64,000 nucleotides of DNA from Gloeomargarita lithophora Alchichica-D10. Lineage in GTDB: Bacteria; Cyanobacteriota; Cyanobacteriia; Gloeomargaritales; Gloeomargaritaceae. The notes beneath the pieces are model-generated. The model saw nothing but the letters and a program-made list of their open reading frames with translations, made no database searches and had not been told where the DNA came from. A program made the translations under genes and the position numbers. The stretch lies in NCBI RefSeq assembly GCF_001870225.1, contig NZ_CP017675.1, positions 1,251,796 to 1,315,795 on the forward strand, read 5' to 3'. Shown piece after piece: positions 1 to 64,000 of this stretch. How positions within the stretch are numbered: the first letter of the stretch is position 1; each line of letters begins with the position of its first letter.

Positions 1-104
1 AATATTCCACCAATTTTAGATAACATCAATGTAGCCTCCGTAATTAAATGGTTTAGGTTTAATCTAAATCAATAATACATCTTCCTCGCAGAGAATTAAA
101 TCTT

Positions 105-548
105 TCAGACATTGTATCCAGTATCTACTTCTTCAAACTCCAAGGAAAGATGTTTAACAAAGTAGCCAATTATTGGTCGTAGCCATTGAATTGCCTGATT
201 TAATTTTGGCAAACTATGACTAGAACCTGAGAGTATAAGTTGTGAATAATTTTTAGAAATAAGATTAAGCTCAACCCATCCACCACCTTTGGCGGGATAA
301 GCATAGGCTAAGTTTACTTTGGCTAAGTCACTAATCAACCAGGTCGCTTCTATCAAATCTGCCTTTACGCCTACAATTAAACCCACATGGGGTGGTTGGA
401 GCCAAAATACTAAAACTTGACTTTTGCAAGAGTTACTGAAAGATTCAAGGTAGCGATTGCGGATATTGGCCAGAGTATTTTCAAAACTATGTTTGTGTAG
501 GCTAATTCCAAATCGCAGAGGTTCATAGGTAATCCATTGAGAATTCAT
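105..548 (-). CDS. Hypothetical protein, 147 aa
   Basis: I do not recognise this family. The protein is soluble, with no signal peptide or membrane segment. It starts at ATG 548 and is the first gene of the window, next to a transposase-remnant zone. It is richer in A and T than the housekeeping genes further right. The open frame has ordinary amino-acid composition (several W, P, H and two C), so a real gene is likely, but no function can be assigned. Confidence 0.55.
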   Translation of the reverse strand: MNSQWITYEPLRFGISLHKHSFENTLANIRNRYLESFSNSCKSQVLVFWLQPPHVGLIVGVKADLIEATWLISDLAKVNLAYAYPAKGGGWVELNLISKNYSQLILSGSSHSLPKLNQAIQWLRPIIGYFVKHLSLEFEEVDTGYNV

Positions 549-854
549 AGTTAAAGAACTTTTAACTCAATGATTTCCATGATAAAGCTAAAATCAAAAG
601 TGTTGAATTTAGACATAAGACTTCACATACTATGAGATTCTGGCAGGAAATCATAGCTCCAGTAGATAAGGGAACATCGGTGTCTAGGTTCGGCGTTGCA
701 AATATCGAAACTTACAACCTTTACCTAAAGGATACCTCTATTTATCCAATCTATTTATCCAAGGAATGAGAGGTAAAAGGACGTAATGAGAAATGGACTT
801 TTAAGACAAAAAGCACCAAGATTACCAAATTTTATAAATATTTAAGTGGGATTT
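549..854. other. Intergenic, no gene seen
   Basis: About 300 AT-rich bases with no convincing reading frame on either strand. The right edge runs into a transposase remnant that starts with a stop codon at 855. Confidence 0.5.
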
Positions 855-942
855 TTATACAGATTGATTTTGCTGTTCCCAGAAGGCATAACGAAGGAAA
901 TTAAAAGCCAGATTTTTCAAACCAATGGCCACTTTTACCCTA
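855..942 (-). pseudogene. C-terminal remnant of a transposase
   Basis: Translating the minus strand from 942 to the stop at 855-857 gives a tail containing NLAFNFLRYAFWEQQ, typical of the end of an IS4/IS5-type transposase. It is a different element from the IS5 copy that follows: the TA at 941-942 is the target site of that IS5 copy. It is therefore an older remnant into which IS5 inserted. Confidence 0.5.
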
Positions 943-957
943 GGTCATGTTGATCTT

Positions 958-1462
958 TTATTTAAGCCAAAAAAGGGCACCGACAAGGTAGAGAAAGCTC
1001 AAGAAGTTTCTTGCCAATTTATCAAAACGAGAAAATAGATGTCGGTACTGCTTTAATTTGTGAAAAAAGCATTCGATTAAATGCCTCTCTTTGTATAAAT
1101 GTTTATCATAATGCCGCTGTGTTTTTCTATTCTTTTTAGATGGAATGACTGCGTGGTCTTCCCCTATTTTCTCAATCAACTTATTGGCATCATATCCTTT
1201 ATCCCCGATGACTTTTGTATTTTCCTCTTGCCAGTTCTCTATCAATTCTTCCCCTTGAGTAATATCATTTCTTTCTCTTCCCGTGACTCTCAATTCTAGC
1301 GGATTTCCCAATCCATCTACACTCCCATGAATCTTAGTGCTATATCCCCCTCGGCTTCTCCCCAAGGCTTCCCTTTTTTCCGGCAGCACACGGGTGCGCT
1401 CGAACCGTAGTTGAATCAATAATTAGATGCTCTAAATCAGGCTCTTCAATGAAATACTTGAA
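958..1462 (-). pseudogene. IS5 transposase, distal part (end of orfA plus orfB)
   Basis: Minus-strand reading from 1462 gives FKYFIEEPDLEH followed by IIDSTTVRAHPCAAG, the first catalytic aspartate block of IS5 DDE transposases. After the A-run near 1375 the frame shifts into orfB (958-1419), with SRGGYSTKIHGSVDGLG, IGDKGYDAN (second D) and the ECFFHKLKQYRHLFSRFDK block holding the catalytic E. The N-terminal part lies beyond the inserted cassette, starting at 2381. Confidence 0.8.
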
Positions 1463-1546
1463 CGCCTCAAATCAGCGGTGGCAGACAACCTCAAACTCAG
1501 CACCAGTGGCTTTCAATCGTCCGCTGCATTTGAGTTGTTATGCGGC
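1463..1546 (-). other. attC-like recombination site of the cassette
   Basis: Minus strand from 1546: GCCGCATAAC (R''-like), then CTCAAATGCAGCGG, a central region of about 40 bases, CCGCTGATTTGAG, and GGCG at the cassette edge. The two arms (1466-1478 and 1521-1534) pair perfectly over 13 positions apart from one unpaired base at 1527, the extrahelical base seen in folded attC sites. The missing half of the R' box, TTATGCGGC, is at the other cassette end (2372-2380) and matches GCCGCATAA. The site begins 11 bases after the inferred ancestral vapC stop (1558-1560). Confidence 0.8.
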
Positions 1547-1581
1547 GACTGTACTTACTATACTTCTACTTGTAAATTTTC

Positions 1582-1687
1582 TATAGCTAAACATGTAAAG
1601 GTTGACATAATAACATGGGTCGCAGGGCACCGCCCCGCATTGGTTTTCCGAAATCTTGAGACGACAACCTTACTCTACTTAGCTATA
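1582..1687. repeat. MITE family 2 copy inside vapC
   Basis: A 106-bp unit bounded by TATAGCTAA and TTAGCTATA, nearly identical to 61832-61937 and, inverted, to 15258-15363. The core contains GGTCGCAGGGCACCGCCCC, able to form a hairpin. Removing the unit while keeping one TA restores eight codons at the end of vapC, so it inserted at TA with a 2-bp duplication. Confidence 0.85.
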
Positions 1688-2054
1688 CCTCTTGAAAGTG
1701 AGCATCGCGTGTGACCAAAATCAAAGCGTGTTGTAGTGCAAGGGCTGCGATCCAGACATCATTCTCAGGCAATGGACGACCTTTGAGCCTCAATTTGTTC
1801 TTGACTTCGCCATACTGCCTAGCCGTTTCAGCGTCACAAACTAATATTGTGCTATTGGCAACCAACTCATCAACTTTTGCTAAATTTGCGCTAATTCGCC
1901 CTGATTTCTTGGCTCCATAACACAACTCACCAATGACAATACTTGGAATGAAAACTTCGTTGGCTTGAGCGAGATGGTCTTTGACGATCGCCTCACCTGC
2001 AAACAGCGCAATAACGATATTGGTATCGAGCAAGAATCTACCACTCATCGACAT
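1683..2054 (-). CDS. vapC: PIN-domain toxin VapC, C-terminus replaced by MITE
   Basis: A PIN-domain ribonuclease, toxin of a type II pair. Visible acidic PIN residues are D in LLDTNIVIALF near the N-terminus, E in IGELCYGA, and D in PENDVWIAALA and VTRDAHF. It overlaps the antitoxin gene by 17 bases. The stop TAG (1683-1685) belongs to the end of a MITE. Without the MITE the protein would continue HFQEV-ENLQVEV and stop at 1558-1560, a normal PIN ending. The present protein lacks about seven residues after the last conserved acidic block and may still be active. Confidence 0.85.
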   Translation of the reverse strand: MSMSGRFLLDTNIVIALFAGEAIVKDHLAQANEVFIPSIVIGELCYGAKKSGRISANLAKVDELVANSTILVCDAETARQYGEVKNKLRLKGRPLPENDVWIAALALQHALILVTRDAHFQEV

Positions 2055-2265
2055 CTACCCGTTCACAATCTTGCTCAATCACTTCACGCATTAAATGGAG
2101 ATCGTCAAGGGGGATTGAACCCGCAAAACGCAACAATCGCTGCCCTGGCGTACCTCGCACTTCCACTTTTGCCAACGCCCGAACAAATTCAAGTACCTGC
2201 CATTGCAAATGCTGCGGCATCACCTTCAATTGTTCAACTACTTCGTCAATGATAGGGATGTTCAT
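2038..2265 (-). CDS. vapB: Antitoxin partner of VapC (75 aa)
   Basis: A small acidic protein (MNIPIIDEVVEQLK...) resembling DUF2281-type antitoxins: short helices with VVEQL and LQWQVLEFVRAL. It is placed directly upstream of and overlapping vapC. The ribosome site AAAAGGAGGACAG just before ATG 2265 is strong, in keeping with the antitoxin being made in excess. Both genes lie within the integron-like cassette. It presumably binds VapC and represses the pair. Confidence 0.7.
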   Translation of the reverse strand: MNIPIIDEVVEQLKVMPQHLQWQVLEFVRALAKVEVRGTPGQRLLRFAGSIPLDDLHLMREVIEQDCERVDVDEW

Positions 2266-2380
2266 ACTGTCCTCCTTTTCACCATCCTACACCGCTTATC
2301 TAGGGAGCAGTAAGGGATTAGTTTTCAGTACCGACGAGGTATTGGGAGGAATGTCTTCACCAGGAACCCAAGCCGCATAA

Positions 2381-2610
2381 CATCCGTTCCCACACCCCAA
2401 AACGACTCCACCGATGAAATCTTTGATAAATTGTTGACCATTTGCCATATGCTTCTGGGAGATAACGCCAAGGAGCACCAAAGCCATCCAGAGAACTGCT
2501 TCAATAAACTGTTTACATCCTGCTTCTTTACCAATATTGACTCTGTCTTCCGTCTGTAAAAAACTAAGTATCTTCTGCCATCTGTATTCATCTAAAAAAA
2601 CAAAACTCAT
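2381..2610 (-). pseudogene. IS5 transposase, proximal part (orfA N-terminus)
   Basis: From ATG 2610 the frame reads MSFVFLDEYRWQKIL and so on. A 4-base deletion then shifts it out of frame. In the shifted frame the conserved GAPWRYLPEAYGKW block and FHRWSRFGVWERM can be read up to the exact junction at 2381. Rejoined to 1462 it reads VWERM-FKYFIEEPDLEH, the continuous IS5 sequence. This is strong evidence that 1463-2380 is an insertion. Confidence 0.8.
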
Positions 2611-2663
2611 CTTCTTCTCTCCATAAATAATCCTCTCTATTTTACATAAGATCAACACGACCT

Positions 2664-2789
2664 AGGACACCTCTAAAAATCAGGTCGCAGGGATACCGCC
2701 CCCGTTATTGGTTCTCCTGAACATTGGTTCGCTAATCAGATGGGATAGCGATGAGATTCTCGGTTGATTCCCATAAATAAAGGCACCTT
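2664..2789. repeat. Diverged MITE family 3 copy
   Basis: Starts AGGACACCTCTAAAAAT, followed by a core like GGTCGCAGGGATACCGCCCC and TTGGTTCTC, ending near CATAAATAAAGGCACCTT. It directly abuts the left end of the IS5 element. Internal bases have diverged from the better copies at 26529-26647 and 31763-31903. Confidence 0.55.
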
Positions 2790-2929
2790 AAAATAATGGG
2801 ACTTTATAATTTTTATGGTCATTTCAAATGAAAATGAGACACTTTTTAGGCACTCTTAACTCCCCTGTACCCTTCTGGGAGAGGAGTTGAGCGTGAAAGC
2901 GAATGTCTCAAAATTAAATGAAACAGCTA

Positions 2930-3279
2930 TTGGGACTTTATAAGTTTTAAGCCCTAAAACAGGCTCAAGCTCAAGCAAGACAGGCAAAACACATCGGCAA
3001 GGTAATAATGGCTGGAACCCAGTCGCATCAAGAAAATATGCTGATCGAGGTAAAACAATTGCTGTGTCTAGGTCTGAGGCCGTTTAGGAGCCAGTTTCTC
3101 TCAAAGTCCCACTATAAGCCCTAAAACAGGCTCAAGCTCAAGCAAGACAGGCAAAACACATCGGCAAGGTAAAAATGGCTGGAACCCAGTCGCATCAAGA
3201 AAATATGCTGATCGAGGTAAAACAATTGCTGTGTCTAGGTCTGAGGCCGTTTAGGAGCCAGTTTCTCTCAAAGTCCCAA
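2930..3279. repeat. 350-bp inverted-repeat element with a tandem 167-bp duplication
   Basis: Bounded by TTGGGACTTT (2930-2939) and AAAGTCCCAA (3270-3279), flanked by TA on both sides. Inside are two near-identical units with a 167-base offset (starting 2949 and 3116; one visible difference is AATAATGG against AAAAATGG). A related end fragment, TGGGACTTTATAA, lies near 2800. Each unit has an open frame on the plus strand (ALKQAQAQARQAKHIGK...), which I do not recognise. The right end supplies the last codons and stop of ruvB. Confidence 0.7.
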
Positions 3280-4326
3280 TAAGGGTAATTGTTGCTCCGG
3301 CGGTTGCCGCCCCAAATGTACCCAGGCGGGAGCCAAGGCCACCCGTCCCCGGGGCGTGCGTTGCAGATAGCCCATTTGCATTAAATAGGGTTCATACACA
3401 TCCTCAATTGTTTGCGGGTCTTCCCCGGTCATGGCCGCCAGGGTATCCAAACCCGCCGGACCGCCCTGAAATTGCTCAATTAAAATACTCAACAACGTCC
3501 GATCCACCCCGTCCAACCCCTGGGGATCAACGGCTAACAGTTCCAAAGCGATACCAGCCAATTCCGGGGTAACTATGGGGGCGTTTTGCACCTGGGCATA
3601 ATCCCGCACTCTTTTTAACAAACGATTGGCAATTCTGGGTGTCCCCCGTGACCGCTGGGCAATGGTTTCTGCCCCCGCCGGGGTAATGGGAATGGTTAGC
3701 AACTGCGCCGTGCGGGTGATAATGTGCGCCAATTCCGGCACGGTGTAAAATCTTAGCCGCTGCACCAAGCCAAACCGGTCCCGCAAGGGCGAACTCAAGG
3801 CTCCCACCCGGGTCGTTGCCCCCACCAGGGTAAATTTGGGCAAAGTCAAAGAGCGGGTGCGGGCACTGGCTCCCTTGCCCACGGTCACATCCACCCGAAA
3901 GTCCTCCATGGCCGAGTAAAGGGTTTCCTCGGTCACCCGGGGCAGACGGTGAATTTCATCCACAAACAAAATATCCCCCGCCGCCAAATTCACCAACAGG
4001 CCGACAATATCCCGGGGGCGTTCCAACGAAGGCCCGCTGGTGATGTGGCAGTGCTGACCCATCTCCTGAGCTAAAATTAACGACAGGGTGGTTTTTCCCA
4101 AACCCGGCGGACCGTACAATAGCAGATGATCCAGGGGTTCCCCCCGCACCTTGGCCGCCCCCACCGCAATCGCCAGAATTTGTTTCAGTTCCGTTTGTCC
4201 CAGGTATTCCGCCAGGGATTGGGGACGCAAGGAATCCTCAGGTAGTACCTGGATTTCCTGCACCGTCACCTGGGGTTTTAAGAGCGGATTGCGCCCCCCC
4301 TCGTCCTGGGAGGAGACAATCGCCAT
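3268..4326 (-). CDS. ruvB: Holliday junction branch-migration helicase RuvB
   Basis: The AAA+ motor that, with RuvA, drives branch migration of recombination intermediates. Walker A GPPGLGKT is at residues 72-79 and Walker B FVDEIH at 121-126. The arginine-finger region ([19 protein letters not shown]) and the C-terminal winged helix ([24 protein letters not shown]) are present; 352 aa is a normal length. It starts two bases after the rpsJ stop, so it is probably co-transcribed with the str operon, which is unusual. The final codons LGL and the TGA stop lie in the inverted-repeat element at 2930-3279, so the native tail may have been replaced. Confidence 0.95.
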
Positions 4327-4328
4327 GG

Positions 4329-4652
4329 TTAGGAGGGCAACTTCACTTCAATATCCACCCCGGCGGGCAAGTCCAGCTTCATCAGGGCATCAATGGTTTT
4401 GGGCTGGGGTTGGTAAATATCAATAATCCGCCGGTGGGTGCGGCTCTCAAAATGCTCCCGGGAGTCCTTGTCCACGTGGGGAGAGCGCAAAAGGCAATAA
4501 ATGCGCCGCTGGGTGGGCAGGGGAATTGGCCCCACCGCATGGGCTTGGGTACGGTTCACCGTGTCCATAATCCGTTCACAGGAGGCATCTAGCAGGCGAT
4601 GATCATAGGCCTGGAGCCGGATGCGGATTTTTTGTTTGGTCAAAGAAGCCAT
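4329..4652 (-). CDS. rpsJ: 30S ribosomal protein S10
   Basis: Small-subunit head protein, also the NusE transcription factor. I chose ATG 4652 ([19 protein letters not shown]); an in-frame ATG at 4667 would add five residues. The conserved [22 protein letters not shown] block and C-terminal [16 protein letters not shown] are intact, 107 aa. It follows tuf in the usual cyanobacterial order. ruvB begins two bases after its stop. Confidence 0.95.
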
Positions 4653-4707
4653 AAAAATTACTCCCAAAAAAGGAGGGAACCGCCCAACAGCGGCTCCCCA
4701 AAATCAA

Positions 4708-5937
4708 TTAAACGAGGATTTTGCTCACCACACCGGCACCGATGGTACGGCCACCTTCGCGGATGGCAAAGCGCATCCCCTGCTCAATGGCAATCGGGTG
4801 GATCAGTTCCACCGTCATTTTAATCCGGTCACCCGGCATGACCATTTCCACATTTTTCCCATCGTCCGTGGTGTAGGCTTTGATGGTGCCGGTCACATCG
4901 GTGGTACGCACGTAGAACTGGGGTTTGTAGCCGGAGAAAAAGGGCGTGTGCCGTCCCCCTTCCTCTTTTTTCAACACATACACCTCGGATTCAAACTCCG
5001 TGTGGGGCTTGATACTGCCGGGTTTGGCCATCACCATCCCCCGCTCAATATCGGTTTTTTGAATCCCCCGCAACAGCATGCCGATGTTGTCCCCGGCGAT
5101 CCCCTCTTCCAAGGTTTTTTGGAACATTTCCAACCCGGTTACCGTGACCGTACGGGTTTCCCGCAGGCCGACAATCTCCACGGTTTCCCCCACTTTCACC
5201 TTGCCCCGCTCGATCCGCCCCGTGGCAACCGTGCCCCGACCGGTGATGGAAAACACGTCTTCCACCGCCATCAGGAAGGGCTTATCAATTTCCCGCTCCG
5301 GGGTTTCGATGTAGCTGTCAACCGCATCCATCAAATCATAGATTTTGTCCACCCATTCGTTCTCCCCCCTTTTGATTTTGGGGTTTTTTTGCATCGCTTC
5401 TAGGGCTTGCAAACCCGACCCCCGGATGATGGGAATGTCATCCCCCGGAAAGTCGTAGTTGCTCAACAATTCCTGCAATTCCAGTTCCACGAGTTCGAGC
5501 AATTCCTCGTCCTCGGCCATGTCCACTTTATTCAAGAACACCACGATATTGGGCACCCCCACCTGCTTGGCCAGCAGGATATGCTCCCGGGTCTGGGGCA
5601 TCGGGCCGTCCGTAGCCGCCACCACCAGAATCCCCCCGTCCATCTGAGCCGCCCCGGTGATCATGTTTTTCACATAGTCGGCGTGGCCGGGGCAATCCAC
5701 GTGGGCGTAGTGGCGATTGTCCGTCTCGTACTCCACGTGGGCGGTGTTGATGGTGATCCCCCGGGCTTTTTCCTCGGGAGCCGCATCAATGTCATCGTAT
5801 TTACGAGCCTTGGCATTCCCCATGGCCGCCAGGGTCATAGTGATCGCCGCCGTTAGGGTGGTCTTGCCGTGATCCACGTGGCCGATGGTGCCGATATTCA
5901 CGTGGGGCTTATTCCGTTCAAATTTTGCGCGTGCCAT
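4708..5937 (-). CDS. tuf: Elongation factor Tu
   Basis: GTPase that carries aminoacyl-tRNA to the ribosome. G1 GHVDHGKT is at residues 19-26, G3 DCPGHADYV, and G4 NKVD near residue 137. All three domains are present, and 409 aa is standard for cyanobacteria. It lies 21 bases after fusA in the leftward str operon. No internal irregularity is seen. Confidence 0.98.
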
Positions 5938-5958
5938 GGATGTCGTGTCCCTCTTTGG

Positions 5959-8076
5959 TTAAGCGTTCCCTTTGGCTTTGATGATGGTTTCGGCCACGTT
6001 GCGCGGCACTTCATCATAACAGCTGAACTCCATCGTAAAAACACCCCGTCCCTGTGTCATAGACCGGATGTCCGTTGCGTAGCCAAACATTTCCGCTAGG
6101 GGGACTTTGGCCGTAACCTTCGCCAACCCAGCTTCTGAGGCCATACCCTCAATCTGACCACGGCGGGAGTTCAGATTACCCATAATATCACCTAAGTAAC
6201 TTTCTGGCACCTCTACTTCCACTTTCATCATGGGTTCGAGCAGTACCGGGCCGCATTTCATCACCCCTTCCTTGACGGCGATGGAACCGGCAAACTTAAA
6301 TGCCATTTCGGAGGAGTCCACATCGTGGTAGGAACCATCCACCAGGGTCACCCGCAGGTCAATCATGGGATAACCGGCCAGAATCCCGCCCTCGCAGGCT
6401 TCCCGAATCCCTTGCTCCACGGGGGAAATGTACTCCTTGGGAATCACCCCACCGACAATTTTGGAGACAAATTCAAACCCGGTGCCGGGTTCCCCTGGCT
6501 CGACCTGAATCACCACATGGCCGTACTGGCCTTTACCCCCACTCTGGCGGATGTATTTGCCTTCCTGGGTGGTCTTACGGCGGATCGTTTCCCGGTAGGC
6601 CACCTGGGGATTGCCCACGTTGGCTTCCACGTTAAATTCCCGCAACATCCGATCCACCAGGATTTCCAGGTGCAGTTCCCCCATGCCGGAAATGATGGTT
6701 TGGTTGGTTTCCGCATCCACCGCTACCCGGAAGGTGGGGTCTTCCTTGGAAAGGGATTGCAGGGCTTTGGAGAGCTTGTCAATGTCGGCTTTGGTCTTGG
6801 GTTCAATGGCTACGGAAATGACTGGTTCCGGGATAAACAAGGTTTCCAAAATCACCGGGTGGTTGTCATCGCACAGGGTATCCCCGGTGATGGTATCTTT
6901 TAACCCCAATACTGCCCCCAAATCCCCGGCTTGTAAGGCTTCTACCTCTTGCCGGTCATCGGCTTTCAGCACCACCAAGCGGGACAAACGTTCTTTTTTG
7001 CCCTTGGTGGAATTGAGCACGTAGGTACCCCGCTGCATCACCCCGGAATAAACCCGCACAAAGGTCAAATCCCCAAATTTATCGGACATGATCTTGAAAG
7101 CGAGAGCCGACAGGGGTTGTTTGTCATCCGCATGGCGCTCCACCTCTTCCCCATTGGGCAGGGTGCCTTTGATGGCGGGAATATCAATGGGAGAGGGTAA
7201 ATAATCCAACACCGCATCCAACAACAACTGTACGCCCTTATTCTTAAAAGCGGAACCGCACAACATCGGCACCATTTTGCCCGTAATGGTAGCTTTGCGG
7301 ATGGCGGCGGCAATTTCCTCCTCCGTGAGTTCTTCCCCTTCCAGGTACTTTCCGGTCAACACATCATCGGTTTCGGCGGCGGCTTCGACTAATTTGGCGC
7401 GAAATTCCTGGGCTTGCTCCATCAATTCGCTGGGAATCTCCACCTGGCGAATGTCTTTGCCAATATCATCAAAGTACTGAAACGCACACATCCGCACCAG
7501 GTCAATTACGCCCTGGAATTGGTCTTCGGCACCGATGGGCAATTGGATCGGCACCGCATTCGCCCGCAGGCGATCCCGCACCTGGTCGTAAACTTTGTAA
7601 AAATTTGCCCCGGAGCGATCCATCTTGTTCACAAAAATAATCCGGGGCACCTTGTAGCGATCCGCCTGCCGCCACACGGTTTCGGTCTGGGGTTGCACAC
7701 CCCCCACTGAGCATAAAACCGTGATCACCCCGTCCAGCACCCGCATGGAGCGCTCCACCTCAATGGTGAAATCCACGTGACCGGGGGTATCAATGATATT
7801 CACGGCGTATTCCTCGGCTCCCGGCAAGGGTTGGGATGGATCATCCGGGTTGCGTTTTGTCCAGCGGGTGCTGATGGCCGCCGCCGTAATCGTAATTCCC
7901 CGTTCCCGCTCCTGCGCCATCCAATCGGTAATGGCGGTGCCCTCATGCACTTCCCCCATTTTATGCACCAACCCGGAATAGAACAAAATCCGCTCCGTGG
8001 TGGTGGTTTTACCGGCATCAATGTGGGCGGCAATGCCCATATTTCGCACGCGTTCAATCGGGGTGATTCGAGCCAC
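5959..8076 (-). CDS. fusA: Elongation factor G
   Basis: Translocase GTPase. G1 AHIDAGKTT is at residues 17-25, G3 DTPGHVDFT and G4 [10 protein letters not shown] follow, and domains II to V follow through the conserved [10 protein letters not shown] block. 705 aa is a normal length. It lies between rpsG and tuf. The C-terminus (TIIKAKGNA) is slightly extended but otherwise ordinary. Confidence 0.98.
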
Positions 8077-8159
8077 GGGTTCCTCCTGGGTGACCTGTGA
8101 ATGAAAAAATAGCGAGTCCGTTACGAATTTTATCCTTTTTTGGGAATGGCCGTTGTGCC

Positions 8160-8630
8160 CTAGTAACGGTAGTGGGCAAAGGCTTTGTTGGACTCAGCCA
8201 TCCGGTGGGTTTCTTCCCGTTTTTTGATGGAGGCACCGGTTTCGTTGGCCGCATCCATAAGTTCATTTGCCAGTTTCATGGCCATGGTTTTGCCATTTCG
8301 CTGGCGGGAATAGTTGGTCAGCCAACGCATAGCTAGGGCGGTTCCCCGGTCGCTCCGCACTTCTACGGGCACCTGGTAGGTGGCACCCCCCACCCGGCGG
8401 GCTTTGACTTCCACCAGGGGGGTGGCGTTGCGGACGGCTTTCTCCAGGGTTTCGATCGGGTCGTTGCCCGTGCGTTCCTGAATGGTGGCCAGGGCTTGAT
8501 AAACCAAGCGATAGGCCAAATTCTTCTTGCCGCATTTGAGCATGTGGGACACCAGAATATTCACCAGCCGGCTGTTGTGCTGGGGGTCGGCTCCCACGGG
8601 GCGGCGTTTGACTCGACGACGGCGTGACAT
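8160..8630 (-). CDS. rpsG: 30S ribosomal protein S7
   Basis: Primary 16S-binding head protein. It begins [17 protein letters not shown] and contains the conserved [15 protein letters not shown] and [10 protein letters not shown] blocks. 156 aa is the family length. It is the second gene of the str operon, 32 bases after rpsL, and is followed by fusA with an 83-base gap. Confidence 0.97.
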
Positions 8631-8662
8631 AGGCGTTTAGGAATACGTTGACGACAGGTGCA

Positions 8663-9100
8663 TTACTTTTTCTTGGCTCCACCCTTACCGGCGGGAGTGG
8701 CGGGTTGACCGGGTTTGGGACGTTTGACCCCATACTTGGAACGGCCTTGGTTGCGGGGGGAAATCTGGTTGGGATGCTTTACCCCGGCGGCATCCAAGGT
8801 GCCCCGAATGATGTGGTAGCGCACCCCCGGCAAATCCTTGACCCGGCCACCCCGGATCAGCACCACCGAGTGTTCCTGCAAGTTGTGCCCAATCCCAGGA
8901 ATGTAGGAAGTTACTTCAAACCCGGAGGTTAACCGCACCCGGGCCACTTTCCGCAGGGCAGAATTGGGCTTTTTGGGGGTGGTGGTATAAACCCGGGTGC
9001 AAACCCCCCGCCGTTGGGGACAACTCTTTAGGGCTGGGGATTTGGTCTTGCGTTTGAGGCTTTCACGCTCCGAACGCACCAACTGCTGAATGGTGGGCAT
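8663..9100 (-). CDS. rpsL: 30S ribosomal protein S12, with C-terminal insertion and tail
   Basis: Decoding-centre protein. [16 protein letters not shown] and [20 protein letters not shown] are both normal, so the streptomycin loop residues are wild type. It differs from the usual form near the end: the short GVK-x-QGRSKYG link contains an insertion reading HPNQISPRN, and the protein continues past KRPK with a Gly/Pro/Ala/Lys tail ([16 protein letters not shown]). Total length is 145 aa against roughly 124-130 usual. It is the first gene of the str operon, with a clear promoter upstream. Confidence 0.96.
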
Positions 9101-9131
9101 ACGGTCTTACAATTTTAAGCGGCAATTACCG

Positions 9132-9161
9132 ATTATGCCAAAGATAACAGCCGCTTGTCAA
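9132..9161 (-). promoter_or_regulatory. Promoter of the str operon
   Basis: On the minus strand TTGACA (9161-9156) and CATAAT (9137-9132) are separated by 18 bases, a near-consensus sigma-70-type promoter, 32 bases before the rpsL start. Confidence 0.65.
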
Positions 9162-9245
9162 ACAATTGGGGCATTATCCCAGGAATCCTGATGCTATATC
9201 CTGCGGTACAGTGGATGGTATTCGCTGATATTGGGCTAGATTCGG

Positions 9246-9908
9246 GTGAATTTCGCCGCATGGTTGCAGTACCTCAAACGGTGCCGGGTGATTGGGGTGG
9301 TGCGGGCGGGGGAACCGCACTTGGTTTATCAAATGGGGGCAACGCTGGCGCAGGCGGGGGTAGGGTTGATTGAAATTACCTGGGATTGCCCGGAGGCGGA
9401 AAACATTATCCCCCGGTTGCAGGGGGCGTACCCGGATTGTCAGGTGGGGACGGGGACAATTTTGAATCTGGCGGCTCTGCGGGCGGCGTTGGCGGTGGGG
9501 GTGGATTTTGTGTTTACGCCCCACACGGAGCGGGCATTGATCGCCAAAAGTATATCTGCGGGGGTGCCATTGGTGCCGGGGGCGTTGACCCCTACGGAAA
9601 TTGTCCAGGCGTACCAGTGGGGGGCACCGGCGGTGAAGGTGTTTCCCGTGGCGAGTGTGGGCGGGGTGGATTATCTGCGGCAATTGCGGGCACCTTTGGG
9701 GCACATCCCGTTGATCCCTACGGGGGGGGTGACCCGTGCCAATGCCGGGGAGATGTTGGCGGCGGGGGCGGTGGCGGTGGGGTTGAGCCGGGATCTATTC
9801 CCGGAACCTTGGTACTCCCAGCGGGACTGGCCGGGGCTAGGGGAGGAATTGGCCCGGTGGTTGCGGGAATTGGGGCTTACACGGGACGCAGGAGGGGATG
9901 CGCCGTGA
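9246..9908 (+). CDS. eda: KDPG/KHG aldolase family protein
   Basis: Class I aldolase of the Entner-Doudoroff pathway, cleaving 2-keto-3-deoxy-6-phosphogluconate. The N-terminal RVIGVVRAG, the glutamate block LIEITWDCPEAE, the catalytic-lysine strand GAPAVKVFPV and the phosphate loop IPTGGVT fit a TIM-barrel Eda. The start is GTG 9246, since a TAG lies in frame nine bases upstream. The 3' end overlaps the convergent DUF1517 gene by 32 bases. It could instead act on a related keto-acid phosphate. Confidence 0.85.
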   Translation: MNFAAWLQYLKRCRVIGVVRAGEPHLVYQMGATLAQAGVGLIEITWDCPEAENIIPRLQGAYPDCQVGTGTILNLAALRAALAVGVDFVFTPHTERALIAKSISAGVPLVPGALTPTEIVQAYQWGAPAVKVFPVASVGGVDYLRQLRAPLGHIPLIPTGGVTRANAGEMLAAGAVAVGLSRDLFPEPWYSQRDWPGLGEELARWLRELGLTRDAGGDAP

Positions 9909-10779
9909 CCAGTTCTTCCTGACTCAAGGTGTCGCCTTGCGCCTGGGGTGACCAGAGAATTTCCAGCGCCAGCAGGGCATCGGCTCCCACGCTCCCCAGG
10001 GTGGTGAGGGCATTTTTCACATCCGTCAGGGTTTGGATCACCGGCAATTTCACCGGGGTGGTGGAGGCTACCAGTAGGGTCACCAGCAGGTATTCCCCCG
10101 GTTCGGCATCGGTTAAATTCACACTGGGCGTTTGCACCGTGGCATTCACCAGGGTTTCCTGTTGTACCTGCGCCCGCACCCGCAGAGCCAAACGGTTGAA
10201 TTCGGTTTCTGCCTGGTTGAGGGGCACTTTTTCCGTGCTGGTGTAGGCGTAACTCCAGTATTCCGGGTGGCGGAGGAGGGCTAAGGTCAATCCTTGCACC
10301 AGTTGTACCCGTCCCCTGCCCGTATCTGTGGTGCTGGTTTTCGCCAACTGATCCAGTTCTTTTTGCAAACTGCGGGCTTGGGCTAATAGAGCGACCTGCA
10401 TTTGCGCCACCGTCACCGTGGGGTTGAGGAGTGCCTGTTCCTGGCGTTGTTCCTGGAACCGTTGCACCGCCTGGACGATAAAACCCGCCACGCCCAACAA
10501 TAAAACCACCGAAAACAAGCCGCCCCCACCGAAAAAGAAGGGGGTAAACAAGGGGAAGCCAATCCCACCCCCGCCGTAATAGCCCCGGTTGTAGCTGGGG
10601 TTGGCACTGCGGCTGGGTAAGCGATAACTGCTGGTGGGCCTCCGAAACGAGCCACCGCTAATCCGACCACCGGTGCGGGCCGCCCAAGCCGGAGATACGC
10701 CGCCCAGGGTCAGGATGCTCACCAAAGCCAGCACGCATAAAATTTGCGCTAAAAACCGTTTCACCATAACCACCCTCAT
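9877..10779 (-). CDS. DUF1517 membrane protein
   Basis: A cyanobacterial and plastid family of unknown role. An N-terminal signal/transmembrane helix (QILCVLALVSILTLGG) ends in SPAWAAR. A low-complexity Gly/Arg/Ser/Tyr stretch (TGGRISGGSFRRPTSS) follows, then a second hydrophobic helix (GLFSVVLLLGVAGFIV) and a soluble helical domain with RVQLVQGLTLALLRHPEYW. 300 aa. The gene converges on the aldolase gene and overlaps its end. Confidence 0.85.
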   Translation of the reverse strand: MRVVMVKRFLAQILCVLALVSILTLGGVSPAWAARTGGRISGGSFRRPTSSYRLPSRSANPSYNRGYYGGGGIGFPLFTPFFFGGGGLFSVVLLLGVAGFIVQAVQRFQEQRQEQALLNPTVTVAQMQVALLAQARSLQKELDQLAKTSTTDTGRGRVQLVQGLTLALLRHPEYWSYAYTSTEKVPLNQAETEFNRLALRVRAQVQQETLVNATVQTPSVNLTDAEPGEYLLVTLLVASTTPVKLPVIQTLTDVKNALTTLGSVGADALLALEILWSPQAQGDTLSQEELVTAHPLLRPV

Positions 10780-10809
10780 TCAGGGAAAAAAACTGTTAAA
10801 TTGCTTCTC

Positions 10810-11760
10810 TTATTGTAACAAGTCTCCCTGCCCTTGGCTTTCCTGGGCGATTTGTTCTAGTTGCCAGCGCATCTCCTCCGACAGGGAAATAAATTTGCCC
10901 AGCCCCCGAATCAGCCGTTTCAGGTCTTCGCGGATTTGTGGGTCGCCGGTGATTTGATCCAGGTCGTTCGCCACTTTCCGAAAGGCGACAAAGGTGGATT
11001 TGGCCGTATCGAGGGTGCTATTGACGCGCACCAGACTGGTCTGGATCGTCCGTTGATTGGTGCGAATTAGGCCGGTGGTGGCATCGGCGGCGGTGCCGAC
11101 TTTGACCGCTGACCGTTCCACCTGTTGGGCGGCGGCTTGCAACTCCTTGAAGGAAGTCCGGGCATCCTGGGTCACCTGTTTTACATCCTTGGTTAGGCCA
11201 CCCAATCCTTTGGTCAATGCGGCTAAGCTATCCAAAAATTCGGAATTATCCAGTTGTTTGACAATCGTGGCTGTGGCTTGAATCAGGTCATCAAAGGTGG
11301 GGCTAGTCTGGCCTTCCAATTGGGCACCCTGGCAGACGATTTGTTGAGCGTCGCAATCCTGGCTCCGGGGACCCGCACCGATCATTGCCCCATCCAAATC
11401 TTCTCGGGGGCTAATATCCACAAAAGTTTGACTCACCAACCCGCCACTGAGGGCACGAAACCGGCTGTTTTTGGGAATGATGGTATTTTTGTTAGTAATT
11501 TCCACCATCACCAACACTTGATTTAGGTCTGGTTGAATGGCGACCACCCGCCCCACATCCACCCCCCGCAGGCGCACGGCGGCTCCTACGCTCAGACCAC
11601 CGGCATTGCCAAAGGCGAGTTGAAAGCGATAGCGGTTGGCATTAAAGGCGATATTTTCTACCCATACCACTACTCCGACCACCAGGGCGATGGTGGCAAC
11701 GATAAATAAACCCAACAATCCTTCCCGTTGGCGGCGTGATGGTTTAGTGGCGGTGGTCAT
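10810..11760 (-). CDS. MCE-domain (MlaD/TGD2-like) lipid-transport protein
   Basis: Substrate-binding component of an ABC lipid-transport system at the envelope. An N-terminal transmembrane helix (LLGLFIVATIALVVGVVVWV) is followed by the MCE domain (NAGGLSVGAAVRLRGVDVGRVVAI, SRFRALSGGLVSQTFVDIS) and a long helical C-terminal half. ATG 11760 (MTTATKPSRR) is preferred over the in-frame ATG at 11769. No ATPase or permease partner is adjacent. Confidence 0.88.
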   Translation of the reverse strand: MTTATKPSRRQREGLLGLFIVATIALVVGVVVWVENIAFNANRYRFQLAFGNAGGLSVGAAVRLRGVDVGRVVAIQPDLNQVLVMVEITNKNTIIPKNSRFRALSGGLVSQTFVDISPREDLDGAMIGAGPRSQDCDAQQIVCQGAQLEGQTSPTFDDLIQATATIVKQLDNSEFLDSLAALTKGLGGLTKDVKQVTQDARTSFKELQAAAQQVERSAVKVGTAADATTGLIRTNQRTIQTSLVRVNSTLDTAKSTFVAFRKVANDLDQITGDPQIREDLKRLIRGLGKFISLSEEMRWQLEQIAQESQGQGDLLQ

Positions 11761-11926
11761 GGTAAGCACATCCTCAAGTTTGCTTTTAGTATAGCGACAC
11801 GGGCTTCATGGGACGGTAAGGAATGGGCTGGCTTGCCGCTCAGGTTACTAACCAAGGTCAGGACTAATACTTTAATATATTATGCAAAGGGTACGATTAA
11901 AGTAAATTTTGGTGAGAGATAGGTAC

Positions 11927-12169
11927 ATGACCTGGCAAGAATTGCAACACCAAATACTACAGTTGTCCCTCACTGAGCGATGGCATTTAATCCAGTCATT
12001 ACTGAGTTCTATTCAACGGGAAACCCAAACTTTTTCTGCGCCCAATGAAAATATAAATCATGGACACGACCTGAATCCTTGGACACAACGTTTAATAGGG
12101 GTTATTAAGTTAAACGAAGAAACCGCACTGGCATCCTACGCAGATTATTTGGAGCAAAAATACCGTTGA
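11927..12169 (+). CDS. Putative antitoxin upstream of a PIN toxin
   Basis: An 80-residue protein starting MTWQELQHQILQLSLTERW, similar in style to antitoxins whose N-terminal LSLTERWHLIQSLL helix precedes a variable C-terminus. GTG 11909 would add six residues. Its stop overlaps the TTG start of the PIN-domain gene, typical of type II pairs. Assignment rests mostly on this position. Confidence 0.6.
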   Translation: MTWQELQHQILQLSLTERWHLIQSLLSSIQRETQTFSAPNENINHGHDLNPWTQRLIGVIKLNEETALASYADYLEQKYR

Positions 12170-12582
12170 GACGCATACTTTTTGACAGTGATATACTGCT
12201 TGATGTACTGGCGGAACGGCAACCTTTTATGACCCACTCGGCTCAAGCCCTTGATCAAGCGACCCAGCCCCACATTCGAGGCTATATTGCCGGTCATGCG
12301 GTAACTAACATTTTCTACATTTTGCGCCGCCATGTCGGTCACAACACTGCTCGGAAAATGATTTCTCAGTTACTCCTATATCTTCGGGTTGCTGACGTGA
12401 CCGAGGCCGTCATCCGTGTCGCTTTAGATAGCCCGATGCAGGATTTTGAAGATGCGGTGACCAGTGCCGCCGCCCACGCCATTGGTACCGAAAGGATCAT
12501 TAGCCGCAATATCGCTGATTTTAGCGTGTCACTCGTGCCTGCGGTGGCACCAATAGAATTTCTCGCCATGCTGTCCCAGTAA
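12166..12582 (+). CDS. vapC: PIN-domain toxin (VapC-like)
   Basis: A 138-aa PIN ribonuclease-like protein. FDSDILLDVLAERQPF carries the first acidic pair, DFEDAVTSAAAHA the central acidic residues, and IISRNIADF the last. The start is TTG 12166, overlapping the antitoxin stop by four bases. The pair lies between the MCE gene and chlI with no repeats beside it, unlike the other vapBC pairs in the window. Confidence 0.8.
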   Translation: MRRILFDSDILLDVLAERQPFMTHSAQALDQATQPHIRGYIAGHAVTNIFYILRRHVGHNTARKMISQLLLYLRVADVTEAVIRVALDSPMQDFEDAVTSAAAHAIGTERIISRNIADFSVSLVPAVAPIEFLAMLSQ

Positions 12583-12618
12583 GTATGTAATACTATTTCC
12601 TCACCTATGGCACAATAG

Positions 12619-13710
12619 GTGTTTAGTCTGATCACCCAAAAATCTGTGCCTGCCACTGCGACCCGCCCCCTGACCCGCCCGGTTTTTCCCTTCAGTGCCA
12701 TTGTCGGGCAGGAAGAAATGAAATTAGCCCTATTGCTCAACGTGATTGACCCCAAAATCGGCGGGGTGATGATCATGGGCGACCGGGGCACCGGCAAATC
12801 CACCACCATTCGGGCGTTGGTGGATGTCCTACCGGAAATTGCGGTGGTGGCGGGCGACCCGTTTAACTCCGACCCGGAAGACCCGGAATTGATGGCGGAA
12901 TCAGTGCGCCAAGCCAAGGAACGGGGGGAAACCCTGGCGGTGGTTCAGCAAAAAGTACCGATGGTGGATTTGCCCCTGGGGGCGACGGAAGACCGGGTAT
13001 GCGGCACGATTGATATTGAAAAAGCCCTCACGGAAGGGGTGCGGGCGTTTGAACCTGGATTGCTGGCACGGGCGAACCGGGGCATTTTGTATGTGGATGA
13101 GGTGAATCTGCTGGATGACCATCTGGTGGATGTGTTGTTGGATGCCGCCGCCTCCGGGTGGAATACGGTGGAGCGGGAGGGGATTTCCCTGCGTCACCCG
13201 GCGCGGTTTGTGCTGGTGGGTTCGGGCAACCCGGAGGAAGGGGAATTGCGCCCCCAATTATTAGACCGGTTTGGGATGCACGCCGAAATCAGGACGGTGA
13301 AAGACCCGGCCTTACGGGTGCAGATTGTCGAGCAACGCACGGCTTTTGACCGGGAACCCTGGGGCTTTTTGGAACAATACGGGGAGCGGCAAACGTCCCT
13401 TAAAGGGCAGATTACCCAGGCGCAAACATTGCTTCCCCAGGTGCAAATGGACTACGACCTGCGGGTGGGCATTTCCCAGGTGTGCGCCACCTTGGATGTG
13501 GATGGTCTGCGGGGGGATATTGTCACCAACCGGGCGGCCAAAGCCCTAGCGGCCTGGGAGGGGCGTACCCTGGCGACGGTGGGGGATATTCGGCGGGTGG
13601 TGGTCTTGTGTCTGCGCCATCGTTTACGCAAAGACCCCTTAGAGCCGGTGGATTCGGGCTATCGGGTACTGCAAGTGGGTCAAGAAGTATTTCAGTGGGA
13701 GGGAGCATGA
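12619..13710 (+). CDS. chlI: Magnesium chelatase subunit I
   Basis: AAA+ subunit of the enzyme that inserts Mg2+ into protoporphyrin IX for chlorophyll synthesis. Walker [10 protein letters not shown] is at residues 54-62, Walker [17 protein letters not shown], and the [20 protein letters not shown] block follows. 363 aa is normal. GTG 12619 directly follows an in-frame TAG, so no earlier start is possible. The stop overlaps the start of the TAXI gene (ATGA). Confidence 0.96.
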
Positions 13711-14675
13711 ACCGGCGAGGAATTTTACACCTGGGATTATGGGGGGTTACGGCGGCGATCACCACTGTCTTGGGGGGCTTACCAGGGCAGGCGGCCACCA
13801 ATTTAACCCTGTTTACCGCCCGACCCGGCAGTGTGTACCAACGGGCAGGGCAGGCGTTGCAAAAAGTCCTCCAACCCCAGGGGTTTAATATCACCCTGCA
13901 GGAATCCCCCGGTTCCATGTTCAATTTGGAGCAGTTGGCGCAGGGGAAAGGGGATTTGGCCTTTGCCCAGAAGGATGCGTTTATTTTGTTCAAAAATTTG
14001 GGTGGCAAGGAACAGGCTTTGGCGAAAAATATCACCGTCATTGGCCCGGTGAATCAGGAATTGGTGCATATTCTCACCCGCCCAGGGGTGCGTTCCCTCA
14101 AGGATTTAAGCGGTAAAATGATCGGGGTTGGCCCCCAGGATTCGGGTACCTATGTGAGTGCATTGTTGATGCTGCAAATGGCGGATTTGGATGTGACCCA
14201 GGAGCGGTTAATTACCGGGGAAATTCGGTCACAAATTCAGGATTTGCTCGCCGGTAAACTGGATGCCCTGTTTGTCACCAGCGGCTTGGGGTCACCCAGT
14301 CTGAAACAGATTCCCGCCAATGCCAAAATTCAACTACTCCCCGTAGGTCAAGATGCCCTCAAGCAAGGGAAAAAAGTCTTTCCTGAGGCGGCGGCACTCT
14401 ACCGTCCCATCCCGGTTCCCGCCCGTACCTACCCCTGGCAACCCCAGGCGGTGACGGCCTTAGCTACCTATTCTTGTTTGTTCGCCCGTCGTTCCCTCGA
14501 ACAGCCGGTGGTGTATCGCTTAGCGCAGACATTGTATAAACAGCAGGTAGCACTGCGGCAGGCCGACCCGTTTTGGGCTTTATTCACCCTGGACAAGCAA
14601 CAAAATCCCTTCATCACCGGGTTGAACTACCATCCGGGGGTGCGCCAATACCTGGGGGAAACCCAACCCCGTTAA
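13707..14675 (+). CDS. TAXI-family solute-binding protein
   Basis: Periplasmic binding protein of the TAXI type, usually the receptor of a TRAP transporter. A signal peptide ([21 protein letters not shown]) ends near GQAA. The mature part has [20 protein letters not shown] and [12 protein letters not shown]. Start ATG 13707 overlaps the chlI stop; the longer frame from 13482 is an upstream extension in another frame of chlI. 322 aa. No TRAP membrane subunit is adjacent, so it may work with a distant one or alone. Confidence 0.85.
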
Positions 14676-14803
14676 AGTACAACCAGCCCCGGTGTATCAG
14701 GACTGGATGCCCTGGGCTTAAGAGCTAGTTATGTGCAAAAAGGGCTAATATAATTTGGGTAATTTCAAACTTATGTCGTCTAACCCACATTTCGCAGGTT
14801 TAC

Positions 14804-14904
14804 TATAGCAATATGACACGAGTTACGAACGGAAATTCCGCAGAACCAAGGGCGGGGGATGCCCCCCTGCGACCGCTGTTCTAAATTCAAATAAGATTGC
14901 TATA
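14804..14904. repeat. MITE family 1 copy
   Basis: A 101-bp unit TATAGCAATATGACACG ... AAGATTGCTATA with hairpin core GGGCGGGGGATGCCCCCC. It is essentially identical to 56940-57040, which splits a glycosyltransferase gene, and related inverted to 61952-62052. It ends at the TA that starts the IS5 derivative. Confidence 0.85.
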
Positions 14905-14997
14905 GGTTGTGTTGATCTTTTATTTAAGCCAAAAGAGGGCACCGACAAGGTAGAGAAAGCTCAAGAAGTTCCTTGCCAATTTATCAAAACGGGAAAA

Positions 14998-15165
14998 TAT
15001 AGCAATATGACACGATTTGCGTTAGCCTGCGTGCCGTAGGCATACAGAAATTCCCCAGAACCAATTACGGGGGCGGTGACCCGGCGACCGCTGTTCTCAT
15101 AGCGTTAGCGATAGCGTGCCGTAGGCCTTAGCGTGGCGTAGCCATATTCAAATAGGATTGCTATA
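14998..15165. repeat. MITE family 1 copy with internal short repeats
   Basis: Has the same TATAGCAATATGACACG and GATTGCTATA ends as family 1, but is 168 bp. It has gained short cyanobacterial repeats of the type GTTAGCCTGCGTGCCGTAGG and AGCGTGGCGTAGCCAT. The core GGCGGTGACCCGGCGACCGC is a mutated form. Confidence 0.75.
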
Positions 15166-15257
15166 TCTTCTGTCTGCAAAAAAGCTAATATCTTCGGCCA
15201 TCTGTATTCATCTAAAAAAACAAAATTCATCTTCTTCTCTCAATAAATATTCTTCTC

Positions 15258-15363
15258 TATAGCTAAGTAGAGTAAGGTTGTCGTCTCAAGATTTCGGAAA
15301 ACCAATGCGGGGCGGCGCCCTGCGACCCATGTTATTATGTCAACCTTTACGTGTTTAGCTATA
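15258..15363. repeat. MITE family 2 copy (inverted)
   Basis: Inverse complement of 1582-1687 and 61832-61937 with only a few changes. It is inserted in the left end of the IS5 derivative, with TATAGC ends. Confidence 0.85.
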
Positions 15364-15389
15364 TCTTGCATAAGATCAACACAACCTAA

Positions 15390-15607
15390 TAGATGGGCTA
15401 CGGGTTTGTCAACAAAAAATCTTGCAAACAGATACAACGGTGCACTAACAAATCCTAGACCATTGAGTATCATTGCCTTGACAATGGTGCCTGTTGTTAG
15501 TTTTTGCTCCCCACGGCAAGGAATTGCTTGATCTATTATTTCTACTAGCCCTATATCACCCCTGCAGTAATGCCTAGATGATCTAAATTCTTGATTTCTA
15601 AGTCCAT
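15390..15607 (-). pseudogene. Transposase N-terminal remnant (DUF4277, IS1634-type)
   Basis: From ATG 15607 the minus strand reads MDLEIKNLDHLGITAGVI, then is frameshifted. In the next frame LVEIIDQAIPCRGEQ, TTGTIVKAMILNGLGFVSAP and LYLFARFFVDKPVAHLL match the N-terminal domain of IS1634-type transposases. It breaks off at the IS5 derivative. Confidence 0.7.
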
Positions 15608-15668
15608 TTCTTCCCCCCTGTCTTCAAAAAATTATTTTACCCCCCCTTTACCCTGCGAAATGTGGGTT

Positions 15669-15787
15669 CAATTTATAGAGGTGCCCTATACTCTTAAAGT
15701 TTTTTAAGGTCAGGGTGGTTATCATAGAATTATGTTACCGAACGCTAGAATAATTGAGATTTTATCTTGTGGAGTAATGATTGATCC
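15669..15787. other. Intergenic with MITE family 3 end
   Basis: Contains ATTTATAGAGGTGCCCTA (about 15671-15688), an isolated family 3 end, then an AT-rich leader of the next gene. No gene is seen. Confidence 0.5.
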
Positions 15788-16333
15788 ATGAACCCCCGCC
15801 TTTTTTACTTTACCGCTGGCACCCAGGGCACCTGGAAAATTCGGGACATTCGCCCGCTGATCGGGGCAGGGTTGGACTGGGGAGAACGGTTAGCCGTGAC
15901 CCAAGACCCCCCCACGGAGCAGGCGGCGTGGTGCTTGCGGGGCATCAAAAGCAACGAACGCTACGTCACCCGCACGGAAAAAGAGCAATTGCTGGCGATC
16001 CAGGAGGGGTTAGGCCGTCCTGCTTCCCGCTATGCCTCCCTGATCCCGATTCGCAAGCAGGCTACCTGGTGGCAAATGACCCAGGATGAGCGGCGGGCGA
16101 TTTTTGAAGAGCAATCCCAACACACGGGCAATGGGTTGCGCTACCTGCCGGAAATTGCCCGCAGTTTGCACCATTGCCGGGATTTGGAGGGGGTGGAACC
16201 TTTTGATTTTTTGACCTGGTTTGAATTTGCTCCAGAGGATGAACCGGCCTTTGATGCCCTATTGGCGGAAATGCGCGCCACGCCGGAGTGGGATTTTGTG
16301 GAGCGGGAAGTGGATATTCGGCTGGAACGTTGA
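15788..16333 (+). CDS. Chlorite-dismutase-like haem protein (short, cyanobacterial type)
   Basis: Member of the Cld/HemQ/DyP fold in its short form, 181 aa, as known from Cyanothece. His112 in QSQHTGNGLRYLP and Arg125 in PEIARSLHH keep the 13-residue spacing of the proximal His and distal Arg of that protein (from memory, 114 and 127). FDFLTWFEFAPEDE is also conserved. Start ATG 15788. True chlorite turnover in vivo is not implied; the physiological substrate of cyanobacterial Cld is unsettled. Confidence 0.85.
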   Translation: MNPRLFYFTAGTQGTWKIRDIRPLIGAGLDWGERLAVTQDPPTEQAAWCLRGIKSNERYVTRTEKEQLLAIQEGLGRPASRYASLIPIRKQATWWQMTQDERRAIFEEQSQHTGNGLRYLPEIARSLHHCRDLEGVEPFDFLTWFEFAPEDEPAFDALLAEMRATPEWDFVEREVDIRLER

Positions 16334-16336
16334 GGG

Positions 16337-17386
16337 TTATCGCCGCTCCGGGTGGGCATTATCCCCCCCCGCCAATTCATTTACCCTGCGGATCAGCTGG
16401 TATAGCCGCCCGTGTTCCCGTTGGTTGAAACGAAAAGCCAAGCGGGGCAAATCCCCCGTCTCATCCCCCAATTCTTCCGGGAAGGCCGACCGTTGCTCAA
16501 TCTCTCCCGTAGTGATAATGTCCTGAAATTCTGCATTTAATTCGGCCACCACCGCCTCACTCAACCCCTGCCGGAGCCGCAGAACCAGATAATCCTGTAC
16601 ATAGCGGCTGGAGTGGTACACCCGATAAAACTGGCGAATCGTCTCACAGGCCACCGCCACCGAATCGGTAATGGTATAAAGTTCCATATCCTGGGGGCTG
16701 ATCAAATGGGTGCGCCAAAAATACTCCCGCACATAGGTAGCCCAGGCGTGCCAGTAGGTACTGCCCGGATGGTCCAACAGCACAATCGGAATCGGCGGAC
16801 AGCGACCATTTTGGCATAAAGTCAAGGCTTCAAATACCTCATCTTGCGTCCCAAACCCCCCCGGAAAGGCACAGACCGCATCGGTTTCCCGGATGAAAAA
16901 TAACTTGCGAGTAAAAAAATACTTGAAATCAATCAAGCGGGGACTATCGCTAATAAACACATTACTGGACTGTTCAAAGGGCAGTTGGATATTCAACCCA
17001 AAGGAATGCGCCGCCCCCGCCCCCGCATTGCCCGCCTGCATGATGCCGCCCCCGGCGCCGGTCATCACCATAAACCCCTGTTCAGCGATCCGGCGGGCAA
17101 ATTCCACCGCCAATTGATAATCCGGCGCATCGGTACCCAGTCGGGCTGACCCAAACAGGGCAATTTTCCGCACCCGCCGGTAGGGTTGAAACACCCGGAA
17201 CCCCTGCTCCATATCCTGGATCGCCCCGGCGATAATTTTCCAGTCCAAGCGTTCCAGGTCGGTCTGGGACAACCGCAACAACCCCTCCAATGCCCGCCGC
17301 ATCCATTTACCGTGCTTTGCCGTAGCCAATTCCTGCAACCAACCCAGCAATGCCGGGGTTAAATCCCCATGCGGGTCACCGTTCAT
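16337..17386 (-). CDS. LOG-family Rossmann-fold protein
   Basis: Related to nucleoside-5'-monophosphate phosphoribohydrolases (LOG, often annotated lysine decarboxylase-like). GSARLG is at residues 79-84, the glycine block TGAGGGIMQAGN near 109-120, and the signature PGGFGTQDE at 175-183. At 349 aa it is longer than plain LOG proteins, with N- and C-terminal helical additions of unknown role. ATG 17386 overlaps the DUF4330 stop by four bases, so the two are one transcript. Confidence 0.85.
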   Translation of the reverse strand: MNGDPHGDLTPALLGWLQELATAKHGKWMRRALEGLLRLSQTDLERLDWKIIAGAIQDMEQGFRVFQPYRRVRKIALFGSARLGTDAPDYQLAVEFARRIAEQGFMVMTGAGGGIMQAGNAGAGAAHSFGLNIQLPFEQSSNVFISDSPRLIDFKYFFTRKLFFIRETDAVCAFPGGFGTQDEVFEALTLCQNGRCPPIPIVLLDHPGSTYWHAWATYVREYFWRTHLISPQDMELYTITDSVAVACETIRQFYRVYHSSRYVQDYLVLRLRQGLSEAVVAELNAEFQDIITTGEIEQRSAFPEELGDETGDLPRLAFRFNQREHGRLYQLIRRVNELAGGDNAHPERR

Positions 17387-17901
17387 GCCCCCACCCGCAC
17401 ATCCATCACCGAACCCCGGAGATTGTACTGCGCTCCTTCCAACTCCACCGGCACCCCCACCTTAATTTTGCTATTGCCCAGCACCGCCCCCCCATCCGCC
17501 ACCTGCGCCGTCCCCGCCAAGGTAATTACCATATCGCGCAAAAAACGGGTTTGGGAACGGGTATCCGCCATAAATTTCACCGACCCGTCCGGCTGGGGCA
17601 CCTCCACCTCCGGCGGAAAAATGGTGAGATTTTTAATTTTCAGAGTCCCGGAGGGCTGATTTCGCACAATAAAGCTGGCCTGATCCCCCCGGCGCACCAA
17701 CTCCTCCGGGCGGGCAATGCTCAAGCCCCGCACGATCATATCAATTTCCACCGACCGACTCGGCCCCACCTGCGCCACCGAACCCGTCCCCCCCGGCACC
17801 AAAAAAATTCCCACCAACACCAGCAACACCACCCCCACAGCGGCCAGGTCAATTACACTAATTTTGCCCCCAAGCCGCCCCTGCCGGTCAATCCATGCCA
17901 T
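17383..17901 (-). CDS. DUF4330 membrane-anchored protein
   Basis: A cyanobacterial family of unknown role, 172 aa. A single N-terminal helix (ISVIDLAAVGVVLLVLVGIFLV) precedes a beta-rich soluble domain. The N-terminal DRQGRLGGKISVIDL is characteristic of the family. Coupled to the LOG gene by an ATGA overlap. Confidence 0.85.
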   Translation of the reverse strand: MAWIDRQGRLGGKISVIDLAAVGVVLLVLVGIFLVPGGTGSVAQVGPSRSVEIDMIVRGLSIARPEELVRRGDQASFIVRNQPSGTLKIKNLTIFPPEVEVPQPDGSVKFMADTRSQTRFLRDMVITLAGTAQVADGGAVLGNSKIKVGVPVELEGAQYNLRGSVMDVRVGA

Positions 17902-17956
17902 CGCTTTGCTCCCTTGGTATCCCCTGTATTATCCAATGTTTCTGGGCGCAACCCCA

Positions 17957-19225
17957 TCACAGACTGGGTGGCTCATCCCGCAACACCCCATGAAAAAATT
18001 CCACCGCCTCATTCAGCACCGCAATAAAACGGTCAATTTCCGCCACCGTATTGTAAAAATACAGACTGGCGCGGGCGGTAGATTGCACCTGCAAATAACG
18101 ATGCAAGGGCTGGGTGCAATGATGCCCCGCCCGGATGGCAATCCCCGCCTGATCCAAAATCGTGGCTAAATCGTGGGGATGAATATCCGCCAGGGTAAAC
18201 GCCACCAATCCCGCCCGTTCAGGGGGAGGCGGCCCCAGCAAACGAATACCCGGAATTGCCTTTAATTTTTGCCACAAATCAGCCACCAATTCCTGCTCAT
18301 ACTCATGGATCGCATCTAAGCTAATATTCTGCAAATAATCCACCGCCGCCCCTAACATAATCGCTTCGGCAATAGCAGGCGTACCGGCTTCAAATTTGTG
18401 GGGAATATCCGCATAGGTACTGTGGTCTAAAAACACATCCACAATCATTTCCCCACCACCCAAAAAGGGGGGCATCTGGCGCAAAAGTTCCGGTTTCCCA
18501 TAGAGAAATCCCGCCCCGGTCGGGCCACACATTTTATGCCCGGAAGCCATCAACCAATCACAGTCCAAAACCTGCACATCCACGACCATGTGGGGCACCG
18601 CTTGGCAGGCATCCAGCAGTACTTTGGCTCCCCAATGATGCGCCGATTGGATGATTTCTGCAACCGGATTCACACAGCCCAAAGTATTAGAAACATAACT
18701 ACACGCCACCAGTTTGGTGCGATTGGATAAAAGGGATTGGTAATGCTGTAGATCAAAGGTTTCCTGGGTTGTTAAAGGCACAAATTTAAGTATGGCTCCC
18801 GTGCGTTGGGCGACCCATTGCCAGGGGACTAAATTGCTATGGTGTTCCATCACCGTCAGAATGATTTCATCCCCCGGTTGCAGTTGCGTCATCCCCCAAC
18901 TATAGGCGACCAAATTAATCGCTTCCGAGGCATTGCGGGTAAAAATCAGACATTCATCCTGGGGTGCATGGATCAATTCGGCGCATTTATTGCGGGCGGT
19001 TTCGTAGGCCTCGGTCGCCCGATTGCTCAGGGTATGCACGCCCCGATGCACATTGGCATTGGCGTATTCGTAGTACCCCTGCAAACTTTGCAAAACCTGC
19101 CGGGGTTTTTGGGACGTGGCCGCATTGTCAAAATAAATCAAAGGGTGGCCGTGAATTTCCTGATCCAAGAGCGGGAAATCCCCCCGGGTGATGGCCGCTA
19201 AATTCCGCAGGGTGGTCACGGTCAT
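17957..19225 (-). CDS. sufS: Cysteine desulfurase SufS
   Basis: PLP enzyme that takes sulfur from cysteine for Fe-S cluster assembly. The PLP lysine lies in [19 protein letters not shown] and the catalytic cysteine in [15 protein letters not shown]. Start ATG 19225 ([17 protein letters not shown]) overlaps the sufD stop; an upstream in-frame start at 19282 would lie inside sufD. 422 aa. Last gene of the sufC-sufD-sufS run. Confidence 0.96.
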
Positions 19226-20466
19226 GGGGTCGCCTCCGTTGGCTGGGATTGGGTCAATTTTTGCATCCAGAGGTGACAGCACTGCCGCAGGGTCGGAAAA
19301 GGAATTTCCCGCAGGAGTTCCTCGGCAAATCCCGCCACCACCAAGGAACGGGCGGCGCTGGGGTCAATGCCCCGACTTTGCAAATAAAACAGGGTCGCCG
19401 GGTCTAAATCACTCACCGTCGCCCCGTGGGTACATTTCACATTGTCCGCCTGAATTGCCAACTGGGGGCGGGTATCCACCTTGGCCTGTTTGGATAAGAG
19501 CAAATTCTGGTTGAGTTGCCCCGCATCGGTCAACTGCGCCACCGGTGCCACCCGCACCAGACCATGAAAAACCGCCTGCCCCTGGTGCGCCACCACACAT
19601 TTATGCACTTGGCGACTGGTTCCCTGGGGATGGTCATGGGTAATCACACTGTGCATATCGCTGTGTTGCCGTCCCCCCACCAAACTCAACCCCCGGAGTT
19701 GGGTAAAAGTTCCCGTCCCCGCCTGGCAAATCACCGGCTCACACCGACTCCACCGTGCCCCCGCACTCACCGTCCGCAGGGTGTAATGGCTGTCTTGAGC
19801 TTGCTCTACTCCCAGGCGCAGTAGATGGACAGATTGTAATGATTCTCGCTGGACAATGTAATGCTGTAACTGGCTCCCCTGCCCCAGGTGAATCTCCACC
19901 ACCCCATTTGTCCAGCAGGTGCCTGTGCTGACATATTCCTCCACCAGGGTCAAACTCGCCCCCGGTGCCAGGATCACCACCCACCGGGGACAGGCCAGCA
20001 CCGGGGCTTCCCCCGCCTGACTCTGGTGAATGAGGTGCAAAGGAGATATGGGATTTCCCATCACCCGTACCACGGTTATCCCCGGCACAGCGGCTTGATT
20101 TAAGGCCGTGAACCCATCCGCAGGCAGTCCCCGCCCCAGATGCTCCCGTTCCGCCGGGGATAAATCCTGCCAATCCCCCAAAATTACGCCGGGGGGCAGT
20201 TCCCCGTGATCCCGCACTCTCCCATTGACCAGGGTAATGTGGCAAGGCAATTCGGGAACCGGCTCGATTTTGCTGAGGTCAACCCCATCCCCTTGAGCCA
20301 ACCGAAAAGGAGTCGCCAAAACCGATGGCACCGCCGTCCCCCGCCAGGCTTCCCGGTCGAATACCGGCCAATTTGGCTGGGCTACCTGCGCCACCGCCCG
20401 CTCCCGCCAGGCCAGAAATTCCCCACTCCCCAGGGTTGACCGCCCGGTGAGCCATTCAGTCCCCAT
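19222..20466 (-). CDS. sufD: Fe-S cluster scaffold protein SufD
   Basis: Partner of SufB and SufC in the SufBCD scaffold. The beta-helix region ([20 protein letters not shown] and [21 protein letters not shown]) and C-terminal [20 protein letters not shown] are typical. I start it at ATG 20466 ([10 protein letters not shown]), which overlaps the sufC end by 11 bases; the longer frame to 20541 lies inside sufC. 414 aa. Confidence 0.93.
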
Positions 20467-21250
20467 CGCCGTCCCCACGCAACCAGTCGTACCCCCGCAC
20501 CTCCAGTTCCCGCGCCAACTCCTGGGTGCCAGTGCGGACAATCCGCCCCCCCTCCATCACATGGACAAATTGGGGCGTAATGTAGTTCAACAACCGCTGG
20601 TAATGGGTAATCAAAATCACCCCATTATCCCGATTAATCAACTGATTAATGCCGCCCGCTACAATCCGCAGAGCATCAATATCCAAACCGGAATCCGTCT
20701 CATCCAAAATCGCTAATTCCGGTGCCAACAAAGCCATTTGCAGAATTTCATTGCGCTTTTTTTCTCCCCCGGAAAAACCCTCATTCACACTCCGGGACAA
20801 GAAGGCCGCATCCATTTGCACAATTCCTAATTTTTCCTGGATCAAATCATCAAAATCTAAAACATCCAATTCGGGTAAATTTTGGGCTTTGCAACGAGTA
20901 TTATAGGCCAACCGTAAAAAATCCCCATTGGTCACCCCCGGAATTTCCAAAGGATACTGAAATCCCAAAAATATACCCAAATGCGCCCGTTCTTCCGGGG
21001 CGAAACCCAATAAATCCTGGCCTCGATACCAGACTTCCCCCCCGGTGACGGTGTAATCGGGATGCCCCGCCAAAACCTTGGCAAGGGTACTTTTCCCAGA
21101 ACCGTTTGGCCCCATAATTGCATGGACTTCCCCGGTTTTGACCGTTAAATTTACCCCTTTGAGAATGGGGATGCCCTCGATTTCTGCGGTCAATTCCCGA
21201 ATAGTTAATAGGGCTTGGGTAGTAGTTTCAGGCACAACAGCAACAGTCAT
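20456..21250 (-). CDS. sufC: Fe-S assembly ATPase SufC
   Basis: ABC-type ATPase powering the SufBCD scaffold. Walker [10 protein letters not shown] is at residues 47-55, the signature [11 protein letters not shown] and Walker [13 protein letters not shown] follow. 264 aa. First gene of this run; sufB, usually just upstream, is absent here and must be elsewhere. Confidence 0.96.
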
Positions 21251-21348
21251 TCAACAACCTACATAACATTCAAACTAGGGCGAGCTTTCCCCCTATTCCC
21301 AAGCTAACACCTCCCAGCAGGGGTCGCAAGGAATGGTTACCGCCGGGG

Positions 21349-22638
21349 TTACCCCTGGGGACGCATCACCACCTGACCCATCAACGCCGGGGTGAGGTAG
21401 GTTTGTGCCACTTGTTGCAGTACACCCGCCTGCAAACTCCCCACCGTACCAGGGTAGCCCAACCCAGGGCTAATATCCCCCAACACGGTTTGGTAATAGC
21501 CGTACAGTGCCGCCCGCTCCGCCGGGGTTTCGTTGGCAAAGATAAACCGGCTGGCTACCCTGCGCCGTAGATGGGCTAATTCCGTCGCCCCAATCGGTTC
21601 TGCGGCCAAGCGCGCCATGTGTTCCCCAATTACTTCCAGCACCGCCGGTAAATGCGCCGCTGACCCTTGCACGCCAATCCAAAACAAACCCTGATGCACA
21701 AAACTCATATTTTGGACAGTAATGCCCGTCACCCAACCCCGCTCGTGGCGCAGTTCCCACACCAGACGGGCGGTACGGCCTTGTCCCAAAATCATCGCCA
21801 GGGCATCCAGGGCGCACACGGTATTAAAGTCCGTCAAACCGGGCACTCGCCAGGAAAGTACCAAGCGCGCCTGTTGCACATCGTCAACTAATTCTTCCCC
21901 GTGCAGGAAGGTACAGACCGGGTTGGGAAAGGGACAACCGGGAGCCGGGTCACCCCCCTGGCGTTCGCTCAGACAGGGCACCACCACTTCCAGCAGATGT
22001 TCTACGGTCAAATCCCCCACCACCACCGCCGTCAACCGTTCCGGGCCGTACCATTGCTGATGAAAAGCCTGCATCGCCTGGGGCGTGAGTTGGGCGACCC
22101 CAGCCGCGGGTCCCAAGACCGGACGGGCGTAGGGCAAACCCGCAAAGGCCAATTCCAAGACCCGTTGCATCAACCGGCGTTGGGGCACATCCTGCGTCCG
22201 GCGAATTTCCTCCAACACCACCTGCCGTTCCCGCTGAAATTCCTCATCCGCCAACCCCGGTGCCATCACCAGGTCAATCAACAGGGGTGCCACCTCCGGG
22301 AAATCCTGGGGGGCGGTGGTGACAAAAAACTGGGTATATTCCTGGCTGGTGGCCGCATTGGTCATCCCCCCCACCCGTTCCACCCGCTGTTCAAACTGCC
22401 CCAGGGGAATCCGGTCGTTGCCCTTGAAGACCATGTGTTCCAAAAAGTGCGCCATGCCATTGTGCTTGTCCGGTTCGTGCTGGGAACCACAGCCCATCCA
22501 GAGCGAAAAATTCACCGTTGCCCCCGGCATCCGCTGGGCAATTACCGTGGTGCCATTGGCCAAAACCTGTACCGTGGGTGGCTGGGTCAAACCCAGGGAC
22601 TCGCCCTCCTGGATGACCAACTCACTGGGTGCAAACAT
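21349..22638 (-). CDS. M16-family zinc peptidase
   Basis: Pitrilysin/processing-peptidase-like protein with the inverted zinc motif HFLEH in NGMAHFLEHMVFKG and the downstream glutamate region EYTQFFVTTAPQDF ... RERQVVLEEIRR. At 429 aa it is the single-unit form, which usually pairs as a dimer with a related protein. The exact substrate is unknown. Confidence 0.9.
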   Translation of the reverse strand: MFAPSELVIQEGESLGLTQPPTVQVLANGTTVIAQRMPGATVNFSLWMGCGSQHEPDKHNGMAHFLEHMVFKGNDRIPLGQFEQRVERVGGMTNAATSQEYTQFFVTTAPQDFPEVAPLLIDLVMAPGLADEEFQRERQVVLEEIRRTQDVPQRRLMQRVLELAFAGLPYARPVLGPAAGVAQLTPQAMQAFHQQWYGPERLTAVVVGDLTVEHLLEVVVPCLSERQGGDPAPGCPFPNPVCTFLHGEELVDDVQQARLVLSWRVPGLTDFNTVCALDALAMILGQGRTARLVWELRHERGWVTGITVQNMSFVHQGLFWIGVQGSAAHLPAVLEVIGEHMARLAAEPIGATELAHLRRRVASRFIFANETPAERAALYGYYQTVLGDISPGLGYPGTVGSLQAGVLQQVAQTYLTPALMGQVVMRPQG

Positions 22639-22718
22639 CGCAACCTTTAACGTAATACCTTAAATATCATAACTCGCAGTTTGTCCCTTGGACATTCCAA
22701 TTGCCGCTAGGATTCCCG

Positions 22719-23774
22719 TTATGACTGATTCTGTTGCAACCATTGTTCCACCCGTTCGCCCCAAGCCGCCAGGGAAAATTCCTGCTCCGCCACCAGGCGA
22801 CAGTGCTGGCGGTGGATTTGCCCCACTTGGGTAACCGCTTGAGCTAAACCCGCCACATCCCCCGGCGGCACCAACCAGCCCGTTTCCCCAGGGCGTACCA
22901 ATTCCCCCGGCCCCCCCAGGGCATAGCTCAGTACCGGCACGCCGCAGGCGAGGGCTTCCATGACCACGTTGCCAAAGGCTTCGACCCAGTGGGGGGTGAC
23001 CAGCAGAGCCAGGCATTGCCCCAGATGCTTTTGTAATTCATCCGTACTTAAAAATCCCTGGTAGTACCCTTCCGCTTCCGGGAATTGGGTGCATATCCGC
23101 CGCCAGTAGTCCGGGTCGTGGATTTTGCCCATGATCCGCAGGGGCATCCCGGTTTGTCTGGATACTGTCAGGGCATCACCCAAGCCTTTTTCCGGGGCAA
23201 TCCGTCCCACCCATCCCAGCACCGTTGCCGGTTGGGGGCAAAATTCGTACTGGCTTAAATCCAGGCCATTGCCAAGGATGGTCGTGCGCTGGGCAATTGC
23301 CGCCCCAAAAGTGCTGGCCTGCGCCTGGGTGTGCATGGCAATCCGGTGGGGGTAGGTTTGGGTGATCTGGGCGAGCATTTCATCCAGGTAATCCACCAGG
23401 GAACCCATGCTGACCAGATGCACCACCGGGCGGTCAAAAAATTGGGTTAGATACAGCGGCAACCAATCGTAGGCCAAGTTAATCGCCACATCCCAGGGCT
23501 GGGAGCGCACCGCCTGCCACATCCGGCTCAACACACCGCCAGCGGGCATGGTGATGGGGTCTTGGCGGCCTTGATTTTGGGCAATGGGTTGCACGGCACC
23601 CGGAACCGTCATCAGCGGCACCCCCGGTAAGCGAGAACCCGCCGGGGCAATCACCGTCACCGTATGACCCCGCTGTTGTAAAGCTATCGCCAAATTCGCC
23701 AGGGTCAATTCCACGCCCCCCCCCAACCCAGAACCCAAAGGCCCCACCGGGGTCGAGACACACAAAATACGCAT
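22719..23774 (-). CDS. Glycosyltransferase family 4 protein
   Basis: GT-B retaining glycosyltransferase. The N-terminal RILCVSTPVGPLGSGLGGG nucleotide-sugar loop, VGRIAPEKGL, and the C-terminal EAFGNVVMEALACGVPVLSY donor site are present. ATG 23774 is preferred over ATG 23795 because it aligns with the family start (MRILCVST). 351 aa. The sugar and acceptor cannot be read from the sequence. Confidence 0.88.
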   Translation of the reverse strand: MRILCVSTPVGPLGSGLGGGVELTLANLAIALQQRGHTVTVIAPAGSRLPGVPLMTVPGAVQPIAQNQGRQDPITMPAGGVLSRMWQAVRSQPWDVAINLAYDWLPLYLTQFFDRPVVHLVSMGSLVDYLDEMLAQITQTYPHRIAMHTQAQASTFGAAIAQRTTILGNGLDLSQYEFCPQPATVLGWVGRIAPEKGLGDALTVSRQTGMPLRIMGKIHDPDYWRRICTQFPEAEGYYQGFLSTDELQKHLGQCLALLVTPHWVEAFGNVVMEALACGVPVLSYALGGPGELVRPGETGWLVPPGDVAGLAQAVTQVGQIHRQHCRLVAEQEFSLAAWGERVEQWLQQNQS

Positions 23775-23839
23775 CGGGGATAATGAATAAGACACTTTTT
23801 TGCCCCAGTAGGCGACAAAATCCGGGTGTTGCTGTCACA

Positions 23840-23900
23840 ATAATGTTAAAGTACGCCCAAAATATAAAGTACGCCCAAACTGTAACGGCTAATTTCGCTG
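23840..23900 (+). promoter_or_regulatory. Tandem direct repeat in a divergent promoter region
   Basis: The string TAAAGTACGCCCAAA occurs twice in a row (about 23845 and 23863), 18 bases apart, between two divergent genes and just upstream of ATG 23903. The helical-turn spacing suggests a binding site, but no regulator is identified. Confidence 0.4.
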
Positions 23901-23902
23901 GC

Positions 23903-25753
23903 ATGACCCAAACCCCTGACCCCAAACTCATTACCCCCGAAACCCAGCCGGTGACGGTTGCCCCGACGGCTTCCTGGTTGGATCGTTGGCCGTTGTTGGT
24001 GGCGGGGACAGCACTGGTATCGGGGCTGGTGGGGTTTGGGGCGGTAATTTTGATGTTGCGTCTGCCCAGTTTTCCCAAGTGTAATAATTTATTTTTGCCC
24101 ACGGCTTCGGTGGCCAATCGCCTGTACTGCGCCCAGGAAGCGGCCAAAACCAAGGATGTGGCGGGTTTGGAGCGGGCAATTAATCTGGTGGCGGATTTGC
24201 CCCCGGAGCACCCGCAACGGGCGGAAATTGACCGGTTTATCAATAGTTGGGCGATGGATTTGCTGGCTCTGGCCAACGAACAGGTGCAGGCGGGTAATCT
24301 GGAGGCGGCCATTAGCATTACCCAAAAAATTCCCCCCGGCACGGCGGCGGCGCAGTTAGCCCAAGAAGAACTCCGCAAATGGCAGATGGGTTGGACGGAG
24401 GTGACCCGCATTTATGAGGAGGCCGAGGCCGCCCTGCGGAAGGGGGATTGGCGCACGGCAATGGCGCAGGCCAGTATTTTACCGACCATTAACGAATCCT
24501 ACGCCCAGACCGCCCGTTACCAAGAATTGAGCCGCATGATCCTCCGTACCCGCCAGGAGGCGACGATTCTGGAGCAGGCGGAGGGGTTGGCGCAACAGGG
24601 GCAGGTGCAACAACTCCTGGAGGCGATGGCCAAAACCAAAACCATCCCCAAGGACAGCTATCTCTTTGACCAAGCACAGGCGAAATACCAGCGGTGGGCA
24701 AGGGACATTCTCGATGTGGCCGCCCTGCGGGAATTGCGGGCACGGAATCTAGCCGGGGCATTGGCGGCGGCGCAACAGGTACCGGCGGATGTGAATTTAC
24801 AAGAAGAGGTTGCCGATTTTACCCTGCTGGCGGAGGCGGAGTCCCAAACCTGGAATGATTCGGTAGCCGGTTATCAGGCTGCCATTGCCAAGGCCAAGAC
24901 CCTCGACCCCAGCCGCCCCCTCTACAACCAGGCGCAAATTCAAATCGAAACCTGGCAACAGACGATTGTGGCCTTAAATCTTTTGAATCAAGCCCGTCAG
25001 GTGGCCGGTGGTCGCACGGTGGCCGCTTGGAACCAGGCCATTGCCCTGGTGCGGCAAATCCCCAGCAATAACCCCCTGTGGAATCGGGCGCAGGCGGAGG
25101 TGGACGGCTGGACGAATCAAATTCAGATTGCCGAGGATAGCCCGATTTTGACCCGTGCCGAGGGGTTGGCCGCTCCCGCTACGATTGCCGCCTACAGCAG
25201 TGCCATTGCCGAAGCCCAACAAATTCGCCCCAGCCGTGCCCTCTACCCCCGGGCGCAGGAGCGGGTGCGGGAATGGCAAACCCGCCTGGAAACCCTTCAG
25301 GATCAGCCCTACCTGGAGGCCGCCAAATTATCTGCCGACCGGGGGGATTGGAGCGGGGCGATCAACGAAGCCCGGCGGGTAGCGGCTGGACGGGCGTTGT
25401 ACAATCAAGCCCAAGGCCAGATCAAGCAATGGCAAGGGCGGGTACAGTTCCAGGATGCGGAAAAACAAGCCGCCCTGAATACCCCCAGCGGCTGGGTGCG
25501 GGCGATTCAACTGGCCTTGCCCCTGCGGAGCCAAGGGGACATCAAACCCCAGGTGGAGCAGTTATTGATTCAAAATAGTAATAAATTGCTCGAACAAGCC
25601 CGCCAAAACGAAACCAGCAATCCTACGGAAGCCATGAATTGGGCGAAACAAATTCCCCCTGGCACCCCCGCCCACGTCCCTGCCCAGGAATTGATCCGCA
25701 AATTGGCACCCCCGGCACCCAGCCCTTCCCCCCAGGCCAGCCCCACCCCTTAA
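23903..25753 (+). CDS. Membrane-anchored helical-repeat protein
   Basis: 616 aa from ATG 23903 (MTQTPDPKLITPE). A single transmembrane helix (LLVAGTALVSGLVGFGAVILML) near residue 30-55 is followed by some ten degenerate helical repeats of the pattern W...A...A..I....LY.QAQ...W, resembling TPR-type arrays, and a Pro-rich end (PPAPSPSPQASPTP). I do not recognise a catalytic domain. It probably acts as a scaffold at the membrane. It is divergent from the glycosyltransferase and followed at once by the HAD-like gene. Confidence 0.75.
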   Translation: MTQTPDPKLITPETQPVTVAPTASWLDRWPLLVAGTALVSGLVGFGAVILMLRLPSFPKCNNLFLPTASVANRLYCAQEAAKTKDVAGLERAINLVADLPPEHPQRAEIDRFINSWAMDLLALANEQVQAGNLEAAISITQKIPPGTAAAQLAQEELRKWQMGWTEVTRIYEEAEAALRKGDWRTAMAQASILPTINESYAQTARYQELSRMILRTRQEATILEQAEGLAQQGQVQQLLEAMAKTKTIPKDSYLFDQAQAKYQRWARDILDVAALRELRARNLAGALAAAQQVPADVNLQEEVADFTLLAEAESQTWNDSVAGYQAAIAKAKTLDPSRPLYNQAQIQIETWQQTIVALNLLNQARQVAGGRTVAAWNQAIALVRQIPSNNPLWNRAQAEVDGWTNQIQIAEDSPILTRAEGLAAPATIAAYSSAIAEAQQIRPSRALYPRAQERVREWQTRLETLQDQPYLEAAKLSADRGDWSGAINEARRVAAGRALYNQAQGQIKQWQGRVQFQDAEKQAALNTPSGWVRAIQLALPLRSQGDIKPQVEQLLIQNSNKLLEQARQNETSNPTEAMNWAKQIPPGTPAHVPAQELIRKLAPPAPSPSPQASPTP

Positions 25754-25757
25754 ATTG

Positions 25758-26381
25758 ATGCGTTCCCGCTTGACAACCGTGGTTTGTCCCCTATCCGGGG
25801 TTTTGCTGCGTGACCAACCCCTGCGGGAAAACATATTACAGGAGTTACTGCTTGCGGAAAATATCGCTCCTCGCCAACAGCACTCCTGGTATCGGGGCGG
25901 TTCCGACCGGGAATTTTTGCGGGAAATTTGGCACAGCTATCGCCGTTCGGTGAGCGAACATTATTTAACTCAATTAACGCAAAAATATCACACCCAATGT
26001 CAACAGAAATTAACGCATATTTCCCCCTTACCCTGGTATCCGACGACCCAGGCGTTTCTCCAACAGGCGCAGGAGCAGGGCTATCAATTAGGTTTACAAA
26101 CCGAGCAAAATGGTCAAGAATTGCTGAACTTGATGAATGCTGAAATTCCCTGGAGTTTTAGCGTTACTGATTACGGCGACTTGGCTGACCCCGAAGCCAC
26201 CCTGGTCTTAGAAAGTACGCTCTTGGGCATCCAGCGGGCACGGGCGGTGGGGAGTTGGGTGGTGGGGGTTGCCCAGCAAATGCCCTATCACTGGGTGCAA
26301 CGCCATGCCCATTGGGCGGTTGACTCTCTGGCGGAGTGGGATTGGGAGCAGTTTAGGACTGCCTTGTCAGCCCAGGCTTGA
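25758..26381 (+). CDS. HAD-like protein with a degenerate active site
   Basis: The fold pattern resembles haloacid-dehalogenase phosphatases, with a C-terminal strand-loop (FSVTDYGDLADPEATLVLES) where the third motif would lie. The first motif, normally hydrophobic-DxDG, reads VVCPLSGVLL, so the nucleophilic aspartate is replaced by Cys and the second by Ser. 207 aa from ATG 25758, five bases after the upstream gene. If the family assignment is right it is probably not a phosphatase. Confidence 0.5.
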   Translation: MRSRLTTVVCPLSGVLLRDQPLRENILQELLLAENIAPRQQHSWYRGGSDREFLREIWHSYRRSVSEHYLTQLTQKYHTQCQQKLTHISPLPWYPTTQAFLQQAQEQGYQLGLQTEQNGQELLNLMNAEIPWSFSVTDYGDLADPEATLVLESTLLGIQRARAVGSWVVGVAQQMPYHWVQRHAHWAVDSLAEWDWEQFRTALSAQA

Positions 26382-26528
26382 AATATTCTGAAGAAACACC
26401 ACCTAATAGGGTCAGATGACAAGATTTGGCTATGATGGCAACAATACATTCCGTAAAAAATGGTTGGTCTTTACCCCCATGAAATACCTGGACACTGATA
26501 TATTAGAATAGCGTTGCATTGAATACTG

Positions 26529-26647
26529 GGTACCTCTATAAATTGCAGATTAGCGGTCGCAGGGGGGCACCCCCCGCCCTTGGTTCTCGATAATACCGGT
26601 ATTTCAGCGAGGCAACTTTCTGCTGGCATAAATAGATAGAGGTGTCC
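26529..26647. repeat. MITE family 3 copy
   Basis: 119 bp from GGTACCTCTATAAATT to ATAGAGGTGTCC, with core GCGGTCGCAGGGGGGCACC and CCTTGGTTCTC. TACTG flanks both sides (26524-26528 and 26648-26652). It lies just before the third vapBC pair. Confidence 0.75.
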
Positions 26648-26704
26648 TACTGTCAACTTTTCTTTGAGATTTACAAATTCAAGGAATAATCAGGAGGTTT
26701 AACG

Positions 26705-26983
26705 ATGGAAATTCAAAAAATTAGAACTCATATTGGTGAAGATGGGATTTTGCAAATACAAGTTCCTGAAAATCTCAAAAACCAAAACCTTGAAATCATA
26801 GTTATTTTTCATCCTATTAGCAAACGTGAAATCAACTCAGATCATAAAACTCCCGAAGAGTTGGGGTACTCTGATCACTTCATCCATCATGTTTTGGGGA
26901 GTTGGGAAGGAGAGCCTTTGATTCGTAGTGAACAACCCTATTATGAATATCGAAATGCCAGGGAAGACCGAGAGGCTAGTTAA
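26705..26983 (+). CDS. Putative antitoxin of a vapBC pair
   Basis: A 92-aa protein beginning MEIQKIRTHIGEDGILQIQVPE, similar in layout to small antitoxins with an N-terminal strand followed by a disordered, charged C-terminus (YYEYRNAREDREAS). A good ribosome site (CAGGAGG) precedes ATG 26705. The stop TAA overlaps the ATG of the PIN gene. AT-rich compared with its neighbours. Confidence 0.7.
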   Translation: MEIQKIRTHIGEDGILQIQVPENLKNQNLEIIVIFHPISKREINSDHKTPEELGYSDHFIHHVLGSWEGEPLIRSEQPYYEYRNAREDREAS

Positions 26984-27381
26984 TGTCTTACTTACTCGAT
27001 ACAAATGCTTGTATTCAAGCCTTAAACAATCAGAACTCATTTGTAGCTCAACGGATTATTCGCATTCCCACTGAATGTATTTATCTTTGTACAATCGTTT
27101 GCATGGAACTTTACTACGGAGCTTATAAAAGTAGGCGCACTCAGGAAAATTTGAATCACCTAGCAGATTTCTTTCGACAATTTTCAATCTTACCATTTGA
27201 TCAAGAATCATCACGAATCACCGGATATATTCGCACTGGTTTAGAAGTGGCTGGAATGCCGATTGGACTCTATGATTTGCAAATCGCAGCCATTGCACTC
27301 TCCAATGACCTCATTCTTATTACTCACAACACCCGTGAATTTAGCCGAGTTCATAATTTGAAATACGAAGATTGGGAGTGA
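26983..27381 (+). CDS. vapC: PIN-domain toxin VapC
   Basis: 132 aa. YLLDTNACIQAL carries the first acidic residue, CMELYYGA the E, GLYDLQIAAIAL the central D and ITHNTREFSRV the last block. It overlaps the antitoxin by one base. The last residues KYEDWE form a normal VapC tail, so this copy appears intact. The pair is flanked by MITE copies at 26529-26647 and 27400-27525. Confidence 0.85.
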   Translation: MSYLLDTNACIQALNNQNSFVAQRIIRIPTECIYLCTIVCMELYYGAYKSRRTQENLNHLADFFRQFSILPFDQESSRITGYIRTGLEVAGMPIGLYDLQIAAIALSNDLILITHNTREFSRVHNLKYEDWE

Positions 27382-27399
27382 CCAATAGAACTCAAAGAC

Positions 27400-27525
27400 T
27401 ATAGCTAAACACGCAAAAGTTGACATGATATAGGTCACAGGGGCACCGCCCCCGTCCCTGGTTCTCGGTAATACAAGCATTCCAGCGAGATGGCTTTCTG
27501 TGGGTGCAAATAGATAGAGGTGTCC
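27400..27525. repeat. Chimeric MITE: family 2 left end, family 3 right end
   Basis: Starts TATAGCTAAACACGC like family 2, passes through the shared core (GTCACAGGGGCACCGCCCCC, CCTGGTTCTCGGTAATAC), and ends ATAGATAGAGGTGTCC like family 3. It shows directly that two families have exchanged sequence through the core. Confidence 0.75.
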
Positions 27526-27548
27526 TTGTGATTTTTTTAGTTCAAAAA

Positions 27549-28571
27549 TCACTCCCTCCGACCGAGTTGGCGCCAGGTTTGGTACATCTCCGGGAGCCGT
27601 TGCACCACCGCCACCACCTTGCGCCACAGGGACAAAGGAATTGCCGGATACCCGGCCATCACCGCCCCCGATGGCACATCCTGGTGTAACCCGCTTTTGG
27701 CCGCCACCTGCGCCCGACTGCCCACCCGCAGTTGATTGGCCGCCCCCACCTGTCCCCCCAAAATCACCCAGTCCTCCAACACCACGCCCCCCGCCAACCC
27801 CACCTGCGCCGCCAAGGCACAATGGGCTCCCAAGCGACAGCCGTGGCCGATGTGAATCAAATTATCCAACTTGCTCCCTTGGCCGATGCGGGTTTCCCCC
27901 ACCGCCGGTCGGTCAATGCAGGTATTGGCACCAATTTCCACCCCGGCCTCTAGCACCACCCGCCCCGATTGGGGCATCTTCACCCAGCCGTCGGGGGTCG
28001 GCACAAATCCAAACCCATCACTGCCCACCACCGCCCCACTGTGGATAATGCAATTAGCACCGATTTCCGTACGTTCATAAATTGTACAATTTGCATATAA
28101 AATACTATTATAACCCACCGTTACCTGGTCACCGACCACTACCCCTGCGCCAACCTGCACCCCATTTTCTAAAACTGTACCCGCTTGAACGACCGCTCTG
28201 GCTCCCACCCGCACCGCTTCGCCTACGGTAGCCGTTGGGTCAATCACCGCTGTGGGATGAATACCAGGGGGCAGTTCCGCCGGTTGATAAAAATAATTGA
28301 GGGCGAGGGCAAACCCCAAGCGGGGATCGGGCAGAGCAACCCACGCCAAGCCCCGTGCCTGCGCCGCCGACTGGAGTGCCGTATCCAAGGGCAGAATCAC
28401 CGCTGTGGCCTGGGTGGTTTGGAGTTGGGGCAGGAAGCGGACGTGTTCCACAAAGGTCAATTCTCCCGCCTGGGCTTCAGTCAGGCTGGCTATCCCGGTC
28501 AAGGTGGGGTCACCGCCGCCGTGCGCCCCGCTGGGTAAATGGGCGAGCAGGTCATGGAATTGGCTCAGCAT
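27549..28571 (-). CDS. lpxD: UDP-3-O-acylglucosamine N-acyltransferase
   Basis: Adds the second acyl chain in lipid A synthesis. N-terminal uridine-binding part, then a left-handed beta-helix of hexapeptide repeats (IHPTAVIDPTATVGEAVRVG ...) with the catalytic-His block LIHIGHGCRLG. Start ATG 28571 (MLSQFHDLL); the longer frame to 28769 runs into the ftn2 gene. 340 aa. It follows ftn2 on the same strand. Confidence 0.92.
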   Translation of the reverse strand: MLSQFHDLLAHLPSGAHGGGDPTLTGIASLTEAQAGELTFVEHVRFLPQLQTTQATAVILPLDTALQSAAQARGLAWVALPDPRLGFALALNYFYQPAELPPGIHPTAVIDPTATVGEAVRVGARAVVQAGTVLENGVQVGAGVVVGDQVTVGYNSILYANCTIYERTEIGANCIIHSGAVVGSDGFGFVPTPDGWVKMPQSGRVVLEAGVEIGANTCIDRPAVGETRIGQGSKLDNLIHIGHGCRLGAHCALAAQVGLAGGVVLEDWVILGGQVGAANQLRVGSRAQVAAKSGLHQDVPSGAVMAGYPAIPLSLWRKVVAVVQRLPEMYQTWRQLGRRE

Positions 28572-28599
28572 TGGTCTGGGGGGTGCATAATTCTCCGGG

Positions 28600-30342
28600 T
28601 TAAGGAAGCAGGGAAATTTTACGAATCCGCCAACCCTGGGGGGCTTTGACCAACTCATAGCGGGCTTGGTAGGTGCTATTACCCGCATCCGTCCCCTGCA
28701 CCTGCACCTGGTCTTCGATGCGGGCTTCCACCACCAGTTCCTGGGCATTGACCATCTGCATCCGTTCAATTTCCAGGCGTTTGAGGGTGTGGATTTCTGT
28801 GATGCCTTCCTGTTGGGACTGTTGCGCCCGCTCCCGCCACTGGGTCAAGGCCGGTTCCACCAAAATCGTGCCCAACTGGTCAACCGCGTGCCGTTCCCCA
28901 AAGGCTTCCGCTTTGATTTTTTGCCAGGCGGTCAGGGTTTCCAGGGCGGCGGCACGGGGGTCAATCGCCGTGGGGCTGGGGCTAGGACTGGGAATGGGCA
29001 CCGGCGGTTGCTCTAGGGTAATGATTAAGGTCTCCGGCGGTAAACGTTGCCACCACCACCCCAAACCCCCGGCAGTCACCAGGGCCACCACCCCGGTCAC
29101 CAACCAACCGTAGCCCCGCCGCTGGGGACGCACCGCTCGCTGGGGGGGACGAGAAACCGGGGTCAGCCCCACCTCCGGGACTTGCCACTGCTCCAACAGT
29201 GCCACCACCTGGGGGTCGGCAAAATAACTTTGAATATCCAACGCCGCTGGGGTCACCTCCCGGGCAAAGGGGGCAATTTCTGCCAGCAACCAGGTCTGGG
29301 CGTAGCGATATAAGCCCACCAATTCATCGGGAGCGGAGCGGACAACCCCCGCCACCTGGGCATCCACGGTAGGGCTGGCCAGGTACTGGGTTAAAAATCC
29401 CATTGCCAGTTCCGTTTGTCCCAATAACAAAGTCGTCACCGCCAATTCCAAAGGCACCGGCTGGGTACGATGCAAAAACCGCAACCACCCCTCCGCCTCC
29501 CGGATCACCTGGGGCTGATGCCGCACGACCCCCAACCCCACCGCCCCATGCGCCGCCAAATAGGCCGCCACCGCCGAAGGTCGCCGGGCTTCCCGGCCAA
29601 ACTGCTCGTACTGCTCCGTTAGGGTCATGTAGGGACGCAGTTGTTGGATAAACCGCAGACCTTCCTCCACCCCCAAACCCGCCTGGGGGTCGCCCGTGCC
29701 CTCAATGCCCCCCCGTTCCGTCAGCATCCGAGCCAGCAATTCCAACCCCAACCGGCGCCCCGGCTGGTCCTCCAGGGGCAAAGCCACCAACTCCAAAATC
29801 CGGTAAGGACGTAGCCGCGCCAAGTCCACCTGCAACTCCGCCAGCAGATTGGGGAACAACCCCCCCGTGCGGTGCAATAATTCCTGCCCCTGCTCCAAAT
29901 ACACCCCCGCCCGCTGATAATGCTGCTGTTGCCATTGCTCCCGCCCCAACTCCAGATAGGCCAGCACCATCGTTAAAACAATATCCCCATAAACGCTGGG
30001 AGCCGTGCCATTGTGACAGGCCGCCTGCCCGGTTTTGAGGATCAATTCATACTCACCCCATTCCAACCACAGCACCAACGCCCCCGGCAGTTCTTCCGCC
30101 TCCACCCACAGCACCGGCGGCTCCGTAACTTCCGTATTCTCCGGCTGTGCCGTGCCACCGATCCCACTCAAAACCTGATAAGCCTGCTCAATCAGCCGTT
30201 GCCGCGCCGCTACCGCCAAGGGAGAATAATCAGCCCGCACCCCCCCCTGAATGCGCTGGGACAGCACCAAGCCTAGTTGCGCCAACGCTGTCTGGGAAGG
30301 CACCCCCAACACTCGATAACAATCTAACGAAATTCGTACCAC
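28600..30342 (-). CDS. ftn2: Cell-division protein Ftn2/ZipN (ARC6-like)
   Basis: Membrane anchor that positions FtsZ in cyanobacteria, homologue of plastid ARC6. The N-terminus ISLDCYRVLGVPSQTALAQL with LAVAARQRLIEQAYQVLS is the degenerate J-like domain. A transmembrane helix (GYGWLVTGVVALVTAGGLGWW) lies near two-thirds of the length, followed by the C-terminal IMS/DUF4101 domain (ALTQWRERAQQSQQEGITEI ... ARYELVKAPQGWRI). I start it at GTG 30342 by comparison with the family start (M/V-R-I-x-L-D-Y-Y-R). An in-frame GTG at 30402 would add 20 residues. Confidence 0.88.
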   Translation of the reverse strand: MVRISLDCYRVLGVPSQTALAQLGLVLSQRIQGGVRADYSPLAVAARQRLIEQAYQVLSGIGGTAQPENTEVTEPPVLWVEAEELPGALVLWLEWGEYELILKTGQAACHNGTAPSVYGDIVLTMVLAYLELGREQWQQQHYQRAGVYLEQGQELLHRTGGLFPNLLAELQVDLARLRPYRILELVALPLEDQPGRRLGLELLARMLTERGGIEGTGDPQAGLGVEEGLRFIQQLRPYMTLTEQYEQFGREARRPSAVAAYLAAHGAVGLGVVRHQPQVIREAEGWLRFLHRTQPVPLELAVTTLLLGQTELAMGFLTQYLASPTVDAQVAGVVRSAPDELVGLYRYAQTWLLAEIAPFAREVTPAALDIQSYFADPQVVALLEQWQVPEVGLTPVSRPPQRAVRPQRRGYGWLVTGVVALVTAGGLGWWWQRLPPETLIITLEQPPVPIPSPSPSPTAIDPRAAALETLTAWQKIKAEAFGERHAVDQLGTILVEPALTQWRERAQQSQQEGITEIHTLKRLEIERMQMVNAQELVVEARIEDQVQVQGTDAGNSTYQARYELVKAPQGWRIRKISLLP

Positions 30343-30495
30343 CGCCAGTGCGCACGCATCCCCATTTGCAGGCAACCTACCCAAGACTTTAGACCAGTTC
30401 ACCCATCTTCAGCAAGCCCCCACCGCCCTACCCCGGAATTTACAAAAATTAACCCCTTTTGGGGGCAACATTGGGGACATCTTTCTAAAAAACAG

Positions 30496-30501
30496 TATAA
30501 T
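30496..30501 (+). promoter_or_regulatory. -10-like box upstream of the DUF4278 gene
   Basis: A perfect TATAAT sits 81 bases before ATG 30583. The -35 side is weak (TTGGGG at 30471, spacing 19). Likely the promoter of the small gene. Confidence 0.4.
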
Positions 30502-30582
30502 TAGATACAGAAAAGCAATTGAGATGATCCCATTGGGTACAGGCTCAACACTTTACCAAGTCGTTTACGGAGGGAATTAACC

Positions 30583-30759
30583 ATGCAATACCATTTTCTC
30601 GGTGCCACCTACGAGCATGATGCGACCGTTGTGCCGGTGAGCGAAGGGCAAGAGGGCGGCAAATATCGGGGAGCCAATTGGAAAACCCATGTGGCTAACG
30701 TGCCCAGCCAACATCGGGCACCCCGGCAGTTGTGCTATCGGGGGGTCATGTACTCCTAA
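30583..30759 (+). CDS. DUF4278 small protein, 58 aa
   Basis: From ATG 30583 the frame reads MQYHFLGATYEHDATVVPVS ... and ends LCYRGVMYS. The RG(A/V)xW and Q-L-x-YRG-x-x-Y pattern matches the small cyanobacterial DUF4278 family, of unknown function. Ribosome site GGAGGG is about ten bases upstream. A probable terminator follows. Confidence 0.8.
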   Translation: MQYHFLGATYEHDATVVPVSEGQEGGKYRGANWKTHVANVPSQHRAPRQLCYRGVMYS

Positions 30760-30800
30760 ATAGCCGCCACTTTATAAACGGATTGTGAAATTATCCCCTG

Positions 30801-30828
30801 CCCCCTGGTACGAACCGGGGGGTTATTT
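30801..30828 (+). terminator. Probable rho-independent terminator
   Basis: CCCCCTGGT, a four-base loop ACGA, then ACCGGGGGG followed by TTATTTT: a strong stem (one bulged T) with a T-rich tail, 42 bases after the DUF4278 stop. Confidence 0.6.
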
Positions 30829-30872
30829 TATGCTGAATGATGCTAGAGGTCATCTCCCCAGGTACCCCACCC

Positions 30873-31619
30873 ATGAATCTCAAAGAACGCGTCAGCCAAC
30901 TGCCCCAGTTGTTGATTGGCTTGGTTTCCCTATCCGTGGCCGTGGTGGCGGGTAGCCTGATCGGTGCCAGTGCCGTGAGTGAGTTCACCCGTGCCAATGA
31001 TTTAGTCCAGGTGACGGGTTCGGCGCGCCGGGAAATCTCCTCGGATTATATCGTCTGGCAATTTCGGGTGGAGAGCCAGAACCCTTCGCTCCAAGCCGCT
31101 TACAAACAGGTGACCGCCTACACGGAAAAAATCCGTTCCTATTTACAACAGCAGGAAGTCCCGGAGAATGAAATTGTCTTTTCGGCTCTGGAAAATGTCG
31201 CCCTCCAGGAAAATATCAATGGTCGGGATACGGGGCGGATTTTGGCCTATCGCTTGACCCAACGGGTGAAAATTGGCTCCAATAATGTGGATAAAATTGC
31301 GACTCTAGTCAACCGTTCCAATGATTTAATCAATGAGGGAATTCCCATTATTTCCGATGCCCCCCAGTATCTCTACACCGACTTGGCAAAATTGCGGGTC
31401 GAGATGGTCGCCGAAGCGGTGCGGGATGCTCAAAATCGCGCTAAAACTATTGCCCAAACCACCGGTAGTCGGGTGGGGAAAGTCCGCAATGTGAATACGG
31501 GGGTGTTCCAAATTACGTCGCGGTTTTCCACCGATGTCAGTGATTATGGGATTTACGATACTTCCTCCAAGGAAAAAGACATCACGGCGGTGGTATCGGT
31601 GAGTTTTGGGCTGAATTAA
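30873..31619 (+). CDS. SIMPL-domain (DUF541) protein
   Basis: 248 aa from ATG 30873. An N-terminal membrane/signal helix (LLIGLVSLSVAVVAGSLIGA) precedes a SIMPL domain with VQVTGSARREI at its start and DISP-like repeats; the C-terminus ends DITAVVSVSFGLN, matching this family's final strand. An exported protein of uncertain role. A 36-base longer in-frame start at 30837 is possible. Confidence 0.85.
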   Translation: MNLKERVSQLPQLLIGLVSLSVAVVAGSLIGASAVSEFTRANDLVQVTGSARREISSDYIVWQFRVESQNPSLQAAYKQVTAYTEKIRSYLQQQEVPENEIVFSALENVALQENINGRDTGRILAYRLTQRVKIGSNNVDKIATLVNRSNDLINEGIPIISDAPQYLYTDLAKLRVEMVAEAVRDAQNRAKTIAQTTGSRVGKVRNVNTGVFQITSRFSTDVSDYGIYDTSSKEKDITAVVSVSFGLN

Positions 31620-31649
31620 CGGCTCAAATATCCCATTGCTACCTTCGCC

Positions 31650-31754
31650 TTTTCCCGTACCAAAAATCCTCTCGCTGGCATACCGGTATTACCGAGAACC
31701 AAGTACGGGGGGTGCCCCCCTGCGACCGCTAATTATTAATTTATAGAGGTGCCC
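31650..31754. repeat. MITE family 3 copy, left end lost
   Basis: CGCTGGCATACCGGTATTAC, core GAACCAAGTACGGGGGGTGC and right end TTTATAGAGGTGCCC. It is directly followed by AATCATTT and the next copy. Confidence 0.75.
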
Positions 31755-31762
31755 AATCATTT

Positions 31763-31903
31763 AGGACACTTCTATTTATTTGTACCAACCGATAGCCTGC
31801 GTGGCGTAGCCATAAATCATCTTACTGGCATACCAGTATTACCGAGAACCAAGTACGGGGGGTGCCCCCTGCGACCGCTAATTATTAATTGATAGAGGTG
31901 CCC
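31763..31903. repeat. MITE family 3 copy with 8-bp direct flanks
   Basis: AGGACACTTCTATTTATT to GATAGAGGTGCCC, flanked by AATCATTT on both sides (31755-31762 and 31904-31911), a probable target duplication. It carries the short repeat GATAGCCTGCGTGGCGTAGC inside. Confidence 0.8.
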
Positions 31904-31957
31904 AATCATTTAATTGACCCAAGGCAAGCGATCCCTGCGACCTTAACATTCCCAAAC

Positions 31958-33139
31958 TCAGAGACAATGGGCACCACCGGCTGGCGCTGCTGATACACAC
32001 CACACCCGGGGCAAACGATGCTTAAACCCACATAAAATCTCCCAGGTGATCGTATCCAAATCCTGCGCCCAATCCTGCGCCGTAATTTGGTGATTTCCTT
32101 CACAACCAATCAGGGTCACCACCTGCCCCACCTGCGCCTGGGGAACGGCGGTCACATCCAGCATCAATTGATCCATCGTAATCGTCCCCACCTGGGCGAC
32201 CCGTTGCCCAAGCACCAAGCCCGTCATGCGGTTGGATAACCCCCGCGGCACCCCGTCCGCGTAGCCAATGCCCACCGTTGCTAAACGCATGGGTCGCTCG
32301 GCGATAAACCGATGTCCATAGCTGACCCCTGTACCTGGCGCAATATCCTTGATTTGGGTAATCCGGGCGCGCACCTGTAGCACCGGTCGCAGAGGCAAAA
32401 TCCCCTCTAAGTGAACCGCCGGACTGTAGCCGTACAATGCCAAACCCACCCGCACCATATCGTAATGCAAATGTTTATCCAAAAGCATCCCAGCAGAATT
32501 GGCCAGATGCACCTTCGGGCAGGGAATACCCAAGTGTTGCACCTCCTGGAGTACCTGGCTAAACCGTTGCTGTTGCAGATGCACCAACCAGGGGTCAGGG
32601 TCATCCGCCGTTGCCAGGTGGGAATAGATACTGGCTAAACCCAATCCGGGGCTGTTGTGCAGGGCTTTGACCACAAGAATCGCCTCCCGCCACGGCACCC
32701 CCAAGCGGGACATCCCCGTATCCACATCCAGATGGACGGGGAGAATTGCGCCTTCAGTATGCGCCACCTGCTCAAATAACCGCAGTTGCTCCCAAGTAGC
32801 CAAGGTCGGCTCCACCCGCCAGTAGAGCAACGCCTGCACCTGTGCCGCTGTATTCACCCCCCCCAGCAACAAAATTGGTGCCGAAATCCCCGCCCGCCGC
32901 AGTTGCATCGCTTCCTCCAGGGTCGCCACCCCCAACCAGGTCGCCCCGTGCGCCAAAACCACCTGCGCCACCGCCACCGCCCCGTGACCATAGGCATCGG
33001 CTTTGATCACGGCCAGTAGCTCGGTTTGCGCCCCCAGGTGCTGGCAAATCGCCTGGGTATTGTGCGCCAAAGCCAGGGGGTCAATTTCTACCCAAGCTCT
33101 CGCCTGCGGGTCTGGCAGACATTCCCCAGCGAGTCCCAT
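31958..33139 (-). CDS. alr: Alanine racemase
   Basis: PLP enzyme making D-alanine for peptidoglycan. The PLP-lysine block AVIKADAYGHGA is near residue 45 and the second catalytic Tyr block SYGHRFIAERPMRLATVGIG is present. The C-terminal barrel ends normally at WEILCGFKHRLPRVW, followed by about 11 extra residues (CVSAAPAGGAHCL). 393 aa. Confidence 0.95.
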   Translation of the reverse strand: MGLAGECLPDPQARAWVEIDPLALAHNTQAICQHLGAQTELLAVIKADAYGHGAVAVAQVVLAHGATWLGVATLEEAMQLRRAGISAPILLLGGVNTAAQVQALLYWRVEPTLATWEQLRLFEQVAHTEGAILPVHLDVDTGMSRLGVPWREAILVVKALHNSPGLGLASIYSHLATADDPDPWLVHLQQQRFSQVLQEVQHLGIPCPKVHLANSAGMLLDKHLHYDMVRVGLALYGYSPAVHLEGILPLRPVLQVRARITQIKDIAPGTGVSYGHRFIAERPMRLATVGIGYADGVPRGLSNRMTGLVLGQRVAQVGTITMDQLMLDVTAVPQAQVGQVVTLIGCEGNHQITAQDWAQDLDTITWEILCGFKHRLPRVWCVSAAPAGGAHCL

Positions 33140-33158
33140 CCGTTCATTCCCTCACAAA

Positions 33159-34286
33159 TTAAAAACAAGCTAACAGTTCTGGAACTCCCTGACAAGGCTG
33201 GTACAATGTGGTGCGTTGCCAGTGGGGACGACCGAGGGCGGCAATGGCATTTTGAAGTTCCTGAACCGTTTTGCCCGTACCCCCTTTCGCCCCCGCCATC
33301 GTGGTAATGTGTTCCTCCATCAAAGTACCGCCAATGTCATCACAACCCCATTGCAATGCTTGTACCGCCCCCGCCAGTTCCAATTTCACCCAACTGGGCT
33401 GGTGATGTTTGACCCAGCGTCCCAAAAATAACCGAGCCACCGCTGTTAATCGCAAAGTAGCTGACAAATCCGGCTGATCCCGTCCCACCCGCCGCCGGAG
33501 CGGTGCCGGTGCCTGTGCCCCCACAAACGGGAGCAGGATAAATTCGGTCAGCCCAACCGTGCGTCTTTGCAATTCCCGCAGGTGGTGCAAATGCTGGATT
33601 TGCTGGTGGGAGGTTTCCACATGGCCGCAGAGCATGGTACTGGTGGTGGGAATTCCCATCTCGTGGGCTTGAGTGATAATGCTTAACCAAGTGGCGGTAT
33701 CAATTTTTTCGGGGCAAATCACCCGGCGTACCCGGTCATCCAAGACTTCGGCGGCGGTACCGGGCAGGGAATCCACCCCCGATTCTTGCAGTGCTTTTAG
33801 TACATCAGCAATACTTATGCCATCCTGGCGACTGATAAACTGCACCTCCTGCGGGGAAAAGGCGTGGAGATGGATTTTGGGGGCGGTGGTTTTGATCGTG
33901 CTGACCAAATCCAAATAATAGTTTAAGGTACTGCCCTGGCGTTGGGCACCCGGATGCAGACCCCCTTGCAGGCAAATTTCCGTTGCCCCCTGCCCCAAGG
34001 CATCCTGAACCTTCGCCACCATCTGCTCGCTGGTTAACCAATAGCTCCCCGGTTGCCCCCCATCCCGGCGAAAGGCACAGAAGCTACAGTGTTGTTCACA
34101 GATATTGGTGAAATTGAGATTCCGGTTGACCACGTAGCTCACCGGTTCCCCCACCAACGTCCGGCGCAGGTCATCGGCGGCCTGCTGGAGCCACGCCTGG
34201 GGATAAGGCTCTGTCAATAATAAGTAACCCTCCTCCGGGGTAATCTCTTGCCCCTGGCGAGCGCGTTCTAAAATGGTGGAAATCAT
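33159..34286 (-). CDS. cofH: FO synthase subunit 2 (CofH)
   Basis: Radical-SAM enzyme making the deazaflavin FO, in cyanobacteria a DNA-photolyase chromophore. The cluster motif CEQHCSFC lies in [20 protein letters not shown], and LQGGLHPGA is conserved. Start ATG 34286 overlaps the kinase-WD40 stop (ATGA); an earlier in-frame ATG exists at 34298. 375 aa. Its partner cofG is not in the window. Confidence 0.92.
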
Positions 34287-36217
34287 GGTTGCCGCCAAAT
34301 CCGCACGGAATTGTCCCGACTGCCGGAGAGCAGAAATTGCCCATCCGGGGTAAAGGCCAAACTGGTGACCTGCTTGCTGTGGCCTTTGAGGGTATCCCGT
34401 TGTTGGCGAAGTACCATATCCCAGGTCTGAATCAGGCCATCCTGGTTGCCACTGACCAAAATATTGCCCCGGGGGGAAAAGGCGAGGGCACTGACGGCGG
34501 TTTTTTGCTCTGGAAACGAATGGAGCCGCTCGCCCTGATTAAAATCCCACAGATGAATCAAACGGTTTTCATTACCACTGGCGATCCACCGGCTATCGGG
34601 GCTGATCACCACCGCATTGAAGCCATTGTCCCCGAAGCGAAACGGCTCGGCAATCGTCCGCAGGGAACGGCCATTCCCCGCTTCCCAAATCACCAACGTA
34701 TTATCCCAGCCGCCGCTGACCAACAGAAACCCATCCGGGGTAAAACCCAAGGTGCGTACATGACTGCTGTGGCCGGTGAGGGTGCAGAGACATTTGCCGC
34801 TGGTCACCTCCCAAATGCGAATGGTCTTGTCCTCACTGCCACTGGCCACCAACCGACCATTGGGGCTGATGGCAATGGCGCAGATGGGACTGCTATGCTT
34901 GGCAAACATCCCCCCTAAGGTCTGGGTAATTTTCCCTTTGCCCACATCCCAAACCCGCACCGTGCGGTCTTCACACCCGCCGACAATGTACTGAGCATCC
35001 GGGGTAAATTGCAGTGCCATGATCGGTGCCGTGTAGGTATGCGACCATAGAGTTGTCACCGTCAAATGCTCCTGGCCGCTCAACTGCCACACCCGTAAAA
35101 TGCCGTCTTTCCCGGCGGCGGCCATCACTGTCCCCACCCCCACCCCCTGGACAGTCGCCACCGCCGTCACCCAGTTGCTGTAGGGTCCCAAAGTACATAC
35201 ACATTCCCAGGTCGGAGCGGCCACCTTGCTCTTGCTGGCCGTACCCCCCTGGCGTTGGGGAAAATTCAAAACCAATTTCGGAGCTTGCGCCGGGGTGGGT
35301 CGAATGCCGGTCGGGGTGCCCAGGCGACTGCCCTGGTTAAGTGCTTCCAAATCCTGGCGCACTTCCACTGCCGACTGGTAACGTTTGCGGGTCGCCCGCT
35401 CCAACAAGCGTTGCAGAATCTGCGCCAACCCCGCACTCACTGGTTCCGCCACATAGTCCTGCCACACCCAGCCATCCTGAGCCATATCGTAGAGTTCCAA
35501 GGGCGGACGACCGGTCATCAGATGCACACAGGTCACCCCCAAACTGTACAAATCACTCACAAATTCCGCCTTGCCCACCATCTGTTCCGGGGCGGTAAAC
35601 CCGGCACTGCTAATAATCGTGCGGAGATTCGACATGGAAGTACTGGGAGCAAACTTGGCCGCCCCAAAATCCACCAAATAAAGTTTGCCATTCACCCCAC
35701 TGCGGATCAGGTTTTCCGGTTTCACATCCCGATGGATCACCTGATGGCCGTGGACAAACTCCAACACCGGCACCAAATCCCTCAGCAATTTCACCGCCTT
35801 GGCCTCATCAAACGCCCCTTGGAGTTGCAGTTCCCGCGCCAAATTATTGCCATCAATAAATTCCTGGATAATGTACTGCCGTTGTTCCTGCTCAAAATAG
35901 GCATACAATTTGGGGATTTGCTCATGGTGCCCCAATTCATCCAACCGCACCGCCTCCCGCTGGAACAATTCCGAAGCCTTGGCATAGGACTGGGCATCCA
36001 TCTCCATCGGCAGAAATTGCTTGACCACACACTTGGGTTTTGAGGGTTTGTCCTCATCCACCGCCAAAAAAGTGCGCCCAAACCCCCCTTGCCCCAAAGG
36101 CCGCAAAGGTCTGTACCGATTTTGTAATACAATATTACTGCCACAGGCTTGACAGGTCACCGCTTCCGGGGGATTTTGCCCAGGCCGGGGACAGTCGGGA
36201 TTGAGGCAATAGCTCAT
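34283..36217 (-). CDS. Serine/threonine protein kinase with WD40 repeats
   Basis: A zinc-ribbon-like N-terminus (CLNPDC ... CQACG) precedes a kinase domain: glycine loop [10 protein letters not shown], Lys in [15 protein letters not shown] catalytic loop, DFGAAKF. About six or seven WD40 repeats follow (e.g. [31 protein letters not shown]). 644 aa. No transmembrane helix separates the halves, so it is probably cytoplasmic. Coupled to cofH by overlap, though a shared role is not obvious. Confidence 0.92.
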
Positions 36218-36353
36218 GGTAGGGTCAAACTGGGAATCGTTTACCTTATCTTAACCAAGGAACCCGCCGGAGTTAAGGGGGCGCAAAGGCGGTGAATACC
36301 TTATTTTACGCTATACTCAACGGGATTCCCTTCGCCTGGGTGGATAAACTACC

Positions 36354-38357
36354 GTGACCCGTGGTGTCTCTTCAACGGCTCAGTTTAATTTTGACCGTCG
36401 GTTATGGCGGCGGTTTATTAAAATTGCCCAACCCTATTTTTACCCCCAGGAACATCGGTTGAATTTTTGGGGCTTTGCCGCTTTGATCCTGGTGTTATTA
36501 ATTGCCGTAGTCTGCATCGCCTTTTTTGTGGCGGTGGGCGGCACGTTGTTAGGGGAATCGTTGGCTCCCGTTTTTGTCAATAAATATGCGGGCGGTTTGG
36601 TTAAACAAGTTAAGGGATTGGTCGCTTCTCCCGCCATATTTTGGGCTGGGGGTGGGTTGATATTCAGTGCCCTTGCGTTTGGGCTAATGCGGCGGGCGGT
36701 GCTACCCCGCTGGAAACAATGGAGTTTGCTAGGATTGCTATTATTTCTCTCTTTTGCGGTGAATGGAGCCAATGTTTCTCTGAGCTATATTTTCCGATTT
36801 ATTGATACCGCTTTGGGCGAAAAAAACCAATCCACATTCTGGCTGAATTTGACCCTCTATGGGGGGCTAATTATTACGGCGATTCCTATTTTGGTAGGTT
36901 ATCGGTTTACCCGCTTGAAGCTGGGTCTATACTGGCGGGAATGGTTGACCCAGAGTTTTCTAAGTGATTATTTTAATGACCGGTCGTACTATGAATTGGA
37001 CTCCAATTCCTCCCATACGGAAATTGATAATCCTGACCAACGGATTGCCGAGGATATTCGTTCTTTTACTTCAGTAACCTTATCCTTTTTGCTCGATGTT
37101 TTGGATACGGTATTGACGCTGATTTCGTTTACGGCCATTCTTTATACCATTTCTAAACCCCTGACCTATGGTTTGTTGCTATATGCCACCGTGGGCACAT
37201 TGATTGCGGTATTGGCGGGTCGTCGTTTGATTAAAATCAACTATGATCAATTACGATTAGAAGCAGATTTTCGCTATGGTATGGTGCATGTCCGGGACAA
37301 TGCGGAATCCATTGCTTTTTACCGGGGAGAAACCCAGGAATTACGGCAGGTCAGCCGCCGCTTTGGTCTGGTGATTGGCAATTTTAACCTGCTGATTATT
37401 TGGCAGGCTTTGATTGATCTATTTCAGTATGGTTATAACTATTTTACCCGTGTAGTTCCCTATGTGATCGTGGCTCCTTTGTATTTCTCCGGCCAAACAG
37501 ATTTGGGCACCATTACCCAGGCGTATATCGCTTTTAGTCAAGTGTTGGGTGCGCTGTCTTTGGTGACCAATCAAATTCAACAAATTTCCAGCTTCGCCGC
37601 CGGGGTAAATCGTTTGGGAGCCTTTGAAGAAGTGTTGTCCCGACCGGATGGATTAGAACCACCGGTGGACAGTCACATTCAAACCCAAACTGCCCAGCAG
37701 TTGAGCATCCAAAGAATGACCCTACTGACCCCCAATTCTGAGCAGGAATTGGTGCGAGATTTGACGGTGAATTTAGCTCCTGATGAGCGGTTATTGATTG
37801 TGGGTGCCAGTGGTGCGGGGAAAAGTTCGATTCTGCGGGCGGTGGCGGGTTTGTGGACCAATGGCAGTGGCATTGTTGTCCGGCCTGAGATTAGCGAAAT
37901 GCTCTTTTTACCCCAACGTCCTTATATGTTATTGGGCACTCTACGGGAACAATTGTTATACCCCAGAAATGAGGAAACTATTACCAATGAGCAACTACAA
38001 CAGGTGCTACAGCGGGTGAATTTACCCTATCTTATGGATCGGTTTAATTGGGATGAGATTCTGGATTGGTCAACGGTTTTGTCGTTGGGGGAACAGCAAC
38101 GACTGGCCTTTGCGCGGGTATTTTTGTATCAACCTCATTATGCGATTTTAGATGAGGCGACGAGTGCTTTGGATGTGACCAATGAACGCCACCTTTATCA
38201 TCAGTTGCAAAGTACGGCGGTGGTGTATTTGAGTGTGGGGCACCGGCCAACATTGGTGGATTATCACCAAAAAGTTTTGGAACTCACTGGTGGGGGTGCA
38301 TGGCAAGTGTTGACGATTGAGGAATATCGCTTAAAATTAGCGCAAATGGTGGGTTGA
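36354..38357 (+). CDS. ABC transporter, SbmA/BacA-like fused permease-ATPase
   Basis: Six or so transmembrane helices in the first 380 residues, then an ATPase domain: Walker A GASGAGKSS, signature LSLGEQQRLAFAR, Walker B YAILDEATSALD. The permease part (FLSDYFNDRSYYELDS ... NPDQRIAEDIRSFT) is of the SbmA/BacA, ABC-D-like type. Start GTG 36354. 667 aa. Substrate unknown: peptides, cobalamin-like compounds and fatty acyl groups are known for relatives. Confidence 0.88.
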   Translation: MTRGVSSTAQFNFDRRLWRRFIKIAQPYFYPQEHRLNFWGFAALILVLLIAVVCIAFFVAVGGTLLGESLAPVFVNKYAGGLVKQVKGLVASPAIFWAGGGLIFSALAFGLMRRAVLPRWKQWSLLGLLLFLSFAVNGANVSLSYIFRFIDTALGEKNQSTFWLNLTLYGGLIITAIPILVGYRFTRLKLGLYWREWLTQSFLSDYFNDRSYYELDSNSSHTEIDNPDQRIAEDIRSFTSVTLSFLLDVLDTVLTLISFTAILYTISKPLTYGLLLYATVGTLIAVLAGRRLIKINYDQLRLEADFRYGMVHVRDNAESIAFYRGETQELRQVSRRFGLVIGNFNLLIIWQALIDLFQYGYNYFTRVVPYVIVAPLYFSGQTDLGTITQAYIAFSQVLGALSLVTNQIQQISSFAAGVNRLGAFEEVLSRPDGLEPPVDSHIQTQTAQQLSIQRMTLLTPNSEQELVRDLTVNLAPDERLLIVGASGAGKSSILRAVAGLWTNGSGIVVRPEISEMLFLPQRPYMLLGTLREQLLYPRNEETITNEQLQQVLQRVNLPYLMDRFNWDEILDWSTVLSLGEQQRLAFARVFLYQPHYAILDEATSALDVTNERHLYHQLQSTAVVYLSVGHRPTLVDYHQKVLELTGGGAWQVLTIEEYRLKLAQMVG

Positions 38358-38465
38358 TCGGTGAAATTCCCGAATATTAGTTTAAGAAATTCTCTGACCT
38401 GGGGTTTGGTATTCGATGATGAACCTAGTCCAAATTAAAATCTTTACCCTGACTTGGCAGTGATT

Positions 38466-39236
38466 ATGGATGTGATTCCGGCGATTGATTTGCTCGATGG
38501 GCAATGTGTCCGTCTGGTGCAAGGGGATTATGAACGGTCGGAAATTTTCAGCAGTGACCCGCTGAAGATGGCGCGGGCTTGGGCAAATCACGGGGCAACT
38601 CGTTTACATTTGGTGGATTTGGACGGGGCAAAAAGCGGCGTGCCGGTACACCTGGGGGTGATTGGGGAGATCATTCAGGACGTGGGGATTCCGGTGCAGG
38701 TGGGGGGCGGCATTCGGGAACCGGAAACGATTGCGGCGCTGGTGGGGCTGGGGGCTGACCGGGTGATCCTAGGAACGGTGGCGGTGAAACAACCGGATTT
38801 GTGCCAACGCTGGTGTGATGCCTATCCCGGCAAAATTTGGGTGAGTGTGGATGCCCGGGCGGGCAAAGTGGCGGTGGCGGGCTGGCAGGAAAGCACGGGG
38901 ATTCCGGTGGGTGACCTGGTGCAGGATTGGGTGCGCTGGGGGGTGGCGGGCTTGATTTACACGGATATTGAACGGGATGGCACTTTGACCGGGCCGGATC
39001 TGGCGGGTTTGCGGGATTTATTGAGTCAGGTGTCGGTGCCGGTGGTGGCCTCCGGGGGGGTCGGCTCGATGACGGATTTACTCTCATTGCTGGCCTTGGA
39101 ACCCCTGGGGCTGACGGGGGTGATTATTGGGAAGGCTCTCTACACCGGGGATATTGACCTGAAACACGCCCTGCAAGCGGTGGGTGCGGGACGGTGGCAG
39201 GATGTGCCCCCGGACGATGGCACCATTTACGCCTAA
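38466..39236 (+). CDS. hisA: Phosphoribosyl-ProFAR isomerase HisA
   Basis: Fourth histidine-pathway step. The (beta/alpha)8 enzyme starts VIPAIDLLDGQCVRLVQGDY with the catalytic Asp, has VQVGGGIREPETI, and the second Asp in YTDIERDGTLTGPD. Start ATG 38466; 256 aa. trpD begins 12 bases later. Confidence 0.95.
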   Translation: MDVIPAIDLLDGQCVRLVQGDYERSEIFSSDPLKMARAWANHGATRLHLVDLDGAKSGVPVHLGVIGEIIQDVGIPVQVGGGIREPETIAALVGLGADRVILGTVAVKQPDLCQRWCDAYPGKIWVSVDARAGKVAVAGWQESTGIPVGDLVQDWVRWGVAGLIYTDIERDGTLTGPDLAGLRDLLSQVSVPVVASGGVGSMTDLLSLLALEPLGLTGVIIGKALYTGDIDLKHALQAVGAGRWQDVPPDDGTIYA

Positions 39237-39248
39237 AGGGAATAGTCA

Positions 39249-40262
39249 ATGGCAATGGTAACGGCACTGCTCCAGCAATTATTAAACCGGGAACCCCTCA
39301 CCCCGACTCAGGCGGAAGCGTTAATGCAGGCGTGGTTAGGGGAGGAATTGCCCCCGGCGTTGGCAGGGGGGATTTTGGTGGCTTTGCAGGCCAAGGGGGT
39401 GACGGCGGCGGAATTGGCGGCGATGGCACAAGTTGTCCAAAATCAGGCGGTTTTACCAAATACTGCCGATTTGCCCCCCTGTTTGGATACCTGTGGCACC
39501 GGGGGGGATGGGGCGGGGACGTTTAATATCTCCACGGCGGTGGCTTTTGTGGCGGCGGCGGCGGGGGTAGCGGTGGCGAAACACGGGAATCGTTCGGCTT
39601 CGAGTCGGGTGGGTTCGGCGGATGTGCTGGAAGCCCTGGGGTTGCGCTTGCATACGGGGGCGGAGCAGGCGGTGGCGGCGTTGCAACAGGTGGGGATTAC
39701 GTTTTTGTTTGCGCCGGGGTGGCATCCGGCGATGAAGGCGGTGGCTCCCCTGCGCCAGACCTTGAAAATTCGCAGTGTATTTAATCTCATCGGCCCGTTG
39801 GTCAATCCCCTGCAACCCCAGTACCAAATGTTGGGGGTCTATCGGGCAGAATTGTTGCCGGTGATGGCGGAAACCTTGCATATCCTGGGGCGCAAGCGGG
39901 CAGTCGTCCTGCATGGCCGAGAAGGCTTGGACGAGGCGGGGCTGGGAGATTGTACCGATATTATCCTGGTGGGCAATGAACGGCAAACCCTTGACCCCCA
40001 GGCGTTGGGACTGACTCCGGCACCCTTGGCGGCCTTGGCGGGGGGGGATGTGGCGGCCAATGCGGCCATTTTGCAGAACGTTTTGCAAGGGCGGGGTAGC
40101 CGTGCCCAGCAGGACGTGGTTGCCCTGAACAGTGGCCTCGCCCTTTGGACCGCCGAGCGGGTGAATACCATCGGAGCGGGGGTAACGATTGCCCAGGACA
40201 TTCTCACCAGTGGGTGCGCCTGGGATAAATTGCACGCCCTCGTCCAGTTGAGCCAAACCTGA
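39249..40262 (+). CDS. trpD: Anthranilate phosphoribosyltransferase
   Basis: Second step of tryptophan synthesis. The PRPP loop is [17 protein letters not shown], followed by [21 protein letters not shown]. 337 aa. Downstream of hisA with a 12-base gap and the same direction. Confidence 0.95.
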
Positions 40263-40359
40263 TGCCGCCCATTAACAAAACTTTATTATGCTTCTCATTC
40301 TGTCGTATAGTGAACAATAGGGTTGTGGTTGCCCAGTTGTATTGGAGGAGTTGACGTTC

Positions 40360-41268
40360 ATGGTTGCGACGCCGGTGTTGCGCCTGCCGCCCAAGGAATT
40401 TTTGGTTGCCCCCCCAGCCCTGGTCAATCCCACGGTCGGGATATTTGGTTTATCCCTGGCGTTGCTGGTCACGGCCACCTTGGGGTATTGGTGTTGGGGG
40501 TGGTGGGCGCCGGTCTGTTTTGGGTTTAATGTGTTGGCCCTGCATTTGGCGGGGACGGTGATCCATGATGCTTCCCACCAGGCGGCTCACCGCCATCCCT
40601 GGCTCAATGCGGCTCTAGGCCATGCCAGTGCCCTGATGTTGGGGTTTACGTTTCCGGTATTTACCCGGGTGCATATTCAGCACCACGCCCATGTGAATGA
40701 CCCGGAGAATGACCCGGATCATTTTGTTTCCACCGGCGGGCCGTTGTGGTTGATTGCCGCCCGGTTTTTTTATCACGAAATTTATTTTTTCCAACGCCGG
40801 TTGTGGCAAAAATACGAACTGTGGGAATGGGCAATCAGCCGCTTGATCGTGGCCGGGGTCATTTGGTCGGCCAATCACTACGGTTTTTTGGGTTATATTA
40901 TGAATTTTTGGTTTTCCCCCGCCCTGGTGGTGGGGTTAGCCCTGGGGTTATTTTTTGATTATTTGCCCCACCGTCCCTTCCAGGAACAAGGCCGCTGGAC
41001 GAACGCCCGGGTTTATCCCAGTCCGATTTTGAATTGCTTAATTCTCGGCCAAAACTATCATCTCATTCACCATCTATGGCCTTCAATTCCCTGGTACCAT
41101 TACCAACGGGTTTATCATTTGATGCAGGCCACTTTAACGGCGCACGGTTCTCCCCAAACCCTGGGCTTATTTGAACCCAAAAGTTTTTTAGAATTTATGT
41201 ACGACCTGTTTATTGGCATTCGTTGGCACGGGACAAACGAGCCGCAATCGCCGCACAAATCTGGGTAA
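40360..41268 (+). CDS. crtR: Beta-carotene hydroxylase CrtR
   Basis: Diiron membrane hydroxylase making zeaxanthin. The histidine motifs are HDASHQAAH, HIQHHAHVNDPENDPDH and HLIHHLWP, with a fourth His near PHRPF. Several hydrophobic helices. Start ATG 40360 after GGAGGAG; an in-frame ATG at 40342 covers that ribosome site. 302 aa. The 3' end overlaps the convergent tmk gene by 59 bases. Confidence 0.93.
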   Translation: MVATPVLRLPPKEFLVAPPALVNPTVGIFGLSLALLVTATLGYWCWGWWAPVCFGFNVLALHLAGTVIHDASHQAAHRHPWLNAALGHASALMLGFTFPVFTRVHIQHHAHVNDPENDPDHFVSTGGPLWLIAARFFYHEIYFFQRRLWQKYELWEWAISRLIVAGVIWSANHYGFLGYIMNFWFSPALVVGLALGLFFDYLPHRPFQEQGRWTNARVYPSPILNCLILGQNYHLIHHLWPSIPWYHYQRVYHLMQATLTAHGSPQTLGLFEPKSFLEFMYDLFIGIRWHGTNEPQSPHKSG

Positions 41269-41839
41269 ATACTTGCTCAACCGGCAATTCCCCCGCAATC
41301 CGCACCAGCCGTTCCGGGTATTGGGTAGTGAGATGTTGATAACCAGAGCGTACCCGTTCGTGAAAGGCTAGGGATTCCCGTTCCATCTGGTCTAAAACCC
41401 CCCGTTTCTTGGCTCTGGCTAAACCGATAGGAACCGGCACATCCAACCACAGGGTCAAATCCGGGGTTAAACCCCCCGTAGCCAGGGCATTCACCTGGTC
41501 AATCAGGGTCAAACTCAACCCCCGCCCATAGCCCTGGTAGGCCACCGTGGAATCCGTGTAACGGTCGCAGAGAATGATTTTATTACTTTGTAATGCGGGT
41601 TGCAATACTTCAGCCACATGGGTTGCCCGGTCAGCGGCATAGAGCAATAATTCCGTGCGCTGGGGGAGCGTGTGCTGAAGCAGTAATGTTCGCAGGGATT
41701 GTCCCAGGGGTGTGCCCCCCGGCTCATGGGTGATGAGTACGTCATAGCCCTGTTTGCTCAACCATTTGGCGAGAAGCTGGGTTTGGGTGGTTTTGCCCGC
41801 ACCTTCAATGCCTTCGAGGGAGATAAACCAACCGGTCAT
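41210..41839 (-). CDS. tmk: Thymidylate kinase
   Basis: dTMP to dTDP. Walker A GIEGAGKTT is at residues 10-18, and the DRYTDSTVAYQGYGRG block is present. 209 aa. It overlaps the end of crtR by 59 bases, tail to tail. Confidence 0.94.
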   Translation of the reverse strand: MTGWFISLEGIEGAGKTTQTQLLAKWLSKQGYDVLITHEPGGTPLGQSLRTLLLQHTLPQRTELLLYAADRATHVAEVLQPALQSNKIILCDRYTDSTVAYQGYGRGLSLTLIDQVNALATGGLTPDLTLWLDVPVPIGLARAKKRGVLDQMERESLAFHERVRSGYQHLTTQYPERLVRIAGELPVEQVFTQICAAIAARLSRANECQ

Positions 41840-41887
41840 GGGCGCAATCGAGAGCGAAGGCCATCATGTTAATATATCCGAATGCGT

Positions 41888-41959
<72 letters not shown>

Positions 41960-42096
41960 TTGTGAATCGGTTTCCGGCGGTTTAACGCCACCTTTGGATA
42001 GGGCTTCCTCTGCGATGCTGGGGATAGCAGGTATCGCAGAATTGGTGAAGTCTGGGGGTGTAGATTAGACCGGGCATAACCCACCCCCCAGGGGTA

Positions 42097-42855
42097 CTAA
42101 AGATTTCCAGCCAGGGGTTCTTGGGCTACCTTATCCAGCCCTTCCATGCGCAGGAGGGACATCCAGTCGGTTTGCAGATTGGCATTCCCCGGTTGGGCTT
42201 GGCGCAATGCCGCTAAAGAAGCCAGGGTTTCGTGCCACAAACCGGCACTGGCGTAAATGTAGGGGCGGTCGCTGGCGGGAGCCTGTTGCAGTTGCCGTTG
42301 CAGATTCTCCGGCATGGCCACCCGTTGCACCCAACCTTGCACATACAAGTCGGCGGTGCGGTCTCTGGGGTCACAAATCACCGACAGGTACCACTGGTAG
42401 GTTTGTCCCACCGCCAGTTCCGGGGCATTGCTGGGCAATTCCACCCGCACGATCCCGGATTGGTTGATTTTGCTGGTGCTTTGGTAGAGTTCTGCCCCCC
42501 GGCTGTCCTGAAGCAAAAACTCAACGCTCCGGCCTTCGGTGGGCGGCATATAGAAGAACAAACTCGGACGAGCGGCGGCGGTCAACCCCAGGTTGGAACT
42601 GGGCAAGAGGGCGGTTAACCGTTGGCTGCTAAAGGGACACACGGCACCCCGGGCGGCACCCCCTTCCCGGTTGGCGGGCAATCCCCCGGCGGGCGGCACA
42701 AACCCGGTTACGGCGGTGGTACTGGTGGTGGGTCGTTTTTGACCCCATTCCAGGAGACGGCCAGCCCAGTTTTGGAGCGGATTGGCTTGGGCGGGAGCCG
42801 CCGCCAAGGTCATCGCCAGGGTGGTGGCGGTCAAAAAAGATTGGAGGCGAGCCAT
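42097..42855 (-). CDS. DUF928 exported protein
   Basis: 252 aa from ATG 42855, with a signal peptide (SFLTATTLAMTLAAAPAQA). The mature part has the DUF928 features: PSLFFYMPP, YQWYLSVICDPRDRTADLY and LRQAQPGNANLQTDWMSLL. Periplasmic or surface, function unknown. Confidence 0.85.
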   Translation of the reverse strand: MARLQSFLTATTLAMTLAAAPAQANPLQNWAGRLLEWGQKRPTTSTTAVTGFVPPAGGLPANREGGAARGAVCPFSSQRLTALLPSSNLGLTAAARPSLFFYMPPTEGRSVEFLLQDSRGAELYQSTSKINQSGIVRVELPSNAPELAVGQTYQWYLSVICDPRDRTADLYVQGWVQRVAMPENLQRQLQQAPASDRPYIYASAGLWHETLASLAALRQAQPGNANLQTDWMSLLRMEGLDKVAQEPLAGNL

Positions 42856-43027
42856 GATGAGAACACTCCTAAAAAAATTGAACATTGATGATTCTGGACT
42901 GCTGATGGTACGAAGTCGGACATCGGTTGGATGTTCCAGACCTTCGCTCTTGATCCTAGATTAGCGGAGGGGACTGGGATAAACAGTGATGGGGATAAAT
43001 CAATGCCGGTGATTTGGCGCACCAGGG

Positions 43028-43056
43028 GCTATGGCTACGCCACGCAAGCTATAGGA
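43028..43056. repeat. Short cyanobacterial repeat
   Basis: GCTATGGCTACGCCACGCAA followed by GCTATAG, a variant of the short repeat also at 15121-15145, 31788-31813 and 62440-62466. It lies just upstream of purB. Confidence 0.6.
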
Positions 43057-43083
43057 TAGAACTGCTGTGCTGGAATAATCCCG

Positions 43084-44379
43084 GTGATCGAACGCTACAC
43101 CCTCCCCGCAATGGGGCAACTGTGGACGGATGAGTACAAGTTTCACACCTGGCTAGACGTGGAATTGGCGGTGTGTGAAGCCCAAACCACCCTGGGGCAA
43201 ATCCCAGGAGAAGTCATGCACCAGATTCGCCAGCGGGCGCAGTTTGACCCGCAACGGATTCAAGAAATCGAGCAAACAGTGCGCCATGATGTGATTGCTT
43301 TTTTAACAAATCTTAATGAATCCCTGGGGGATGCGGGGCGGTATGTGCATCTGGGGTTGACCAGTTCGGATGTGCTGGACACGGGGTTGGCGTTGCAGTT
43401 GGTGGGCAGTTTGGAGGTGATTTTGGCGCAGGTGGAGCCATTGATCCAGGTGGTGCGGCATCAGGCACAGCGGCATCGGGACACGGTGATGGTAGGGCGT
43501 TCCCACGGCATTCACGCCGAACCGATCACCTTTGGGTTTAAGTTGGCGGGCTGGTTGGCGGAGTTGTTGCGGCAAAGGGAGCGGTTGACCCGTCTGCGGA
43601 GCCAGGTGGGGGTGGGGAAAATTTCTGGGGCGGTGGGCACCTACGCTCACCTTGACCCGCGGGTGGAAGCCCTGGCCTGTCAGAGTTTGGGCTTAGCTCC
43701 CGACTGTGCCTCGACCCAGGTGATTAGCCGAGACCGCCATGCGGAATACCTCCAGGGTTTGGCCTTGTTGGGGGCTTCTTTAGAGCGGTTTGCGGTGGAA
43801 ATTCGCCACCTACAACGGACAGAAGTGCTGGAGGTGGAGGAGTTTTTTGCACCGGGGCAAAAGGGGTCATCCGCCATGCCCCACAAACGCAATCCGATTC
43901 GTTCTGAGCGGTTGACGGGTTTGGCGCGGTTATTGCGGGGGTATGCCGCCGCCGGTTTGGAAAATGTTGCCCTGTGGCACGAGCGGGATATTTCCCACAG
44001 TGCGGTGGAGCGGGTGGCCCTGGGGGATGCGAGTATTGTGGTGCATTTTATGTTGGTAGAATTGACGGATTTAGTGCAAACATTACAGATTTATCCTGAG
44101 AATATGCGCCGGAATTTGTATCACTATGGGGGGGTAATTTTTAGCCAGCAGGTGTTGTTATCCTTGGTGCAACAGGGGATGAGTCGGGAAGATGCCTATC
44201 AATTAGTCCAAAGCCTTGCCCATCAAGCCTGGAATCGGGAGGGGGGCGATTTTCGGGCTTTGGTTGAGCAGTCTGCCACGGTGCAAAATCATTTATCCCC
44301 GGCGGCAATTGCCATGTGTTTTGACCCCACCAATCATTTACAGCATTTGGATGCTATTTATCAACGTTTGAACATTTGA
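43084..44379 (+). CDS. purB: Adenylosuccinate lyase
   Basis: Cleaves SAICAR and adenylosuccinate in purine synthesis. The signature loop GSSAMPHKRNPIRSE with the catalytic Ser, and the GRSHGIHAEPITFG His block, are present. Start GTG 43084; 431 aa is the normal length. Confidence 0.96.
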   Translation: MIERYTLPAMGQLWTDEYKFHTWLDVELAVCEAQTTLGQIPGEVMHQIRQRAQFDPQRIQEIEQTVRHDVIAFLTNLNESLGDAGRYVHLGLTSSDVLDTGLALQLVGSLEVILAQVEPLIQVVRHQAQRHRDTVMVGRSHGIHAEPITFGFKLAGWLAELLRQRERLTRLRSQVGVGKISGAVGTYAHLDPRVEALACQSLGLAPDCASTQVISRDRHAEYLQGLALLGASLERFAVEIRHLQRTEVLEVEEFFAPGQKGSSAMPHKRNPIRSERLTGLARLLRGYAAAGLENVALWHERDISHSAVERVALGDASIVVHFMLVELTDLVQTLQIYPENMRRNLYHYGGVIFSQQVLLSLVQQGMSREDAYQLVQSLAHQAWNREGGDFRALVEQSATVQNHLSPAAIAMCFDPTNHLQHLDAIYQRLNI

Positions 44380-44499
44380 TTCGGTCTGGGATGGGGGGTG
44401 TCTCATTTACTGAAATTTGATTAAAATCGCTTGTAAGGGTATCAGGGCAGAGGCGGTTTTCCGGTTCGCTTGACCCAGATTTCATGGGGGATTTACCGT

Positions 44500-46239
44500 A
44501 TGTCCAGGTTATTGGTGACGCAGTATCAGGCCGAGGTCGAAAAAGTTATTCGCTACGGGGGGTCGAAAAAAGAGACCAGTATTCGCAATGCGTTTGAGCG
44601 GCTGTTGAATGATTATTGCCAGCCCCGCAATTACCTATTGATCCCTGAATTGGACTATAAAACCCGGTTTAATACGACGGTTTTTCCCGACGGCACTATC
44701 AAAGATGCGATTCGGCTAGAGCATGGCTGGTGGGAAAGCAAGGACGAGTACGACCGTCTGGATGAAGAGATTGAAAAGAAGTTTGAGCAGGGCTACCCGG
44801 ATGAGAATATTTTGTTTGAGGATTCTCAGACAGCGGTGCTAATTCAGCATCGTCAGGAAGTCGCCCGGGTTTCGATGCAGGATGCCGGGGCACTGGATAA
44901 TCTACTGAATTTCTTTGTGGATTATGAACGTCCAGAAGTTAGGGATTTTCGGGCGGCAATTTTCAAATTCAAGGCGGACATTCCCCACATTTTGGTAACT
45001 CTGCGTGACCTACTTACGCAACAAGAAGCGAGTAATTCCCAGTTTCAGGAACGGCGGCATAGGTTTTTAGCAATGTGTCGCCAATCCATCAACCCAGAAA
45101 TCGCAATTACTGATGTGCATGAAATGCTAATTCAGCACATTCTCACGGAGGATATTTTCACTAACATTTTCCATGAGTCCCAATTTCATCGGGAAAATAA
45201 TATCGCTGGCGAATTGGCAGAGATTATCAACACATTCTTTACGGGAGCGACCCGCAAAAATACATTAAAAAGTATTGAACATTATTATGCAGTAATTCGA
45301 CGTAAATCGGAGAATATCGCCAATCACCACGAAAAGCAAAAGTTTCTCAAGGCGGTGTACGAAAATTTCTACAAAGCCTACAATCCCAATGCGGCGGATC
45401 GCCTGGGCATCGTTTATACCCCCAATGAAATTGTGCGCTTTATGATTGAAAGTGCGGATTATCTGGTGCATGAACATTTTGGTAGATTATTGAGCGATCC
45501 GGGGGTGGAAATTTTAGACCCTTGCACCGGCACAGGAACCTATGTAACGGAACTAATTGAATACATTTCCGCTCATAAATTAGAACATAAATATAAATAT
45601 GAAATTCATTGTAATGAGTTGGCGATTCTACCCTACTATATTGCCAATTTGAATATTGAATTTACTTATCAACAAAAGATGGGTAAATATGAAGAATTTA
45701 AGAGCATTTGTTTGGTAGATAGCCTGGATCATTGCAGTGCAAAAGGACACCAGTTCGATCTTTTTGCTATGACTGTGCAGAATACAGCTCGGATTCAACA
45801 GCAAAATGAAAAAACGATTTCTGTAATTATTGGCAACCCGCCCTACAATGCTCATCAGGAAAATTTTAACCAACGTAATGCCAACCGCCCTTATCAAATG
45901 ATTGATAAAGCCATCAAAGAAACGTATATCAAAGAAGGAACTGCCCAAAATCAGATTGTTGTTTACGATATGTACACGCGCTTTTTGCGGTGGGCATCGG
46001 ATAGGTTAGGGCAAAATGGCTTAATTGCATTCATTATCAATCGGTCATTTATTGATGCTAAAACCTTTGATGGATTTCGTAAATGTATCGAAAGTGAATT
46101 TGATTATGCCTATATTGTTGATACACAATCGGATGTACGCAATAATCCTAAAATATCTGGCACAAAAAATAATGTATTTGGGATTCAAACTGGTATTGCC
46201 GTGATATTCTTAGTACGAAAGCGTAAGGAGAAAAAGTGA
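44500..46239 (+). CDS. Type IIG restriction-modification enzyme, nuclease-methyltransferase half
   Basis: 579 aa. A PD-(D/E)xK-like nuclease pattern (PDG at 63-65, D69, then WESK with E79 and K81) starts the protein. The N6-adenine methylase follows: TPNEIVRFM (308-316), motif I DPCTGTGTY (340-348), motif IV NPPY (446-449). It ends FLVRKRKEKK, where full-length homologues would run on into the specificity domain. Here the stop TGA overlaps the start of an antitoxin gene, and the specificity part is a separate gene after vapBC. ATG 44500 follows a GGGGG ribosome site; a TTG at 44470 is in frame. AT-rich, unlike its neighbours. Confidence 0.85.
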   Translation: MSRLLVTQYQAEVEKVIRYGGSKKETSIRNAFERLLNDYCQPRNYLLIPELDYKTRFNTTVFPDGTIKDAIRLEHGWWESKDEYDRLDEEIEKKFEQGYPDENILFEDSQTAVLIQHRQEVARVSMQDAGALDNLLNFFVDYERPEVRDFRAAIFKFKADIPHILVTLRDLLTQQEASNSQFQERRHRFLAMCRQSINPEIAITDVHEMLIQHILTEDIFTNIFHESQFHRENNIAGELAEIINTFFTGATRKNTLKSIEHYYAVIRRKSENIANHHEKQKFLKAVYENFYKAYNPNAADRLGIVYTPNEIVRFMIESADYLVHEHFGRLLSDPGVEILDPCTGTGTYVTELIEYISAHKLEHKYKYEIHCNELAILPYYIANLNIEFTYQQKMGKYEEFKSICLVDSLDHCSAKGHQFDLFAMTVQNTARIQQQNEKTISVIIGNPPYNAHQENFNQRNANRPYQMIDKAIKETYIKEGTAQNQIVVYDMYTRFLRWASDRLGQNGLIAFIINRSFIDAKTFDGFRKCIESEFDYAYIVDTQSDVRNNPKISGTKNNVFGIQTGIAVIFLVRKRKEKK

Positions 46240-46460
46240 TGACAACAGATACCGAGATTTTACAAACGATTACGCAAATGCCGGAGTCTCTAAAACAGGA
46301 AGTTTTACACTATGCCAAGTATTTGATTGAAAACTATACAGAATCTAAAAATGGGGAGAAAGAACCAAGAAAGAAACGTCGAGCGGGTAGCTTGAAAGGG
46401 AAAATTTGGATGGCGGATGATTTTGATGCGCCTCTCGAAGATTTGAAGGACTATATGTGA
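46239..46460 (+). CDS. vapB: DUF2281 antitoxin within the R-M operon
   Basis: A 73-aa protein (MTTDTEILQTITQMPESLKQ EVLHYAKYL...) ending in a charged tail with KRRAGSLKGKIWMADDFDAP, the arrangement of DUF2281-type antitoxins partnered with PIN toxins. ATG 46239 shares its A with the methylase stop (TGATG). Its TGA shares a base with the vapC start in the same way. Confidence 0.85.
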   Translation: MTTDTEILQTITQMPESLKQEVLHYAKYLIENYTESKNGEKEPRKKRRAGSLKGKIWMADDFDAPLEDLKDYM

Positions 46461-46837
46461 TGTTGTTAGATACTCATACTTTATTGTGGTTTTTGAATGA
46501 TGATCCAAAATTACCCTCAGCCGTCAGGGAAATGATTGAAAGCGGTGATGAGATTGTAGTGAGCATTATTTCACTTTGGGAAATTGCAATAAAGTTTTCT
46601 ATTAAGAAATTAGAACTGCAATTTGATTTTCAGGAACTACCGAATTTATTAGATGAACTCGAAGTACGAGTGCTAACGCTTTCTTTTGAAGATATAAATA
46701 GCTATATTAGATTACCGCTTCACCACCGCGATCCATTTGATCGCATTTTGATTGCTCAGGCGATTAACCATTCTTTCGCAATCGTCAGCGCTGATGCTGT
46801 ATTTGATGCTTATCCAATTCAGCGGGTGTGGGCATGA
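46460..46837 (+). CDS. vapC: PIN-domain toxin VapC within the R-M operon
   Basis: 125 aa. LLDTHTLLWFL, SLWEIAIK, HHRDPFDRILIAQA and VSADAVFDAY are the four acidic PIN blocks, in the subfamily that pairs with DUF2281 antitoxins. ATG 46460 is one-base coupled to the antitoxin. The TGA stop overlaps the ATG of the specificity half (ATGA), so all four genes are translationally coupled. Confidence 0.88.
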   Translation: MLLDTHTLLWFLNDDPKLPSAVREMIESGDEIVVSIISLWEIAIKFSIKKLELQFDFQELPNLLDELEVRVLTLSFEDINSYIRLPLHHRDPFDRILIAQAINHSFAIVSADAVFDAYPIQRVWA

Positions 46838-48255
46838 GTACAGCAAAAATTTTCTACTTTACATTGCAAGATGAACAGACCAAAGAAGAAAAACTTACTT
46901 GGTTTGCACGCACTCGCTTTGAGGAGATTCCCTTTCAACACATCACGCCAGATAAAAAGGCAAATTGGATCAATCTAACGGATAATGATTTTGATAGTTT
47001 GTTGCCTTTGATTGATAAGGACGTAAAAGCAGGAAAATCTCAGGAGGCAGTGTTTCAGCTTTTTTCAGCAGGCATTAAAACTCAACGAGATGAATGGGTT
47101 TATGATTTTTCTAAAGAAGTTTTAATGGAGCGAATGAAGTATTTTGTGGAAGTGTATCAAGAACGGTTAGAGAAAGGGATAAATCGAGACTTAAATACTG
47201 ATATAAAGTGGGACAGAGAGCTTGAGAAATATCTAATTCGCAAAGTGAAAAAAGATTTTGAAGAAAATAAAATTGTCAGAAGTTTGTACAGACCTTTTGT
47301 GAAAATGTTTTTCTATTTTGATAGGCATTTTAACGGTATGCCTTATCAGTGGTATAGCATTCACCCTGATTGTTCTGAGTCCCAGATACCTCAAAATTTA
47401 GTGATTGGTTTTGTTTCAGGATCAAGGTTGAATTTTTCTGCTATCGCTACGGAAACAATTGCCAACTTGAGCGTTTATTCTCTAGACCCGATACAATGTC
47501 TCCCCCTCTATCGTTACGACAAAAATGGCAACCGCATTGACAACATTACCGATTGGGCGTTGGAGCAGTTTTGCAATTACTACCGATCCCCCTCAATCCC
47601 CCTTGAAAAGGGGGAAGAAGAATCAGAACTCGCCTTGAAAAAAGGAGAAGAAGAATCAAAACTCGCCTTTCTCAAGCGGGAACATGAATCCGAACCCCCC
47701 TTTCTTAAGGGGGGCAGGGGGGATCAAATTACCAAACTCGACATTTTTTACTACACTTATGCCGTTCTCCACCATCCTGCTTATCGCAGTAAGTATAAAA
47801 TCAATCTCAAACGGGAATTTCCTCGCCTACCTTTTTATCCTAATTTTTATCAATGGGTCGTTTGGGGTAAAACTTTGATGGACTTGCACTTGAACTTTGA
47901 AACTATTGAACCCTACGGTTTGGAACGGTTTGATATGGCTAGTAAAACTAATCCCAAAACGAAACTTAAGGCAGATAAAACTGCGGGTGTCATTACCCTA
48001 GATGAAAATACGCAACTCCAGGGGGTTCCTGCCCTGGCGTGGGAATACAAACTCGGCAATCGCTCTGCTTTAGAATGGATTCTCGATCAATATAAGGAGA
48101 AAACACCCAAAGACCCAACGATTGCCAAACTTTTTAATACTTATAAATTTGCTGATTATAAAGAATACGTTATTGATCTATTGCAACGGGTTTGCACCGT
48201 GAGTACGCAGACAATGGCGATTATTCAACAAATGCCCCCTACTGCACACCTCTAA
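46834..48255 (+). CDS. Type IIG restriction-modification enzyme, specificity half
   Basis: 473 aa from ATG 46834 (MSTAKIFYFTLQDEQTKEEK), matching the region after the methylase in fused type IIG enzymes and containing the target-recognition part (VRSLYRPFVKMFFYFDRHFN, KLDIFYYTYAVLHHPAYR). Residues about 252-297 are an in-frame insertion made of short repeats (EKGEEESELALKKGEEES..., PPFLKGGRGD). The last codons (HL and TAA) fall in a MITE family 3 end, so the natural C-terminus may be lost. With the first half the total is about 1050 aa, the usual size of a fused enzyme. Confidence 0.8.
   Translation: MSTAKIFYFTLQDEQTKEEKLTWFARTRFEEIPFQHITPDKKANWINLTDNDFDSLLPLIDKDVKAGKSQEAVFQLFSAGIKTQRDEWVYDFSKEVLMERMKYFVEVYQERLEKGINRDLNTDIKWDRELEKYLIRKVKKDFEENKIVRSLYRPFVKMFFYFDRHFNGMPYQWYSIHPDCSESQIPQNLVIGFVSGSRLNFSAIATETIANLSVYSLDPIQCLPLYRYDKNGNRIDNITDWALEQFCNYYRSPSIPLEKGEEESELALKKGEEESKLAFLKREHESEPPFLKGGRGDQITKLDIFYYTYAVLHHPAYRSKYKINLKREFPRLPFYPNFYQWVVWGKTLMDLHLNFETIEPYGLERFDMASKTNPKTKLKADKTAGVITLDENTQLQGVPALAWEYKLGNRSALEWILDQYKEKTPKDPTIAKLFNTYKFADYKEYVIDLLQRVCTVSTQTMAIIQQMPPTAHL
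47587..47724 (+). repeat. In-frame palindromic repeat cluster within a coding region
   Basis: Several CCCCCTTnAnAAGGGGG-like units (e.g. CCCCCTTGAAAAGGGGG and CCCCCCTTTCTTAAGGGGGG) with spacers, common in cyanobacterial intergenic DNA, here translated without a stop. Confidence 0.75.
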
Positions 48256-48315
48256 AAATAGGTCGCCGGGGCACCACCCCCGTCCCTGGTTCTCGGTAAT
48301 ACCTATATTCTATAA
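48245..48315. repeat. MITE family 3 copy after the R-M operon
   Basis: ACACCTCTAAAAATAGGTCG, CCGGGGCACCACCCCCGTCC, TGGTTCTCGGTAATACC. Its start supplies the stop codon of the specificity gene. Confidence 0.7.
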
Positions 48316-48352
48316 TCAGGTTCTAACCCCCCTAATTTTTGGGAGCGAAACC

Positions 48353-48982
48353 GTGCGCCTGGGAATTATTGACTACGACATGGGTAATTTACATTCGGTG
48401 GCAAAAGCGGTCGCCCATCTGGGGGTACAAGGGCAAATTATTCAGGAAATTTCCCCAGAATATGATGCCTTGATTCTCCCTGGCGTAGGGGCGTTTGACC
48501 CGGCCATGCGTCAACTGCAAGAACGTAATTTAGTGCGGCCAATTCGCCGGTGGATTGGGGAAAATAAACCATTTTTGGGTATATGCTTGGGGTTGCAATT
48601 GCTCTTTACCAATAGTGAAGAAGGGTGCGAACCGGGCTTGGGCATTATCCCCGGCACCGTGCAGGAAATCCATCCTACGCCGGGGCATCCCATTCCCCAC
48701 ATGGGCTGGAATCAACTCCAGTTCACCCAGCCGGAATGTCCCTTGTGGCGCAATTTACCCCCGTCAGCCTGGGTTTATTTCGTGCATTCCTATCACGGGG
48801 TACCGGCGGAACCTCATGCCATTGCCGCCACCGGAGATTACGGGGGACAAACCGTGACGGCGGCCATCGCCCAAGGCAACTGTCTGGCCACCCAATTTCA
48901 CCCGGAAAAATCCGGGACGGTGGGGTTGACCATCCTCAAAAACTGGCTGGCGACCTGTGCATCAAGTCTCGCTCTGGCCTGA
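48353..48982 (+). CDS. hisH: Imidazole glycerol phosphate synthase subunit HisH
   Basis: Glutamine amidotransferase of the histidine pathway. The nucleophile Cys is in GICLGLQLLF and the His/Glu pair in ATQFHPEKSG; LPGVGAF is conserved. Start GTG 48353. 209 aa. Its last 21 bases overlap the convergent malQ gene. Confidence 0.95.
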   Translation: MRLGIIDYDMGNLHSVAKAVAHLGVQGQIIQEISPEYDALILPGVGAFDPAMRQLQERNLVRPIRRWIGENKPFLGICLGLQLLFTNSEEGCEPGLGIIPGTVQEIHPTPGHPIPHMGWNQLQFTQPECPLWRNLPPSAWVYFVHSYHGVPAEPHAIAATGDYGGQTVTAAIAQGNCLATQFHPEKSGTVGLTILKNWLATCASSLALA

Positions 48983-50509
48983 ATCCCTGGCCTCGTTGGT
49001 TAAGGCGGGTTGCGGCCACGGTTGATGCGCCCGGCCATAGGTGCGGGTGAGGGTCGCAAGTTTGGCGGCCAAATCGGAGCTTAACCCATCGGTCGTGTAC
49101 CGCCATTCCCAGTTGCCAGCGGCAGACCCAGGCGCATTCATCCGCCCCTCTGCCCCCAAACCCAGCACATCCTGGAGCGGTACAATGCACCACTGCGCCA
49201 CCGAAGCCATCCCCAAACGCAGGAGGTCCCAGTGGATGCCCTGGGCACTCAGATACCCCAGATAACGGATGACCCGTTGTTGAGCGGCGGTGTCCAGGGT
49301 TTCGTACCAGGCGACCGTGGTGGCATTGTCGTGGGTGCCGGTATAGACCACACAATTGGGGCGGAAATTAAAGGGGAGGTAGGGGTTGTCCGGGTTATCA
49401 TCAAACCCAAATTGCAGTACCTTGGTGCCGGGTAACCCAAAGCCATCCCGGAGGGCTTCCACCGCTGGCGTAATCACCCCCAAGTCCTCCACCAGGATCG
49501 GCAATTCCCCCAATTCCCGTTGCAACGTCTGAAACAAAGCCTCCCCCGGCGCAGGCACCCACACGCCGTTGATCGCGGTTTCCTCCCCCTGGGGCACCTG
49601 CCAAAAGGACTCAAACCCCCGAAAGTGGTCAATGCGAATCATATCCACCAGTTGCAGTAAATGCCGCAGTCGTCCCACCCACCAGGCAAAGTTGGTTTGG
49701 GCTAACCGTTCCCAGTCATAAACCGGGTTGCCCCAGAGTTGGCCGGTGGCACTGAAATAATCCGGCGGCACCCCGGCCATGAGCGCCACTGCACCCGTTT
49801 TTTGATCAATGGCAAACAGGTCAGGGTTCGCCCACACATCTGCGCTATCGTGGGCAACATAGATGGGCAAATCCCCCACAATGCGAACCTGTTGCGCCTG
49901 GGCGTACCGATGCAATGCCTGCCATTGTTGCCAGAAAATATACTGCAAAAAGCTATGAAATTCCTGATCCGGGTGTACCCGTTGCCGCCACTGGGCTAGG
50001 GTATCCGGCTCCCGCCACGCCAAACCCGGTTCCCAGGCGTACCAGGGCTGTCCCGCATGGGCATCCTTCAAGGCCATGAACAAACTAAAATCCGGCAACC
50101 AATGGGCTTGTTGGGCTTGAAATTCCCGCAATAAGGCCAGACCAGTGCTATCCGTTTGAAAATGTGCCCAGGCCAAGCGCAGTTGGGGCAATTTATACTG
50201 GTAAACCCCATCGTAATCCACCCGTTGACGGGGTAGGTCAGGTGCGACTAAATCCGGCGGTAACATTCCCTGTTTTTGCAAAAGTTCCAGGCTGATCACC
50301 AGGGGATTTCCCGCCATCGCCGAGTAGGACAGGTAGGGAGAATTGCCGTAGCCCGTTGGCCCCAGGGGTAAAATCTGCCAGAGCCGTTGCTCCGCCTGGG
50401 CTAAAAAATCCACCCATTGGGTACACCCATTGCCCAAATCCCCAATTCCCCAAGCCCCCGGCAGACAGGTGGGGTGCAGTAAAATACCACTACAACGAGG
50501 CCAGGACAT
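48962..50509 (-). CDS. malQ: 4-alpha-glucanotransferase
   Basis: GH77 amylomaltase of glycogen/malto-oligosaccharide metabolism. The nucleophile block is RIDHFRGFESFW, the acid/base glutamate is in ILVEDLGVITP, and GTHDNATT holds the third acidic residue. Start ATG 50509 (MSWPRCSGILLHPT); TTG 50518 is the longer option. 515 aa. Confidence 0.93.
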   Translation of the reverse strand: MSWPRCSGILLHPTCLPGAWGIGDLGNGCTQWVDFLAQAEQRLWQILPLGPTGYGNSPYLSYSAMAGNPLVISLELLQKQGMLPPDLVAPDLPRQRVDYDGVYQYKLPQLRLAWAHFQTDSTGLALLREFQAQQAHWLPDFSLFMALKDAHAGQPWYAWEPGLAWREPDTLAQWRQRVHPDQEFHSFLQYIFWQQWQALHRYAQAQQVRIVGDLPIYVAHDSADVWANPDLFAIDQKTGAVALMAGVPPDYFSATGQLWGNPVYDWERLAQTNFAWWVGRLRHLLQLVDMIRIDHFRGFESFWQVPQGEETAINGVWVPAPGEALFQTLQRELGELPILVEDLGVITPAVEALRDGFGLPGTKVLQFGFDDNPDNPYLPFNFRPNCVVYTGTHDNATTVAWYETLDTAAQQRVIRYLGYLSAQGIHWDLLRLGMASVAQWCIVPLQDVLGLGAEGRMNAPGSAAGNWEWRYTTDGLSSDLAAKLATLTRTYGRAHQPWPQPALTNEARDSGQSET

Positions 50510-50609
50510 GGGTGACAAACTGTAACGAACATTCCGATTTTAACCCGCCCGCCGCCGATTTCCTGGCACAATAGACATATTCCTATCCATCTTTTGTGTA
50601 TCCAATCCC

Positions 50610-50948
50610 ATGACCACCACCCTGACAACAACTGCCTTAGAAACCGTGCGTAAATTCGCCGAAACCTATGCCCAGCGGACGGATACTTATTTCTGTGTGG
50701 ATTTGGGGGTGACAGCGACGGTGATCCAGGGGTTAGCCAAGCACAAAGAAGAGGTGGGTGCCCCCCTGTGTCCTTGCCGCCATTACGAGGATAAGGAAGC
50801 GGAGGTCAAGCAGGGCTTTTGGAATTGCCCCTGTGTACCGATGCGGGAACGCAAGGAATGCCACTGTCTGCTTTTTCTCACCCCGGAGCATGACTTCGCC
50901 GGAGCAGAGCAGGCCATTGACCCGGAGTTTTTAGCCAACTATACTTAA
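50610..50948 (+). CDS. ftrC: Ferredoxin-thioredoxin reductase, catalytic subunit
   Basis: Light-linked redox enzyme passing electrons from ferredoxin to thioredoxin. The cysteine motifs CPCRHY, NCPCVPMRERKECHC bind the [4Fe-4S] cluster and form the redox disulfide. 112 aa, normal. Divergent from malQ. Confidence 0.96.
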   Translation: MTTTLTTTALETVRKFAETYAQRTDTYFCVDLGVTATVIQGLAKHKEEVGAPLCPCRHYEDKEAEVKQGFWNCPCVPMRERKECHCLLFLTPEHDFAGAEQAIDPEFLANYT

Positions 50949-51020
50949 CTGCTGGTGTCCAAATCTACACTTAGATACTGGTTTCCAATTTGTAATTGAC
51001 TTTAATTGAGGCAATTCGGT

Positions 51021-51560
51021 ATGGCTAACCTCAAATCCGGTCTAGTGGCGTTGGTTGTTGCAATGATGACCAACTTAGCACCCGTGAAACCGGTGGTGTC
51101 CCAAACCAATTGGGTGCCCTACAGCCCCCCAACGGGTTGGTTTCAGGTGGAAATGCCCGCCTCACCCACCACTTCCCAAATCCAGGATGCTTCCCCCGTC
51201 GGCACGATAACTACCCATATTTTTTCTGCGAAGGAGGGGGGAGCCACCTTTTCCGTGAGTTATTCGGACTTACCCGCCTTGGCGATTCAATTTGTGGGTG
51301 CCGATGGGCTGATGGGTCAGGCCAAATCCTCCATGCTCCGGGATCAAAACGCCCGGGAACTCTCTTTTGACCCGGCAACGATGAATGGTTTATCGGGAAA
51401 ACGCTTGGTCTATGAAACCACGACCAATGGCACCAAACGCACCGGGGAAGCCTTTTTTACCTTGAATAATACCCGTTTGTATGTTTTGGATGCCTTGGTG
51501 CCGGTGGGTTCGGAAGCCCTTGCCCAGAAATTTTTCCAGAGTTTTACGCTGAAGAATTAG
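51021..51560 (+). CDS. Exported hypothetical protein
   Basis: 179 aa from ATG 51021, with a signal peptide (LVALVVAMMTNLAPVKPVVS). The mature domain (YSPPTGWFQVEMPASPTTS ... SGKRLVYETTTNGTKRTGEA) resembles small periplasmic proteins annotated only as hypothetical. ATG 51006 would add five residues. Confidence 0.75.
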   Translation: MANLKSGLVALVVAMMTNLAPVKPVVSQTNWVPYSPPTGWFQVEMPASPTTSQIQDASPVGTITTHIFSAKEGGATFSVSYSDLPALAIQFVGADGLMGQAKSSMLRDQNARELSFDPATMNGLSGKRLVYETTTNGTKRTGEAFFTLNNTRLYVLDALVPVGSEALAQKFFQSFTLKN

Positions 51561-51588
51561 GTGGGTTGTAGGACATCACTTGGGATTG

Positions 51589-51645
51589 CTATAGAGGTGT
51601 CCAATAAGGAAAAACGATGACGAGGTGTTTGCCCTGCGACCCCGA
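51589..51645. repeat. Truncated MITE family 3 copy
   Basis: TATAGAGGTGTCCAATAAGG and TTGCCCTGCGACCCC only; the rest of the core is lost. Confidence 0.5.
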
Positions 51646-51680
51646 TGCTATCCATTATTGCTTGATTAGCGATAACACCC

Positions 51681-53597
51681 TCACGTTGCCAGCACCCCCC
51701 GGGGATGCACGGAATACAAAGGCCGCCGCTGGATGCCCTCCTGGTTAATAATTTCATTGGCTGCCAAAAAACCACTGCTTACCGCCCGCTCCATCAAGGC
51801 GCAGGGAAAAGGCATTTTCACCCAATCCCCGGCCAGGAATAAATTCGCCACCGCCGTCGCACTGGTGGGGCGCTGGTCGTAACTGTGGGGGGGAAAGCCG
51901 GAAAAATTCTTCTGGTTGACCAATTCCCGGTGCAGGATGGTCGCCCCTTTCAAAGTCGGTACTACCTCGTACAATTCCTGCTCAAAGGTAGTCAGCAAAG
52001 CCTCCTGGTTGGGAAATTCTTTCTCTTTATAACAATAGGCGTGCAACTCCACCACACTGCCCCCGGTGGCCTCAGCCCAGGCAATATAATCATCCTGAAT
52101 CCGGTGATACAAAGTAATACTATCCGTCAGGCGATAACCGGACAAAGAAGTAAAGTCACTGTACTGCCATGAAAAATCCCGGTCAAACCAGAACCGCGCC
52201 ACCGCAAACGGGTCAGCCACGCTTAAGCCTTCAATTTGCCCGACCACTTCTGGATGGGTTTCCCCCTGGCTCAAACGGATAATTTGTTGCGCTCCCGGTA
52301 CATCCGTTGCCAGCACATAGTAATCCGACTCGATCCGCTCTAAACCCTCGTTTGTAGCCTGTTGCGCCACCAACTGTAGCCGCTCTGGAGACTGGGCGAT
52401 GATGGTAAATTTACTCAAATTGCGGGTGGCCGGGCCTTTGACCACTTCCCCTTGCGCCGTAAATTCCGCCCCGTGACAGGGACAGCGGTAGCTGCCATTA
52501 CTTTGTACTTGCACCGTACAGCCTTGGTGGGGGCAGGTGAGACAGAGGGCTTCTTTGTCTTTGGTTTGATAGACCGCATCCCCCGCCCCGTAAAATCCAC
52601 TAGGCAATACGGGATTGGTTTCCACCCAAAAGGGAGCCGCACTCACCTGACCGGCGGCTTGCACTGCCAACCCGGCGATTTTGCCCCCCTGCCAGTGCAA
52701 ACCCGTGACCGTGACCCCGGTGCGGACGGTTCCCCCATTGGCACGGATGCTGGCGGCAATCGGTTCCACCAGGGAGCGGCGCATATCCTGGCGGGTGCCC
52801 CGGAAGGCCAGACCCTCCGGATTGCCAAAGAAATAAAAGTGGAAAAACTGCATCAATTCCCCGGCGCTGAGAGTATCCGGGGCATTCAAACTGGACTTGG
52901 CAAAGGGTAAAAAGTAGAGATCAAATAAACCCTGGGGAAAATCATTGCCCACCCATTCCAGCACCGACAGATGGTCTAAACGTTGATAGCTCTGCACCGG
53001 GTCAAAGCCGGTAATTTCCCGAAATACCCCCCAATGGGCGGGACGGGTGAGATTCAAGCCCCACCGCCAGCGATTGTCGGAAGCTACAGCCAAATCCACG
53101 ATATTCCAGGGAAAAGCGGAATGGCTGGGGCGAAATACCTCCACCGCATAGCCATTTTTGTAGGCCACCGCGTAGGAATTCAACGCCACAAAATTGGCAT
53201 CACAATCCAGTTCATTCACCAGATAATTCAGGTTGTAATACTGGGGAAAAAACCCATGAAACCCATGTTCCATTTGCAGGGGTGCCCCATTTACCTCAAT
53301 CGGCCACCCGGCGATTTTGCCCCCCAACTGCGGTGCCCGTTCTAATAATGTGACCTGAAACCCCCGTTGGCTGAGTTCGTAGGCACAGGCCAAACCCGCC
53401 AGCCCCCCACCGATCACCGTCACCCGGCTGGGTTTTTCCAAACGCCAGGGCAACGCAATCGTATCCGGTTGCCACACCGCCGGTTGGGGCTTGACAAAGC
53501 GGGAATAGCCGACAGCGGCTCCCACCCCCCCCACCCCAAACAACTTCAGCAGGTGGCGGCGAGAAAAATGGCCGTTAGGTTCAGAATGTTGATTCAT
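51681..53597 (-). CDS. Tat-exported carotenoid-desaturase-like FAD enzyme with Rieske centre
   Basis: 638 aa. The N-terminus has a twin-arginine signal (SRRHLLKLFGVGGVG). An FAD fold follows: VTVIGGGLAGLACAYELSQR, LGGKIAGWPI, and EHGFHGFFPQYYNL, closest in style to CrtQ/phytoene desaturases. A Rieske insert (CPHQGCTVQ ... YRCPCHGAEF) gives the Cys-His and Cys-His ligands of a [2Fe-2S] centre. The C-terminus LFLAGDWVKMPFPCALMERA is the FAD-binding end. The substrate cannot be fixed. Confidence 0.85.
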   Translation of the reverse strand: MNQHSEPNGHFSRRHLLKLFGVGGVGAAVGYSRFVKPQPAVWQPDTIALPWRLEKPSRVTVIGGGLAGLACAYELSQRGFQVTLLERAPQLGGKIAGWPIEVNGAPLQMEHGFHGFFPQYYNLNYLVNELDCDANFVALNSYAVAYKNGYAVEVFRPSHSAFPWNIVDLAVASDNRWRWGLNLTRPAHWGVFREITGFDPVQSYQRLDHLSVLEWVGNDFPQGLFDLYFLPFAKSSLNAPDTLSAGELMQFFHFYFFGNPEGLAFRGTRQDMRRSLVEPIAASIRANGGTVRTGVTVTGLHWQGGKIAGLAVQAAGQVSAAPFWVETNPVLPSGFYGAGDAVYQTKDKEALCLTCPHQGCTVQVQSNGSYRCPCHGAEFTAQGEVVKGPATRNLSKFTIIAQSPERLQLVAQQATNEGLERIESDYYVLATDVPGAQQIIRLSQGETHPEVVGQIEGLSVADPFAVARFWFDRDFSWQYSDFTSLSGYRLTDSITLYHRIQDDYIAWAEATGGSVVELHAYCYKEKEFPNQEALLTTFEQELYEVVPTLKGATILHRELVNQKNFSGFPPHSYDQRPTSATAVANLFLAGDWVKMPFPCALMERAVSSGFLAANEIINQEGIQRRPLYSVHPRGVLAT

Positions 53598-53755
53598 GGT
53601 CAGGAACGAACGAACTCCTCACACAGACCGAATTAGTACCATAAACTAGGATTGTACTGTGCCCACGATGCTGACTGCCTTTGTTATCTAGCCATAAAAT
53701 GTGAAGAAATGTCAAGGAATCGGTTGATTTTCTCAGCAATGGGGGCAAAACCGGC

Positions 53756-54532
53756 ATGAGACGGGTGGGGCGGGAAACCTGGGCGGTGGCGCGGAGAGTC
53801 TTAACAGAATTGATCCGCCGTCAACGGAGTTTGGCGTTTTGGGGTTTTTTCCCGGTGTCAATCCTTTTGTTAATCGGCATGATCTTGACCGGGCGCACGG
53901 ATTTGACCATCCCGGAAGCCTTTGAGCAGGCCGCTGTTTCGGCGTTGGTGGGTTCGGGATTTTTCTTTAGTGGCGTGGGGGGCACGGTTTCTACCATCGT
54001 GGCGGAGCGGGAGCAGGGCACATTAAAACGCTTATTTCTCTCACCGGTGAGCGGGTTGTCCTATTTTTTGGGCATTTTCTTGGCCTATATTTTGGTGGCA
54101 ACGGCGCAGGTGATTTTGGTGACCGCGGTGGCGGCCTACCTGGGGGCGAGATTTCATGGCCATATCTTGCTGGGATTGCTGTTGTTTGGCCTCACCGTGG
54201 GCGGCTATGTGGGGGCGGGGTTTATTTTGGGTACGCAGTTGGCGCGCCGCACGGATGATGTGAATGCTTTGGTGGCCGCCGTGGGGCTACCGTTTGTAAT
54301 TATTGGCGGGACGTTTTTGCCCACCAGCCTATTCCCAGAAAATCTGTTGGCGGTGGCGAAATATACGCCCATTTACCACATGAATGAGGGACTATTGGGG
54401 GTAGCGATTCAGGATTATTCGTGGCAAGAAGTCGGTGAGAATTTGGGTTATTTGGCCGTATTTACCGGGGTAATGGTAGTGGGGGGGTGGTTGTCCTACC
54501 TGTACATGGTGCAAAGAGAACGGCAACTTTAA
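53756..54532 (+). CDS. ABC-2 type transporter permease
   Basis: Six hydrophobic helices over 258 aa. The ABC-2 pattern is AEREQGTLKRLFLSPVSGL, followed by GGTFLPTSLFPENLLAVAKY TPIYHMNEG. No ATPase gene is adjacent. Export substrate unknown. Confidence 0.9.
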   Translation: MRRVGRETWAVARRVLTELIRRQRSLAFWGFFPVSILLLIGMILTGRTDLTIPEAFEQAAVSALVGSGFFFSGVGGTVSTIVAEREQGTLKRLFLSPVSGLSYFLGIFLAYILVATAQVILVTAVAAYLGARFHGHILLGLLLFGLTVGGYVGAGFILGTQLARRTDDVNALVAAVGLPFVIIGGTFLPTSLFPENLLAVAKYTPIYHMNEGLLGVAIQDYSWQEVGENLGYLAVFTGVMVVGGWLSYLYMVQRERQL

Positions 54533-54540
54533 TTGGCAAT

Positions 54541-54684
54541 TTAAGACTCAATCGCCCCAAAACAAGCCGCCGCCAACAGTAGAAATGGGGTGCCAGGAAT
54601 CAGGGGTAAAATTACTGCGATGACCCCCACCACGGTTAAGATAGCCCCCAAAACGGATAGCACGGTATTTTTAACCGCTTTCAT
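54541..54684 (-). CDS. Small DUF454-like membrane protein, 47 aa
   Basis: Minus strand from ATG 54684: MKAVKNTVLSVLGAILTVVG, VIAVILPLIPGTPFLLLAAA, CFGAIES. The LPLIPGTPFLLLAA motif is the start of the YbaN/DUF454 family, whose members are usually more than twice as long. Either a natural minimal form or a truncation. It starts 33 bases after the HlyD-type gene ends and may be co-transcribed. Confidence 0.55.
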   Translation of the reverse strand: MKAVKNTVLSVLGAILTVVGVIAVILPLIPGTPFLLLAAACFGAIES

Positions 54685-54717
54685 ATTGGTAATCCGGGAA
54701 ACGTCATTCACATTATA

Positions 54718-56007
54718 TCAAGGTGTATTCTCCGGCACCGTCCCCTTGGGCAAATCCACAAACACCCGTTCCCCGCTTTGCAAGCCCTGCAAGACCTGGG
54801 TGTATTCATTCAAGGTCACCCCCAAAACCACGGATTGAAACTGGGGTTTCCCCTGGGCATCCGGCACCAGCACGCCGGTTTTGCCCCGCTCGGTCACCAC
54901 GGAAGCGGTCGGAATCGTCAGGGTTTGGGGCAATTTTTCCCCGATGAATACCACGTCAACATTCATCCCGGAACGCAGGCGGTTTTGCCCCGTGAGCAAC
55001 TGCACCCGCACCTCAAAGAAAGTAACATTTTGCTCCACCACCGCCTCCGGGGCAATCAAATTCACCCGCCCCTGGAAGTTCTCCCCTGGGTAGGCATCGG
55101 CTTGAATGGCCACCATTTGCCCCTGGCGTATCTGACTAATATCGGTTTCCGCCACGCGCGCAATCACTTCCAATTCACTCGCTAAAGCCACAATCGAACT
55201 GGAGGTCGCGGAAGACGTGGCCGAGGTGAAGCTACTGGGGGTGACAAACGCCCCCACGGAGGCATACTTCTGGGTGATGACCCCGGCGAAGGGTGCCCGA
55301 ATCACCGTATCGCTAATCTGCACATTGATAGTACTGAGTTGGGCTTGGGCGGCGGCCACCTGCGCCTGCGCCTGGGCAATGGCTTCAACTCTCGTGCCCG
55401 CTTCAAATAAATCCAACCGCCGTTGGGCTTCTTTCAAGGTCGCCTCGGCTGTCGCTTCCTCGGTAATGGCCGCGTCCAACGTATCCTGGGCAATCGCCCC
55501 CTGTGTCAGTAATTCCTGATTCCGTTGGCGACGCTGGCGAGCCAATTCATAGCGCGACCGAGCGGCGGCCACCTGCGCCCGCACCTGGGCAATTTCCTCC
55601 GGGCGGTTGCCCCGTTTTAGTTCCAGCAGCCGGGCTTCCGCCTGGGTTAAATTGGCCAGCGTTTGTTGCTTCCGGGCTTGCAATTCCGCATCATCCATCC
55701 GGGCAATCACCTGCCCCCGGCTCACCCGATCCCCCTGCTCCACATACAAAGCCACCAACTGCCCAGATACCTTCGGGCTGAGGTTCACCCGTTGATCCGG
55801 CTCCACCTTCCCACTGGCCGGAATGCGTACCGTTAAATCCCGGGCGGTCACCGGTACCGTTAATGTACTTAAATCCAATTGATTTCTCTGGCGGTTGTTA
55901 CCGACCCACACTGCCCCACCCACCAACAATAAAACCCCAACGCCAACAACCATCATCCACCGGGGAACGCCCTTTACGGTTTTACCAACCAAGCCAACGG
56001 GAGCCAT
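54718..56007 (-). CDS. HlyD/RND-type periplasmic adaptor protein
   Basis: 429 aa. N-terminal helix (WMMVVGVGVLLLVGGAVWVG), biotinyl-lipoyl-like halves (KVSGQLVALYVEQGDRVSRG and TVIRAPFAGVITQKYASVGA), a long alpha-hairpin with repeated QAQAQVAAAQAQL, and a beta-barrel end (RLRSGMNVDVVFIGEKLPQT). The adaptor of a tripartite efflux or MacA-like system; no pump gene is directly adjacent apart from the ABC-2 permease on the other strand. Confidence 0.92.
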   Translation of the reverse strand: MAPVGLVGKTVKGVPRWMMVVGVGVLLLVGGAVWVGNNRQRNQLDLSTLTVPVTARDLTVRIPASGKVEPDQRVNLSPKVSGQLVALYVEQGDRVSRGQVIARMDDAELQARKQQTLANLTQAEARLLELKRGNRPEEIAQVRAQVAAARSRYELARQRRQRNQELLTQGAIAQDTLDAAITEEATAEATLKEAQRRLDLFEAGTRVEAIAQAQAQVAAAQAQLSTINVQISDTVIRAPFAGVITQKYASVGAFVTPSSFTSATSSATSSSIVALASELEVIARVAETDISQIRQGQMVAIQADAYPGENFQGRVNLIAPEAVVEQNVTFFEVRVQLLTGQNRLRSGMNVDVVFIGEKLPQTLTIPTASVVTERGKTGVLVPDAQGKPQFQSVVLGVTLNEYTQVLQGLQSGERVFVDLPKGTVPENTP

Positions 56008-56073
56008 ATTAATGCCGGAAGTAAAGGATTCTTTAACAATTGTAAAGACTTTTTCCGGGCACTGGGGGTTCCG

Positions 56074-57249
56074 TCAGGCGGAGAGCGCATCGTGCAAAGC
56101 CGTGGCAATGGTCAGGTTGCCATCAGTAGGTAAGCGGGCGACGGATCGGGGGGGCAATGGCTCTAACCGCAAAAATTCCCAGGGGTGGGCGTAAAAATCC
56201 CCAACGGCAATCCCCCGATGATAGCAGTACATTTGCAATCCATTGAGCAATAAATCCGCTTCCGCAAACCCCTGTCGCTCCAAGGAATAGACCGGCACAC
56301 CCAAACGATAGGCTTCCGAGTAGGTGCTATAGCCGGGTTTGGTCACCACTCTGCCACACAAAAGCATCACATCCACCGGGCGATAGGCAGTCGCATGGCA
56401 AAGGTGCAGGTTGGGTAATGTAGGAGCCTGGGGGTCAAAGCTGAGAAAACACCAATCCGGGAATCGGGCTAAATCCCCGTAGGGAATCCCCTGCAATCCC
56501 AGGCCACCAAACGCCAGTAAAACCGTGCGTTCCGGCGGGGTAGAAATTTCTAGTTTTTGACGGATTATATCCACACTAAAACGGGGATTTTGTCCCGTTA
56601 AACCCACATCAACTATGTTTGGAAATCCAGACATTTCTTCACAAAAAGGCAAACGAAATAACCGCTGACAATAGCGATACCCTTGGGCATATTGAGCGGC
56701 CAGTTCTTGAAAATCTGCTCCCCAAGCCCGATAGATAAAATCCCAGCCAAAATTACTCGCCATTACACAGGGAATTCCAGCCTGTTGCGCCATCAAGCCC
56801 GCCATCGCCGGAATATCGGCAAAAATCAAATTCACTCCCTCTGCTTGCATATAATCAACTTCCTGATCAACTCGGGTCTTCGTTTCCCGTTGTAATGCCT
56901 CTAATGCGAACTGAGTTGCGGTTATATCCTGAAGCAAACTATAGCAATATGACACGAGTTACGAACGGAAATTCCGCAGAACCAAGGGCGGGGGATGCCC
57001 CCCTGCGACCGCTGTTCTAAATTCAAATAAGATTGCTATATCTTTTTGCACCACCCCCACATCCAAAGCAACTGGGCGATAATTAAATAGGTGATCCAAA
57101 TAACTTTGTAAAACCATTTGGGGGGTATTGGTAGCAATAGTTAATTGCATCTTGGGTTGCAGAGTAATTAATTCCTGAATCACCGCCAAGGTGCGGGTAA
57201 TGTGCCCTAACCCGTGTCCACTAAGGGCAATGTATAAGTGGGGTGACAT
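56074..57249 (-). pseudogene. Glycosyltransferase (GT-B, MurG-like) gene split by a MITE
   Basis: The N-terminal part (57249 inward, MSPHLYIALSGHGLGHITRT) has the glycine-rich donor loop. The C-terminal part (56955 inward) has LAFGGLGLQG and VVTKPGYSTYSEAYRLGVPV, a GT-B UDP-sugar site. A 101-bp MITE (56940-57040) separates them. The insert, net 99 bases, keeps the frame but adds one TAA (56959-56961). Deleting it rejoins ...VVQKD-SLLQDITATQFAL..., giving about 358 aa. Any product now would be two fragments, the second from GTG 56955. Confidence 0.85.
56940..57040. repeat. MITE family 1 copy interrupting a glycosyltransferase gene
   Basis: TATAGCAATATGACACG ... AAGATTGCTATA, essentially identical to 14804-14904. 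TA is duplicated at both ends. The near identity suggests recent movement. Confidence 0.9.
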
Positions 57250-57308
57250 GGGTGGTTGAGATTCTAGGGCTTAATCATCCAGAGTTTAGCAAAGTTGGTG
57301 CTTCTGAT

Positions 57309-57350
57309 CCGGGAGCGTTGCCCCGGCACTCTATTTTTAGAGGTGTCCTA
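57309..57350. repeat. MITE family 3 end at the holB stop
   Basis: Minus strand TAGGACACCTCTAAAAATAG with a short GC-rich remainder. The leading TAG is the holB stop codon. Confidence 0.55.
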
Positions 57351-58220
57351 GGGGTTCAGGTGATAAATCCGCATCCAAGTCACTTCCCAAACCAACTGGG
57401 GTTGGACATAATTCAATAGGGCTTGCCGGGTTTGTTCTAAAATCTGCACCAATTCCCGCCGTTGATACCGCTCCCAATAACACCATTGCAAATAGTCGGT
57501 CAACCACAGTTGCGCCGCCGGTTCTAGGGTTTGGGTGAGACGGCGAGCCAGTTCCAACGCCTGTGCTAACGAGTGGGGTAAGGCATTAAAAAGTGCAGGC
57601 AATTCGGGGGGGAGTTGTTGCCACTGTCGCCAATGGGCAATCGCCGCCCCAGGGGAACCACAAGCAAGAGCCAAGAGTTCAGGATTTTGCTCAATTTCCC
57701 CATAGTCTTGCTCGATCAGAACCGTACGCATTTGGTCGCTATCTAAGTTGCTAAAGGGAATGGTCTGGCAACGGGAACGAATCGTATTGAGCAATTCATC
57801 CGGGCGGTCAGCCAATAGAATTATGCGGCTATGACCGGGTTCTTCCAATGTCTTGAGGAGGGCATCCTGCGCCGGTTCATTTAAACATTGTGCCGCTTCA
57901 ATCACCACCAAAGAACGGTCACTTTGCCAGGGGGTACGCCCGACAAATTGGGTGATCTCCCGCACCTGCTCCAGGCGGATTTGGGCTGGGGTGACCCGAC
58001 CCGTATCCTGGGTTTTTTGCACCGGTGCCACCCACAATAGGTCGGGATGGTCGTTGGTTTTTCCCAGCAACCCCTGCGCCAAACAACGGGCTGTAAGGGC
58101 TTTACCCACCCCCGCCGGGCCTTGAAACAGGTAGGCGGGAGCCAAACGGTTTTGCGCCAACGCCCGTTCCAACAGCATCACCGCTAAAGTCTGCCCCCGC
58201 ACTGGGGTAAAGAAACTCAT
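57348..58220 (-). CDS. holB: DNA polymerase III delta-prime subunit
   Basis: Clamp-loader subunit. It has a P-loop-like FQGPAGVGKALTARCLAQGL, the sensor block LVVIEAAQCLNEPAQDALLKTLEEPGHSRIILL, and NTIRSRCQTIPF. The zinc-binding cysteines of many DnaX-like subunits are absent. 290 aa. The stop TAG is part of a MITE end. Confidence 0.9.
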   Translation of the reverse strand: MSFFTPVRGQTLAVMLLERALAQNRLAPAYLFQGPAGVGKALTARCLAQGLLGKTNDHPDLLWVAPVQKTQDTGRVTPAQIRLEQVREITQFVGRTPWQSDRSLVVIEAAQCLNEPAQDALLKTLEEPGHSRIILLADRPDELLNTIRSRCQTIPFSNLDSDQMRTVLIEQDYGEIEQNPELLALACGSPGAAIAHWRQWQQLPPELPALFNALPHSLAQALELARRLTQTLEPAAQLWLTDYLQWCYWERYQRRELVQILEQTRQALLNYVQPQLVWEVTWMRIYHLNP

Positions 58221-58287
58221 ACTTATCGGTCAAGCGGTACATTAACGCCCATAATAAAAGTATGAACTGGCACGTCAAGGGGTGAGC

Positions 58288-58983
58288 ATGACCACGAAAA
58301 TTTCCTTTGCACCAACGGATGAAGAATATCAACGGCTCACCGAACTCAAATCCGAAGTGGGGGGTTCCTGGAACGAAGTCCTGAGTTTTTTGCTGACCAA
58401 ATTGGGTGACCCACTGGCGCAGCCGACCCACAGTGGTTTGGCCGCCCTTGCCCAGGAACTCAATCTGCCCCCGGCCCAGGTGATTGACCTGCTGGTGTCT
58501 AGTTATCGCCAATCGCAAAGCGATAAGGGCAGTCCCGCCGGCAACACGTCTGAATTGACCCTAGATGTCCTGAAACTATCTACTTCCGACCGGGCTATTT
58601 TGGAGAAATTAATTTTTAATTCGGGGAAACCTTTTTTAGAATTGGTGAAATACGGCTTAATGCTCCAAATTCGCCCGGATGAATCCCCCTCTCCCCATAT
58701 TTTAACCGTGGAACAAGCCTTTGATCTCCTGGCGGGATTTAATGACCAAACTGCTGAAATTAACCATAAAATTTATATTGATATTGCCGTACTGGAAATG
58801 CAAGCCCAATGTGAACGCCGCACGGCGCAGGATTGGTATGTCGCCAACTTGGAACGGGTCAAAACTCATCACAAAAAACATGGCCTTTCCGAGGTAAACA
58901 ATCGCCTGCGGATGCGGACAGTGGGGCATGGATTTCATGGGGTAGAATGGGTGGATGGCATCTATCGAGAACGAAATATCTAA
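58288..58983 (+). CDS. Hypothetical protein coupled to a nucleotidyltransferase gene
   Basis: 231 aa from ATG 58288 (MTTKISFAPTDEEYQRLTEL); GTG 58282 is two codons earlier. The N-terminal segment (SWNEVLSFLLTKLG) and the middle (LAQELNLPPAQVIDLLVSSY) look like helical DNA-binding segments, but the family is not recognised. Its TAA overlaps the next ATG (TAATG). It could be a regulator or antidote for the next gene. Confidence 0.55.
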   Translation: MTTKISFAPTDEEYQRLTELKSEVGGSWNEVLSFLLTKLGDPLAQPTHSGLAALAQELNLPPAQVIDLLVSSYRQSQSDKGSPAGNTSELTLDVLKLSTSDRAILEKLIFNSGKPFLELVKYGLMLQIRPDESPSPHILTVEQAFDLLAGFNDQTAEINHKIYIDIAVLEMQAQCERRTAQDWYVANLERVKTHHKKHGLSEVNNRLRMRTVGHGFHGVEWVDGIYRERNI

Positions 58984-59582
58984 TGCTAACGTTCCAGGAA
59001 TTTTTAATGGCTGAACCTTTGCCATTAGCCCAGATACAGCAAACTATATTGGGGTTTTTGCAAGGTCGTCAGGATGTCGCTTTGTTTGGTGCTTACGCGG
59101 TAAATGCCCACGTTGCGGAAGCCCGCATGACTCAGGATGTGGATATTCTCGCTTTACAGGCGCAGGCATTCACAACCGCTCTGAACAATCATCTCCATCA
59201 GAAATTGCCTATTGCCGTGCGGGTACGAGAAATTAAGCCAGGACTGGCCTGGCGGATTTATCAGATACGCAAGCCTGAAAATCGGCATTTAGCTGATGTA
59301 CGTTCGGTAGCACAATTACCGGCAACTGAGTGGATTGGGAATATGCAGGTTTTAACCCCCCTCGAATTAGCTCTGAATAAACTGGTCGCTTATCATGCCC
59401 GGAGAAATCAACCGAAATCCGGAACCGATTGGCGCGATTTAACCCTATTGTTGTTACGTTTTCCTGAATTAAAGTGCCAGGTGTCCGAACGGTTGATCCA
59501 AGAAAATTACGAGCTGGAAATTCAGCAAACTTGGGCATCTATTGCGACCCTGGAATTGACCCAAGCGGATGATGGATACTAG
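58983..59582 (+). CDS. AbiEii/MNT-like nucleotidyltransferase
   Basis: 199 aa. VALFGAYAVNAHVAEARMTQDVDIL is the nucleotidyltransferase signature, with the DxD metal-binding residues. VLTPLELALNKLVAYHARRN is the helix typical of AbiEii-like toxins. ATG 58983 overlaps the previous stop; ATG 59007 is the alternative. The two-gene arrangement is compatible with a toxin-antitoxin or phage-defence module. purH starts three bases later. Confidence 0.65.
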   Translation: MLTFQEFLMAEPLPLAQIQQTILGFLQGRQDVALFGAYAVNAHVAEARMTQDVDILALQAQAFTTALNNHLHQKLPIAVRVREIKPGLAWRIYQIRKPENRHLADVRSVAQLPATEWIGNMQVLTPLELALNKLVAYHARRNQPKSGTDWRDLTLLLLRFPELKCQVSERLIQENYELEIQQTWASIATLELTQADDGY

Positions 59583-59585
59583 GCC

Positions 59586-61124
59586 ATGACTCCCAAAGCC
59601 CTATTGAGTGTCAGTGATAAAACCGGTTTGCTGGCCTTGGCGCAGGCGTTGGTGCAGGAATTTGGCTACGAACTACTGAGCAGTGGCGGCACGGCCAAGA
59701 TATTAAAAGCAGCGGGTTTACCCGTTATCCAGGTGTCGGATTATACGGGGTCACCGGAGATTTTGGGGGGGCGGGTAAAAACCTTACATCCCAAAATTCA
59801 TGGGGGCATTTTGGCACGGCGGGATGTGCCCCAGGATTTAGCGGATTTAGCACATTTAGGAATAGATTTAATTGATTTAGTCGTAGTGAATTTATATCCC
59901 TTTGGAGCAACGATTCACAAAGTCACCACGACCCATGAGCAGGCGATTGAACAGATTGATATTGGCGGGCCAGCTTTACTGCGAGCGGCGGCGAAAAATC
60001 ATGCCTTTGTTACGGTTTTGTGTACATCCAATCAATACCCGGATTATGTCGCCCATCTGCGGGCACACCAAGGACAAACCAGCCGGGAATTTCGCCAAGC
60101 CTGCGCCGCCCAAGCCTTTTCCCATACCAGCCAGTATGACCAGATGATTGCCACCTATCTCACCCCGGAAGCAAGCCGCTGGCCGGTGCATTGGGCGTGG
60201 CAGGGGACGCTCCAGCAACCCTTGCGCTACGGGGAAAATCCCCACCAACAGGCGGCCTGGTATCGCACCGGGGATGTGCCCACCGGCTGGTGTGCCGCCG
60301 AATTGCTCCAGGGGAAGGAATTAAGTTTTAACAATTTGGTGGATTTGGAGGCCGCCCGGCGCTTGGTCTGTGAATTTCCGGTGACCCAACCCACGGTGGC
60401 AATTATCAAACATACCAATCCCTGTGGCGTTGCTTGTGCCGATGATTTACTAACAGCGTACCAAAGGGCACTCCAGGCTGACCCGGTGTCGGCGTTTGGG
60501 GGGATTGTGGCGGTGAATCAACCCCTGGATGGGGCGACCGCCGAGGCGATGACGGCCTTGTTTTTGGAATGTATTGTGGCACCGGGCTGTAGTCAGGAAG
60601 CCCAGGATATTTTGCAACGCAAATCCAAGGTGCGGGTGTTGGTGTTTCCCAAATTGGGGGTAGCGCCAGGGGCAGAAGTGCGGCTGATTAGCGGGGGCTT
60701 TCTCGTGCAAACCCCGGATGTGGCGACCGTGCAACCGGAAACATGGCAGGTGGTTACCGCAAGAACGCCTACACCTACGGAACAGGCGGATTTACTGCTG
60801 GCCTGGCGGGTGGTCAAGGCGGTAAAATCCAACGCCATTGTCGTTGCCAAGGCGGGGGTCACCCTGGGCATCGGCGGTGGGCAGACCAACCGGGTCGGGG
60901 CGGTGGGTTTGGCGTTGGCGCAGGCGGGGGCAGGGGCGCAGGGGGCGGTACTGGCCAGCGATGGGTTTTTCCCCTTTGCCGATTCGGTTCTAGCGGCGGC
61001 GGCGGCGGGGATTGGGGCAATTGTGCAACCGGGGGGCAGTCTGCGGGATGGGGAGTCCATTCAGGCGGCCAATGAACGGGGGATGGCGATGCTATTCACC
61101 CATCAGCGGCATTTTTATCACTAG
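59586..61124 (+). CDS. purH: Bifunctional AICAR formyltransferase/IMP cyclohydrolase
   Basis: Last two steps of IMP synthesis. The N-terminal cyclohydrolase has SVSDKTGLLALAQALVQEFG and GGRVKTLHPKIHGGIL. The C-terminal formyltransferase has IIKHTNPCGVACADD and KSNAIVVAKAGVTLGIGGGQ. 512 aa, intact. Confidence 0.96.
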   Translation: MTPKALLSVSDKTGLLALAQALVQEFGYELLSSGGTAKILKAAGLPVIQVSDYTGSPEILGGRVKTLHPKIHGGILARRDVPQDLADLAHLGIDLIDLVVVNLYPFGATIHKVTTTHEQAIEQIDIGGPALLRAAAKNHAFVTVLCTSNQYPDYVAHLRAHQGQTSREFRQACAAQAFSHTSQYDQMIATYLTPEASRWPVHWAWQGTLQQPLRYGENPHQQAAWYRTGDVPTGWCAAELLQGKELSFNNLVDLEAARRLVCEFPVTQPTVAIIKHTNPCGVACADDLLTAYQRALQADPVSAFGGIVAVNQPLDGATAEAMTALFLECIVAPGCSQEAQDILQRKSKVRVLVFPKLGVAPGAEVRLISGGFLVQTPDVATVQPETWQVVTARTPTPTEQADLLLAWRVVKAVKSNAIVVAKAGVTLGIGGGQTNRVGAVGLALAQAGAGAQGAVLASDGFFPFADSVLAAAAAGIGAIVQPGGSLRDGESIQAANERGMAMLFTHQRHFYH

Positions 61125-61139
61125 GGGAATGTATCAGCC

Positions 61140-61820
61140 GTGCCATTACCCCCAGGGTTAATTGTCTCTTGCCAAGCGGAACCGGGCAGTCCCTTTGCTG
61201 GGGTGGCGTTTATCCAGGCGTTTGCCCAGGCCGCTGTGGTGGGGGGGGCGGGGGCGGTGCGCCTGTGTGGGGTGAGAAATGTCCAAGCCGTGCGCCCTCT
61301 GGTGAGCGTGCCCATTATTGGCCTGACCAAGCACCAGTACCCGGACGGGCGGGTGTTGATTACCGAGTCCCGCCGGGAGGTGGTGGATTTGGTCACCAGC
61401 GGGGCGGATGTGATTGCCGTAGATGCCACGACCCGCCGGCGCCCTGAGGGGATTACGGGGACAGAATTTGTACGCCAGTTGAAACAGGAATTTCCCGACC
61501 TGCTGGTGATGGCGGATGTGGATACCCTGGCGGCGGGGGTCAAAGCGGCGGCGGCGGGGGCGGATTATGTGGCCACGACCCTGGCGGGCTATACCCCGGA
61601 GACAGAATTTTTCGGCAATGATGCCCCAGATTTTGACCTGATTCGGCAACTTGCCCAGGCCGTTACCGTGCCCATCATCGCTGAGGGACGCATCCGTACC
61701 CCGATACAAGCCAGGCAAGCACTTGAGGCCGGTGCCTGCGGGGTGGTGGTGGGTTCGGCGATTACCCGGCCGGTGGATATTACCCGCTGGTTTGTACAGG
61801 CATTGGGGTCAAAATCTTGA
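61140..61820 (+). CDS. nanE: N-acetylmannosamine-6-phosphate 2-epimerase
   Basis: ManNAc-6-P to GlcNAc-6-P. TIM-barrel enzyme with SCQAEPGSPF, PIIGLTKHQYP, ADVDTLAAGVKAAAAGADYV and the catalytic Lys/Glu region IIAEGRIRTPIQARQALEAG. Start GTG 61140; 226 aa. Other sialic-acid genes are not seen here. A MITE begins 12 bases after its stop. Confidence 0.9.
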   Translation: MPLPPGLIVSCQAEPGSPFAGVAFIQAFAQAAVVGGAGAVRLCGVRNVQAVRPLVSVPIIGLTKHQYPDGRVLITESRREVVDLVTSGADVIAVDATTRRRPEGITGTEFVRQLKQEFPDLLVMADVDTLAAGVKAAAAGADYVATTLAGYTPETEFFGNDAPDFDLIRQLAQAVTVPIIAEGRIRTPIQARQALEAGACGVVVGSAITRPVDITRWFVQALGSKS

Positions 61821-61831
61821 ACCAGAAAATA

Positions 61832-61937
61832 TATAGCTAAACACGTAAAGGTTGACATAATAACATGGGTCGCAGGGCACCGCCCCGCATTGGTTTTCCG
61901 AAATCTTGAGACGACAACCTTACTCTACTTAGCTATA
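61832..61937. repeat. MITE family 2 copy
   Basis: 106 bp, nearly identical to 1582-1687 in the same orientation (ACACG for ACATG). First unit of the right-hand graveyard. Confidence 0.85.
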
Positions 61938-61951
61938 GCATCGAATTCACC

Positions 61952-62052
61952 TATAGCAATCCTAATTGGGTTTAGAATAGCGGTCGCAGGGGCACCGCCC
62001 CCGCCCTTGGTTCTGTGGAATTTCTGTTCGTAAATCGTGTCATATTGCTATA
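61952..62052. repeat. MITE family 1 copy (inverted) between 20-bp direct repeats
   Basis: 101 bp, TATAGCAATCC ... GTCATATTGCTATA. The string TATAGCATCGAATTCACCTA occurs just before it (61934-61953) and just after (62049-62068). Confidence 0.8.
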
Positions 62053-62068
62053 GCATCGAATTCACCTA

Positions 62069-62290
62069 GATTGTGTTGATCTTATGTAAGATAGAGAGGA
62101 ATATTTATTGAAAGAAGAGGATAAGTTTTGTTTCTTTAGATGAATACAGATGGCAGAAGATATTAGCTTTTTTGCAGACAGAAGATAGAGTCAATATTGG
62201 CAAAGAAGCAGGGTGTAAACGGTTTATTGAAGTAGTTTTATGGATGGCACGCTCTGGTGCTCCATGGCGTTATCTGCCGGAAGTACAGCC
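62069..62290 (+). mobile_element. IS5-family fragment, left end and start of orfA
   Basis: The end GATTGTGTTGATCTTATG follows TA. The code then reads SFVSLDEYRWQKILAFLQTE through WMARSGAPWRYLPE before breaking off. The usual ATG is replaced by ATA. This fragment shows the 4 bases missing in the copy at 943-2662. Confidence 0.75.
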
Positions 62291-62508
62291 TTTTCTATTT
62301 ATTAAGGGGTGCAATAACAACATTTGACAAACCAACTTTGAAAGAACGAAGCATTAAGTAGTAATAAAGACACTTTTACAATTTGATGTATCTGATTATC
62401 TTCTGAATTAGAAAACTGTCGGATAACATGCTATGGCTATGTCCTGCGGACACGCTACGCAAGCTACAGCAATATGACAGGATTGACAAACAGAAATTCC
62501 CCAGAACT
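62291..62508. other. Intergenic with short repeat and MITE 1 fragment
   Basis: No gene is seen. The short repeat ATGGCTATGTCCTGCGGACACGC lies near 62432-62455, and a family 1 end (CAGCAATATGACAGGATTGA) at 62468-62487 is cut by the MITE at 62509. Confidence 0.5.
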
Positions 62509-62611
62509 ATAGCTAAACAGGGTAACCTTGTCGTCACAAAATTCCCTAAAAACCAGGGCGGGGCGTTGCCCTCCGCCCCAAATTAGGTCAACCTTTGCGT
62601 GTTTAGCTATA
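62509..62611. repeat. MITE family 2 copy (inverted, diverged)
   Basis: TATAGCTAAACAGGG ... GTGTTTAGCTATA, with core AGGGCGGGGCGTTGCCC. Inserted in a family 1 copy. Confidence 0.75.
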
Positions 62612-62656
62612 GATACGGGAGTGGTGCCCCTGCGACCTATTTTTAGAAGTGTCCTA
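62612..62656. repeat. MITE family 3 fragment
   Basis: GGTGCCCCTGCGACC and ATTTTTAGAAGTGTCCT, the right half only, directly joined to the family 2 end. Confidence 0.55.
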
Positions 62657-62741
62657 TTGTCCGAATTATCCTATGTGGACAGGGCTACTATCGTTTGCTA
62701 TTATTGTTGGGTTAGCAAATTTTTTTCAATTATAGAATGTT

Positions 62742-64000
62742 ATGAAAACAATCAACCTTGAGCATCAAATAGAATTATTCAATACTTTCAAACCATTGAA
62801 TCTGATTTTTATTAAAACCAGATTTACCTTTATTGACCTTTTTGCTGGCATTGGAGGATTCAGAATTCCATTGGAAGAATTAGGAGGAAAATGCCTAGGA
62901 TATTCAGAAATTGATAGTGCCGCCATCAAGGTGTACCAAAATAATTTTATCCGGTACGCCAATCAAGATGAGAAGAATTTAGGTGATATTCGACAAATTG
63001 GCAAGCTACCTTTTGGTGTTGACCTTATCGTTGGTGGTGTACCTTGTCAATCTTGGTCAGTAGCAGGTAATCTACAAGGGTTTAATGACCCTAGAGGTCA
63101 ACTATGGTTTGATGCCATCAGAGTTGTCCAGGAAAATCAACCGAAAGCTTTTATTTTTGAAAATGTCCGAACTTTAATTAGCCCCGCTCATAAAAGCAGT
63201 CTAAACTTATTGATCAAAGAATTTCATGATCTGGGCTATATTGTGCACATAAACTTATTAAACTCCTATGATTTTGGAGTCCCTCAAAACCGAGAAAGAA
63301 TGTTCTTAGTTGGGATTAGAAGTGATTTGGATAAATGCCATGAATTTGAATTCCCCTCACCGGTGACAAACAAGCCCAAATTAGTTGATGTACTGGAGGA
63401 TATTAAAAATTATCCACCGATAATTAAATCTAAAATCAAACCAGAAATTTTATTTGGAGATAAAATTCCTTATTCCAGAAACAGATTTCAAAAAAATGAT
63501 GAATTTAACGACTTTTTTATTTTTTGTGATACTAGAGCCGGACATACCACAATTCATTCCTGGGATATTATCAAAACCAGTCAAAGAGAGAAACAAATTT
63601 GCTATATCTTACTCAGAAACCGCAGAAAGAAAAAATACGGGAATAGAGATGGTAATCCTCTATTCTTTCAAGATTTATCAGCATTGATTCCTGAATTACA
63701 ATTAAAAGAAGTTGAACAATTAATTGCCAAAAATATTTTCCGCTACCTACCAAATATGGGATATGAGTTTGTGAATTCAAAAAATTCTGCTGGCATCAAA
63801 GGAGTTTATCGAGTATTTTTGCCGTCTTGCGATGCTATCCCCACCTTAACTGCTAGTGGAATGAATGATTTTATTGCCACTACTCATTTAGATGTTTGCG
63901 AAAATCCTGAAACTTATAAAAAGATGTTCATTCAAGAAATTTATCGTAAAAAACTTTATCGCCCAATATCTGCTCAAGATGCCAAAAGATTGCAGGGATT
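62742..64000 (+). CDS. C5-cytosine DNA methyltransferase (runs off the window)
   Basis: From ATG 62742 the frame is open to the window end (419 codons). Motif I is FIDLFAGIGGFRIP, motif IV GGVPCQSWSVAG with the catalytic Cys, motif VI ENVR, motif VIII QNRERMFLVG, and the final block RPISAQDAKRLQG starts at the edge. The long middle part is the target-recognition region. AT-rich compared with the housekeeping genes, next to an IS/MITE zone, so probably acquired. Any restriction partner would lie outside the window. Confidence 0.9.
   Translation, partial: MKTINLEHQIELFNTFKPLNLIFIKTRFTFIDLFAGIGGFRIPLEELGGKCLGYSEIDSAAIKVYQNNFIRYANQDEKNLGDIRQIGKLPFGVDLIVGGVPCQSWSVAGNLQGFNDPRGQLWFDAIRVVQENQPKAFIFENVRTLISPAHKSSLNLLIKEFHDLGYIVHINLLNSYDFGVPQNRERMFLVGIRSDLDKCHEFEFPSPVTNKPKLVDVLEDIKNYPPIIKSKIKPEILFGDKIPYSRNRFQKNDEFNDFFIFCDTRAGHTTIHSWDIIKTSQREKQICYILLRNRRKKKYGNRDGNPLFFQDLSALIPELQLKEVEQLIAKNIFRYLPNMGYEFVNSKNSAGIKGVYRVFLPSCDAIPTLTASGMNDFIATTHLDVCENPETYKKMFIQEIYRKKLYRPISAQDAKRLQG

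Follow-up and report, generated by a model that had tools for sequence, protein, structure and literature searches.

The window analysed here, a stretch of 64,000 nucleotides from the chromosome of Gloeomargarita lithophora Alchichica-D10, raises the question of how a toxin-antitoxin gene pair came to lie within the transposase gene of an insertion sequence. With high probability, the answer is that an integron integrase inserted a vapBC gene cassette with its attC site into a resident IS5 transposase gene, using a G^TT triplet there as a secondary site, or attG.

The inserted block and its empty site

The host element belongs to the IS5 family (944-2661, minus strand; TIR GTCRTGTTGATCTT; DDE_Tnp_1, PF01609, 1.9e-15); it is flanked on the two sides by the repeat CTAG (940-943 and 2662-2665), which from its sequence is probably the target duplication. 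A 918-bp block, positions 1463-2380, oriented as a minus-strand cassette, splits this element and interrupts its transposase gene at G^TT. As the initial annotation had proposed, both junctions read G^TT on the minus strand: at the left one (2379-2381) the G belongs to IS5 and TT to the cassette, and at the right one (1461-1463) the G belongs to the cassette and TT to IS5. Excision of 1463-2380 in silico gives a continuous IS5 sequence, with a cut point that is ambiguous over the three shared bases GTT, as are the ends of the cassette. Regarding the reading frame, said to be rejoined exactly by this removal, the local stretch VWERM-FKYFIEEPDLEH is indeed restored, but the transposase is not whole from end to end: a frameshift upstream of the cassette site is common to all aligned copies (cassette-bearing, empty and congeneric), and downstream of the site the frame shifts again at an A6 run.

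The target reads GATG^TTC, and its triplet fits GTT, in line with the GNT target rule (PMC10127599); being located in a transposase gene, it is neither attI nor attC, which is what defines an attG-type target. An uninterrupted IS5 copy exists in the same genome (G000:C1:2189704-2190495); it is 98% identical and reads GGAACGGATGTTCAAGTATTT across the site. The insert is also absent at this point from all three IS5 copies aligned from two congeneric genomes (G002 and G004), each of which has a 4-base gap just upstream of ATG^TT. The empty copies that had been suggested as a check were thus found both in the same genome and in congeners; they confirm the insertion and its precision, and they date it to after these IS copies had diverged. 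As for an orthologous empty locus, a search of the congeners for the left flank and for the element's 5' half returned only dispersed IS copies and repeats, with no common flank.

These copies also bear on the reverse order of events, in which IS5 took vapBC as a passenger, or moved around a cassette that was already there. The IS ends and the CTAG repeats are intact around the composite, as this order would have it; however, the cassette sits inside transposase codons, its ends equal those of cassettes in arrays, and, above all, the IS copies of G000, G002 and G004 lack it, with vapBC being present in no other IS5 copy seen. This order of events is scarcely conceivable, and the empty IS copies led to rejection of the view that IS5 had vapBC as a passenger from the outset.

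With a cassette inside an IS, a single DNA segment combines two forms of mobility, and there is no sign that the IS moved the cassette. The idea that the transposon could carry the cassette onward found no support, the composite of IS5 and cassette being present in a single copy in the genome and the transposases being frameshifted; since the frame is broken in the IS5 copies, the cassette-bearing IS would need a helper in trans to move.

Genes of the cassette

On the minus strand, the order of the cassette is TTATGCGGC, a VapB-like ORF, a PIN toxin ORF, a repeat, and GCCGCATAAC...G. The VapB-like antitoxin ORF (2038-2265, minus strand, 75 aa) has a weak NCBIfam match that lies below the cutoff, with a score of 14.9 bits against 60; the VapC PIN-domain toxin ORF (1683-2054, minus strand, 123 aa) matches PF01850 above the cutoff (1.5e-21). 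The repeat is MITE-like, 106 bp long (about 1582-1687), has the ends TATAGCTAA and TTAGCTATA, and occurs in about 45 copies in the genome; related copies with TATAGCTAA ends (about 80%) were noticed in G002 and G004 as well. It is missing from the aligned homologous cassettes. In this one the VapC frame terminates at a stop codon supplied by the MITE, and the last residues are replaced, so that VapC is shortened and its C-terminus is encoded by the MITE end. The arrival of the MITE at the 3' end of vapC may have preceded or followed the move of the cassette. The repeat was missed by the initial annotation.

Structure of the attC site

The attC site occupies positions 1463-1546 (minus strand) and comprises R'' (1537-1546), L'' (1521-1534, with the bulged base at 1527), L' (1466-1478) and the crossover G at 1463; the cassette 5' end, TTATGCGGC (2372-2380, minus strand), contributes the portion of the R' box with which attC becomes complete in the circular form. 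The 10-mer GTTATGCGGC occurs only twice in the 64 kb, once as the inverse of R'' (1537, plus strand) and once where the insert ends on its far side (2372, minus strand), and these are exactly the two places at which the far end had been claimed to complete the R' box as an inverse. Once the ends are joined, the inverted repeat with one extrahelical base noted beside the toxin-antitoxin ORFs takes the form of an R/L hairpin, in which R'' and R' pair as a palindrome, L'' and L' form a stem with a single bulged base, and a 2+2 spacer is left unpaired. The joined site has a fold z of -4.1 and -4.8 on the two strands, and none of 200 shuffles folded as well; in the linear arrangement, with IS5 on the R' side, the fold was no better than that of shuffles, good folding being confined to the joined circular form.

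A scan of window positions 900-2700 against Rfam gave no match, and the attC model was therefore built within this analysis, first from seven sites of the present genome and then, as a second covariance model, from 14 cyanobacterial sites with the attC of the IS5 cassette held out. Failure of such a model had been named as grounds for abandoning the cassette reading; the held-out model matches the site with 69 bits (E 6.7e-16 in 3.05 Mb), the sixth best score in the genome. The helix covaries: it has 43 double-change cells, against 0 of 500 shuffles and 3 to 7 when the partner is slid, and 11 pairs with two-sided changes, for a covariation score of 0.36 compared with 0.04-0.07 when the partner strand is slid.

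In the classical, well-studied attC sites, the extrahelical base is a G on the bottom strand, a trait that is typical and not strictly defining. In the IS5-cassette attC the bottom strand has a C instead, and the G is on the cassette-sense strand; the same holds for 14 of 14 cyanobacterial attCs (alignment A4, column 23).

The same cassette in other cyanobacteria

VapC relatives up to 92% identical occur across cyanobacteria, distant ones included. At eight loci (L122, L123, L124, L128, L134, L135, L137 and L167), an attC follows the vapC stop by about 35 bp; L124 and L135 are from one genome, so that the eight represent at least seven other cyanobacterial genomes, and these loci lie mostly within multi-attC arrays. 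In most of them, homology to the insert begins exactly at GTTATGCGGC, with nothing clear before it, L122 and L135 differing from the insert at the 5' end; all eight end, and diverge from the insert, after the G^TT of attC. Hence the expectation that the same vapBC cassette would be found elsewhere was borne out, and three features of an integron cassette are present: attC pairings with spacer and bulge, G^TT boundaries, and occurrence in arrays. Next to many other VapC relatives the model found no attC, so vapBC exists in both forms. A partly decayed vapBC cassette was also observed at the same place in the two congeners G004 and G002 (L111:7162-7872 and L112 around 5758), between ABC-transporter and rubrerythrin-like genes, named by ORF reading; the flanks of that locus lie far apart in the present genome.

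In the vapBC cassettes, inheritance of the body and inheritance of the attC type seem not to go together. The attC of the IS5 cassette shares 78-87% identity with five resident attCs that belong to other cassettes and only about 53-69% with those of the homologous vapBC cassettes, the bodies of which are 78-86% identical to its own; likewise, in L135 (L135:4406-4499), the attC of the vapBC cassette and that of an unrelated cassette are 93% identical. At least three attC types are found with the same vapBC body, that of the IS5 copy being common in its host. From this disagreement, which rests on nine cassettes, an exchange between body and attC seems to have taken place at R'' or close to it; tentatively, the sequences suggest that bodies and attC sites might reassort as modules at the R'' box, while faster evolution of attC may instead account for the weaker attC differences. 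How cassettes acquire host-type attC sites is, to our knowledge, an open question in integron biology; if true, reassortment at R'' could be how they gain them.

The putative host integron and other scattered cassettes

The search of the complete genome that had been recommended, for intI and further attC sites, yielded many attC sites and two IntI-like genes, one located at about 834.8-835.5 kb and the other at about 839.2-840.0 kb. The N-termini of the two genes (839617-840006 and 835311-835607) match TIGR02249 with E values of 2e-45 and 3e-31; the match spans the first 130 model positions with 155.6 bits against a cutoff of 265 bits, and that of the copy at 834.8-835.5 kb starts at position 32. 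The match covers the N-terminal halves of both genes, which is why the 265-bit cutoff is not reached. TIGR02249 is unspecific at low scores, with matches in 14 of 14 control genomes; only strong N-terminal matches adjoining attCs were therefore counted. Of 59 genomes included in the search as relatives, 20 encode an IntI that exceeds the curated cutoff, in agreement with the literature (PMC8618304, PMC8352920).

The IntI-like genes adjoin an attC array of one orientation that extends from 837.8 to 869.7 kb (837815-869717). A second attC cluster is found at 135-141 kb, and scattered sites are located at 1253 kb (the IS5 cassette), 1862-1865, 2174 and 2812-2815 kb, together with weaker ones. In locus L020, two intI-like genes (10783-11544 and 15173-16042) flank a short array that contains an AAA ATPase and an HNH-like ORF, which resemble Septu, along with a peroxiredoxin and a DUF4258 ORF; the first of these genes adjoins psaB, as does an intI remnant in G002, behind another transposase gene.

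Of the scattered sites, that at 2174 kb (L024:4315-5093) is a second case: a DUF4160/DUF2442 cassette bounded on either side by G^TT separates murI from crcB, and in G004 the cassette is missing, the flanking alignments being about 9 bp apart. Two further observations concern a pair of attCs that, together with a PIN-type toxin-antitoxin and a DNA methylase-like ORF, follows an IS200/IS605-like pair on its downstream side (L023:5454-8195), which is a cassette cluster beside an IS, and a scattered attC after a MazF/PemK-like ORF (L117:5635-5727), a candidate single toxin-antitoxin cassette.

The murI-crcB cassette is also relevant to whether illegitimate or homologous recombination put the IS5 block at GTT triplets by chance. 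The junction shares only 3 bp, which would suit such an event; against it, both ends coincide with cassette ends that were defined independently, and the second scattered cassette has the same kind of junction, leaving a chance event very improbable.

Mechanism and origin of the insertion

Insertion by an integron integrase is thus backed by the precise junctions and the empty site, the cassette boundaries, the structure and covariation of attC, and the presence of intI-like genes and an array in the genome; each runnable check put forward with the initial annotation (intI and attC, the fold, empty IS5 copies, vapBC elsewhere) supports it. As for the individual steps, the cassette would have been inserted as a circle, presumably through its bottom attC strand, the enzyme was most likely the host's own IntI, encoded at about 834-840 kb, and the source was probably the host's own array rather than the outside.

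In a variant, the cassette came from another cell, as a circle or with incoming DNA, and went straight into the IS5 site, possibly by means of a foreign integrase. The VapC identity of up to 92% to distant cyanobacteria is in its favour, as is the absence of a second copy of the vapBC cassette from the host array; on the other side, the attC is of the type common in this genome, even if that type also occurs in other cyanobacteria, and the cassette holds a resident MITE, which may have come later. Such an origin has an appreciable probability but is, overall, rather doubtful.

For the mechanism of the insertion, the off-target activity that has been published for integron integrases offers the best account. 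Insertion of cassettes at secondary sites (Recchia et al. 1994, cited in PMC12901181) and at attG (Loot et al. 2024, Nat Microbiol 9:228, cited in PMC11023631 and PMC12901181) likewise places an attC cassette outside attI and attC at G^TT, with low target specificity; compared with these insertions, as given in the citing articles, the IS5 case is natural and cyanobacterial, and its target is an IS of which the genome also holds an empty paralogue. It shares with a CALIN of one attC (IntegronFinder 2.0, PMC9024848) the lone attC cassette away from intI, but here an empty site documents the insertion, and intI-like genes are present in the genome as well. The chromosomal integrons of cyanobacteria, too, combine IntI with an attC array (PMC8618304), and the same vapBC is an array cassette in other cyanobacteria, whereas the IS5 cassette lies outside the array; an attC model for Cyanobacteria has been published (PMC8352920). 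The off-target plasmid rearrangements of IntI1 also have GTT-type junctions outside the integron, but these are experimental inversions and not cassette insertions (PMC10127599).

In conclusion, off-target cassette insertion and cyanobacterial integrons are already published, and the IS5 case is an unusually clean natural example. Off-target insertion has been shown in the laboratory, and judging its frequency needs natural cases that show the empty site together with the ends of the cassette and the integron of the host. At least two such cases, in IS5 and between murI and crcB, come from this genome, along with several more candidates, in a phylum whose integrons are known but have received little study.

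Follow-up and report, generated by a model that had tools for sequence, protein, structure and literature searches.

The window, a stretch of 64,000 nucleotides of the Gloeomargarita lithophora Alchichica-D10 chromosome (NZ_CP017675.1, positions 1,251,796 to 1,315,795), harbors a four-cistron operon in the order RM, vapB, vapC and S. Successive genes overlap by 1 nt (RM/vapB, TGATG), 1 nt (vapB/vapC, GTGATG) and 4 nt (vapC/S, ATGA). The following features were found, in window coordinates:

44500..46239, + strand: RM subunit (nuclease, ISP coupler, N6-adenine methylase), ATG start, 579 aa, ending in ...FLVRKRKEKK*
within 44500..46239, + strand: RM motifs, nuclease PDGTIKDAIRLEHGWWESK, methylase LDPCTGTGTY and NPPY
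46225..46230, + strand: AAGGAG ribosome-binding site for vapB, read from the sequence, inside the last RM codons
46239..46460, + strand: VapB-type antitoxin (DUF2281), 73 aa (NCBIfam TA_VapB, 100 bits)
46445..46450, + strand: GAAGGA, likely ribosome-binding site for vapC, read from the sequence
46460..46837, + strand: VapC-type PIN-domain toxin, 125 aa, catalytic acidic residues present (Pfam, VapC comparison)
46834..46837, + strand: ATGA overlap of the vapC stop and the S start, read from the sequence; S lacks a good Shine-Dalgarno of its own
46834..48255, + strand: S subunit (target recognition and C-terminal domain Type_ISP_C), 473 aa, starting MSTAKIFYFTLQDEQ
47585..47735, + strand: repeat-like in-frame insert of ~45 aa, between the target recognition domain (TRD) and the C-terminal domain of S

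A ribosome-binding site for vapB similar to that in the end of RM was found in most relatives. Pfam and NCBIfam detected ISP_coupler, N6_Mtase and Eco57I in the first half, DUF2281 and PIN in the middle pair, and Type_ISP_C in the S half (E = 1.7e-90), while PADLOC assigned each half as part of a Type IIG enzyme-methyltransferase. The middle pair is arranged as in VapBC modules, the antitoxin gene lying directly 5' of a PIN toxin with conserved acidic residues. A scan for internal promoters found no more candidates in the operon than in shuffled sequences.

By sequence, the closest solved structure is DrdV, with 1029 aa (PDB 7lo5). The first half aligned in phmmer with DrdV residues 1-580 and the second with residues 588-1026; the halves are thus adjoining and jointly complete. 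The initial annotation had described four coupled genes in clean reading frames and a split enzyme of about 1050 aa; its coordinates and gene arrangement hold with small corrections, the ORFs and their overlaps bear out the coupling, and the two halves span DrdV from one end to the other with no part lost. All domains of a DrdV-like Type IIG/ISP enzyme are present (nuclease, coupler, N6 methylase and Type_ISP_C specificity domain), and the nuclease PDG...ESK, methylase NPPY and PIN catalytic residues are intact. The single polypeptide of DrdV-like enzymes is not found here, since two ORFs carry these domains with vapBC between them. Among pairs of vapBC-split homologues, the mean pN/pS values were 0.087/0.67 for RM, with synonymous sites near saturation, and 0.21/0.66 for S. 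Such few non-synonymous differences against near-saturated synonymous ones indicate that selection maintains both halves. For the S half alone, AlphaFold2 returned a low-confidence model (mean pLDDT 52). As judged from these sequences, RM and S likely form a working two-subunit enzyme, in which RM would carry the nuclease, coupler and N6-adenine methylase and S would recognise the target. By analogy with known systems, the two subunits most likely associate into one enzyme. Precedents are the RM and S subunits of Type IIB enzymes (PMC11997821) and the M and S subunits of Type I enzymes (PMC3510504); fusion of M and S of EcoKI gave a functional Type I enzyme (PMC3510504).

The order RM/vapB/vapC/S was found in at least 10 other genomes, and this recurrence rules out chance or misread ORFs. 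Deduplication, with duplicates of the window, L037, L116, L117, L043 and L045 removed by hand, left 37 distinct split loci from three Type ISP/IIG-like subfamilies, all broken at one methylase|specificity boundary. The stretch from ...FLVK to CKIFY... spans about ten residues of uninterrupted chain in fused enzymes (for example ...GVAIMFLVKKQNSDFNNCQIFYIRRPDF...). In split enzymes, RM ends just past FLVR/FLVK and S starts with M(S)xAKIFYF. The RM tree of DrdV-like enzymes places the cyanobacterial splits, L117 excepted, in one clade (27 rows, SH-aLRT 98), which also holds nine fused members and thus points to repeated splitting, or to re-fusion and recombination. The specificity part recombines separately from the RM half. 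Two further subfamilies, with RM halves about 40% and 30% identical, have members split at the identical boundary. Outside Cyanobacteria, the generality of the pattern is supported by a few loci. Insertions within either half away from the junction appear, by eye, transposase-like or repeat-derived.

Recognisable toxin-antitoxin (TA) genes occupy the junction in 30 of the 37 split loci. VapBC is found in the window, L036, L039, L040, L041, L048, L050, L058, L116, L181, L187 and L140, and DUF4258 with an MqsA-like zinc finger in L038, L043, L045, L080 and L095. HicBA, RelBE, ParD, DUF433-DUF5615 and DUF6883-DUF4926 are also present, some of the DUF5615 and DUF433 genes (L183, L184, L190-L197) having been assigned by reading and tblastn among loci and not by per-protein Pfam. 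The junction of L118 carries a small protein and an HNH nuclease, and no TA was recognised in L037, L044, L188, L117, L083 and L098. The initial annotation had proposed vapBC as the cause of the split, naming homologues separated without any TA as evidence to the contrary. Such homologues are these six loci, and the same split occurs with DUF4258-MqsA, HicBA, RelBE and others; vapBC is therefore not specifically the cause, and a split tied exclusively to vapBC was ruled out by the survey. Most junction TA insertions overlap tightly with both RM and S, with ATGA at the toxin/S boundary in most vapBC cases. Two other arrangements were observed. In L197 (3694-5244, reverse-oriented), a HicA-like toxin and the S subunit are fused in frame in one 516-aa ORF, and in L129 (3390-5010, reverse complement) the RM end is tandemly duplicated with ParD-like and HicAB genes, apparently through multi-step TA accumulation.

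TA genes are much rarer around fused homologues, lying within 1 kb downstream in 7/66 and upstream in 2/97, although the TA queries used for the 7/66 came from the junctions, so that flanking genes of other TA families are under-counted. Junction and flanks differ (Fisher p = 6e-13, computed over related, non-independent loci). The low downstream figure agrees with a Pfam scan of 114 ORFs lying downstream of the fused loci, which detected PIN in six and PIN_3, DUF2281 and HicB in two each. However, 8 of 33 split loci have TA genes just downstream, and general clustering in defence islands may therefore explain some of the pattern.

The TA modules have also turned over. Genomes with RM halves 85-88% identical have junction VapCs only about 40-66% identical to that of the window. 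In the VapC tree, free-standing VapCs lie interspersed with the junction copies, the nearest relative of the window copy being a free-standing VapC (69%, L150), and well-supported branches force at least six changes. Holding the junction VapCs together was rejected (AU p = 6e-5), which rules out single vertical inheritance of vapBC. These multiple VapC origins, with the many TA families, show that a single site has repeatedly acquired TAs and exchanged them. L038, L043 and L045, where DUF4258-MqsA and an orphan VapB precede S and VapC is absent, look like replacements at a halfway stage.

The boundary between methylase and specificity genes attracts TAs in Type I loci as well. Synechocystis pSYSG (NC_005231) has the order hsdM, DUF433, DUF5615 (PIN-like) and hsdS with a 4-nt toxin/S overlap, a locus described in PMC4963859 only within a defence island. 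About nine of 20 sampled cyanobacterial hsdM loci (L230-L249) have TA-like genes between M and S (PIN, MNT/HEPN, HicBA and DUF6883-DUF4926, some named by eye). This extends the pattern beyond DrdV-like enzymes and strengthens its generality.

The operon was probably acquired, since its G+C content is 36-46% against 52.7% for the window, and the RM is missing from a genome of the same genus. There is no clean empty site in the same-genus genome G085, where purB is present but hisH does not adjoin it; plasmid searches returned only relatives below 60% identity. There is a 35-bp interspersed repeat (GGTCGCCGGGGCACCACCCCCGTCCCTGGTTCTCG) directly 3' of S (48261-48295), with a second copy at 27433-27467 and further copies in G085 (L179). 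The insert in the window S gene (47585-47735) has a repeat-like composition, SPSIPLEKG...PPFLKGGRGD, and is missing in most homologues aligned. Other homologues have far longer in-frame inserts in the same TRD/C-terminal loop, with repeat peptides on either side. These inserts include a DUF559-like (Vsr-type) domain recognised by eye (L037 7772-9826, L118 5901-7802, L187 3276-5072 and L188) and a REP-associated-transposase-like protein (L051 4063-7851).

These results suggest a role for the TA pair, which may help to retain the defence enzyme or act as its back-up. We consider it probable that the locus is an RM and S operon, divided where methylase and specificity domains meet, and that it carries an exchangeable TA cassette which stabilises or backs up defence. 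TA modules of many families have entered the junction or replaced one another there, and start/stop overlaps tie most of them into the operon. The RM operon may be weakly addictive by itself because nuclease and methylase share one subunit, and a TA with an active toxin could then stabilise it. When phage or stress halts synthesis, VapB would decay and growth arrest would follow as a back-up layer. Failed translation had been put forward as a trigger. However, vapB lies 5' of vapC and has a ribosome-binding site of its own, so a loss of translation would halt synthesis of both proteins; VapC is more plausibly released by ordinary decay of the antitoxin once the operon is lost or the host is shut off.

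The TA may instead be useless to the enzyme, the junction being a permissive interdomain linker in a TA-rich defence neighbourhood where selfish modules land and from which their excision would harm the operon. We regard this as unlikely, though it accords with the many unrelated families, their frequent turnover and leftovers, the TA genes downstream of S and the similar behavior of Type I M-S junctions. TAs are commoner at the junction than in the flanks, most overlap tightly with RM and S, and toxin catalytic residues are kept, all of which argue against it; selection on the TA alone would, however, likewise retain these features. A stronger form of the preferred reading, in which an interchangeable TA between RM and S converts loss or inhibition of the operon into arrest and TA capture itself drives fission, is doubtful; were it true, any TA family would suffice as the cassette. 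It is improbable that the cassette serves mainly as a regulatory linker, acting through translational coupling on the RM:S ratio or on timing, or suppressing recombination like tvrAT. The S start lacks a strong Shine-Dalgarno and appears dependent on vapC translation, as the frequent ATGA overlaps would allow, and in tvrAT, the one tested analogue, shuffling was suppressed and no addiction was found (PMC6265443); yet unrelated TA families would all have to keep this role, TA-less splits dispense with it, and the recombinase and S repeats are absent at the window locus. Decay of either half, which had been named as contrary evidence, is present in L095 (frameshift), L080 (RM broken by an IS-like ORF) and L086 (S half mostly deleted), but that the two window ORFs are remnants of an RM gene broken by insertion is very improbable, given that they are intact with all motifs, that both halves are under purifying selection among split homologues with near-saturated synonymous sites, and that the split form endures in many genera.

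The three subfamilies and the Type I loci give the pattern a wider reach than was first seen at this locus. Together they offer a natural repeated experiment on why TA modules cluster with defence genes, with one defined position, many TA families, loci that have a TA and loci that lack one, and both fused and split controls. They also suggest that DrdV/ISP enzymes may function in two-chain form, a property that would help in exchanging specificity subunits.

Our searches of the open-access literature did not turn up any account of a TA module within a split Type ISP/IIG gene. PMC4963859 lists pairs of DUF2281 and PIN among the TA systems of Synechocystis, but not the window pair. DrdV (Type IIG/IIL, PDB 7lo5/7lvv) has the same domains in the same order and aligns full length over both halves, but it is one 1029-aa chain, whereas here there are two chains with a TA pair between their genes. 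The Type ISP enzymes LlaBIII and LlaGI (PDB 4xqk, 5ffj) have related coupler, methylase and Type_ISP_C domains; they are single chains with a helicase-translocase, which the locus lacks. BsaXI and other Type IIB enzymes likewise combine an RM fusion subunit with a separate S subunit, although their methylase/S architecture differs and the available part of the source describes no TA between the genes (PMC11997821). In PrrC- and PARIS-like guards the toxin is activated by RM inhibition, while VapC here has a cognate VapB, and nothing in the sequence indicates that it senses the RM enzyme. The pneumococcal tvr locus also carries a TA-homologous pair within an RM specificity region, but is Type I with shuffling hsdS cassettes and a recombinase (PMC6265443), and the tvrAT result is a warning against presuming addiction here. 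The pSYSG locus is Type I, in which M and S are normally separate genes, unlike in DrdV-like enzymes. The window locus is best read as a variant of these M-TA-S Type I loci.
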